Origin: a virus
Strand: one strand, 5' to 3'
DNA: 38,286 bases
IMG/VR virus record: IMGVR_UViG_3300030116_002979
Location: 5,561 to 43,846 of that record
Below, piece by piece: positions 1 to 38,286 of the stretch. The number at the start of each line of letters is the position of its first letter. The stretch's first letter is position 1. The notes beneath the pieces were generated by a model. The model had not been told where the DNA came from. It worked only from the letters and a program-made list of their open reading frames with translations, and did not search any database. The translations under genes were made by a program, and so were the position numbers.

Positions 1-557
1 CCGTGGGTATTGGAAAGTCATTGGCTGTTTTTTCTGCTTTCGCAGAAGGAGTATCTTTATATAGTGCTTTTGCAGTTTTGTATAGCTTTCAAATGCGTAA
101 TTTACTTAAAGGTATTGGGCAACAAATGAAATGGTCTGTAAGAGATGAAAGTCTACACAGTCGAATGGGTTGTCAGTTATTTAGACATATGTGTTCACAA
201 ATACCAGGGTTAAAAGCTGAATGTGAACCTCATATATTTGAAGCTGCATTAGTAATGCACAATGCTGAAATGAAATATATTAGTAAGATATTTGAGATGG
301 GTGATATAGAAGGTATAACTCAATATGATCTCAAGCATTTTATTAAGAAAAGAGTTGGTGATAAGTTAGCTGAGCTAGGTTATACATCAAAGAAATATAA
401 AGAACACGATTTTACTTTTTATGATGAAAAAGCAATTGATAAAATGGCTTGGTTTGATCATCTTACCGGGGGCCATACTCATACTGATTTTTTCGCTGTT
501 AGGCCAACTGATTATTCAAAAGCTAACGAAGGGGAAGACTTCGAGGACATTTGGTAA
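1..557 (+). CDS. nrdB: Ribonucleotide reductase class I, small (beta) subunit, 5'-truncated
   Basis: This is the C-terminal part of the radical-generating beta subunit of class I ribonucleotide reductase, which works with NrdA to turn ribonucleotides into deoxyribonucleotides in the cytoplasm. The frame is open to the window edge and the first in-frame GTG (position 3) lies inside conserved protein, so the true start is outside. Counting from that GTG, metal-ligand motifs are visible: E15 in FAEG, then E49 and H52 in RDESLH, matching E204, E238 and H241 of E. coli NrdB. The tail, rich in D/E and ending DFEDIW, has the character of the C-terminal peptide that docks on NrdA. Upstream ligands and the radical tyrosine are not in the window, so the metal type (Fe-Fe, Mn-Fe) cannot be judged. 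It is first in a plus-strand operon with a small membrane gene and nrdA; nrdB before nrdA reverses the commonest order. Confidence 0.95.
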   Translation, partial: VGIGKSLAVFSAFAEGVSLYSAFAVLYSFQMRNLLKGIGQQMKWSVRDESLHSRMGCQLFRHMCSQIPGLKAECEPHIFEAALVMHNAEMKYISKIFEMGDIEGITQYDLKHFIKKRVGDKLAELGYTSKKYKEHDFTFYDEKAIDKMAWFDHLTGGHTHTDFFAVRPTDYSKANEGEDFEDIW

Positions 558-583
558 TATACAAATAACAGAGGAAGATATAT

Positions 584-847
584 ATGAAGAACTTTACAAA
601 GACTAAGATATTAAAGCTACTTGTAAGAAGTAGAAGATTAACACCTGGTGAAAAACTAGCTAGTAGAATAGGTTATTTTGGCGCAGGCTGTTTATTAGCA
701 GCGCATTGGACACTAGAACCTAAATTATACATAGCTGGTTTTTGCTGTGTGTTAATACAAGTAGCAACAAGAAAACAATGGAACTTAGTGGCACTAAACA
801 TTAATGGTTTAGTTGCTTGGACAAAACACTTAATTAATAATTTATAA
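584..847 (+). CDS. Small membrane protein between nrdB and nrdA (unknown function)
   Basis: An 87-residue protein with a basic N-terminus (residues 1-25) and then two or three hydrophobic segments: about 29-43, 48-63 and a third, more amphipathic one at about 67-85. The size and helix count resemble half-transporter proteins of the SemiSWEET type, but I see no diagnostic motif and would not assign that function. The start at 584 is preceded by GAGGAAG, one of the few Shine-Dalgarno-like sequences here. The stop overlaps the nrdA start as TAATG at 845-849, so translation is probably coupled to nrdA. Its place inside the reductase operon suggests expression before the late genes. The role is unknown. 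Confidence 0.75.
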   Translation: MKNFTKTKILKLLVRSRRLTPGEKLASRIGYFGAGCLLAAHWTLEPKLYIAGFCCVLIQVATRKQWNLVALNINGLVAWTKHLINNL

Positions 848-2571
848 TGTGGAGTAATAGATGGATAAAAGGTCAGGACTACCCAGAGTGGGCAGAAGCT
901 GACGTATATAAAAAAACAATACAAGGAGGATATTTATATAATGGAGAAACACCGAAACAAGCGTACAGAAGAGTTGCTTCAACAGTTGCGCGAAGACTAC
1001 AGAAACCAGAGATGGAAGAGACGTTTTTTGAGTATATATGGAAAGGTTGGCTATGTTTGGCCTCGCCTGTTCTTAGCAATACTGGTACTGATAGGGGTTT
1101 CCCTATTAGTTGCTTTGGTATTGATGTCGCTGATTCTATTGTTGACATAGGTCAGAAAAACTTAGAGATGATGCTGCTCGCTAAATACGGCGGTGGAGTT
1201 GGTATCGGTATAAATCAAATTAGACCCGCCGGATCTAAAATAACAGGTAATGGAACAAGTGACGGAGTTGTACCGTTTTGTAAAATATATGATTCAACTA
1301 TACTTGCCACTAATCAAGGATCTGTCCGAAGAGGAGCTGCATCAGTTAATATCAATATTGAACATGACGATTTTGAAGAATGGCTCGAGATTAGAGAACC
1401 AAAAGGAGATGTCAATAGACAATCTCTTAACTTACACCAATGTGCGGTCATCGGTGATAAGTTTATGCGAAAGCTTAGAGACGGAGATAAGGTTGCGAGA
1501 AGACGTTGGGGAAAACTCTTACAGAAACGTAAAGCAACTGGTGAACCTTATATTTTATTTAAAGGAAATACAAACAAGTCTAACCCTTCGGCTTACAAAG
1601 ACAACGCATTAAAAGTACATATGACAAACATATGTAGTGAAATAGTTTTACACACAGATGAAAATCATAGTTTTGTATGTTGTTTATCTAGTTTAAATTT
1701 AGCTAAATATGATGAGTGGAAAAACAGTAACTTAATATACGATAGTGTATGGTTTTTAGATGGTGTGTTAGAAGAATTTATACAAAAAGCAAAAAACAGG
1801 AGAGGCTTTGAAAACGCAATAAGATCTGCAGAAAAAGGTAGAGCACTTGGTTTAGGCGTTTTAGGTTGGCACACGTACTTACAACAAAAAGGCTTTCCGT
1901 TTGAAGGATTATTAGCACAATATGAAACAAGAAGAATTTTTAGTCAAATTAAAATCGAAAGCGAAAGGGCTTCAATGGCACTTGCAGACGCTTATGGAGA
2001 ACCTTTGTGGTGTGTTGGAACTGGTTTTCGTAATACTCACTTACGTGCTATTGCTCCTACTGTTAGCAACAGCAAGCTTAGCGGTAACATCAGCGCGGGT
2101 ATTGAGCCTTGGGCTGCTAACGTCTTCACGGATCAATCGGCCAAAGGTACTTTTATTAGAAAAAATCCAACGTTGGTGGAAGAGTTAAAAAAGCATAACT
2201 TGAACACAGAAAAAATATGGAGTAAAATATTAAAAGACGGTGGATCAGTACAAGGAATAAAAGAGTTAGATAAGATTATGGTAGGACCTGATAATGATAT
2301 ACCAATAAAAGAGGTTTATAAAACATTTAAAGAAATAAATCAACTAGAGTTAGTTAATCAAGCAGGTATAAGACAACAATATATAGATCAAGCTGTAAGC
2401 TTAAATCTAGCTTTTCCTTCTCAAGCAGAACCTAAGTTTATAAACAAGGTTCATTTAGAAGCTTGGAAAAAAGGAATTAAAACTTTGTATTATATGCGTA
2501 CCGAGTCGGTACTTAGGGGAGATATAGCTGAATCAGCTACTAGTGAAGATTGTTTAAGTTGTGATGGATAA
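847..2571 (+). CDS. nrdA: Ribonucleotide reductase class I, large (alpha) subunit, short form without ATP cone
   Basis: The catalytic alpha subunit of class I ribonucleotide reductase. Visible residues: C89 (PISCFG, equivalent to E. coli C225), N261/C263/E265 in NICSEI (N437, C439, E441), C278 or C279 (C462), the radical-transfer tyrosines Y548 and Y549 in LYYMRTES, and the tail dithiol C569/C572 in EDCLSCDG. All catalytic positions are present, so it should be active with the NrdB encoded upstream. At 574 residues it is much shorter than E. coli NrdA (761). The N-terminus begins almost at the catalytic barrel region, so the ATP-cone is missing and dATP feedback through that domain should be absent, as in many phage enzymes. 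The stop at 2571 lies one base from the end of the converging late operon. G+C is patchy (see findings), and a 69-codon frame with a strong Shine-Dalgarno lies inside it at 941-1150. Confidence 0.97.
   Translation: MWSNRWIKGQDYPEWAEADVYKKTIQGGYLYNGETPKQAYRRVASTVARRLQKPEMEETFFEYIWKGWLCLASPVLSNTGTDRGFPISCFGIDVADSIVDIGQKNLEMMLLAKYGGGVGIGINQIRPAGSKITGNGTSDGVVPFCKIYDSTILATNQGSVRRGAASVNINIEHDDFEEWLEIREPKGDVNRQSLNLHQCAVIGDKFMRKLRDGDKVARRRWGKLLQKRKATGEPYILFKGNTNKSNPSAYKDNALKVHMTNICSEIVLHTDENHSFVCCLSSLNLAKYDEWKNSNLIYDSVWFLDGVLEEFIQKAKNRRGFENAIRSAEKGRALGLGVLGWHTYLQQKGFPFEGLLAQYETRRIFSQIKIESERASMALADAYGEPLWCVGTGFRNTHLRAIAPTVSNSKLSGNISAGIEPWAANVFTDQSAKGTFIRKNPTLVEELKKHNLNTEKIWSKILKDGGSVQGIKELDKIMVGPDNDIPIKEVYKTFKEINQLELVNQAGIRQQYIDQAVSLNLAFPSQAEPKFINKVHLEAWKKGIKTLYYMRTESVLRGDIAESATSEDCLSCDG
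2498..2512. repeat. Perfect short inverted repeat near the nrdA 3' end
   Basis: GTACCG, a three-base spacer AGT, then CGGTAC make a perfect six-base-pair palindrome inside nrdA, over the codons for the R-T-E-S-V part of the conserved YYMRTES motif. The surrounding sequence is A/T-rich and the codons ACC, GAG and TCG are unusual for it. It lies about 60 bases before the convergent gene ends and has no T-run after it, so it is not a standard terminator. It may be coincidence. Confidence 0.4.
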
Positions 2572-2572
2572 T

Positions 2573-3106
2573 TTATTCACCACACTTTTTTGAAGGATCA
2601 TCAACTCTTCTCCAGTCTTCTTTTTCAAACCAGTCACGCAGCGTGGCGCCTTTAGGTCTAGCACCTTTTACGTTTGTTTTAGATGATCTCTTATATTTAC
2701 CACTAGCACCAGCAGATTTTTTTGATGATACTAGTTCAGCTCTCTTTTTAGAAGACAAGCTTTTTATTTTGGCGGCAGGTAGACAAGTCTTTGTTGTACC
2801 TCCGCCTTTTTGTTTTTTAATGGGTGATGATTTTCTACAACTTCCTTTAGCACCAGGCTCTGTTCCAGGTACTCTTTCATAACCTTTCCAACATTTTAAT
2901 GGTGACATTTTAAAAGGTGTATCACTCATTTTACCAGGCGATGGTCTGTTTTGCTGCATGTTTATAAACCAATTCGCTAACTGTTTATCTCTATTAGTAG
3001 CGCTAGGTCTTGCTTTTAATTTTTTAGCTTTGCCTATAGTGACATCACCTCCGTATAATTTACTAATACGAGCTTTTAATACTCCTCTATAAGCTTTTTC
3101 TGCCAT
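2573..3106 (-). CDS. Basic, cysteine-bearing small phage protein (unknown function)
   Basis: A 177-residue, very Lys/Arg-rich protein with no membrane segment or signal. Visible parts: an N-terminal stretch (about 1-55) with helical character, a middle segment PFKMSPLKCWKGYERVPGT (about 66-84) followed by a Gly-Cys-Arg-Lys stretch, a low-complexity Lys/Ser region (about 95-150), and a C-terminal segment with DWFEKEDWRRVDD ending in KKCGE. The alternation of short conserved Cys/Trp blocks with basic linkers resembles small proteins seen in many marine phage genomes; I believe parts belong to a DUF5872-like family, but I cannot verify this. Charge suggests nucleic-acid binding. It is the last gene of the late operon, and its start overlaps the stop of the upstream 89-residue gene as TAATG. 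Confidence 0.75.
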   Translation of the reverse strand: MAEKAYRGVLKARISKLYGGDVTIGKAKKLKARPSATNRDKQLANWFINMQQNRPSPGKMSDTPFKMSPLKCWKGYERVPGTEPGAKGSCRKSSPIKKQKGGGTTKTCLPAAKIKSLSSKKRAELVSSKKSAGASGKYKRSSKTNVKGARPKGATLRDWFEKEDWRRVDDPSKKCGE

Positions 3107-3375
3107 TACTTTTTAGATTTACCCATTTTACCTGGACCACCAGCTTTAGTACATCTTACACCCCAACCAGAAGCATAAGCGCTAGGCCATACTTTAAATT
3201 TCTTTTTAGCCGCAGCTTTACAAGGTCCACTTATAGCAGCCATAAAAGGTGATTTAGGCTCTAGCTTAAATGGTGATTTCATTTTACCTGGAGATTTTTT
3301 ATTTGGATTACCTTTACCTCCGTCTTTTTTACTTGCCCAAACTGCTTTTCTTTGAGCGTGACTTACATATCCCAT
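3106..3375 (-). CDS. Basic small phage protein with KVWPSAYASGWGV motif
   Basis: An 89-residue basic protein. The N-terminal part is Gly/Lys/Pro-rich, with repeated K-S-P-F-K elements at about 34-43 that echo the P-F-K-M-S-P element of the following 177-residue protein. The C-terminal half carries a segment reading KFKVWPSAYASGWGVRCTK (about 59-77) with one Cys; this KVWPSAYAS block is, to my recollection, recurrent in small proteins of marine phages. Shared elements suggest this gene and its two neighbours are diverged or shuffled members of one group. The start has the A/T-only leader typical here. No enzymatic residues are visible; the function is unknown. Confidence 0.75.
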   Translation of the reverse strand: MGYVSHAQRKAVWASKKDGGKGNPNKKSPGKMKSPFKLEPKSPFMAAISGPCKAAAKKKFKVWPSAYASGWGVRCTKAGGPGKMGKSKK

Positions 3376-3385
3376 AATTATTTAT

Positions 3386-3763
3386 TTAACAGTTCCATCT
3401 ACGTCTCGCGGCTTTACCTCTTTCACCGGTCCAGCCTTTTGACCTAGCACAAAATGATTTTCTTCTTTTAGCAGCTTTACTACCAGGTTTAAGTTTTGAT
3501 GGTTTAGTTGTTACTGCTGTTTGTAATTTACTACCTGGATTATTTCTTTTATATTCATCAACACCTTTCTGCGTCATGCCACCACCTGCTGCGCCACCTG
3601 TAGCACTTTTGTCTTTAGCCACCTTATTAAAGTTTTTACCTTTACCAATAGTTCTAGCAGGATCCGCTTTTTGCAAAGGTGATTTACCACCATCTTGCAT
3701 AAACGTTCTACGTCTACCACAACTCGTTACCGGAAAAGGATTATTTTTCTGAACGTAGCTCAT
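3386..3763 (-). CDS. Basic small phage protein with RRKSFCAR...RRRWNC C-terminus
   Basis: A 125-residue basic protein with Cys in the N-terminal block (SCGRRRTF, about 14-21), a Gly/Lys-rich middle and a compact C-terminal block KRRKSFCARSKGW followed shortly by RRRWNC at the very end. Arginine-rich segments bracketing two cysteines suggest a small nucleic-acid-binding or metal-binding unit. Similar C-terminal blocks are known to me from hypothetical proteins of marine phages, without a defined role. The start overlaps the stop of the upstream M15 peptidase gene as TAATG. With its two downstream neighbours it forms a set of three basic proteins closing the late operon. Confidence 0.75.
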   Translation of the reverse strand: MSYVQKNNPFPVTSCGRRRTFMQDGGKSPLQKADPARTIGKGKNFNKVAKDKSATGGAAGGGMTQKGVDEYKRNNPGSKLQTAVTTKPSKLKPGSKAAKRRKSFCARSKGWTGERGKAARRRWNC

Positions 3764-4227
3764 TATATAACTTTATATTTAGTTTTGTTATTATTATCTT
3801 TATATGCTTTTAAACATCTGTTTCTGTTGTCTTCGTCATTAACGTATGATACATGTACCCAATTAGGATTTTTGTCAGTACCAAACTCCCATATCATTTG
3901 ATCGAAGTTTAAATTATCTTTAATCCAATTATACATTTCAGCATTTGTAGCATGGCCAAACGTATCATCAATATCAATCGCTTGCCCGTGACAATGTTGT
4001 GATTTTGCTGATCCGCCAATAGCTTTATTAAGTTCAGGTCCGCGATAAAACGAATTTATCTTTATAGGACCTCCTACGTGCATTCTAAGAGGCTCAAATA
4101 TCTTTTCACATATAATCTTCATGTTTTTTAAATGAACGTCAGAGGGATCATTTTTTAATCCAAGTCTCTCCGCTGTTCTGCTATACACTCCTTCGTGATA
4201 GCTAACGTGTTTGCTTAGTCTATCCAT
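3763..4227 (-). CDS. Endolysin, zinc D-Ala-D-Ala carboxypeptidase family M15
   Basis: A 154-residue metallopeptidase that should cleave peptide cross-links in peptidoglycan and act as the phage lysin. The M15 signature is complete: SxHxxGxAxD is present as S76-Q-H78-C-H-G-Q-A-I-D85, and WVHVS places the third zinc ligand at H125. E114 in MIWEFG fits the catalytic base. The segment GPIKINSFYRGPELNKAIGG (about 53-72) matches the usual element before the motif. There is no signal peptide, so release to the periplasm would need a holin or another route; the one-helix protein at 5486-5806 is the nearest candidate. The start overlaps the end of the PAP2 gene by 8 bases (ATGGATAG), so the two are probably coupled. 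A separate cell-wall-binding domain is not visible. Confidence 0.92.
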   Translation of the reverse strand: MDRLSKHVSYHEGVYSRTAERLGLKNDPSDVHLKNMKIICEKIFEPLRMHVGGPIKINSFYRGPELNKAIGGSAKSQHCHGQAIDIDDTFGHATNAEMYNWIKDNLNFDQMIWEFGTDKNPNWVHVSYVNDEDNRNRCLKAYKDNNNKTKYKVI

Positions 4228-4774
4228 TTATCTTGTTTTTTACATAATCAAACATATCATTACCAATTTTCTCACCAAGCTCAGAATCAGATTTATAATG
4301 TGCTCTACCAACTCTTCTACTTAATGATATATCTTTTCCTTCTTTTTCAAATTCATTTTTATGTTGAGGATATAACTTACCTAATGCTTTACCTATCAAA
4401 ATTCCTTGCACTGAGTGACCAGAGGGATATGATGGTGTTTTCATTGAATCCATTTCTACATCTTCAAGCTTCATACCAAAAGATCCAGCTAAGTGTTTAG
4501 GTCTAGGTCTATTGAAATGTTTTTTTAATTTTAATATTTTAGGAGCGCTTTCTTCTATAAGACTAGATATTAGTTTTTTAGGAAAAGGTAAACCTTTAGC
4601 TTCAGTTATTTTTTTAAATGCTGACTCTTGATTATCTTTTTCTTTTACAAAACTAGGATCTTTACGCATCCCATTTATTTCTTTTAACTCTTTTAAAGTA
4701 ACCAAGGAATTATCTTTTGGTGGTTTTAACTTTTTATACTTATCTATATTAAAACCAGATAGTATTCCTTTCAT
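4220..4774 (-). CDS. PAP2-family phosphatase, soluble type
   Basis: A 184-residue protein with the full tripartite signature of PAP2 / vanadium-haloperoxidase-like phosphatases: K84-x6-R91-P92 (KKHFNRPRP), P117-S-G-H120, and S152-R-x5-H159-x3-D163. H159 would be the nucleophile and H120 the acid in the known mechanism. The family dephosphorylates lipid phosphates such as undecaprenyl pyrophosphate or phosphatidate, or acts as nonspecific acid phosphatase. Here no transmembrane segments or signal peptide are visible, so it resembles soluble acid phosphatases more than membrane PgpB-type enzymes. The first 75 residues are charged and unassigned. It sits directly before and overlaps the endolysin gene, and its start overlaps the preceding stop as TAATG. 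Substrate is unknown; a role in envelope breakdown or phosphate release is inference from position. Confidence 0.9.
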   Translation of the reverse strand: MKGILSGFNIDKYKKLKPPKDNSLVTLKELKEINGMRKDPSFVKEKDNQESAFKKITEAKGLPFPKKLISSLIEESAPKILKLKKHFNRPRPKHLAGSFGMKLEDVEMDSMKTPSYPSGHSVQGILIGKALGKLYPQHKNEFEKEGKDISLSRRVGRAHYKSDSELGEKIGNDMFDYVKNKING

Positions 4775-5007
4775 TATTTTTTTGTTTTTCTTCCTTTTCT
4801 TGCTTTACCCTTTACAGCATCATCTATATCACCTAACTGATTACCAACTTCTTTTATAGCATCAGCAACATCAGCTAGCTCTTGAGCAGTTAATTTATAT
4901 CTTTTCTTAATCTCTTGTACTGTAGCGATAGCTTTTTCATCTATAGTAGTTTTACTCCATAGAGCTTTCCACATATCTTTCCAGTACTGTTTAGTTAATT
5001 TCCACAT
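4774..5007 (-). CDS. Small charged helical phage protein (unknown function)
   Basis: A 77-residue protein. The N-terminal 20 residues are Trp/Lys-rich and amphipathic (three or four Trp), the middle (about 23-65) is predicted helical with the segment LADVADAIKEVGNQLGDIDD, and the C-terminus is a basic tail ending KGRKTKK. No membrane segment or enzymatic motif is visible. Similar short proteins with an AIKEVGNQLGDI-type helix occur in marine phages as I recall, without known function. It sits between the secreted thioredoxin-like gene and the PAP2/M15 pair. Its stop overlaps the PAP2 start as TAATG, which ties it to the lysis cassette; an amphipathic membrane-active role is possible but unproven. 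Confidence 0.75.
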   Translation of the reverse strand: MWKLTKQYWKDMWKALWSKTTIDEKAIATVQEIKKRYKLTAQELADVADAIKEVGNQLGDIDDAVKGKARKGRKTKK

Positions 5008-5035
5008 ATTACTATTATATTAATTTATATTTATT

Positions 5036-5074
5036 CTAACAAAGGCCACAATAGCCATTACATATTGGACACAT
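5036..5074 (-). CDS. Possible 12-residue four-cysteine micropeptide, MCPICNGYCGLC
   Basis: In the 71-base gap between two genes, the minus strand reads ATG, eleven sense codons and TAG, giving MCPICNGYCGLC. Four of twelve residues are cysteine in the spacing CxxC-x3-CxxC, as in zinc or iron-sulfur binding knuckles. The start is preceded by TTTTAAAATT, the same type of A/T-only leader found before other late genes here, and the gene order and strand fit the operon. The frame starts 5 bases after the thioredoxin-like gene ends and stops 29 bases before the next start. Twelve codons can be open by chance, but the chance of this cysteine pattern is low. Function is unknown; translation is not proven. 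Confidence 0.5.
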   Translation of the reverse strand: MCPICNGYCGLC

Positions 5075-5078
5075 AATT

Positions 5079-5486
5079 TTAAAATTTACTTGCGTTATTA
5101 ATTTCATCTATTGATTCTTGTATTTCTTCTAAATCAGTAGGAAGCTCTAAATCTAAACCAGCTTTCCAACTTGCTTCTACTGTTCCATTTTTAATTATAA
5201 AAATAGTAGGTGCCATACGTACCTTATATTCTTTTTTTGTTTTAGGTGCTTTAGCTATATCAACTCTATAATAGCTAGCATCTTTTATTTCACTCCATTC
5301 TGCAAAACAATTTGCTTCATTAAACTTAGCCCAAAATTCTATTACTATTGTTTCATCGTTGTCATCACCAAAAGCGCCACTAGATATAGTATCTTCAAAA
5401 TTACTATCATCTAACCAATATTTTTCAGGCACATCAACTTGTGCAAATGATATAAATGGTATTAAAATTAAAATTAAGTTTTTCAT
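5079..5486 (-). CDS. Secreted thioredoxin-fold protein lacking the CxxC motif
   Basis: A 135-residue protein with an N-terminal signal peptide (hydrophobic about 3-14, cleavage likely after SFAQ at 16), so it should enter the periplasm or be a lipid-free secreted protein. The remainder has the thioredoxin pattern: TIVIEFWAKF (about 47-55), a central VDIAK strand, and the cis-proline element RMAPTIFIIKNG with P93. The redox site is altered: where CGPC is expected there is N56-E-A-N59, followed by a single C60. It is therefore unlikely to be a standard dithiol oxidoreductase; a binding or chaperone role or a one-cysteine chemistry is possible. The signal type is characteristic of flavobacteria, suggesting host origin. 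The start overlaps the stop of the upstream membrane gene as TAATG. Confidence 0.8.
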   Translation of the reverse strand: MKNLILILIPFISFAQVDVPEKYWLDDSNFEDTISSGAFGDDNDETIVIEFWAKFNEANCFAEWSEIKDASYYRVDIAKAPKTKKEYKVRMAPTIFIIKNGTVEASWKAGLDLELPTDLEEIQESIDEINNASKF

Positions 5487-5806
5487 TATCTATTTTTTTG
5501 TAATTCATATAATCTCTCATCAATTTTCTCAAGACTTTCTTTTATTTCTTCTACATCTTCTTGCGTATCCATTATTGTCTGCCTTATCAACTCGTCTTTT
5601 AGATCATATTCAACTCTATCAATAACAGGTTTTGGAAGTTCTTTAGCTTCAGCTATATCAGCTTTTAAGCTAAACCAAACACCAGCAAGCGTAACAATAC
5701 CGGCTATTAAACCTCCTATTGTTTTTAATGATATTTTAAAATCTGATTTACCGTCGCCATCTATATCAATACCCATAGAGGTATTTTCGTCTAATTGTTT
5801 TGCCAT
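5486..5806 (-). CDS. One-helix membrane protein with coiled-coil tail, holin or spanin candidate
   Basis: A 106-residue protein. Residues 13-22 (IDIDGDGKSD) look like an acidic calcium-loop-like turn, residues about 28-47 form a single transmembrane helix rich in Gly and Ile, and residues about 62-106 are highly charged with heptad-like spacing, suggesting a coiled coil. This layout (short cytoplasmic N-terminus, one helix, soluble helical domain) is seen in some holins and inner-membrane spanins, and the gene sits a few genes before the PAP2/M15 pair in the same operon. No defining motif is visible, so the lysis role is inference. It lies 2 bases after the end of the outer-membrane barrel gene and overlaps the thioredoxin-like start. 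Confidence 0.7.
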   Translation of the reverse strand: MAKQLDENTSMGIDIDGDGKSDFKISLKTIGGLIAGIVTLAGVWFSLKADIAEAKELPKPVIDRVEYDLKDELIRQTIMDTQEDVEEIKESLEKIDERLYELQKNR

Positions 5807-5808
5807 GA

Positions 5809-6999
5809 TTATCTAAATGTATAATTAATTCCAAAGTTTGAGTTAAACATTTCTGAGTCCCAGAATTTAGTATACTCACCTTCAATAAATAAACCTATTG
5901 ATTTACTAAGTTTCACACCAAATACTAAACCGGCTTGATAATCACTCCATTGTTCACCATCTAACAAATCATTGTGACCACCTTTACCCCAGCTGTTTCT
6001 ATGTAGGTAACTAAAATCTTCATTACCTTGTACATATTTATGATATGGTAATATCCAGTTTCCGTAAGCATGAAGCCAAAAGTTTGATTTATAGTGATAA
6101 AAATCAAAACCGACAATAGGTGCAACTTCACCAAAAGACTCTAATTCAGACCATGCTTCTTGATTATATCTATTCAACAACATGGGCATTATAAGATCTC
6201 TAAACTGAGCATCTGTCCAAGCTACTACATTTCCATCTGGATCAGTCCAATACCAATCACCAAATGAATTACCATTTTCATCAGTAGAAGAATAATACCA
6301 ATCATCATATCCGTAATCAAATCCTAACGTGAACCAATAGTTAACCGGATCACCATCTTCATCTATTTCATTTAACCATATTTCTACAGGATTATAACCA
6401 TAAGGACGTTGATGTGTTCTGTATATTGCACCAGCAGATATACTAAATTTCTTACCAATAGGTAAACGAGCCCTTAATTCACCAGACATGTATTCAAAAT
6501 CTATTTTACCAGTTTCTCTAGCTTCAAACTTAGCTATGTGATAATCACCAGTATGTCTAACAAATAATCTTTTATTATTAAACTCGTTACCATTAAATCT
6601 TTCTTTTTCAATATGAAGTAAATACTCTAAACCTTGTACAGCTGAAGTAGGAGCAGATAAACCTACTTGTTTTTCTACAGCTTGATTACCAGTCCAGAAG
6701 TTACCAGGTTTTTTTTCATATCCAAACCTACCTAGTTTACGTATACCAAAACCATACCTATAATTAAAAGGATGGTATTTAGCTCTGTCTTCTACTTGTG
6801 GTATACCGTAGAAGTCATCTGGATTTGTACGTATGAAATAATTAGGTTGAACTGATTGAGCGTTTTCTATATTACCAGCTGCATATAAAGTTCCATATTT
6901 TAAAAAATCACTATATAATTCTTTAAAAATGTTTTTCTTTTCCTGCGCTTGTAAATTAAACGTTATTAGTATAGTTAGTATGGTTAATATTTTTTTCAT
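5809..6999 (-). CDS. Predicted outer-membrane beta-barrel protein encoded by the phage
   Basis: A 396-residue protein with a clear signal peptide (hydrophobic 4-15, cleavage likely after LQAQ at about 19). The mature part is rich in Tyr, Trp, Phe and Gly with many alternating strands, for example KFSISAGAIYRTH, YWFTLGFDYGYDDW and SIGLFIEGEYTKFWD, and ends in NYTFR; a C-terminal aromatic-rich strand is the mark of many outer-membrane barrels. Loops contain acidic repeats such as DEDGDP and DENGNSFGD. The leader type is flavobacterial. It sits between the giant ejection protein and the membrane/lysis genes, so it is probably made late. Possible roles are outer-membrane permeabilisation, receptor masking or superinfection exclusion; a virion role cannot be excluded. 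I do not recognise the exact family. Confidence 0.75.
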   Translation of the reverse strand: MKKILTILTILITFNLQAQEKKNIFKELYSDFLKYGTLYAAGNIENAQSVQPNYFIRTNPDDFYGIPQVEDRAKYHPFNYRYGFGIRKLGRFGYEKKPGNFWTGNQAVEKQVGLSAPTSAVQGLEYLLHIEKERFNGNEFNNKRLFVRHTGDYHIAKFEARETGKIDFEYMSGELRARLPIGKKFSISAGAIYRTHQRPYGYNPVEIWLNEIDEDGDPVNYWFTLGFDYGYDDWYYSSTDENGNSFGDWYWTDPDGNVVAWTDAQFRDLIMPMLLNRYNQEAWSELESFGEVAPIVGFDFYHYKSNFWLHAYGNWILPYHKYVQGNEDFSYLHRNSWGKGGHNDLLDGEQWSDYQAGLVFGVKLSKSIGLFIEGEYTKFWDSEMFNSNFGINYTFR

Positions 7000-7045
7000 A
7001 GTAAAGTGACTTTATCTTTTTAATATTACTTGTTTTTAGTTTATT

Positions 7046-10000
7046 TTAATTTCTTTTTATAGATGCAGGCGGCTTCTTTTTTCTACCTTTACTGCTTTTG
7101 CTAGGTATTTCTATATCACCATAAGGATCAACACCAACATCCCAAGTGTTCCAACCTAATAACATAGCTATTCTCTGCCAAGCTTCGTTTTCGCTATCAG
7201 AAGCTTCTTTAATATTGTTTAATATCATTACAGCTCTGTCAAGAGGTATATTTGCTGTTGCAGATAAAACATTACCTATAGCTAGTAATCCAGGGTTATC
7301 TAAGCTAAATCCTGCAGCTTCCATTTCGTCAGCATCAAATTTATAAGACTGCAAAGCGTTATACAATTTTCTAGCCTTAGAACCAACTGGTGGTGATAGA
7401 TTTAAACCTTCAATCATAACATAAGTATAATCTGGGTTTCTATCTTTTCCAGCTTCATATTGGAACCTCATTATCATGTTTTTAATCGTAGAAGCTGCAG
7501 CTCCATAAACACCAGATCCTCTTAAAATAGTGTCAAGCATATTGTTAACAACTCTACCTTTCTTCTTATCCCACATCTCTTCTTCTTCATCATCAAACAA
7601 CATACCAAACATAGCGTTAGATAATACAGAGAATATTAAGTTTTGTATTGCCACATAATAAACTAGTTTAGACACGTTTGTTTTCCAATCACCTCTTCCA
7701 TTTTTAAGATCAAGAAAAGCTTTCTTTGTTAATCTCATATACTGCATAGGTGTATTTTGAAAAGCTAATATTAATCTACCTAATGGACTAGCTTGTTGCA
7801 TGCTAATCATATCGGGTCTAGCAGACTGCTGAGCTTTTTCAGAAGCTTCTGCAAAATCAGTAAAAGCCTTTTGTTCGGCTTGTTTTTGATCCATACCTTG
7901 TTTTAAGTATGTGTTCAGTCTATTTCTATAAAATGTTGCACCACCAGAAGCAATTGCAAAACTATCAGCCATTTGCGTAGGTATAAAACCTTTTTGTAAC
8001 AAATATCTTAATATAGCTGCTGGCTTGTTGGTAGAAGTGTTCATTGCTCTAGCTATTTCAGCTTCGTTAACATCTGTTTGTAAACCTCTTCTTCTTTGCT
8101 TTAACATGTCTGAATTAAATATCATAGCAAAGTCTTTAGCGTATTGCCTTGTATTTAAAACAGCTGATGCAAATTTAATCGGGTTGTTATCAGACCAATT
8201 TATAAAGTTAAATAAAGATATTGTTTGCAGCGTTGCAGATCTAAAGTTAAAGAACATTATAGCACCTACAGAATTATTTACCCAGTTTAAAAAGCTATTT
8301 GTTAGTTTATTATTACCGCTTTGTCTATTTGTACCGTTTTCCATACGATACGTCATATCTTCCAAAGCTTCTCTAAAACCAGTGCCATATAGTGCTTCTA
8401 TCTTATTTAAATTCTCTGGACTAAATATTTCGTTTTTATTTTCTATCCAGTCAGCTAAAAATCTTTTTCTACCAACTCTTTGAGTTATATCGTTTATATC
8501 AGAAACTATAGTACCTATAACCCAGTTTTCGTTAGGTTCTGGAAAGTTCTTTTTACCAGTTATATTATTTAGTATCTCAGCATATCCTTTTAATGAAGTA
8601 TCATTTTTTACTATGCTAGATAATCTTTTTTGATCTGTTTTAGATATTCCAGGTATTTTGTAACCAAGCTTATCCCATAAATAAACTCTTATAGCAGCAT
8701 CATAAGTAAAATCGTTATAATCTGTTTTTCTTTGTAATATTTTTTTAACTTCCGGATAATGTTTTTGTAGTTTTCTATAATTAGTAGCGTAAGCTTGTTT
8801 AGCGCTGTTTATTTCTTGTATTGCTCTAGCGAAAGGTTTTATTAAATTATTCTCAAAAAACTTTAATTGTTTTTCTCCTCTTTTACCTTTATCTAAGAAA
8901 GCATAAATCAAACCAACAAAGTCTTCTGCTGATGGAGGTAAGAAAAACTCAAACTTATCAGCTGCTTTACCTCTTGATTTAGCAGCTGCATTAGAAAATC
9001 TTTTTTGTCTATCAATACCTTTTGTGTCTTCTAATATAGAGTTAAACTCATTACTTAAGCTTGTTTGAATTTTAGCTTGTTGTACATCTGATTTAACATC
9101 TATTTGATTTAAAACATTTTGAACAGCTCTTACATTTTTATAAGCATCATCTGCAAAATAAAAATTATTATAACCTTCAGCTGCTTTACCTATTATCCAA
9201 TCAGCTTTTGCTTGAGGTCTACCATCTTCTAATCCAGTTATGTTTTCTATAGGTATTTCTAATCCAATACCTTTTAAAAAAGCATGTATTGCATAAGCTG
9301 CTTCTTGAGGTCTAGCTGTTAAAACAAATATATCTTTACTTGTAAACTTATCTTGCCTTCTTAAAGCTAGTTCAAATAAAGGACCTTTTTTACCTTCTAT
9401 AACTTTATTAAACTCAGTGAAATCAAATGTAGCACCAGCTGCTTCAAGATCAGCTGATTGTTGAGCAAACTCTGTTGCGTTAATTTTATTTACACTACCG
9501 TCAGGCATAGTAACTATAACTTGACTATTTGTTTGAGCTAAAGTGTCATCAAAATCAAAAACACTAATACCTTTTTCAGGTTTGTTTTTTAATCTACCTT
9601 GTTGTAACGCGTCTAATATTTTGCTATTTTTATTTACTTCGTTTATAGACAACTGTAAATCTTTTGTTATCTTGTGACCCTCTGAGCTAATACCATATTC
9701 TTCTAAAAACGATTTACCTGTTTCAGCGTTTATTAAGTTTTCAGTACTAACAAAATTTAAAGCAGCCATTGTTTCATTGAAGTATCTTTCAAACCAATTA
9801 TTATCAAACACGTTCCACTCACCAGTAAGATCCATGTTGTTTTTTAAATCACTTTGATCTAGACTTTTATTATCAGCGTAGCTTATACCAATCAACTTGT
9901 AGTTCTTTTTTAAAGCAGCTAGTGTAGACTCAAAATTTTGATTTGGATCCATGATAGCATCTATTAAAGTAACATAAGCATTTACATTTTGTAAAGCGTG

Positions 10001-13000
10001 CTCAAGATAAACTTTACCAGTGTTGTTTTTATCATAATGAGTAAACTGAGCACCACCTCTATGAGGGTGTGTTTTAGAGCTTACAGCATTTTCTAACCAC
10101 TGTAAAACAACGCCAAGAGCTTTAGGGTCTTTTGTTAGTATTTCATTTATGTTACGCCAAAAAGCATCAAAGTTTATTTCAACCTGCTTGTTGTATTCAG
10201 GTATTTTACCTTTGTTTTTCTCTATGTCTTTAACTGTTTTACCAACATATTTAGCAAAATCTCTTTTAGGGTATTTACCTTTTACAAATTTTATATCATT
10301 TAGTTTAGCTCTTAAAAATACTTTTACAGCCTTATAATTTCTTAAATTTAAACCATTTACAAATTCACCAGCATTTAATAAACCTGGACTATTTTTCTCA
10401 AAAACAGGATATATTGCTCTCTTAATTTCACTTATATAATATTCAGTAGCGTTAAAACCATCATCTATACTTTTACTTGAGTTACCTGTTATGTCTGGGT
10501 AAGTATCTAGCAAACCATATTTTTCTGCTAAGTCTTTACTTGTTTGACTAAATTGTACGTCAGAAGTTCCAGCTTGTATGTCTTGTATAACATTAGGTGA
10601 AACACCTTGTTCTTTTAGTTTCTCTCTAACAACGGTGTTAGATATTAGTTTGTCTACTAGGTTTATAATTGCTTTTTGTCTCTGAGCTTCAGTTGATCTA
10701 GGTGACAAACCTTTTATAGGTTTACCTTCGTTATCAATACCTAAAGCTTCTAATATCGAATTATCTGTTAACTTGTTTAAGGCATGTGGATATATTCCAG
10801 CTCCTTTCGTAACTCTTTCTTGTTTCGTATAAAAAGCATCTAATAATGATTTTTGCACACCAGTTGAAGTACCTATTAGTGAGTCTGTAGCAGCCTCTAA
10901 AACAGCGCCTTTTGGCATTAGCTTTCTTATTTGGGAAACATTTTTATATATAAACTTAGATGAGTTTATTAAATCACCTTTGCTAAAATTATTAGCTGGT
11001 TTTAATTTACTTACAGGTATACCAACTTCATTAGCTGTTACTTCGCTAGCTTGACCTTTTAATTTTTTAAAACTAATATTCTCTTGATCAATGTTTTCTA
11101 TGTTTACCGCGTCGTTATATGCTTTTTTATTTTTGTTACTAAGCATATCTCTAGGATCTATCTTTGTAACTGGTTTACTTTTTTCTGTTTGAGTAGGTTG
11201 ATCAGCAACTTGTTGAGTTGTATCATCTAAACTTGTTACAAATTGACTACCTTCGTCCTTACCTAGAACTCTATCAGCTATTTCTACATATCTTTTAAAA
11301 CCAGTTTTTGTAGAAAAAGCGTTATTTAAAAAACCAGAAAGCGGAGCTGGTTCTAAACCTTGCAGTTGTTGTTTTCTAACATACTCTGGATAACTTCTAA
11401 TAACATCTAGCATACCTCTTTCTCCAGTTTGTATTTCATCTACGAGTATGTCAGACATTTGATTATAGTTTGGTCTTTGTTCGTATCTACGAGCTATACC
11501 TTCTGCAGTTGGCCTTAACACACCTAGCATTTCAAAAGCACTAAGATCAGTTATACCTTGTTCTCTATATATGTCGTTTACTAATTGAGAATTAACTTCA
11601 TTTAAAGAAAATTGAGGTTCTGAAAATGTAGCTTGCTCTTGTGTTAATTGTCCTATTTCATCAACTAAAGAGTTAGATAGCTTACCCTTCTTAACACTTT
11701 CAGTGTATTCTTGCATAAATGCTATAACATCTTCAGCTTTATTGAAATCTATATTTCCGTATCCAAATTTTCTAAAAACTTTTATAAAAAATTGTTTTAT
11801 CTGATCTACAAAACCTTGTTGCTTAAACAAACCTTTTACAGTCATAGCTGCTGCAGATCTATCAGTTGGGTTTAACATGTCAGACATAACTGTTAGATAC
11901 TCTTGGTGTTGTTTACCTCTAGTATAACCTCTGTCTTGCATCCTTTTTATAATAGCTGCATTGATATTTGGTGACACTATTCTTTGTATATCGTTTACCA
12001 ATTGCTTTTGGTTTTTAACTTTAGAATTAAGTATACCGTGTAACAACTCGTGCGCTCCTACGTTTACTTGAAAAGTTTTGGCAGCGGCTTGTCTATTTAT
12101 ATATATCTTACCATTATGAATAAAACCACCTATACTACCTAGTTGTGATTTTTGTTTTTTATTTAACTTTATATTGTTTTTCTTAATAGTATCTGCAAAC
12201 TTTTTATTAGAGTTTGAAATATCAGTAGGTAATCCTACTTGTTGAGCTCCAGTCTCTAAAAAACTAATATTTTCTTCTGTTTTTCTTTTTATTATAGCGT
12301 CTCTAACTTTTTGCCTATCTGCTTCGTTTTGTTTTGCAGCTTTAGATTTTCTACCTTTTGTAGAGTATTTATTATTTATAAAGTTTATTTGTTCTTGTAT
12401 ATCTTTTAATTGTGATTTTGCAAAAGAAGAATTATCACCAACAAATCTTAATGCTCTTCTTTCGAGCTCAAACAAAGCTTCTCTATCAGCTTTATTTGTA
12501 ACCCTATCGTTTATATTTAATTTTAAAGCAGTTTCTGTTTGCACTTTGTTTATGTAATTTGATAACTCTTTATCGTTTTTTATTACAATATTCATGCCTG
12601 TTAATTGCTCTGGCGTAGCTGTATCTACAATATCTTGCATTTGCTCAGCTGTAACTGTTTTACCGTTTACTTTATAAACACCACTTCTAACGTTTGATAA
12701 TAAAGTTATTCCTCCTGTTACTGGAGCACCTACTAAACCAATAACACCTTCGTTTATTATTTCAGCTGCATCCATTTCTTTTCCTTGAACAAACAAACGT
12801 GTTGCTTCACCAGCAGAACCACCAATCATTTCTGAACCTGTTATAACTCCACCTTTCTTTATTGTTGTTAAAGAAGGCACAAAACGATTACCTTTTACAA
12901 CTGTTCCAGGATTAACTATTTTAGAAGCAAGTTTACCACCACCAAAAGTAAATAACGCTTCTGTTGTGGCTATAATAGCACCTCCTTCTAAAGCTTCGTT

Positions 13001-14026
13001 TCTAGCTGACTTAAAAAAGTCTTCATCATTAAATAAAACCCTTAAGTTTTCTGCACTAAACTCCATGTCTCTTTCAGCAAGCTCGTTCATTACAGTTTGT
13101 TGAAAGCTCATTAAAGCATCGTTATAACCATTGATAGCAGCCCAACCACCAGTTAAAGCACCAACTGGAACTGTAACTATTTCTTCAGGTGTACCTAAAG
13201 CAACACCAGTAGCATTTACAGCTAAAGCAGTACCAACACCTGCACCAGCTCCAACAGAACCGGCTTTTAGCGATTCCCAACTACCCATACCTAGCATGCT
13301 TGATAAAAACTGCTCTACCATAAACGAAGCGCCAACATCATCGGTAGCTCGCAACCAACCCATAACACCTCCACCGTACTCTTGATATTTTTTATTCCAT
13401 ATCTCCGTTATTCTACTTGGACCATTTTCTTGCATATCCACCATGGCAACCATAAAACTTTGAATATCTTCATCTGTTATATTCTTTATATTTACAGTGT
13501 TCATTATTGCGGCTATGTCATCTGCAGATCTTGCTCTAGCTTTACCTTGACCAAAACCTTCACTAAAAGAATCGAATAAACCTTCCCATGATGTAGCATA
13601 ATCTAACTCAATTGTGTTATTTGTGTAGGTTCCATCTACAAAATAATCATCATAATAACCTTCATCATTAGAGAAAAACTGTTCATTGAAAGCCTCATAT
13701 CCCTTAGTGTATACGTTTTTTTCATCTAAATAATTAAACAGTTTTAATCTACTTTCTTCGTTGTAAAATTGATTTGTAAAATCGTTAAAAGATTTTGTGT
13801 AATCACCTCTGTCAACTAAAAGTTTATAGAGTTTAGGCAGAGAGTCTTCTACTTTTTCTTCATACAACTCTCTTTCTCGCTTAGCTTCTATTTCTTTTTC
13901 TGCTAAATACTCATCGTAATCTTCTTCTACTTCAAAGTGTTTTTCTGTAGGCAAGTAACTAGCACCTGCTACGTCATATAGAGATGTTTGAAATTTAGCA
14001 TCTATTTTTAAAGGAGTTTTACTCAT
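7046..14026 (-). CDS. Giant ejection-type virion protein with HEXXH peptidase-like and HAD phosphatase domains
   Basis: A 2326-residue protein at the place of T7 gp16, after two shorter proteins that match gp14 and gp15 in order. Visible regions: an acidic charged N-terminus (1-200); Gly/Ala-rich hydrophobic stretches at about 245-305 and 390-450 that could line a membrane channel; a zinc-peptidase-like site H659-E-L-L-H663; a long middle region without recognised motifs; a HAD-type phosphatase domain at about 1485-1655 with D1491-x-D1493 in FDFDDTL, then LTARP and a FADDAYKNV acidic motif; and a helical C-terminal region with hydrophobic segments near 1912-1942 and 2122-2145 and a basic end. 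It probably enters the host with the DNA, spanning the envelope, and delivers enzyme activities. No lytic transglycosylase motif like that of T7 gp16 is visible. The domain assignments are by motif; the ejection role is inferred from position and architecture. Confidence 0.85.
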   Translation of the reverse strand: MSKTPLKIDAKFQTSLYDVAGASYLPTEKHFEVEEDYDEYLAEKEIEAKRERELYEEKVEDSLPKLYKLLVDRGDYTKSFNDFTNQFYNEESRLKLFNYLDEKNVYTKGYEAFNEQFFSNDEGYYDDYFVDGTYTNNTIELDYATSWEGLFDSFSEGFGQGKARARSADDIAAIMNTVNIKNITDEDIQSFMVAMVDMQENGPSRITEIWNKKYQEYGGGVMGWLRATDDVGASFMVEQFLSSMLGMGSWESLKAGSVGAGAGVGTALAVNATGVALGTPEEIVTVPVGALTGGWAAINGYNDALMSFQQTVMNELAERDMEFSAENLRVLFNDEDFFKSARNEALEGGAIIATTEALFTFGGGKLASKIVNPGTVVKGNRFVPSLTTIKKGGVITGSEMIGGSAGEATRLFVQGKEMDAAEIINEGVIGLVGAPVTGGITLLSNVRSGVYKVNGKTVTAEQMQDIVDTATPEQLTGMNIVIKNDKELSNYINKVQTETALKLNINDRVTNKADREALFELERRALRFVGDNSSFAKSQLKDIQEQINFINNKYSTKGRKSKAAKQNEADRQKVRDAIIKRKTEENISFLETGAQQVGLPTDISNSNKKFADTIKKNNIKLNKKQKSQLGSIGGFIHNGKIYINRQAAAKTFQVNVGAHELLHGILNSKVKNQKQLVNDIQRIVSPNINAAIIKRMQDRGYTRGKQHQEYLTVMSDMLNPTDRSAAAMTVKGLFKQQGFVDQIKQFFIKVFRKFGYGNIDFNKAEDVIAFMQEYTESVKKGKLSNSLVDEIGQLTQEQATFSEPQFSLNEVNSQLVNDIYREQGITDLSAFEMLGVLRPTAEGIARRYEQRPNYNQMSDILVDEIQTGERGMLDVIRSYPEYVRKQQLQGLEPAPLSGFLNNAFSTKTGFKRYVEIADRVLGKDEGSQFVTSLDDTTQQVADQPTQTEKSKPVTKIDPRDMLSNKNKKAYNDAVNIENIDQENISFKKLKGQASEVTANEVGIPVSKLKPANNFSKGDLINSSKFIYKNVSQIRKLMPKGAVLEAATDSLIGTSTGVQKSLLDAFYTKQERVTKGAGIYPHALNKLTDNSILEALGIDNEGKPIKGLSPRSTEAQRQKAIINLVDKLISNTVVREKLKEQGVSPNVIQDIQAGTSDVQFSQTSKDLAEKYGLLDTYPDITGNSSKSIDDGFNATEYYISEIKRAIYPVFEKNSPGLLNAGEFVNGLNLRNYKAVKVFLRAKLNDIKFVKGKYPKRDFAKYVGKTVKDIEKNKGKIPEYNKQVEINFDAFWRNINEILTKDPKALGVVLQWLENAVSSKTHPHRGGAQFTHYDKNNTGKVYLEHALQNVNAYVTLIDAIMDPNQNFESTLAALKKNYKLIGISYADNKSLDQSDLKNNMDLTGEWNVFDNNWFERYFNETMAALNFVSTENLINAETGKSFLEEYGISSEGHKITKDLQLSINEVNKNSKILDALQQGRLKNKPEKGISVFDFDDTLAQTNSQVIVTMPDGSVNKINATEFAQQSADLEAAGATFDFTEFNKVIEGKKGPLFELALRRQDKFTSKDIFVLTARPQEAAYAIHAFLKGIGLEIPIENITGLEDGRPQAKADWIIGKAAEGYNNFYFADDAYKNVRAVQNVLNQIDVKSDVQQAKIQTSLSNEFNSILEDTKGIDRQKRFSNAAAKSRGKAADKFEFFLPPSAEDFVGLIYAFLDKGKRGEKQLKFFENNLIKPFARAIQEINSAKQAYATNYRKLQKHYPEVKKILQRKTDYNDFTYDAAIRVYLWDKLGYKIPGISKTDQKRLSSIVKNDTSLKGYAEILNNITGKKNFPEPNENWVIGTIVSDINDITQRVGRKRFLADWIENKNEIFSPENLNKIEALYGTGFREALEDMTYRMENGTNRQSGNNKLTNSFLNWVNNSVGAIMFFNFRSATLQTISLFNFINWSDNNPIKFASAVLNTRQYAKDFAMIFNSDMLKQRRRGLQTDVNEAEIARAMNTSTNKPAAILRYLLQKGFIPTQMADSFAIASGGATFYRNRLNTYLKQGMDQKQAEQKAFTDFAEASEKAQQSARPDMISMQQASPLGRLILAFQNTPMQYMRLTKKAFLDLKNGRGDWKTNVSKLVYYVAIQNLIFSVLSNAMFGMLFDDEEEEMWDKKKGRVVNNMLDTILRGSGVYGAAASTIKNMIMRFQYEAGKDRNPDYTYVMIEGLNLSPPVGSKARKLYNALQSYKFDADEMEAAGFSLDNPGLLAIGNVLSATANIPLDRAVMILNNIKEASDSENEAWQRIAMLLGWNTWDVGVDPYGDIEIPSKSSKGRKKKPPASIKRN

Positions 14027-14036
14027 TTTAATTTAA

Positions 14037-15311
14037 TTAAAAATTGTCAGCAGCTCCGCCGCTATTATTATTATCTGGTTCTGCATCATCAACGTTTGGC
14101 CAATATATAGGGTTAATTCCAGCTTGGTCTAATAAATCTAAAAACCCGTTTTTAGTTCCAAACTTAATATCGACACCGTTGACTGATAAAACAGTTGGAT
14201 CAATAGTTGTTTTAACTTCTATATTATTAGGCATTAATCTATTTATAGCTACAATATCTTTATTATCAAAAGCATTGGCTATCATGTTAACAGTGTTAAA
14301 AGCTTTTTTATCAGTAGCTGTTAAATTACCACCAGAACCAGTTCCGCCAGCATTACTTCCACCGCTACCACCCCTACCTCTAGAGCTACTAGATTTTTTT
14401 GGCCTATTTTTAACACCTAACTGTGATTGTTTTAACAACACATTCATATAATTATCTACTACTATATCTCGTAGTTGTGCAAAAGGTATTTCACCGTTAT
14501 TAAAATCTTCTATATAACCCTTGATAATTGGATCATCAGCCATTACTATATCACCAACTAAACCATCGTGTAACACAGACATCAAAGAGTTTTTACCACC
14601 TTTATCTATAGCCGCTTTTAAACCTGTTGCTATTTGAAAGTATTGAGGATTTTCTTTTGTTAAAGCCACACCAGATTTATAACCAAGTTGATAAACTTTT
14701 ACACCAGCGTCCATCATAGCTTTAGCTGTTTCATAATCTTTTATACCGTAATCTGGTAAATCATTTAGTTTTATTTCACCATCATCACCAATAAAAGATA
14801 AATTACCATAATCATCTATATTTAAATCATACTCTTCGTTATATATTGCTCTGAGCATGTTAATGTTCTGTTGATTTTCGTTATACATAGAGGTTGTTTG
14901 ACCTTCAATATCTTCTATAATAGTTTTTTTATTCTCACCATACAGCTTAAATTGACTATTTAAGTTTTCAAATGAATTTTTTATTTCGTTCATTTTAGCA
15001 ACAGTCTTCATATAATCTTGGCTACCAACAACTAACTCATCAATAATATTAGCGTTTCTAACATATTCATTTTTCTTTTTTGAAAGATAATTTGATAAAT
15101 TGTTTCTATATTTATCTGGTATTTGTGATAGATCCATATCAGCTGGAAGCTTTTTTAAATAGTTTCTAAGCTGTTGTTCGTACATATTTTTTACGCTCAT
15201 AGTTGGGTTACTACTACCCATACCTTGAGTTGCACGTTGAAATCCAATATCAAAAGCTGTTTTTGGATTGACTGATCTATAACCGTATTGTCCTGGATCT
15301 TGTACTATCAT
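14037..15311 (-). CDS. Internal/ejection virion protein, gp15-like by position
   Basis: A 424-residue hydrophilic protein, mostly helical in character: residues about 40-150 are charged and coiled-coil-like, residues about 150-290 alternate short strands and helices, then comes a low-complexity Ser/Arg/Gly linker (about 303-333) and a C-terminal globular part of about 90 residues with an acidic Asn-rich end. No enzyme motif is seen. It is placed between the 208-residue membrane-prone protein and the 2326-residue giant, as T7 gp15 lies between gp14 and gp16, so I infer an internal core or ejection role. Sequence similarity to gp15 is not visible by eye. Confidence 0.7.
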   Translation of the reverse strand: MIVQDPGQYGYRSVNPKTAFDIGFQRATQGMGSSNPTMSVKNMYEQQLRNYLKKLPADMDLSQIPDKYRNNLSNYLSKKKNEYVRNANIIDELVVGSQDYMKTVAKMNEIKNSFENLNSQFKLYGENKKTIIEDIEGQTTSMYNENQQNINMLRAIYNEEYDLNIDDYGNLSFIGDDGEIKLNDLPDYGIKDYETAKAMMDAGVKVYQLGYKSGVALTKENPQYFQIATGLKAAIDKGGKNSLMSVLHDGLVGDIVMADDPIIKGYIEDFNNGEIPFAQLRDIVVDNYMNVLLKQSQLGVKNRPKKSSSSRGRGGSGGSNAGGTGSGGNLTATDKKAFNTVNMIANAFDNKDIVAINRLMPNNIEVKTTIDPTVLSVNGVDIKFGTKNGFLDLLDQAGINPIYWPNVDDAEPDNNNSGGAADNF

Positions 15312-15319
15312 AATTTATT

Positions 15320-15946
15320 TTATTTAAAACCTTTAGCGCCTAAACCTGCAGAAGCTAAACCACCAATACCAGATACAACCATTTGATCATGCATTGCTTT
15401 CTCAGCTTGAGCTTTTTGTAAATCTTGACCAGCAAAATTCATCATAGTCTCTAGCTTTCCAAGATCAGCATCTCTTTTCTGATATTCACCAGCTATTGCT
15501 TGTTGATTTAACTTAGCTTGTTGTGCTAGTTGGTTTTGTTGTATATTTTGTTCTTGAGATCTTATATCTGCAGCAGCAGCTTGAGCATTTTGTGATTGTT
15601 GCTGTGACATAGCTTGTGCTAATGCAGCTATACCAGAACCACCAGCCGCTTGACTAAATTGATCCATCATGTTAGACTGTTGTTGTAATTGCTGTGATTT
15701 TAAAAACTCAGCTGATTGTTGATCAACAGTTTGATCTTCGTATACGTTTTCTTGGTTAGCATACAAGTTAGACGTATCCATGTTTTCATATCTTTTTCTT
15801 TGCATATCATATGCACCTTGAGCTCTAGCTAAAGCTCTTCTTCTTTTTCTACCGCCAATTAAGCCCATGCCTAATTTAACCGCTGGTCCTATAAACGCAG
15901 CAGCAGGTCCTATTTTTAATGGTGATTCTCCTTGTCTTTTTTTCAT
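15320..15946 (-). CDS. Internal virion protein, gp14-like
   Basis: A 208-residue protein. The N-terminus has a hydrophobic stretch (about 10-32, AAAFIGPAVKLGMGLIGG) followed by a basic RKRRR segment, then a long Gln/Ala-rich helical region (about 65-185) with many QQ pairs, and a Gly-rich hydrophobic C-terminus (GIGGLASAGLGAKGFK). Hydrophobic ends with a Gln/Ala coiled coil between them are typical of T7 gp14-type internal proteins that form the outer-membrane portion of the DNA-ejection channel. It is the first of three genes in the ejection-protein order and is 8 bases upstream of the 424-residue gene. The assignment rests on composition and order. Confidence 0.72.
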   Translation of the reverse strand: MKKRQGESPLKIGPAAAFIGPAVKLGMGLIGGRKRRRALARAQGAYDMQRKRYENMDTSNLYANQENVYEDQTVDQQSAEFLKSQQLQQQSNMMDQFSQAAGGSGIAALAQAMSQQQSQNAQAAAADIRSQEQNIQQNQLAQQAKLNQQAIAGEYQKRDADLGKLETMMNFAGQDLQKAQAEKAMHDQMVVSGIGGLASAGLGAKGFK

Positions 15947-15977
15947 TTTTAATACTTTATATATTATATATTACACA

Positions 15978-16382
15978 TTATTTGCTAGATTCAAATATCT
16001 CTGAACCAACACTATATAATTCAGCTTTTTTTGTATCGTTATTTGTTAGTTCTACTTCAGCATAATATCCCAATAAACTAGACATATTAGCTCTATTATC
16101 TTTTCCAAAAAAGAAAAAACTATTACTATCAGGTAATGCTGTTGAGTTTTCTATATCTGCTACTATTTGACCTAAAGCATTTCCATTGCCACTTACATAA
16201 TTTATAGCGGTAATAACACCAACTTCAATAATAGCGTTGCTATTTGGTATAGGTGTCTGAGTACCACTAGACTCATGATCTCCTGCCATAGCTTCACTAG
16301 CAGGATTAACATAGTATAGTATATCTCCTAATTGCACTGACTCGTTTAACGGATGAATAAAATCTACTGTTATATTTGGCAT
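15978..16382 (-). CDS. Small conserved virion-type protein (unknown function)
   Basis: A 134-residue protein without signal or membrane segment, mostly strand-rich. The C-terminal part, with KDNRANMSSLLGYYAEVELTN followed by a segment ending VGSEIFESSK (about 94-134), is a pattern I recall from hypothetical proteins beside tail and connector genes in marine phages. An N-terminal element VQLGDILYYVNP (about 16-27) is consistent with a small beta-barrel. It lies between the 626-residue beta-rich protein and the ejection-type set, so a tail or core accessory role is plausible. No experimental function is known to me. Confidence 0.7.
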   Translation of the reverse strand: MPNITVDFIHPLNESVQLGDILYYVNPASEAMAGDHESSGTQTPIPNSNAIIEVGVITAINYVSGNGNALGQIVADIENSTALPDSNSFFFFGKDNRANMSSLLGYYAEVELTNNDTKKAELYSVGSEIFESSK

Positions 16383-16393
16383 ATCTTTATTTT

Positions 16394-18274
16394 TTAACTA
16401 AAATCATTTTGAAAATTAAAATCAACTCTTATTCTTAATTTATCACCACTTGCTACAGCAGGTGAGAAATTAGTTACCGCAACAGTAACATCATAGGTTG
16501 CGACAGAGTTTGCAGTACCTGCGTTTGAAACATTAAATGATGTTATGTTAGTTGAATATGTTGCGTTATTAAATTTAGCTGTTGTTTGTGTTCCTGTTAC
16601 AGCGCCAGCTGTTATTGTAACATCACCTAGGCTATCTACAAAACTAGGCAAATCAGGATAACTTATTTGAATACCAGCTAAAGTGTATGTTACTGTTGTT
16701 GATCCACTTGTTCTACCTGTTACACCTTGCACAACACCGCTTGGGAATATTAATGAAGCATTACCATCACTTATATCAGCGTACTGTGTGGCTCCTATTG
16801 TAAGTACATTACTATTACCACCACCAGGTAAACCACTACCAGGTATTTCTGTATAATTATCTATAGGAAAAGTTATAGTTGTATCCGATGTACCAAACTC
16901 ATTGTTATACCAAGCTGTTCCAGAAATATCTATTCTCTTTGTAGTACCACTATTATTAACAGTTGCCGAGGTTGTACCTTCAACAATTGATGCGTTACCA
17001 GTTTGAGTAAAATGCGAACTGTTTAATGCTAAAGTTGCAGAGTTAGTTGTGCTAAAACCAAACTGCTCATTATCTTCGAGCCTTATGTTAAAATTAAAAG
17101 TACCTTGAAGATCTGTATCGTTTATTTGACCAGCTTGACCATTTATAGCATTATTTCCAGTGTGCGTAATAGTATTACCATTAAGGTCACTGTATGTTAT
17201 AGTTGTAGCTGTTAAGCTTCTCGCAGTTGTAGCTGCTACTTGAACTTTTTTAAAACCTCTTCTATTTATAGTAAAACTACTTGTTTGATTTGTTAAGTTC
17301 AATGTTGTTGGACTTACAGCTGATATAGTAAAAGTATATGTATCATCAGCTAAAATAACAGGAAACTCAAACATAGTAGTATGTTGGCCTGAACTATCTA
17401 TAGTTAATTCACCAGAATCAACTGTAGAAGATTGAAATAGTTTCGTTGTAAAGTTGTAACAATAATCATCAGATGTTCCAGACGTGTTGTCAGCTCCAGT
17501 ATTTTTAACTTGTAGTTTAAATTTAGCACCAGAAGTACCATAAACAGTAATATGTCTTTTAGTAAAAGTATAAGGCATATCAGATAATTCCATAGAATAT
17601 GCTGTTATGTCGTTTACAGGTGTTGGTATTGATATTGCGTTTGCTGTTATTGATATAACATTACCTGTTTTATTTTCACTAGGTATTATTGCGTCTACAT
17701 TTATTGTGCAACTTGTAAAAGAAGTACCAGTGCCATTAGGTGTTTTAACAATTACGTAATCAGAAACATCACCAGTTGTTACATCAACGCTAATATCATT
17801 TATATCAAAAAAGTAATTACCATTAGTAGCACTTACTGTAATTTGAAATAAATCTTTTTGTTGTCCAGTGTTTCCAGAAGCAGAATAACTACCTGAAGCA
17901 ACTGCTGTTACATTTGAAACAGTAACACTGTAGTTACCTGATATTGTTTTTGGTATATCTTTTATACGTGTTGCATTGCCATCAATATCTATAGTCACAA
18001 CATGATCACTAGTGCCTGGATTAAAGGTATCTTTTAAATCAACAGTAACTAAAACAAAATTACCATCTGCATAAGCCACACCACTATCACTAAGCGTTAT
18101 GCTATTTATTGAAGATGGTAAAGTGCCAGTGTTATTTGTAAAATCAGCGGCTGCAACTCTAAAACCTTGATTTGGTTTTATTGTTAAAACTTGATTAGCA
18201 ACACCAGAACCTAAAGCTTGTGACGGTGTTACCACCACAGATGATGAATTTATAGTACAATTATTTAATGCCAT
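16394..18274 (-). CDS. Beta-rich virion protein with Ig-like repeats, tail-associated
   Basis: A 626-residue protein dominated by Thr, Ser, Asn, Val and Gly in alternating strand patterns, with repeated elements of the form YSVTVSNVTAVASGSYS and YTFTISAVSPTT that fit stacked Ig-like or similar beta-sandwich domains. There is little charge and no enzymatic motif. Such proteins usually sit on the particle surface as tail spikes, head decorations or carbohydrate-binding arms. The start overlaps the stop of the 1442-residue nozzle-like gene as TAATG, which supports production in matched amounts and a tail location. It could equally be a side fibre. Confidence 0.72.
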   Translation of the reverse strand: MALNNCTINSSSVVVTPSQALGSGVANQVLTIKPNQGFRVAAADFTNNTGTLPSSINSITLSDSGVAYADGNFVLVTVDLKDTFNPGTSDHVVTIDIDGNATRIKDIPKTISGNYSVTVSNVTAVASGSYSASGNTGQQKDLFQITVSATNGNYFFDINDISVDVTTGDVSDYVIVKTPNGTGTSFTSCTINVDAIIPSENKTGNVISITANAISIPTPVNDITAYSMELSDMPYTFTKRHITVYGTSGAKFKLQVKNTGADNTSGTSDDYCYNFTTKLFQSSTVDSGELTIDSSGQHTTMFEFPVILADDTYTFTISAVSPTTLNLTNQTSSFTINRRGFKKVQVAATTARSLTATTITYSDLNGNTITHTGNNAINGQAGQINDTDLQGTFNFNIRLEDNEQFGFSTTNSATLALNSSHFTQTGNASIVEGTTSATVNNSGTTKRIDISGTAWYNNEFGTSDTTITFPIDNYTEIPGSGLPGGGNSNVLTIGATQYADISDGNASLIFPSGVVQGVTGRTSGSTTVTYTLAGIQISYPDLPSFVDSLGDVTITAGAVTGTQTTAKFNNATYSTNITSFNVSNAGTANSVATYDVTVAVTNFSPAVASGDKLRIRVDFNFQNDFS

Positions 18275-21200
18275 TAGTCGTTGTTTTCGTTTACTGTTAT
18301 TGTTACACCAAATGAATAATCATTACTAGCAGATACACTTCCACCACCTAAACCTTGTACGCTAAATTCACTTGTGTCAGGTATTTCACCAGGTGTTTTA
18401 GTTCCTTGTATAAATTCAAACCACTTGCCTTCTTTTTCTTTGAAACTTAATATTTGGCCTTGTTGTTTATCAGATTCTATAGCATTACTCCACCATCCAG
18501 CAGTATTATTTTTGTTAAAAAAGTTGTTATCTGTATCAGCATTACCACTATTATCTTCAAATATTCTAGCTTGACTACCTTCGTAATTTAATGTTTTAAA
18601 TTGTTTAACAGAACCAGGAGCATCGTTAAATATAAATTTAATACTTGAGTTATAAGGATCACCATAAAAATTATTTCTATTTTCATTATCGTGTACCCAA
18701 AGATCACCGTTTTTAAATGTATAATACTTATTATTTAAACTAATACCCTCTTCTTGTAAAAAACTTTTTCTACTAGTCCAAGCGTTTGTATCTTCTTTAA
18801 AGCTTACTGTATCGAAATTTAATGTTAAATTATATTCTTTTTTATTAGTATCGTAACTTCCTATCGCTGTTGTAGCAGCCGCTAGATTGTCTCTAAAGTA
18901 ATCTGCCATACCGTAACGTGATATAGGCTCTAATCCATCAGCAGAGAGTCTTAAAACAACTCCTCTGGCTTTATCTGTAAAATAAGCTCTGTATCCATAC
19001 TGAGTATATGATTCAGGATTTTTACTAATACCAAACTCACCTGTATAAGGATTTGGTGTTCCTAACACGTTTGATGATACTGTAACCTGTTTACTACCAT
19101 CGGCAGTAAATAATATATCTTTATTTGTAGGTATTTTAAAACATTTATCTTCACACAAAACATCTAAACCACCGTGTCTATGCCTCATTAACTGTATTGA
19201 ACCATAAACAGGATTTATTGATTTAGTTATTTGATCTGCTTGTATAAATTGATTAGTATTATTAGTACCACTTTTAGAATTATACAATCCAGAAAATATA
19301 ACTTCATTTGATTTTCGTTCTTCGGCGTAAGGTATATCTAATACTGTACTAGCTTTTATACCTTTAGTCATTTTAGCTGCATTGAAATCATCTCTAATTC
19401 TATCTGACTCAACTCCGTTACCAAAGCTAAAGCAGTTAGAGTAACTCAATGTTTTCTCAGTTCCATGTGTAGATTTATCATACGCTTCACTTGCTTCATA
19501 GAATAAATTTAAATCTACTATTTCTTTTGGTTCAGTTTCAAATATAGCTGGATTATTACTTGTAAAACCATCTCCATCAACAAAAGCATTTAAAAACTCT
19601 ACAGCTGTTCCGTTTTCTTTTGAAGTATGACCATTATCTTTTGGTGACCAAAGAATTGGTTTATCTAATTTTAATGTCCAACTTATTAATCTTTCGCTTC
19701 CATATTTACCTAATCTACCATAACCACCTCTATCGTAAGGTATATAATGATTTCTTCTATAAGCTTTTATAGTATAAACCGTTTGATCAGGATCATCTCT
19801 AAATCTAAATTTAGAATTTTTTTGTTGAAACTGACCTACTATTTTTCTATATTCAGGTTTCCAGTCTCTTTCAAAGTTATTCCAATACGGTTGACCATTT
19901 ATCCACGAGTGGCTTTCTTTATCACCGAACCAATGCCAACCTATTTCCATAAAATCATTACCAGATTCAGCACCTAAACCACCTGCTTGTTTAGCGGCTT
20001 CAGATGTAGCGTGTCTACCTTTATATTTACCACCACCTGATGTAGATGTGTCGTATGTTCCTCCACCATCAGCATATCTTTCTAAAACGTTCCAGTCACA
20101 AATATGCCACTCAGCAGATCTACCATGTTGATCAGATCCTGGAAAATGACCTTTATGTGCATCTTGCCAAAAACTTTCAGTACCACCAACACCTGATAAG
20201 TTGTAAGTTTGAATACTAGCTATAATCTTAAAGTTATCAGGGTTTTCATTTCTTATTATAGCTTCTTCTAACTGACCATCTCTTTCTAATTTAGCAAAAA
20301 ATCTACCGGAAAACTCAGGTTTTAATTTGCTTTGTTTTTGTGCTATTTCAACTGCTACAGAATCATCACTTGAATCAAACAAAACTGTTGCACTGTTGTT
20401 TATAAATCTAATATCATCTTCAGCAAATCTTTCTTCTATTTCAACTCTATAGTATCTAGTATTATCATCACCACCATCAAAATATTGTATATTAGCTATA
20501 TCATAATATTGAGATTGTCCACCATTACCTATAAACCTAACAACAAGATCTGATAATTGATGAACTGGTATTTGATAAGCGTTAGCAGTACCTCCATCAC
20601 CACCAAAAACTTTTTCCCATTTGTTTTTGTTTATATGAAAATGACCACCATCGTCTTGTGGAAATCCATTTAAGTCTCTAAAAATATTTTCACCAGTGGT
20701 ATTTGTGTTTGCAGCTGATAAAATACCTTTTGAAACTTTATCTTCTTTTAAAAACAAAGGCGCTTCATTTTCTATAGATATTATTTTAAATCTAGCTTCA
20801 CCGTCTACAACTTGGTTGCTGTCGTGCTTTTTCTTTAATATTAAAAAAGTTTCTTCAGTTACTTTATTTCTTTCAGACGATGGAAAACTAATCCAAACAT
20901 TACCATCTTCAGCTTCATAATGTCTATCCATACATAGATTATAATATTCATCAGAAGATTCTTTTATAAAATATTTATAGGACTCAGCCCAATAAGGTAT
21001 TGGACTTGTTATTTTAACTCTTAAAACATTATGCGTTGATGCTGCTGATTTGTCTAATATTACAGCTCCAGTTGGATCCGTAAATACAGGTGTTTCTCTA
21101 CCATACTTATCCCTATAAACGACACCAACTTGATATGTTCTTATAGATTTTATTGATCTTTGACCTTCTTTAGGTACAACTTGTATATCTGGATTTTGTA

Positions 21201-22602
21201 TTATAGATACTTCAAATTTAACACTTATATCATTGTTAGCACCGTCTTTAATATCAAAATTTTCTAAATAATTACCATACATTATTCTGTTAGCAGATAA
21301 AGCTTGAGCTTTTGCTTTTCTAGGAACATTATCAAAAGGTCTTAATGATTGTATTTGTGGTAAAACTTTATATATAACCTCAGATGTAATTTCAACCTCA
21401 CCATTAGTACCAGCTGTATATTCTGGATCACTTGTTTTTATACTTTGTACTACGTATATATTATTATTTGAAGTTTCTTTATATATTATATCTATTTCTT
21501 TTACATCGTCAGGAACACCTTGTGTAAATCCACCTATTTTTAAAGATCTAATATTGTTAACCATGCCTTTATTATAACCTTTTTTAGGATCGTAATCAAA
21601 GTCACTTGGTAAAAAAGCAACTTCAGAGTATGGGCCAATTGTAGAATATTCATTATCTACATATTTATACCTATAAGCAAATTGAGGAAATTTAAACTCA
21701 AACATAGGTTTTTCTTGTATTAAATGAATTTTCCAGTTTTGCTGTCCAACAGGAACATCTTCAGGTACAACATCTATATTTACTTTTATAAAAAATGGTG
21801 AAGCTACGTCTGGATATACAGCAACTACACTAAGTACAACCTGTATATCAACAGATTCATCTAGTAAAGTAAGACTAAGCTTATCGCCAACAATAAGATC
21901 CATGTTGTGACCAACACCAATAATACTCGCGCCAGCATTGAGAGGACCTGTTGGTAAAGGCTCAAGTGTTGTAGAGTCTGTAAAGCTAAGATTCATAGTG
22001 GTACTTTCTATTATACCAGCTCTCTTACTTTTTGACATTGTTAGTGTTGGAGGAGTTAGTGGAGATTTTTTAATAACAGTTATTTGATCTTCTGTAAAAT
22101 CAGAACCATTAACCTGGGTGTGAGTATAAGATGTATTTGAACTGTTATAACCTTTCCAAGTTTTTATGTTTATTTTTTTAGGCTCTGTTCTATCATCTGT
22201 AAAGAATAATAAATCATCAATTATATTGATACCAGTTATCATATTATTACTAGAAAAATCTAATACTCCATTTGCGTCAACAAGTATTGGTGACACGATA
22301 TTTTCAGTTTGATCATACTCTAGTATTAAAGACTTAGTGTCACTAGCTATAAACCAGTATATCATCTCTGTTTTAGTGTTAGCATAAACGCCTATACATT
22401 GAGCGTTTGCACCTAAATTAGATAAAGCACTACCATAAGGCATCCTATTACCTAATATATTTTGCACTGCACCAACATCACTACCTTCAGAGCTAGAAAT
22501 TTGCACATTTAACGCATCTCTATATTGACCATTAGGAACTAATCTTTCGTCGAGGTCTTTATTCATTGCACCTCCACCAAATTGTCTCTTTAATTCTGGC
22601 AT
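18274..22602 (-). CDS. Large tail nozzle-like protein (tail tubular protein B position)
   Basis: A 1442-residue protein. Its N-terminus (about 8-52, containing GGAMNKDLDERLVPNGQYRD and then AVQNILGN) has the pattern that begins many large podovirus tail tube proteins: a statement of DALN-type residues followed by a short region leading into beta-propeller-like strands. The rest is long, strand-rich, with many aromatic-Gly-Asp turns (for example DRGGYGRLGKYGSERLISW near 980) and no enzymatic motif. It follows two connector-like genes and precedes the ejection-type proteins, the order of T7 gp11, gp12, gp14. The length exceeds T7 gp12 (about 790 residues), so extra domains are inserted, perhaps for receptor or membrane contact. 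The assignment is by order and N-terminal pattern. Confidence 0.75.
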   Translation of the reverse strand: MPELKRQFGGGAMNKDLDERLVPNGQYRDALNVQISSSEGSDVGAVQNILGNRMPYGSALSNLGANAQCIGVYANTKTEMIYWFIASDTKSLILEYDQTENIVSPILVDANGVLDFSSNNMITGINIIDDLLFFTDDRTEPKKINIKTWKGYNSSNTSYTHTQVNGSDFTEDQITVIKKSPLTPPTLTMSKSKRAGIIESTTMNLSFTDSTTLEPLPTGPLNAGASIIGVGHNMDLIVGDKLSLTLLDESVDIQVVLSVVAVYPDVASPFFIKVNIDVVPEDVPVGQQNWKIHLIQEKPMFEFKFPQFAYRYKYVDNEYSTIGPYSEVAFLPSDFDYDPKKGYNKGMVNNIRSLKIGGFTQGVPDDVKEIDIIYKETSNNNIYVVQSIKTSDPEYTAGTNGEVEITSEVIYKVLPQIQSLRPFDNVPRKAKAQALSANRIMYGNYLENFDIKDGANNDISVKFEVSIIQNPDIQVVPKEGQRSIKSIRTYQVGVVYRDKYGRETPVFTDPTGAVILDKSAASTHNVLRVKITSPIPYWAESYKYFIKESSDEYYNLCMDRHYEAEDGNVWISFPSSERNKVTEETFLILKKKHDSNQVVDGEARFKIISIENEAPLFLKEDKVSKGILSAANTNTTGENIFRDLNGFPQDDGGHFHINKNKWEKVFGGDGGTANAYQIPVHQLSDLVVRFIGNGGQSQYYDIANIQYFDGGDDNTRYYRVEIEERFAEDDIRFINNSATVLFDSSDDSVAVEIAQKQSKLKPEFSGRFFAKLERDGQLEEAIIRNENPDNFKIIASIQTYNLSGVGGTESFWQDAHKGHFPGSDQHGRSAEWHICDWNVLERYADGGGTYDTSTSGGGKYKGRHATSEAAKQAGGLGAESGNDFMEIGWHWFGDKESHSWINGQPYWNNFERDWKPEYRKIVGQFQQKNSKFRFRDDPDQTVYTIKAYRRNHYIPYDRGGYGRLGKYGSERLISWTLKLDKPILWSPKDNGHTSKENGTAVEFLNAFVDGDGFTSNNPAIFETEPKEIVDLNLFYEASEAYDKSTHGTEKTLSYSNCFSFGNGVESDRIRDDFNAAKMTKGIKASTVLDIPYAEERKSNEVIFSGLYNSKSGTNNTNQFIQADQITKSINPVYGSIQLMRHRHGGLDVLCEDKCFKIPTNKDILFTADGSKQVTVSSNVLGTPNPYTGEFGISKNPESYTQYGYRAYFTDKARGVVLRLSADGLEPISRYGMADYFRDNLAAATTAIGSYDTNKKEYNLTLNFDTVSFKEDTNAWTSRKSFLQEEGISLNNKYYTFKNGDLWVHDNENRNNFYGDPYNSSIKFIFNDAPGSVKQFKTLNYEGSQARIFEDNSGNADTDNNFFNKNNTAGWWSNAIESDKQQGQILSFKEKEGKWFEFIQGTKTPGEIPDTSEFSVQGLGGGSVSASNDYSFGVTITVNENND

Positions 22603-22603
22603 T

Positions 22604-23692
22604 TTAATGTTTTATTATTTTTGATTTATTTTTCATTATTAAGTTAAGCTCCTCTATTTTTAAGTTAGATAATCTTAACTTTGCTTGTCTTATAGCAGCA
22701 AATCTTTCTTTTTTAAATCTAGCTATAACATATTCTGGAGTACCTACTCTTGATGATAGTATACCATGTGCAGTCCACTTGTATACAGCTTCTTCAGCAA
22801 GCTTGTGTATCCTTATTTCTTCTTCTGTACCTAAGCTGTCACTTATATATTTTAAAGTTACTATTTTACCGTTTATACCTGAACTAAAGTATATATAACC
22901 TCTACTATTATCTATAAAGTATAAACCGTTAAACTGTGAGTTTTCTGGTGTTAAACCATATCTTCTACCCTCTGCTAAAGTAGCATCAACATCTGGACCA
23001 GTTACATTTTCAACTGTATTAGTAGGTTGATCAGCGTTTTGAAAGTCTGTTAACGTATTTGAGTCTAAAGCTTCTAACAGAGTACCATCTTGATCAAATG
23101 TATAATCAAAGTTACCATCTTGTAATAAAGCTTTTGGGTTGCTAGTTTTTCTAGCTGGATATATAATTCTTTCAATACCAGCGCTATCTTTCCATGATAG
23201 TTGCACATAGTTTACATAATCATGAGGAAGCTTCATTCTAAGTGATGGTGGCACTTCTATTTCTTGTGATTTTTGAGATCTTAACGTATCATAGCTTAAT
23301 TCAGCTATTGCTCTTTGTACGTGAAAAGATATTTCAGGTAATTTTACTTTTCTTATAATTTTATCTTCACCAACATAATTAACTTGAAAGTTAGCAATTA
23401 AATCATCAATACCAACATACTGATAATTACCAAGTTGTTCGCCTTGTAATATTTGCCTAACAATAACCTGTGTGCCAGTAGCTAAAGCCGTACCCATTGT
23501 TATAACACCATTACTAGCATTATATTCATATAAGTTACCAGCTATTTCATTACCACCAACAAATAAATCAAATTCAATTTCTGACGTAGGTAGAGGATTA
23601 AAAGTTAATGGAGGTAATTCAGCGTTACCATTACTAACTAAAGTCTGACTATTATCGTAATATTGTTGTTGTGTTCCTTGAAATAATGGCAT
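22604..23692 (-). CDS. Connector/adaptor-like virion protein
   Basis: A 362-residue protein with a strand-rich N-terminus (about 1-90: a domain resembling the small beta domain at the start of T7-like tail proteins, with FDLFVGGNEIAGNLYEY and TGTQVIVRQI), then a helical part (about 95-150) leading to PPSLRMKLPHDYVNYVQLSW, a variable linker and a C-terminal helical hairpin (about 290-355) rich in Lys/Arg. The middle resembles connector-complex proteins that dock on the portal. It lies between the 248-residue connector-like gene and the nozzle-like gene, with 1 to 3 bases between them. The exact role (adaptor ring or tail tube A) is inferred. Confidence 0.7.
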   Translation of the reverse strand: MPLFQGTQQQYYDNSQTLVSNGNAELPPLTFNPLPTSEIEFDLFVGGNEIAGNLYEYNASNGVITMGTALATGTQVIVRQILQGEQLGNYQYVGIDDLIANFQVNYVGEDKIIRKVKLPEISFHVQRAIAELSYDTLRSQKSQEIEVPPSLRMKLPHDYVNYVQLSWKDSAGIERIIYPARKTSNPKALLQDGNFDYTFDQDGTLLEALDSNTLTDFQNADQPTNTVENVTGPDVDATLAEGRRYGLTPENSQFNGLYFIDNSRGYIYFSSGINGKIVTLKYISDSLGTEEEIRIHKLAEEAVYKWTAHGILSSRVGTPEYVIARFKKERFAAIRQAKLRLSNLKIEELNLIMKNKSKIIKH

Positions 23693-23695
23693 GGT

Positions 23696-24442
23696 TTATT
23701 GTTTTTCTTGTTGTATGTTTTTAATTTCTTCACCAGCTACTGTTTGATATAACATAGGATCTTTAATAACTATACCTGCTAATGCACATATTTTAAATAC
23801 TAAATCAGTTTCTTCTGATGCGTGTAGTTCAAAGTTTGTTGAGTATGTTCCTGAAGGGTTGTATAAAGCTTTATCGTTTACAATAGTGTAACCCCATCTA
23901 GCTGTAGTAGGTTTAGCTATAAAATTACAAAATACATCTGATGTAATTGTTTCTGGAAAGATTTGTATTCTTCGCTCTCTGACTTGTTGAGTAGCAGGAC
24001 CAGCACCGTTAATAGCTCTAACGTATATAGGTCTAGTAAATGTAGGCTCTGTTAATGGTGAGCTTAAATATATATGATGTTCGTTTTGTTCAACGTTTTC
24101 TATTTCATAATATCGACCATTTTTCTTGTAATATATAGCACCCATACGATAATAAGTGTCAGGCAATATACCAACGCCACCACCTTCACTCATATCTACG
24201 GTTATTCTAAATCTTTCAAAATGATCTATTTTCTCTTGTAGAATATCTACAGTATCTGTGTATATCGTTTCATTTATGCTTGATATTCTATGATATTGAT
24301 TTAAGTCATAGAAGTATTGCTCAAATATATCCATCTGAGCTTGATTAGCAAGTATATTAAACTCCTGTGGAGTTATATATCCTCGTTGCTCTTTATTAGC
24401 AATGGTTAATACTCTTTGATATACTGTGTTTATATTGACCAT
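23696..24442 (-). CDS. Head-tail connector-like virion protein (start moved to 24442)
   Basis: A 248-residue protein starting MVNINTVYQRVLTIANKEQR. A longer frame would start at a GTG at 24469, but this falls inside a hairpin and would add nine low-complexity residues; the ATG at 24442 follows an A/T-only leader (AAAAAATAAAAAT) as elsewhere in this operon. The N-terminal 50 residues (GYITPQEFNILANQAQMDIFEQYFYDL with flanks) are a helical pair common in proteins that bind the portal exit, and the rest is strand-rich with a segment PTTARWGY near 180. It is the first of two connector-like genes after the capsid gene. Identification is by position and the N-terminal pattern. Confidence 0.72.
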   Translation of the reverse strand: MVNINTVYQRVLTIANKEQRGYITPQEFNILANQAQMDIFEQYFYDLNQYHRISSINETIYTDTVDILQEKIDHFERFRITVDMSEGGGVGILPDTYYRMGAIYYKKNGRYYEIENVEQNEHHIYLSSPLTEPTFTRPIYVRAINGAGPATQQVRERRIQIFPETITSDVFCNFIAKPTTARWGYTIVNDKALYNPSGTYSTNFELHASEETDLVFKICALAGIVIKDPMLYQTVAGEEIKNIQQEKQ

Positions 24443-24461
24443 ATTTTTATTTTTTATAGTA

Positions 24462-24486
24462 GTAGTCACCCATATAGAGTGACTAC
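24462..24486 (-). promoter_or_regulatory. RNA hairpin in the leader of the connector-like gene
   Basis: GTAGTCAC at 24462-24469 and GTGACTAC at 24479-24486 pair perfectly over 8 bases with a 9-base loop. In the late-operon mRNA this structure falls between the stop of the 243-residue gene (24502) and the ATG at 24442. There is no T-run after it in the transcribed direction, only A-rich sequence, so it is not a normal terminator. It may protect the 3' end of the upstream message, guide RNase cleavage or tune translation of the connector gene. A near copy of one arm plus loop (TCACTTTATAGGG) lies just upstream, suggesting a small duplication. Confidence 0.6.
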
Positions 24487-24501
24487 CCTATAAAGTGATT
24501 A

Positions 24502-25233
24502 TTAATTTAATCTTTTTTCAATTGATTTTAAAGCAGCCATACCTTCATCAGTTTTAAACCAAGCGGCTAATGCTGAATAAGGGTGCTCTTCATGTGGTAC
24601 TTCAAATAGTTTTCTACCATTTGATGCCCATTTAAATGTTCTTTGATCTTGTGTAAGCTGTAATATACCAGCTTCAGTGGCTTTAATACCCATGTTTCTT
24701 AACATAATATTATCGTCCTGAACTAAACTTAAAAACAGTTTAGGGTTTCTTTCAGCCATTACAATAAGATCTCTTCTTATTTCTTTAGTAGTCATTTTAC
24801 TAACTTCACTACCAATTTCAACTCTTAAAATAGCTTCTGCTTGATCTATATCCATTTCTTTTGCATACTTCATAGATTCAACTTTAAATTCTAAGTAATC
24901 TAATTCATCTTCAGCTATTTCAACTTTATTAAACTCTTTAAACAACTTACCATTTAATGGGTGAAGTGCTAAAAATTTTTGTAAGTTTTGTTGTCTACCT
25001 TCTACGTGTAGTTTACCGTTTCTAAACACAACATGTCCTAAAGTTGCAGGACCTTTTTGTTCATCAACAAATGGTGATTTTTGGTTTGTAGCATATCTAA
25101 GTTCTCTGTTGTATCCCTTTTCTTCGTCAAACCACATTAAAGGTTGTTTTCTAGTATGTCTTGATGGTATTTTATTTATTATTGGTTTATGTCTACCCAC
25201 CAGTTCATACAATTTATCTTTGTATTTTTCCAT
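24502..25233 (-). CDS. Small virion-type protein after the capsid gene (unknown function)
   Basis: A 243-residue protein, hydrophilic and mostly helical after residue 95. The N-terminus is basic with the block HTRKQPLMWFDEEKGYNREL (about 26-45), the middle has short strands (TLGHVVFRNGKLHVEGR), and the C-terminal half alternates charged helices and ends in DEGMAALKSIEKRLN. No membrane segment or enzymatic motif is visible. It follows the capsid gene and its terminator and precedes the connector genes, so a head completion or decoration role is plausible. Its start has a T/A-only leader (ATTATATTATATC). I do not recognise a family. Confidence 0.7.
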   Translation of the reverse strand: MEKYKDKLYELVGRHKPIINKIPSRHTRKQPLMWFDEEKGYNRELRYATNQKSPFVDEQKGPATLGHVVFRNGKLHVEGRQQNLQKFLALHPLNGKLFKEFNKVEIAEDELDYLEFKVESMKYAKEMDIDQAEAILRVEIGSEVSKMTTKEIRRDLIVMAERNPKLFLSLVQDDNIMLRNMGIKATEAGILQLTQDQRTFKWASNGRKLFEVPHEEHPYSALAAWFKTDEGMAALKSIEKRLN

Positions 25234-25249
25234 GATATAATATAATTAA

Positions 25250-25294
25250 AAAGTTAAAAAATAAGGTATATGGGCGCCGAAGCGCCCTTACCTT
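25250..25294 (-). terminator. Intrinsic terminator after the major capsid gene, UUCG tetraloop
   Basis: On the minus strand GGGCGC, loop TTCG, GCGCCC form a perfect GC-only six-base stem (plus coordinates 25272-25287). Flanking AAGGTA (25289-25294) and TACCTT (25263-25268) can extend it with a small internal asymmetry, and a T-run (TTATTTTTTAAC) follows at about 25252-25262. This is the classic rho-independent terminator with an extra-stable UUCG loop, placed 16 bases past the capsid stop codon. It should end most transcripts after the capsid gene or stabilise their 3' ends, giving more capsid than connector mRNA; genes further down would then rely on read-through or a promoter I cannot see. 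Confidence 0.88.
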
Positions 25295-25309
25295 AATAAT
25301 ATTTAGCAA

Positions 25310-26794
25310 TTAGCTCTTAAATAATACGAAGTTGTTTGCTGCTTGAACGCATAAACATCTTTCAGATAAGAAGTTAACTACCATCTCATCAGCGTCAGAA
25401 GTATAGTTTCCACCAACAGATCCAGTGATCCATGATTTCATTTTTCTATCATCAGCTTCAGAAGATCTATATCTAACATGTAAGAATGGTCTAGAGATAT
25501 TTTTACCTAAAGATTGATCATACACAGTAGATGTACCAGCTGGTACTAAAAGACCTTGAATATCAGTCAAGTTTCCTCTAGTTGTTGAATCATTTAAGTA
25601 TTTCCAGTCAGACTTATAGAAGTCATAAGAACCTCTTCTGAAACCAGAGAAACCTAAATTTAACGCCATATCCTCAGCGTTGTTGAATACTCCATAAGAA
25701 GCACCACCAGCAACGTGTGCGTTTACAGACGCTAACATATTATCAATTTCTAAAGAAGTGTTTCTATCTAAGAACATCATGTTCTCTTCAATAGCACCTT
25801 GCTTGTCTAATTCGTTAAGAATAACGTCAAATTCAGATAAACCAGATTGAGCAACGTATGAACCAGCAGAACCAGCACCACCATCAGCAGCACCATAGTT
25901 AAGTTGTACGTCGAAATCAGTTCCAGTAAATACTAAACCTCTAGACTCAATAGCAGCGAAAAGACCTTCAGTACCTTGAACGCCAGTAATAGCAGAACCA
26001 GAAGCTACTTCTTCAGCTTCTAACATAGACATTTCTAGGTAGTCTTCAAATCTTAATCTTGCTTCGTGTTCTGATTTTAAATACCATAGGTAACCAGAAG
26101 CACCGTTTTCAGTAGTAACTTCAACCCAACCGATTTGAGCAGTATCAGAACCATTAACTTGGTATCTGTCTCTCAAAATAATAGGTCTGTTAGAGAACTG
26201 AGTAAACCCAGCATCTATACTACCAACGATTCCTGAAGAACCTTTTGGATATTCATTACCATAAACGAACACTTTAATATCATCACCATCAGCAAATAGA
26301 GATCCGTCAGCTAAGTCATTAGTTGAGTAAGGTAGACATGTAGCTCCTGTATTTGTAATAGCAGATACTCTACATTTTATTGTGTTACCTAATCTAGCAG
26401 ACTCATTGTTTACTATGATAACTGTATCAAATTGTTGTACTAAGTGACCAGCAGGTAGCACGATTGTGTTATCAGCAGCTGTGCCTACTTGTACAGTGTT
26501 AGCTCCAGACTCTAATGAATCATAAGCGATGTGTAATCTTCCTTGTTCAGACCAAATAACTTGATCAGAAGCAAGTGGCATTTCAGCTCCTACCATTTTA
26601 AGGAAACCAGAGATAGTTCTTTTTCCGTATCTCTCTACTTCCTTTTCATAAATCTCTGGTAAAAACTGCTGTGCGAATGTTCCACCGCCAGATGCAGAAT
26701 CGAAGCTCAAATAATTGTCCCCAAATAGGGATTGCGTTGGACGTGGAGTTAAATGATTTAACTCAGCGCCTTGAGCAGGATTAATAAAAGGCAT
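25310..26794 (-). CDS. Major capsid protein
   Basis: A 494-residue protein directly after the scaffold-like gene and before the connectors, the standard place for the major head protein. The N-terminal segment includes FAQQFLPEIYEKEVERYGKR (about 40-59), a helix-rich start typical of HK97-fold capsid proteins of this phage type, followed by mixed strand and helix, e.g. EARLRFEDYLEMSMLEAEE near 245 in a position like the spine helix, and a conserved-looking Gly-rich C-terminal half. G+C is higher than in most neighbours and codon choice more uniform, consistent with high expression. A strong terminator follows it. The leader is A/T-only. The HK97 fold is inferred; no proteolytic leader is obvious. 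Confidence 0.88.
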   Translation of the reverse strand: MPFINPAQGAELNHLTPRPTQSLFGDNYLSFDSASGGGTFAQQFLPEIYEKEVERYGKRTISGFLKMVGAEMPLASDQVIWSEQGRLHIAYDSLESGANTVQVGTAADNTIVLPAGHLVQQFDTVIIVNNESARLGNTIKCRVSAITNTGATCLPYSTNDLADGSLFADGDDIKVFVYGNEYPKGSSGIVGSIDAGFTQFSNRPIILRDRYQVNGSDTAQIGWVEVTTENGASGYLWYLKSEHEARLRFEDYLEMSMLEAEEVASGSAITGVQGTEGLFAAIESRGLVFTGTDFDVQLNYGAADGGAGSAGSYVAQSGLSEFDVILNELDKQGAIEENMMFLDRNTSLEIDNMLASVNAHVAGGASYGVFNNAEDMALNLGFSGFRRGSYDFYKSDWKYLNDSTTRGNLTDIQGLLVPAGTSTVYDQSLGKNISRPFLHVRYRSSEADDRKMKSWITGSVGGNYTSDADEMVVNFLSERCLCVQAANNFVLFKS

Positions 26795-26813
26795 AATTTT
26801 TAATTTTTAATGT

Positions 26814-28058
26814 TTAACTTATTTTATTTGGATTTCTCCCAATCTTTACTTTGAAGTCATTAGATGAATCACCAGATATAGCCCTTACAGTCATACCACC
26901 AGACTGAATAACATTAGTGTTAGTTTGTCTAGCAGACATATCAACATTTTTAGCTTTAGCCATACTTTCTTTTATAGCATCAGCTTTACCTTGTTGATAA
27001 AAATGATTTGCAACTAAATCAGGATTCATAGCTGTAAACAAAGATTTATGATAACCTTTAGCATCTTCAACTTGTTGAGTTTCTTTATTAGTAAATCTAC
27101 TCACAAAGTTTTCAATATTCATCTGGTTATTTTTAACCTTCTCAGCTTCATTGATATTAAGTCTAAAACGTTTTTCACCAACTCTATATTCAAAACCTTT
27201 GAATTCATTGTTAAAAACATCATTTGTTTTCTTTTCAAAAATAGACTTATTTTTTTCAACTACCTTTGCGTTTTCATTGTATCGATTAAAGAAGTCTACA
27301 GCTTTTTGTTGTTCAGGGCTTAACCTTGAACCAGCTTTGACTTCAGCGTAATATTTAGACTTTTGCCCGTCTAAGTGGCTTTTGGCATTCGCAACTTGCT
27401 CTTTTAATGCCAGTTTTTTTCTTTTAATGTCTTTTGGGTCATCTTCTTCTTCATTATAAGAATAAAGATCTTCCATAACAAACAACCTTTCTTCGTCGTT
27501 TAAGTGTGGTTTTGTTTGTTTAAAGTACTCATTTAACAACTCAGTATCAGTCATGCTAGTATAATCTTGATTTAATCTAACATAATCACTTAGAGTACCA
27601 CCCGTTTCATTAATGAACTCTACTACCTTTTGTATATTTTCTGGTAGTGGCTCACCTGTTTCTTGAGCTTCAGAAACAGCTTCTTCAACTTCTTCTTGTA
27701 GCTCTTCAACTTTTTCTTCAACCTCTATTTCAGTAATTTCTTCAACAGCTGGAGTTTCTTCAACCACCTCTTCTGTTTTTTCTTCTTCTTCTTTAACCTC
27801 TTCAACAGGTTCTTCCTTTACTTCTTCTTTTGGTTGCTCTTCTTCTTTTTTAGATAAATCTACTTTAGCAACATCTTCTTCTTCTTTTTTGTCACTATTT
27901 ATTTTAGCCCACTTATCTAAATCTACTTTAATTGTTCCATCATCTTTAACCTCATTAGGGTTAGATGTTTCTTCAACCTTTTGCTCTTCGGCAACAGGCT
28001 GTTCTTCTTTTGGATCAGTAATTTCTTCAACTACTTCTTCCTTCTTTTTTTTAGCCAT
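26814..28058 (-). CDS. Scaffolding protein candidate, Glu-rich
   Basis: A 414-residue protein. Residues about 1-135 are an extreme low-complexity acidic region made of Glu, Val, Lys and Pro, beginning MAKKKKEEVVEEI. The middle (about 140-340) is helical and charged, with LNEYFKQTKPHLNDEERLFV near 185, and the C-terminus is Asn/Ser-rich with a basic end, as expected of a capsid-binding tail. Length, acidity, helix content and position between portal and capsid genes match scaffolding proteins of short-tailed phages. No protease motif is visible. The acidic N-terminus is encoded by purine-rich repeats, and its length may vary between relatives. Confidence 0.8.
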   Translation of the reverse strand: MAKKKKEEVVEEITDPKEEQPVAEEQKVEETSNPNEVKDDGTIKVDLDKWAKINSDKKEEEDVAKVDLSKKEEEQPKEEVKEEPVEEVKEEEEKTEEVVEETPAVEEITEIEVEEKVEELQEEVEEAVSEAQETGEPLPENIQKVVEFINETGGTLSDYVRLNQDYTSMTDTELLNEYFKQTKPHLNDEERLFVMEDLYSYNEEEDDPKDIKRKKLALKEQVANAKSHLDGQKSKYYAEVKAGSRLSPEQQKAVDFFNRYNENAKVVEKNKSIFEKKTNDVFNNEFKGFEYRVGEKRFRLNINEAEKVKNNQMNIENFVSRFTNKETQQVEDAKGYHKSLFTAMNPDLVANHFYQQGKADAIKESMAKAKNVDMSARQTNTNVIQSGGMTVRAISGDSSNDFKVKIGRNPNKIS

Positions 28059-28084
28059 AATATAATATTATAAAATTAAACAAA

Positions 28085-30511
28085 TTATCTCGGTTCAAAA
28101 GCGTTCATGCCGAACCCACCACCCATTATATCATTACCTGAAGATTCAAAGTTTTTAGGTGGTTTATTAGTTTTTCTTTGATCTATTAATTCAGATTGTT
28201 GACTCGCTTGGATTTTTGTTCTTTCGTCCTTACGATCTTCTTTTTCTTTTTCTCTTCCTTTCAATATTTCAGCCTCCATAGCTTTTATCTGCATGTTCAA
28301 CTGAAACTCATGATTCATTAATTCTTTTTTAAGCATAGCTTCTTGTTGCATCTTATTTATATCTAATTCAGATTTACCTTGCTCTAACTGCATTTGACTT
28401 TGAGTTATAGCTTGATTTTTTTGAACTTCTGCTTGAGCCGCAACTTGTTGAGCTTGTGCGTTAGCTTGAGCTTGTGCTTGTATATTTTGCTGTTGTATCA
28501 TTTGATCTTCTTCAGCTTTTTTCTTTCTTTTTAGTTTTAATAACTGATTAGCAAGCTTAACATTTTTTATTTCTCTAATATCAATAGCATCTTCTAGGTT
28601 TATACCTTGTTGTTGTAATGCTTGTTGAATATTATTTTCTAGCATTGCTTTTTCTTCTTCATCAGGTGTCAATTCTATAAATATACCAAAATCATATAAA
28701 TGTAAGTTTGACATTTCACCTAACGTAGCAACATTATGTCTACCTAGTTTTTGAATAAAAGCTTCTTTAGTAGGTGAATACTCTATAATATCAGATATTC
28801 TTAACGATAAACACTCTGCTAGCTCTGTAGTTAAAAATAAACCAGCTTGTAATATATGCCTTGTAGCAGTGTTGCTATTTGCAGCTGCTAGTTTTTGTAC
28901 ACCAACTAAAGTTTTTGCATCAGGCATACTACCATCACGCGCCTCGTTTAATCCGGTCACGTCTCTGATCATTTGTAGATAATAGTTATATGTTTGTATT
29001 AATGAAGCTAATTTAGAGCCTCCAGATCCACTTTGTATTTCTTGTATTGGTACTTTACCTGGATTCATATCACCATCAGATGTAAATGATCTACCTATAA
29101 TACTACCAGTTTGGAAGAACATATTTAATGCTTCTTGTGGATTATAGTTTGTTCCATTACCTAAATCTATTTCAGCTAAACCATCAGCATCTAAATATAT
29201 ACCATCTGGTACCATACGTGACATAACTTGCTGTATTTTCAAGTGTGTTATTTGTATCATGTCAGCAAATGTTGTTATTCTACTAACTAATGATTCAATT
29301 TTACCTTTATACATTCTAGGAGCAACTAAACTATAATTCATTTTTACTTTTGTATAATCACTCTTAGGCCTCATCATGTTAGAAGCTAGTTGCCATTTTA
29401 ACATTTTTTTAGTTCCTAAAACCATAGCTCCTTCAAATAAAACTTCTATTTGCTTTGAAAGCTTACCAAATTTAGCTTCTAATAATTCGTTAGGTGGATT
29501 AAACTGATCATCTTTAACAATAACTTTGCTAGCACCAGTTGCTGTAGTTTTTGTTTTATAAACTTGATTCATGTACGTTTTATAATTAAAATATAAAACT
29601 TGTACTTGATTTTTATCTTTATTCGTAGATTCTGCCAAACTTCTATTATAAAAACCAGTAGACTGATAACCTTGCTTACTCATTTCTTTTAAATCAGACT
29701 CAGTAAGATCAGGAAACTCTTTTATTATTTCATTTATTGGCAATGTTTTTATTTCACCAAAATAATATATATCTTCAAAATATGGGTCTTCTGTATAAGA
29801 GTAAACTATATTAGCAGGATCAACATATTCTACTTTAACACCTTGAGATGTATTAAAGCTATTTTTTACACAAGCTATACCTAAAACAGTTAAATCATAA
29901 TTTATTTTCTTACGTATTAACTCATATCTATTACCTTCTAACAAAACATTTATAGCTTGTTCCTCAGCTATTTCAACAGCTTGCTTATAACCTAACTGCA
30001 TGTGTAACTGTAACTCTTCTTCATTTTCAGGTAAATCTTGTAGTTCACTTGCCATTAAGTTAACACCGAAAGCTTCAGCTGCAAAGTCATTTAATTCTCT
30101 TGACTTCATATCAGCAATTATACCTTCCATATACTTTGTTCTTTTTTCAACACCGTATGGATCTTGTGTATAAGCCTTTACATCAAAAGTTCTCTCTGAT
30201 ATACCATTAACTACTATATCTACAAATTTAGGTATAATAGGTACTGGTTTCCAGTCTAAATTAAGGTATGATAAATCACCGTTAATAGATAATTCATCTT
30301 TATATTTTTGAATAGCTTGTTCTCCTCTCGCGTATAATCTTAATTTATGAAAGTTATTTTGATTACTAGCAAATCTATTTGTGCCAGAGTCTCTTTTAAA
30401 CCACTCGCTTTCAATAGCTTTACCTATTTTTAAACCGTAATCTAAAGATAACTTCTCTTTGTCAGATACTACTTGACTAGGAAAATAATTGCTCATGTAA
30501 GACTCAGCCAT
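28085..30511 (-). CDS. Portal protein
   Basis: An 808-residue protein between the large terminase and the scaffold. Features matching portals: a basic/aromatic N-terminus, a large mixed domain, and the segment IRDVTGLNEARDGSMPDAKT near 508-530, the type of sequence found at the portal stem/wing turn (V-T-G-[IL]-N-E-x-R-D-G). The C-terminal 140 residues are Gln/Lys/Glu-rich and coiled-coil-like (QQQNIQAQAQANAQAQQ near 672), like the barrel extension in podovirus portals such as P22. The length fits large podovirus portals. The start is 1 base after the TerL stop. It should form the dodecameric DNA channel at one vertex. Confidence 0.88.
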   Translation of the reverse strand: MAESYMSNYFPSQVVSDKEKLSLDYGLKIGKAIESEWFKRDSGTNRFASNQNNFHKLRLYARGEQAIQKYKDELSINGDLSYLNLDWKPVPIIPKFVDIVVNGISERTFDVKAYTQDPYGVEKRTKYMEGIIADMKSRELNDFAAEAFGVNLMASELQDLPENEEELQLHMQLGYKQAVEIAEEQAINVLLEGNRYELIRKKINYDLTVLGIACVKNSFNTSQGVKVEYVDPANIVYSYTEDPYFEDIYYFGEIKTLPINEIIKEFPDLTESDLKEMSKQGYQSTGFYNRSLAESTNKDKNQVQVLYFNYKTYMNQVYKTKTTATGASKVIVKDDQFNPPNELLEAKFGKLSKQIEVLFEGAMVLGTKKMLKWQLASNMMRPKSDYTKVKMNYSLVAPRMYKGKIESLVSRITTFADMIQITHLKIQQVMSRMVPDGIYLDADGLAEIDLGNGTNYNPQEALNMFFQTGSIIGRSFTSDGDMNPGKVPIQEIQSGSGGSKLASLIQTYNYYLQMIRDVTGLNEARDGSMPDAKTLVGVQKLAAANSNTATRHILQAGLFLTTELAECLSLRISDIIEYSPTKEAFIQKLGRHNVATLGEMSNLHLYDFGIFIELTPDEEEKAMLENNIQQALQQQGINLEDAIDIREIKNVKLANQLLKLKRKKKAEEDQMIQQQNIQAQAQANAQAQQVAAQAEVQKNQAITQSQMQLEQGKSELDINKMQQEAMLKKELMNHEFQLNMQIKAMEAEILKGREKEKEDRKDERTKIQASQQSELIDQRKTNKPPKNFESSGNDIMGGGFGMNAFEPR

Positions 30512-30512
30512 A

Positions 30513-32723
30513 TTATTGTTTTATTAATTTTGAATGATACCCTTTGTTCTTGTATCTAGCTATTTTTAAGTTTATTTTTTCTTTTTCAACATTTGCTCTT
30601 GGTGAGTATAAATGTCTGTTACAAGCCATAATAGCTAAACCACTGCTAATAGTTGCATCAAATTTAGTTCTTCTAGTTATATCAAAACCAGCCCAATCAT
30701 TTAAAGTTTGATTAAAAACCATAGTTCCGTAATCACCATCTTCTTTTAAACCAACATGATCATTGATGTACATTTCAATTGCAGCAGCATGCGCTTGCTT
30801 AATATCTTCACTAGAGTTTGGCATACCACCAACCTCTCTTTCAGCAGTAGATAATTTATTCCATACTTTATCAGGTCTATTCATTGAATAACCTCTGTAA
30901 CCACGTCTTTTTAAATAATACAATAGACGAGGTTTATTATTCTCTGCGAGCAATGGCATCCCGTAAAATACTAAAGCCATTAGAACGTCCTCAAAGAACA
31001 TCTCCGCGGTTGCTGGTCTAGCTATATACTCTAAAAAAAACTGATTAGCTGGTGCATCCTCCATGCTAAACTTAGTTAAGCCATGTAAAGCACCTTTAGA
31101 GCCTTTACCATCAACTGTTCCTGATATATCGTAGCTATCACATCCAAAAGCACCCATGTGCTCATTACCTGGATATTTAGCTCCATTTTTTATCTTTTGC
31201 TTATTTTGTATATGTGTCGGAGGTACCCAAGATATATTAAATCTACCTTGTTGATTTGGTAAAAACATAACTGTTGTATCTTTTATACCACCAGCCCACT
31301 GAAAATTACCAGTAGTGTAATCATGTTTTTCCTCGTTAACATCTATTTGCTCGTATATTTTAACTAAATTAAATATACTATTTTTAGTTTCATCTCTGAA
31401 AGCATGTTCTTCAGTTCTTGGAAACTGTCTATAAAATTCATTTAAAGCATCTTGGTCATTACGTAAACCATCAGCTTCGTTTTGCCAATGATCAATAACA
31501 CCTATATCTATGTAATCTCCATAAGGTCCTTTAACTTCTTCATCCGGTGTTTTGAATACAGGTAGTCCAAAAGAATCAATGAATCCTTCGTAGTTCCATT
31601 CCATAGGTATGAACAAACTATATAATCCCGAGCTAGTCTGTCCATTGCGGTTTCTTTTTGTGACATCTGAATCATTATATAACTTTTTAAACTCAGCACC
31701 ACCTTTATCTAAAGCGTTGCTAGTCGAGCCCATCATGCATTTACCAATTACTCTACTACCTAATCTTAACGTTGTTTTCGTGACCCTCCAGTTGTTGAGG
31801 ATGTTGTTCGGCCTCTCCCATTTCCCCGACTCATCATGGACGAGGAGTTTAAGCTTCTCTCCGTCGTAGGAGTTGTCACCTGTGTTCTTCCAATCGATGG
31901 TAGTGTCCAGTCCCGTGAGCTCCTCGGGCCTTTCACTCGTACTCGTGATGTTCCGTCTAGTAAGCTTGGATGCAGGTACGCGGTAGGCCAGTTCGGTTTT
32001 TGGTCGATCCATACCATCTTGTATCGGTTTGAAAAAGAACGGATAGTTAACGGATATTGGAACGACTTTATCAGTAAACATCTTTTTTGCATCGGGCCCA
32101 GACTTGGATAATATTCCAAACCTAGCATCGCTTGATATGGTTGCCATATTAACAACTTCCCCTGATGCCATAAAGGAGAACCCAGATCTTCTATTTTTAA
32201 GATAGCACATTCCGTAACATCTGGTATCCGCTTTGCAAGCTTCCCAGAAAATGTAGAATAATCTATTTGCTTCTCGAAAGTCTGGCTTCCCAACATCAAT
32301 CTTGGACCACTGCAAGTACATATAATGAGTCCCAGTAATGTAAGTAGGATTACCCTTGTTATAAAACCAGAAACCATTTTCTCTTTTTCTAAATTCATTT
32401 TCTATATAATCAATATATTTGTTTTTAAAATCTTGAGGATAATCTCTCCAATCAAAAATAGTTTTTATTCTTTGCAACTCTTTTGGATAATCAGTTACCT
32501 CCCAAGTATCTTTACTAAACTTATGTACTTTTTTAGGTGTTTTAGGTAAAGCTATTTTTAAATTTTGTATTTCGTATATATCACCTATTTGTCCAGTTTT
32601 GCTAATTACAATAACATCGTACTCTTTATTATAACCGTAATCCCATTTCTTAAGTTTATTAAGCCTTTTTATAGTATTTAACTTTATTGGCTCAATAATT
32701 TTATACAACGTTTGATTATACAT
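30513..32723 (-). CDS. Terminase large subunit (ATPase-nuclease) with deviant Walker A
   Basis: A 736-residue DNA-packaging motor. The ATPase part has a Walker A-like segment LKNRRSGFS at 175-183 in which the usual GKS/T is replaced, a clear Walker B LKLLVHDE with D297 and E298, and the coupling motif GSTSN at 332-336. The nuclease part starts with D529 in GAFGCDSYD and continues to a PLLAENN acid motif near E594. The N-terminal 120 residues are a basic extension. The start overlaps the stop of the TerS-like gene as TAATG. The stretch coding for residues about 129-348 is markedly richer in G+C than the rest and has different codon choice (see findings). All core elements except the Walker A lysine context are in place, so it is probably functional. 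Confidence 0.92.
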   Translation of the reverse strand: MYNQTLYKIIEPIKLNTIKRLNKLKKWDYGYNKEYDVIVISKTGQIGDIYEIQNLKIALPKTPKKVHKFSKDTWEVTDYPKELQRIKTIFDWRDYPQDFKNKYIDYIENEFRKRENGFWFYNKGNPTYITGTHYMYLQWSKIDVGKPDFREANRLFYIFWEACKADTRCYGMCYLKNRRSGFSFMASGEVVNMATISSDARFGILSKSGPDAKKMFTDKVVPISVNYPFFFKPIQDGMDRPKTELAYRVPASKLTRRNITSTSERPEELTGLDTTIDWKNTGDNSYDGEKLKLLVHDESGKWERPNNILNNWRVTKTTLRLGSRVIGKCMMGSTSNALDKGGAEFKKLYNDSDVTKRNRNGQTSSGLYSLFIPMEWNYEGFIDSFGLPVFKTPDEEVKGPYGDYIDIGVIDHWQNEADGLRNDQDALNEFYRQFPRTEEHAFRDETKNSIFNLVKIYEQIDVNEEKHDYTTGNFQWAGGIKDTTVMFLPNQQGRFNISWVPPTHIQNKQKIKNGAKYPGNEHMGAFGCDSYDISGTVDGKGSKGALHGLTKFSMEDAPANQFFLEYIARPATAEMFFEDVLMALVFYGMPLLAENNKPRLLYYLKRRGYRGYSMNRPDKVWNKLSTAEREVGGMPNSSEDIKQAHAAAIEMYINDHVGLKEDGDYGTMVFNQTLNDWAGFDITRRTKFDATISSGLAIMACNRHLYSPRANVEKEKINLKIARYKNKGYHSKLIKQ
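31680..32340. other. G+C-rich block inside the terminase gene
   Basis: By direct counting, 31801-31980 has 95 G+C in 180 bases (53%), 31981-32340 about 41%, and 31681-31800 about 41%, while 32341-32460 has only 28 in 120 (23%). The right edge near 32340 is sharp; the left edge is gradual. The block encodes the ATPase core from just before Walker A to the coupling motif. Codons such as CCG, ATC, CTC, GTC and AGG appear here and are rare outside. The block also leaves other frames open, explaining spurious overlapping frames. Confidence 0.7.
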
Positions 32724-32998
32724 TATTTAGATCTTCTTTCAGCAAAACCACTAAAGCTTTTAGGTTTTTCTTCTTCTACAACTTTACCCTCAAGTATTGC
32801 TTCTTCGTTTTGTATTCTATTTAGTATTTCAAAAGCATCAAATATAGCTAGCTTTTTAGTAGCAGCAGCGTTTTTTAATCTATCAGCAGATATATCATCA
32901 TCACTATCAACTATAGGTTCTTTAGCTACTTTAACTAATTCTTCTACAGCTTTATAACCAGCTTGGATTATATTCTTTTTCTTTTCCTTGATATTCAT
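32723..32998 (-). CDS. Terminase small subunit-like protein
   Basis: A 91-residue helical protein just before the large terminase, with its stop overlapping the TerL start (TAATG). The central segment DDDISADRLKNAAATKKLAI (about 33-52) followed by FDAFEILNRI is a pattern I associate with small proteins upstream of TerL in marine phages. The N-terminus is basic (KEKKKN), the C-terminus acidic then basic (EEEKPKS to ERRSK). Length is below that of typical TerS with separate DNA-binding and oligomerisation domains, so it may be a reduced form. The function is inferred from position. Its start lies 47 bases inside the end of the upstream 198-residue gene. Confidence 0.65.
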   Translation of the reverse strand: MNIKEKKKNIIQAGYKAVEELVKVAKEPIVDSDDDISADRLKNAAATKKLAIFDAFEILNRIQNEEAILEGKVVEEEKPKSFSGFAERRSK

Positions 32999-33548
32999 AT
33001 TTAATTGTAATTGCTTTTGTTAATACTCTATATAAACGCTCATTGTTTATAATAAACTCGTATTCACTTCTCGGCGTAAACCCAATTAAATCTCCTACTT
33101 CTAACGTTTTTAATTCATCACTATTGTTAGTGTATTTTAAAATACCAACTAACGGTTGTTCTTTTTCTATACTGTAATCACTGATAGCATGTATTGGTTT
33201 AACAAAACAATAATCATTTATTGATTTCCATTTGTTATCTTGTTTATATAAATATATTTGATCTAGTTGAACAAAATATTCATTTTCTTTAAAATAACCT
33301 TTGCTGTTTTGCTCTACACCTCTAACATCTTTCCAACGTCTAAAAACATTATGATGAATAATTATTTCATCACCTACTTTTATGTTTGTTTCAACACCTT
33401 TTGGTGTCGATAAAACTATAGCGTTTCTATTTACGTTTTGATGTGTAAAGTTTTCAGTATTGGTAATAAGGTTTTTATCACCTATCTTTTTAACGTTATT
33501 GTATCTTGATTCTACTGGTTTTACTACAAAATAATAAAGTCCTCGCAT
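32952..33548 (-). CDS. Possible GroES-like co-chaperonin
   Basis: A 198-residue, strand-rich protein. Segments such as NAIVLSTPKGVETNIKVGDE (about 42-61) followed by IIIHHNVFRRW (about 62-72), and later KTLEVGDLIGFTPRSEYEFI (about 147-166), follow the rhythm of GroES-type folds, in which a G-D-x-[IV] turn leads into a strand, with a flexible segment before it. The 60 residues between these elements (WKDVRGVEQNSKGYFKENEY and following) would be an insertion. Placed next to terminase, portal and capsid genes, a co-chaperonin that adapts the host GroEL to fold the capsid protein, as T4 gp31 does, makes sense. This is a fold guess from sequence pattern, not a recognised family hit; a virion or regulatory beta-barrel is the alternative. 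Confidence 0.4.
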   Translation of the reverse strand: MRGLYYFVVKPVESRYNNVKKIGDKNLITNTENFTHQNVNRNAIVLSTPKGVETNIKVGDEIIIHHNVFRRWKDVRGVEQNSKGYFKENEYFVQLDQIYLYKQDNKWKSINDYCFVKPIHAISDYSIEKEQPLVGILKYTNNSDELKTLEVGDLIGFTPRSEYEFIINNERLYRVLTKAITIKYEYQGKEKEYNPSWL

Positions 33549-33766
33549 TAATACTCTAAATTATATTCAACAGCTATAGCCATGTTTTTATTAAAATCTT
33601 TCCAAGGTAATACATCATCACCTTTTTTAATAAATACACTGTACTTATCATCTTCTTCAATAATACAGTCTATTACATGTCCTCCGTAAACCTCTTGATC
33701 TACGGAGTAATGCATAGCTTCGTTTTTATAATCTTTACCAATACTAATCTTTCTTATCAGCTTCAT
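33548..33766 (-). CDS. Small conserved-type phage protein (start moved to 33766)
   Basis: A 72-residue protein beginning MKLIRKISIGKDYKNEAMHY. A GTG at 33790 would add eight residues, but the ATG at 33766 gives a natural start and reduces the overlap with the upstream gene from 47 to 23 bases. The sequence is short and strand-rich: YGGHVIDCIIEEDDKYSVFI, then DVLPWKDFNKNMAIAVEYNL near the end. I recall near-identical small proteins in other marine phages in the same neighbourhood, always without known function. It overlaps the next gene start by 1 base (TAATG). No metal or catalytic motif is seen. Confidence 0.7.
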   Translation of the reverse strand: MKLIRKISIGKDYKNEAMHYSVDQEVYGGHVIDCIIEEDDKYSVFIKKGDDVLPWKDFNKNMAIAVEYNLEY

Positions 33767-34028
33767 CTTCAGGTAATTCAGTAATTTCACCAGTTTGTAA
33801 ATTAACAGAAACTTTTCCGTATTTATCTTCTAGTGTTTTTTGTAATGCTTGTAACTCGTCTTGTAGGTTAGTTACTTGGTGTAAAGCTATGTGCTTTTGC
33901 ACTTCTAAACCACCAACTTGCATTTGAGCATTATTAATTCTACCTACCTTTTCTTGAACTGATTTAAGTTCTTCTTCAGTAATCTTTTTTACATCTTGAG
34001 CGATGTCCTCTATTTTTACGTCTGCCAT
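33744..34028 (-). CDS. Small coiled-coil phage protein (prefoldin-like helix pair)
   Basis: A 94-residue, highly charged protein. Residues about 5-40 and 45-70 form two amphipathic helices with a turn at MQVGG, giving a helical hairpin like those of prefoldin-type or tail-assembly chaperone proteins. The C-terminal part, KYGKVSVNLQTGEITELPED (about 69-88), is a short beta-hairpin followed by an acidic tail. The start has an A/T-only leader (TTAAATTAAATAAA). The end overlaps the next small gene. The position just downstream of the tail fibre gene would fit a fibre-assembly chaperone, but this is inference. Confidence 0.7.
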   Translation of the reverse strand: MADVKIEDIAQDVKKITEEELKSVQEKVGRINNAQMQVGGLEVQKHIALHQVTNLQDELQALQKTLEDKYGKVSVNLQTGEITELPEDEADKKD

Positions 34029-34054
34029 TTTATTTAATTTAAGTTAAAAAATAT

Positions 34055-34435
34055 TTATTCTCCTTCTGGTTGTGCACCTTCAGGTGTTTCAGCTACAGGT
34101 AACCAAGATAACTCACTAGATGTAACTTCTACGTTTGTAGGAGCTTCCATTTCTGCTATCTTCTTTCCTATAACTTCGTTCATGTGATCAACTGGGTGAT
34201 TTGCTTTAGCCCAATCAATAACATTTTCTTCTGTTACTTTATCAATATCAATAAAGTTTTCTGAATCAGGAGCGCCAACAGGACATGCACCATGAAATGT
34301 TGATTGTTTTTTATTAGCTCCAGATCCTTTTGAACCTGTGTAATCAAAATTTACGTGAGTTATTACATTAGACAAACCGTCTAGTGATGGTGCTTTTTTA
34401 ACACCCGTAATTTTCCATGTATAAGTAATTGCCAT
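34055..34435 (-). CDS. Small conserved-type phage protein beginning MAITYTWKITG
   Basis: A 126-residue protein: a strand-rich N-terminal part with YTWKITGVKK and NVITHVNFDYTGSKGSG (about 23-39), a helical stretch EENVIDWAKANHPVDHMNEV (about 69-88) leading to a KKIAEMEAP segment, and an acidic Pro/Glu-rich end. This layout matches small proteins widespread in tailed marine phages including T4-like cyanophages, in which the N-terminal sheet begins with [YF]-x-W/F-K-[IV]-T and a helix follows; function is not established as far as I know. It is the first gene after the tail fibre and has a clear A/T-only leader. It may be a virion accessory. Confidence 0.7.
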   Translation of the reverse strand: MAITYTWKITGVKKAPSLDGLSNVITHVNFDYTGSKGSGANKKQSTFHGACPVGAPDSENFIDIDKVTEENVIDWAKANHPVDHMNEVIGKKIAEMEAPTNVEVTSSELSWLPVAETPEGAQPEGE

Positions 34436-34494
34436 AATTTTAATTTTAAGTTTTTTCTATGTTTATATTATTACGCTAATTTCACACTTTTTAC

Positions 34495-37400
34495 CTAGTA
34501 CGCTTGTGATATGCTAGTTATACTGCTTGAGTTAATATTTTGAGCGCTAGCGTATGCGCCTGTAAATTCTGTAGATACATCTACTATTCTATACCTAACT
34601 TTAACTATATGTTGAGCACCAGGATATTGACCAAAAGAAGAACCAGCGTTTCTAGTTGTTTTCCAATATAAAGCTTTATTAGGATATAATTTAGTTCCTT
34701 CAACAGGAACATCTCTATTTACTATTCTATCATTAGTAGTTGTTGTATTCTGCATAGTATGTCTAGGCATAACACCTGTTACTGTAAAGTTTCCGTTTGT
34801 ACCACTACCTTGATAAAAACCTACCATATAAGCTGTGTTATCGTTTGTTTGACAGATACCATTAGCGCCAATACCTAGTGGAGCAGTGTAGTTTATTAAT
34901 ATATTTATCTCTTGAACAACAATCATTTTATCAGCACCTGGCGCATCTAATATTTTAACTGGGTTACTATGTCTACCAACCCAACCAGTACCCTCGATAC
35001 TAAATGTAATTTCTTTTTCTATAACACCAAGTTTACCATTAACATCAACACCTAAATAACCGTACGCGTTTCCATAGTTAGTGGTATTGTAACCTATTAC
35101 TTGTGAGTTGGTAGTATCTAGTTTTAAACCTTTAATATGATTAACTTCTAGTGTACTTTCTGTGCTACCATCTAATTTAGCTATTACATTTGTTGATCCG
35201 CTTTGTCTTAAATGAATACCGCTACCAGATCCGTTAAGACATATAATAGTATTACCTAACACTGTTGTTGTTGATTGTACAACACCTGCTGCGTAAATAT
35301 GTCCAGCTACATTTAATGAAGTACCAGTATTTCCAGGATCTAAATAATAATTAGTGTCGTTTTGATCTACAAATTTAGGTGATCTAACTTCATGTGTTAT
35401 ATTTGTAAGAGTATTGCTACTTTGTACTGCCCAGGTTTGATCAGGAGATAATGTTCCAAAATATCCACTTTGAGCATAAAGAGTACCTGTTGCAGTTCCA
35501 TTACCATCTTGGAACTTAATTTGACCGTATCCAGTATCGCCGTATTTATAATATAGAGTGCTATCATTTGACTCATCATAAAACCTCACATTACCGCCAA
35601 AATGCAATTGATTTACATAATCAATGTTGTTGTTGTTCATATCAATAGAACCACCCATATTAAGTCTATAATTACCAGACGTGTTAGGATCGGTTGCTAA
35701 GCCTAAATAAACTAGTTTAGAACCAGCTGCAGGGTTTACATAATATCCTGTATTATCTGCGTCATAAAGTATTGTTGGTCTAAGATCTCCAGTAAGAGAT
35801 CTATTTGTTTGAGCTATTTCATACCAAGATCCCCAACTTCCACCACTTCTATTTCTATGATGTAATGTACCAGGACTAGTACAAAAAGCCATTTGGTGCA
35901 TGTAGTTGTTAGTACTATCACCACTATGCGTGTTAAAAGTTAATAAACCATTACCATTATGTAAACCATCTCTTGGTCTATCTGTTGTTTGGTTTTCAAA
36001 TGTAGTGTAAGACCAAGCACCCTCAGTGTTCCAGTCTCTATCGTTAAGTCTAGTATTACTTCTTTTACCTTTAAAGTTTGGAAGCTCAGGATTACCAGCT
36101 GCAAAATCAACCATTTCATCTTGCATGACTATATCACCTGTCATAGTGCCACCAGATTTTGGTAAAGCATTATTTGCAGTAGTTGTTGTAGATGAAGGTG
36201 CTGCATCTGTTATACCATAACCTGCTAAAGTTGTAGGTGTACTTGTTATCGTGCTAAACGCTTGTGTATGCTGCGCTGGAGTAAACGAACTTGGAACACC
36301 TGTTAAATTACCATAAGCTAAATAATGTGAACCTTCTTGACCATCTAATTTATCTGCATCTAATCCAGAGCCAGCACCGTCAGATGTGTTTGTCCAAACT
36401 TCTCTCCAACCAGGTGCGTAACTACCACCTTGATCATTATATATAAATACTTTACCTGCAGAACCACCAGTGTTAGGTGCAATTGCTAAAGCTGTTATGT
36501 TACCTCTTACTGAATCACTTGAATTATCTGTCCAAGTTATCCAAGAAGTACCAGCTGTTTCTGTAAATCTACCAGCGTCACTTAAGTTATAATTACCTGC
36601 GTAACTCCATGAAGTTTTAAATACAGAAGAATAACTATCAAAACCTCCATCACTTTCTATTTCACCAATAAGTTGAGTTGTTGTTATATTTGGGTTTGAG
36701 CCTGCTGTAAAAGCTTGATTACCTAAAGATCTTATATCATTAAGATCTGTTTTGGCATCTAATGAAGTTTGTAGATTAGTTATAGTTGATATAGCTTGCG
36801 TGTGTGCTGCTGGCGTAAATGTACTTGGAACGCCTGTTAAATTACCGTATGCTAAATAATGACTACCGTGTTGGCCATCTAGTAAATCTGCATCTAGACC
36901 TGAACCTGAACCATCGTTGCCAGTGTTCCATAATTTATATTCAGTAGCTTGCACATAGTTAGTAGGTGCTGAAACACTACCATTTTGAGGAAGGCCAGAC
37001 GTTGGGACTATTGTACCGTCACTTATATGTCCTGTAGCACTTAGTTCTGAGAATTGTGCAGTTCTAACATATATATCTGTGCTACTATTATCTACATCAA
37101 CTTGACCAACCTCATCAACAACTTCATCTGTGGCGCTAGCATTATAATAAACTATATCGTAATTATTGTCATTATTTAATTGACCAACAATTTTACCAAA
37201 AGCTGGCAAAGCAGTATCACCATAAGATGTACTTCTACCTGCTAATTCAATTATAAATCTTGAAGATTGACCACCTGTAATTCTAGCTATTTTGTGGTAT
37301 TGATTACTACTATTACCTGTGTTTTCTAAAGCTCTCCATGAGTAAAATTTACCATGACCATCTACTGTAAAACCACCTGCAGCTTTAACCTTACCTGCTA

Positions 37401-38286
37401 CATTTAGTGATATGTTTGTGTTAGCTGGATCTAAATAATATGCACTATCATTTCTGTCGTAAAACGCACTAGCGTAAACAATTTGATTTACTTTGACGTG
37501 GCCAGATCCACCACTAGCACCAGTATCCCAGTTTAAATAAAGGTGTTCGCCATCTGCTGGGTTAATTACTATATAATCACCGTTAGATCTAATCCAAGCT
37601 TTACCTTGGTCAGTAGAATCATTATCACCTACTATTCTTAATCCACCTACATCTAAATCACCATAAAAAGTAGCTAAACCACCACTATCAATCTTTGCTC
37701 TAATGTTTTGTGTTCCAGAACCGGTATTAAAATAAATACCATCAAACGCATTTATTTCTAAAGCGTCAGATGAACCATCGCCATCATTAAATATTGTTAT
37801 AGATAAATTATATGGATTATTATCTCCATATTCAAAACCATCTCTAAAGAATATACCTTGACCAGTATTATTATATGATCTAAGATTTAGATTACCTTGA
37901 CCAAGTATGCTACCACCTGCATTGACATTACCTGCAACTTTTAATGCTGTGCCTGTACCCGCTGGATTTAAAAAGTAATTAGTATCATCTAAATCATAGA
38001 ATATTGGAGATCTTACAGAGGTTGATCCAAACCAATGATTAGCTTCTCCTATACCATTAGTTTCAAATGTTTGCGATCCGCCGTCATTAAAGTTTGTTGT
38101 AGGATTTTTTGTAAAGTAAGATGTGCTTGTTGTCTGTGCTATATTCCAATCTCCAACCCAATCTATAGCTGAGCTGTAGAAACCAGCACCATGCACCTTG
38201 TGAACATGAACAGTAGCATAACTCCACGATGAGGTTGTTTCACCAATAGCAATACATCTTCTTTCGTTAGTACCATCATTTCTTCT
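34495..38286 (-). CDS. Tail fibre / receptor-binding protein, 5' end beyond the window
   Basis: The frame runs open to the window edge. A GTG at 38196 could be taken as a start, but 30 further codons upstream read as coherent fibre sequence (for example ETTSSWSYATVHVHKV), so the gene is partial and begins outside; at least 1263 residues are present. The protein is Asn/Gly/Thr/Ser-rich with repeated elements: four copies of a [FL]-[YV]-D-x-x-[DN]-[ST]-x-Y-[YF]-[LV]-[DN]-P motif, mostly followed by a V-A-G turn, two long copies of LDADLLDGQHGSHYLAYGNL type, and two regions (ending in GSWGSWYEIAQT and in PGWREVW) like the pyocin-knob modules found in phage fibres. These are hallmarks of trimeric fibres that bind surface glycans or proteins. 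The C-terminal 170 residues form a distinct module that may carry the receptor tip. No autoproteolytic chaperone motif is obvious. Confidence 0.88.
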   Translation of the reverse strand, partial: RRNDGTNERRCIAIGETTSSWSYATVHVHKVHGAGFYSSAIDWVGDWNIAQTTSTSYFTKNPTTNFNDGGSQTFETNGIGEANHWFGSTSVRSPIFYDLDDTNYFLNPAGTGTALKVAGNVNAGGSILGQGNLNLRSYNNTGQGIFFRDGFEYGDNNPYNLSITIFNDGDGSSDALEINAFDGIYFNTGSGTQNIRAKIDSGGLATFYGDLDVGGLRIVGDNDSTDQGKAWIRSNGDYIVINPADGEHLYLNWDTGASGGSGHVKVNQIVYASAFYDRNDSAYYLDPANTNISLNVAGKVKAAGGFTVDGHGKFYSWRALENTGNSSNQYHKIARITGGQSSRFIIELAGRSTSYGDTALPAFGKIVGQLNNDNNYDIVYYNASATDEVVDEVGQVDVDNSSTDIYVRTAQFSELSATGHISDGTIVPTSGLPQNGSVSAPTNYVQATEYKLWNTGNDGSGSGLDADLLDGQHGSHYLAYGNLTGVPSTFTPAAHTQAISTITNLQTSLDAKTDLNDIRSLGNQAFTAGSNPNITTTQLIGEIESDGGFDSYSSVFKTSWSYAGNYNLSDAGRFTETAGTSWITWTDNSSDSVRGNITALAIAPNTGGSAGKVFIYNDQGGSYAPGWREVWTNTSDGAGSGLDADKLDGQEGSHYLAYGNLTGVPSSFTPAQHTQAFSTITSTPTTLAGYGITDAAPSSTTTTANNALPKSGGTMTGDIVMQDEMVDFAAGNPELPNFKGKRSNTRLNDRDWNTEGAWSYTTFENQTTDRPRDGLHNGNGLLTFNTHSGDSTNNYMHQMAFCTSPGTLHHRNRSGGSWGSWYEIAQTNRSLTGDLRPTILYDADNTGYYVNPAAGSKLVYLGLATDPNTSGNYRLNMGGSIDMNNNNIDYVNQLHFGGNVRFYDESNDSTLYYKYGDTGYGQIKFQDGNGTATGTLYAQSGYFGTLSPDQTWAVQSSNTLTNITHEVRSPKFVDQNDTNYYLDPGNTGTSLNVAGHIYAAGVVQSTTTVLGNTIICLNGSGSGIHLRQSGSTNVIAKLDGSTESTLEVNHIKGLKLDTTNSQVIGYNTTNYGNAYGYLGVDVNGKLGVIEKEITFSIEGTGWVGRHSNPVKILDAPGADKMIVVQEINILINYTAPLGIGANGICQTNDNTAYMVGFYQGSGTNGNFTVTGVMPRHTMQNTTTTNDRIVNRDVPVEGTKLYPNKALYWKTTRNAGSSFGQYPGAQHIVKVRYRIVDVSTEFTGAYASAQNINSSSITSISQAY
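36260..36380 (-). repeat. Fibre repeat, copy 1 (LDGQEGSHYLAYGNLTGVPS type)
   Basis: About 120 bases that closely match 36794-36916 on the same strand, including shared runs such as CTTGGAAC and GTTAAATTACC in plus-strand sense. It encodes GSGLDADKLDGQEGSHYLAY followed by GNLTGVPSSFTPAQHTQA. The A-D-x-L-D-G-x-x-x-x-x-Y element is a common repeat of phage tail fibres. Confidence 0.85.
36794..36916 (-). repeat. Fibre repeat, copy 2
   Basis: Second copy of the fibre element at 36260-36380, encoding GSGLDADLLDGQHGSHYLAY followed by GNLTGVPSTFTPAAHTQA. The two copies differ mainly at third codon positions and at a few residues, so they arose by internal duplication and then diverged under protein-level selection, or were exchanged with a relative. 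Confidence 0.85.

Follow-up and report, generated by a model that had tools for sequence, protein, structure and literature searches.

A conserved 12-codon, four-cysteine phage gene and its family, which overlap the signal peptides of late genes in many relatives

A microgene of 12 codons plus a stop, located at 5036-5074 on the minus strand of the window (the whole 38,286-nt stretch analysed, taken from IMG/VR record IMGVR_UViG_3300030116_002979), translates as MCPICNGYCGLC and has the pattern CxxC-x3-CxxC. Comparison of related sequences indicates that selection acts on this peptide frame and that the microgene is a real, conserved gene, one of a family of approximately 84 peptides under purifying selection in their own frame. 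The four-cysteine frame pointed out in the earlier note is therefore borne out by its translation and its conservation in relatives, and the family is larger than first noted. The microgene is the sole match to CxxCx3CxxC-stop in the 43.8-kb viral record, in which a reversed control pattern has no match. The terminase of this record shares 46% identity with that of Flavobacterium elemo phages and 38% with that of Cellulophaga phages, indicating that the source is a podophage-like virus of Bacteroidota.

The microgene occupies a 71-bp gap (5008-5078) between the genes for a secreted thioredoxin-like protein of 135 aa upstream (5079..5486, minus strand; PF00085, E=3e-7) and for a 77-aa protein downstream (4774..5007, minus strand), for which the family search gave no known family. 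Adjacent genes abut or overlap, in agreement with the earlier description of this interval as the only sizable gap in this part of the operon. The spacer between the thioredoxin-like stop and the microgene ATG (5075..5078, minus strand) is 4 nt long, which fits translational coupling. An A/T-only leader had also been proposed; a 14-nt A/T-only run does precede the ATG, but most of it belongs to the 3' end of the upstream thioredoxin-like gene, so that it gives no independent evidence for a leader. In the window, an upstream in-frame ATG inside the thioredoxin-like gene would yield a form of 23 aa (5036..5107, minus strand), MKLITQVNFKI-MCPICNGYCGLC, which is not conserved; since this ATG is out of frame or absent in most relatives, the 12-aa form is the conserved product. 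The +1 frame across the microgene (5020..5085, minus strand), ILKLCVQYVMAIVAFVRININ followed by a stop, is closed in the window and forms the signal peptide of the next gene in relatives. A secreted 396-aa protein of family F2, with no Pfam match and membrane-barrel-like by eye, is encoded at 5809..6999 on the minus strand; its Leu/Ile-rich signal peptide lacks the microgene, which is carried out of frame by the F2 signal peptides of some relatives. The large subunit of ribonucleotide reductase (847-2571), with a C-terminal CLSCDG, is encoded convergently with the lysis-region operon.

Relatives were fetched through the thioredoxin-like and 77-aa proteins, the microgene itself not being used, and single-base changes were counted on minimum spanning trees of the haplotypes obtained through these neighbouring genes. 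Where no gene overlaps the microgene, 18 synonymous and 4 non-synonymous changes were counted (21% synonymous expected, P=3e-9), which is the synonymous change that the earlier note had proposed to look for. The ratio is 14:4 when Cys codons are left out because the search partly imposes their conservation, and the +1 frame of the same non-overlapped copies gives 5:18. Frameshifts, lost starts and random substitutions at Cys codons, the changes that would speak against a gene, were sought in the relatives and none was found. Decayed copies were also sought in thioredoxin-anchored loci without the gene; none was detected, and the best matches equalled those in shuffled DNA. This own-frame excess of synonymous changes, with start and stop intact, characterizes the microgene as protein-coding, and its length places it below annotation limits, so that it would be missed by gene callers as had been anticipated.

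Searches with the peptide as degenerate DNA identified the exact window peptide in 12 contigs and, in IMG/VR, C-x-h-C-G-G-x-C-G-h-C-stop in 65, MCP[F/Y]CxxCICK in 25, and MCxxCxGxCxxC-stop in 63; the chance expectation, for a search space gauged from 18 chance-like matches of a related pattern, is approximately 0.1 for the 65-contig pattern and 6 for the 63-contig pattern. In total, approximately 84 distinct related peptides of 11-19 aa were found in approximately 141 distinct phage contexts, numbers that depend on the search patterns and are lower bounds, as one greedy regular expression undercounts copies (e.g. in G018). An initial genome-wide pattern in which the gaps were left free proved too loose. 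Many uncultured marine phages carry the family, and most contexts are relatives of Flavobacterium/Cellulophaga podophages. Exactly four Cys are present in 78 of the 84 peptides and five in the other 6; the C-terminal residue is Cys in 76, and the last Cys lies at most two residues from the C-terminus in all 84. Cys spacing is 2-3-2 (CxxCx3CxxC) in 63 peptides, 2-2-1 in 8, 2-2-2 in 4, and of other types in the remainder. The alleles are diverse (MCPFCEICICK, MCELCGGHCGLC, MCGIPNCPFCIGC, MENICPICIGCGFC, and MTNEKINPCPLCGGICGIC), all with at least four Cys near the C-terminus.

GTDB genomes yielded only four matching contigs, all from marine MAGs, and a bacterial origin was rejected, at least three of the four looking like phage sequence by their gene families, which are those of the phage clade. 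The GTDB MAGs with contigs bearing the genes of this clade (L239-L242) are labelled Woesearchaeota and Maricaulis, probably reflecting binning contamination. No clear copy was found in the isolates elemoE and phi38:1, the Manatee Spring record, or those parts of pelagiphage and other isolate genomes that were fetched. Fused tetra-Cys modules, considered as a replacement for the free gene, were seen twice and are too rare to account for its absence: a 90-aa protein carrying CPTCGPACDC close to the N-terminus (L295:7659-7931) and a tail-fibre-like protein with a C-terminal CNKCKNCNCNA (L298:535-4980). Variable Cys modules are also found N-terminally in F10, a family of basic late proteins.

Outside the Flavobacterium/Cellulophaga-type clade, 16 contigs carry MCEYCKGEC[LP]GC or MCE[YC]CGGGC[GR]GC. 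These copies form two groups and sit directly behind AAGGAGG or TAGGAGG, a strong Shine-Dalgarno site, in place of which the Bacteroidota-type copies have A/T-rich leaders. Their neighbours share 52 and 47% identity with Pelagibacter phage proteins, none of the hallmark genes of the clade was seen on these contigs, and in several of them the microgene stop abuts or overlaps the start signals of the following gene. Apart from these copies, a Shine-Dalgarno-anchored scan returned only chance-like matches, mostly out of frame or containing stops. On the pelagiphage-like contigs L303 and L307, a 62-aa gene (L307:3660-3848) with a Cys/His-rich N-terminus, CKNCEHECHHTNGESCHCGCANCEH, lies directly upstream of the Shine-Dalgarno-led microgene.

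The reading that we favour, with only slightly better than even confidence, is that this late-region protein-coding microgene is translated by restart and that its cytoplasmic product is a tetrathiolate metal clip, most likely for Zn2+. Ribosomes ending the upstream gene would restart at the ATG a few bases on, and in the pelagiphage-like groups initiation would occur instead at the strong Shine-Dalgarno site. The product of 11-19 residues would remain in the cytoplasm, where its four thiolates may wrap one metal ion to form a minimal clip, acting either by itself or clamped onto a protein of the host or a late protein of the phage. At least four Cys are always present, in CxxC or CPxCG-like pairs, and a metal-binding peptide, as the earlier note had suggested, is still the best guess from these invariant residues. 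A profile search against solved structures gave only weak matches (E of at least 1), namely rubrerythrin and the zinc knuckles (C-x-L/I-C-G-G-Y) of RING/HIT fingers. The variable Cys spacing argues against one fixed metal geometry, and zinc binding is not universal among Cys4 proteins (PMC11241148).

The thioredoxin-like neighbour has a signal peptide, whereas the microprotein has none, and EFWAKFNExNC is kept in all 80 relatives, CxxC being replaced by NExN followed by one Cys; it is probably a secreted thioredoxin fold that is redox-dead, as judged from these residues. The four-cysteine ORF starts +3 to +12 nt from the thioredoxin-like stop in 48 of the 80 thioredoxin-anchored loci, and in 17 further loci the microgene lies at another junction, 0.8-2.6 kb off and inside the fetched flank. 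The earlier idea that the two products act together did not hold up: joint action is unlikely with a secreted protein whose gene often lies at a distance from the microgene, and a co-acting thioredoxin was rejected both on position (other junctions, pelagiphage-like contigs) and on topology. CPYC is the glutaredoxin site. The resemblance of CP[ILFYV]C to it, together with the neighbour that lacks CxxC, would suit a mini-redoxin whose CPxC pairs cycle as dithiol and disulfide, perhaps serving the thioredoxin-like protein or the phage ribonucleotide reductase. We regard this as unlikely, since the Pro varies (CELC, CAIC, and CSIC also occur), conservation extends to all four Cys rather than to a single pair, many copies of the gene lie elsewhere than beside the thioredoxin-like gene, and their product lacks a signal peptide.

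Alleles are replaced between near-identical genomes as a unit of 33-36 bp. L114 and L116 share 99.8% identity over 1.4 kb upstream, 100% across the final 300 nt of the thioredoxin-like gene, and 97% downstream; nevertheless, one carries MCPFCEICICK and the other MCELCGGHCGLC, a complete allele exchange. The gene can also be absent: L127, closely related to L132, lacks the microgene, and four near-complete genomes (G004, G013, G015, and G016) have no free copy, indicating that the microgene is accessory and dispensable in some backgrounds. A comparison of gene content between eight genomes with and five without the microgene revealed no clear partner. Allele exchange would fit a role facing the host or a rival as well as it would fit loose structural constraint. 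A peptide directed at the host or at competitors (anti-defence, exclusion, or a modified peptide), with alleles swapped as targets differ, would also account for the many alleles and the clean presence/absence differences. It is nevertheless unlikely, as the conserved part consists of Cys and Gly and not of a variable surface, and the clustered neighbouring families included none recognisable as a modification enzyme or a defence marker.

An iron-sulphur peptide, the natural counterpart of the ferredoxin maquettes, is distinctly unlikely. Synthetic CxxCxxC 16-mers bind [4Fe4S] even when the residues separating the Cys are all Gly (PMC10946529), and CxxCxxCxxC and CxxCxxCxC occur in 4 and 8 of the phage peptides, respectively. 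However, Cys spacing is immutable for cluster formation (PMC10946529), and this spacing is broken by the CxxCx3CxxC of 63 of the 84 peptides; CxxCxxC with a fourth Cys, as in 4Fe4S ferredoxins, is present in only 12. Like members of the family, the maquettes are Cys-rich peptides of about this length, and they hold a metal centre such as is predicted for the phage peptides; they differ from the family in being synthetic and in needing CxxCxxC, which most family members break (PMC10946529).

A regulatory leader, a Cys-rich uORF whose translation would sense cysteine or control expression of the next gene, would be consistent with a short, Cys-rich frame that in many genomes adjoins the next gene or overlaps it. 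We consider this very improbable: the spacing to the next start varies by gene family, the downstream gene itself varies, many copies overlap nothing, and non-Cys residues (Pro, Gly, Tyr, and Leu) are kept as well. Leaders and attenuators have a fixed position ahead of the gene they regulate and alternative RNA structures; at the window site there was no Rfam match and folding was no better than that of shuffles, and a known RNA element was rejected on the same grounds.

The +1 frame that covers the microgene continues into the downstream gene in 74 of 105 contexts, mostly as its signal peptide, whereas 29 contexts, including the window, have no gene in that frame. Most overlapped genes belong to three unrelated families, F2 (barrel-like), F6, and F7 (both lipoproteins), and the same peptides occur in unrelated gene contexts. 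The +1 peptide has a GRAVY of 2.69 and 1% polar residues when overlapped, compared with 1.66 and 17% when not. Overlapped F2 signal peptides are rich in Ala and Val (A+V 0.42, L+I 0.21), whereas free ones are rich in Leu and Ile (A+V 0.12, L+I 0.39), and the signal peptides of F6 and F7 shift in the same way. The wobble base of the Pro codon is T in 68 of 70 overlapped copies, where the other frame reads Leu, and A in 20 of 24 non-overlapped copies, where it reads Gln/His; the Pro is kept, and its wobble base appears to serve the other frame. Synonymous and non-synonymous changes in overlapped copies number 23:15 in the micro frame and 14:29 in the +1 frame, the former being more constrained. 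The signal-peptide shift, the codon test, and the wobble switch together indicate that both frames are used, and constrained, where they overlap. At the thioredoxin-like stop of L104 and L137, the microgene shares one spot with two further frames: the thioredoxin-like gene, which ends there, and a lipoprotein/secreted gene of the HFAAG type, which begins there. That the microgene is an unused by-product of Val/Ala-rich signal peptides, whose codons for Val/Ala/Gly can be read as TGY and GGN (Cys/Gly) in another frame and which overlap it in many contexts, is scarcely credible and was rejected by the codon test and the non-overlapped copies, since the 29 contexts without a +1 gene conserve the micro frame despite their polar, less hydrophobic +1 peptide, free F2 signal peptides never contain the microgene (0 of 85), and the micro frame is the more constrained even when overlapped.

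Metallothioneins and phytochelatins are Cys-rich, with variable spacing and little fold. The phage peptides share these features, but metallothioneins and phytochelatins, compared here by description only, are longer or enzyme-made and contain more Cys. Thioredoxins and glutaredoxins have a fold of approximately 80 aa or more with CxxC, for which a product of 11-19 aa is too short, and the neighbour has the PF00085 fold and no CxxC. The haloarchaeal C(P)XCG zinc-finger micro-proteins, which are predicted metal clips, are likewise small, with four Cys and a CPxCG pair, but they carry two C(P)XCG motifs in 30-70 aa, with none below 30 aa in H. volcanii (PMC11241148); the phage peptides have 11-19 aa and a second pair that ends the protein (CGLC-stop), and their size and single CPxCG-like motif exclude them from this group in its published sense. 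The nearest architectural parallel is Rz1, a phage lysis gene embedded in Rz and, like the microgene, a small gene that annotation misses and that is read in a different frame from the secreted or membrane late gene in which it lies (PMC6139136). Rz1, however, is a lipoprotein of the lysis machinery, whereas the microgene, which encodes a tiny Cys peptide, is embedded in three or more unrelated host genes, between which it moves, and elsewhere stands by itself. The open-licence papers searched contained no account of a similar family. For every known family compared, a defining feature is lacking in the phage peptides; the novelty claimed concerns the gene family and its dual coding and not a function. 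The wider proposal, which we put forward tentatively and at a little under even confidence, is an unrecognised class of phage genes for tetra-cysteine metallopeptides of 11-19 residues. Such genes, exchanged as whole alleles, would overprint unrelated late genes and so determine their signal peptides, and would occur in phages infecting two or more bacterial phyla.

Abundant marine phages contain conserved protein genes of only 11-12 codons, too short for the length limits of annotation, and overlapped and free signal peptides, together with whole-allele swaps, provide natural experiments on dual coding. The predicted metal binding can be checked cheaply through synthesis of the 12-mer; if it is true, the tetra-cysteine metallopeptide genes would be among the shortest conserved metalloprotein genes.
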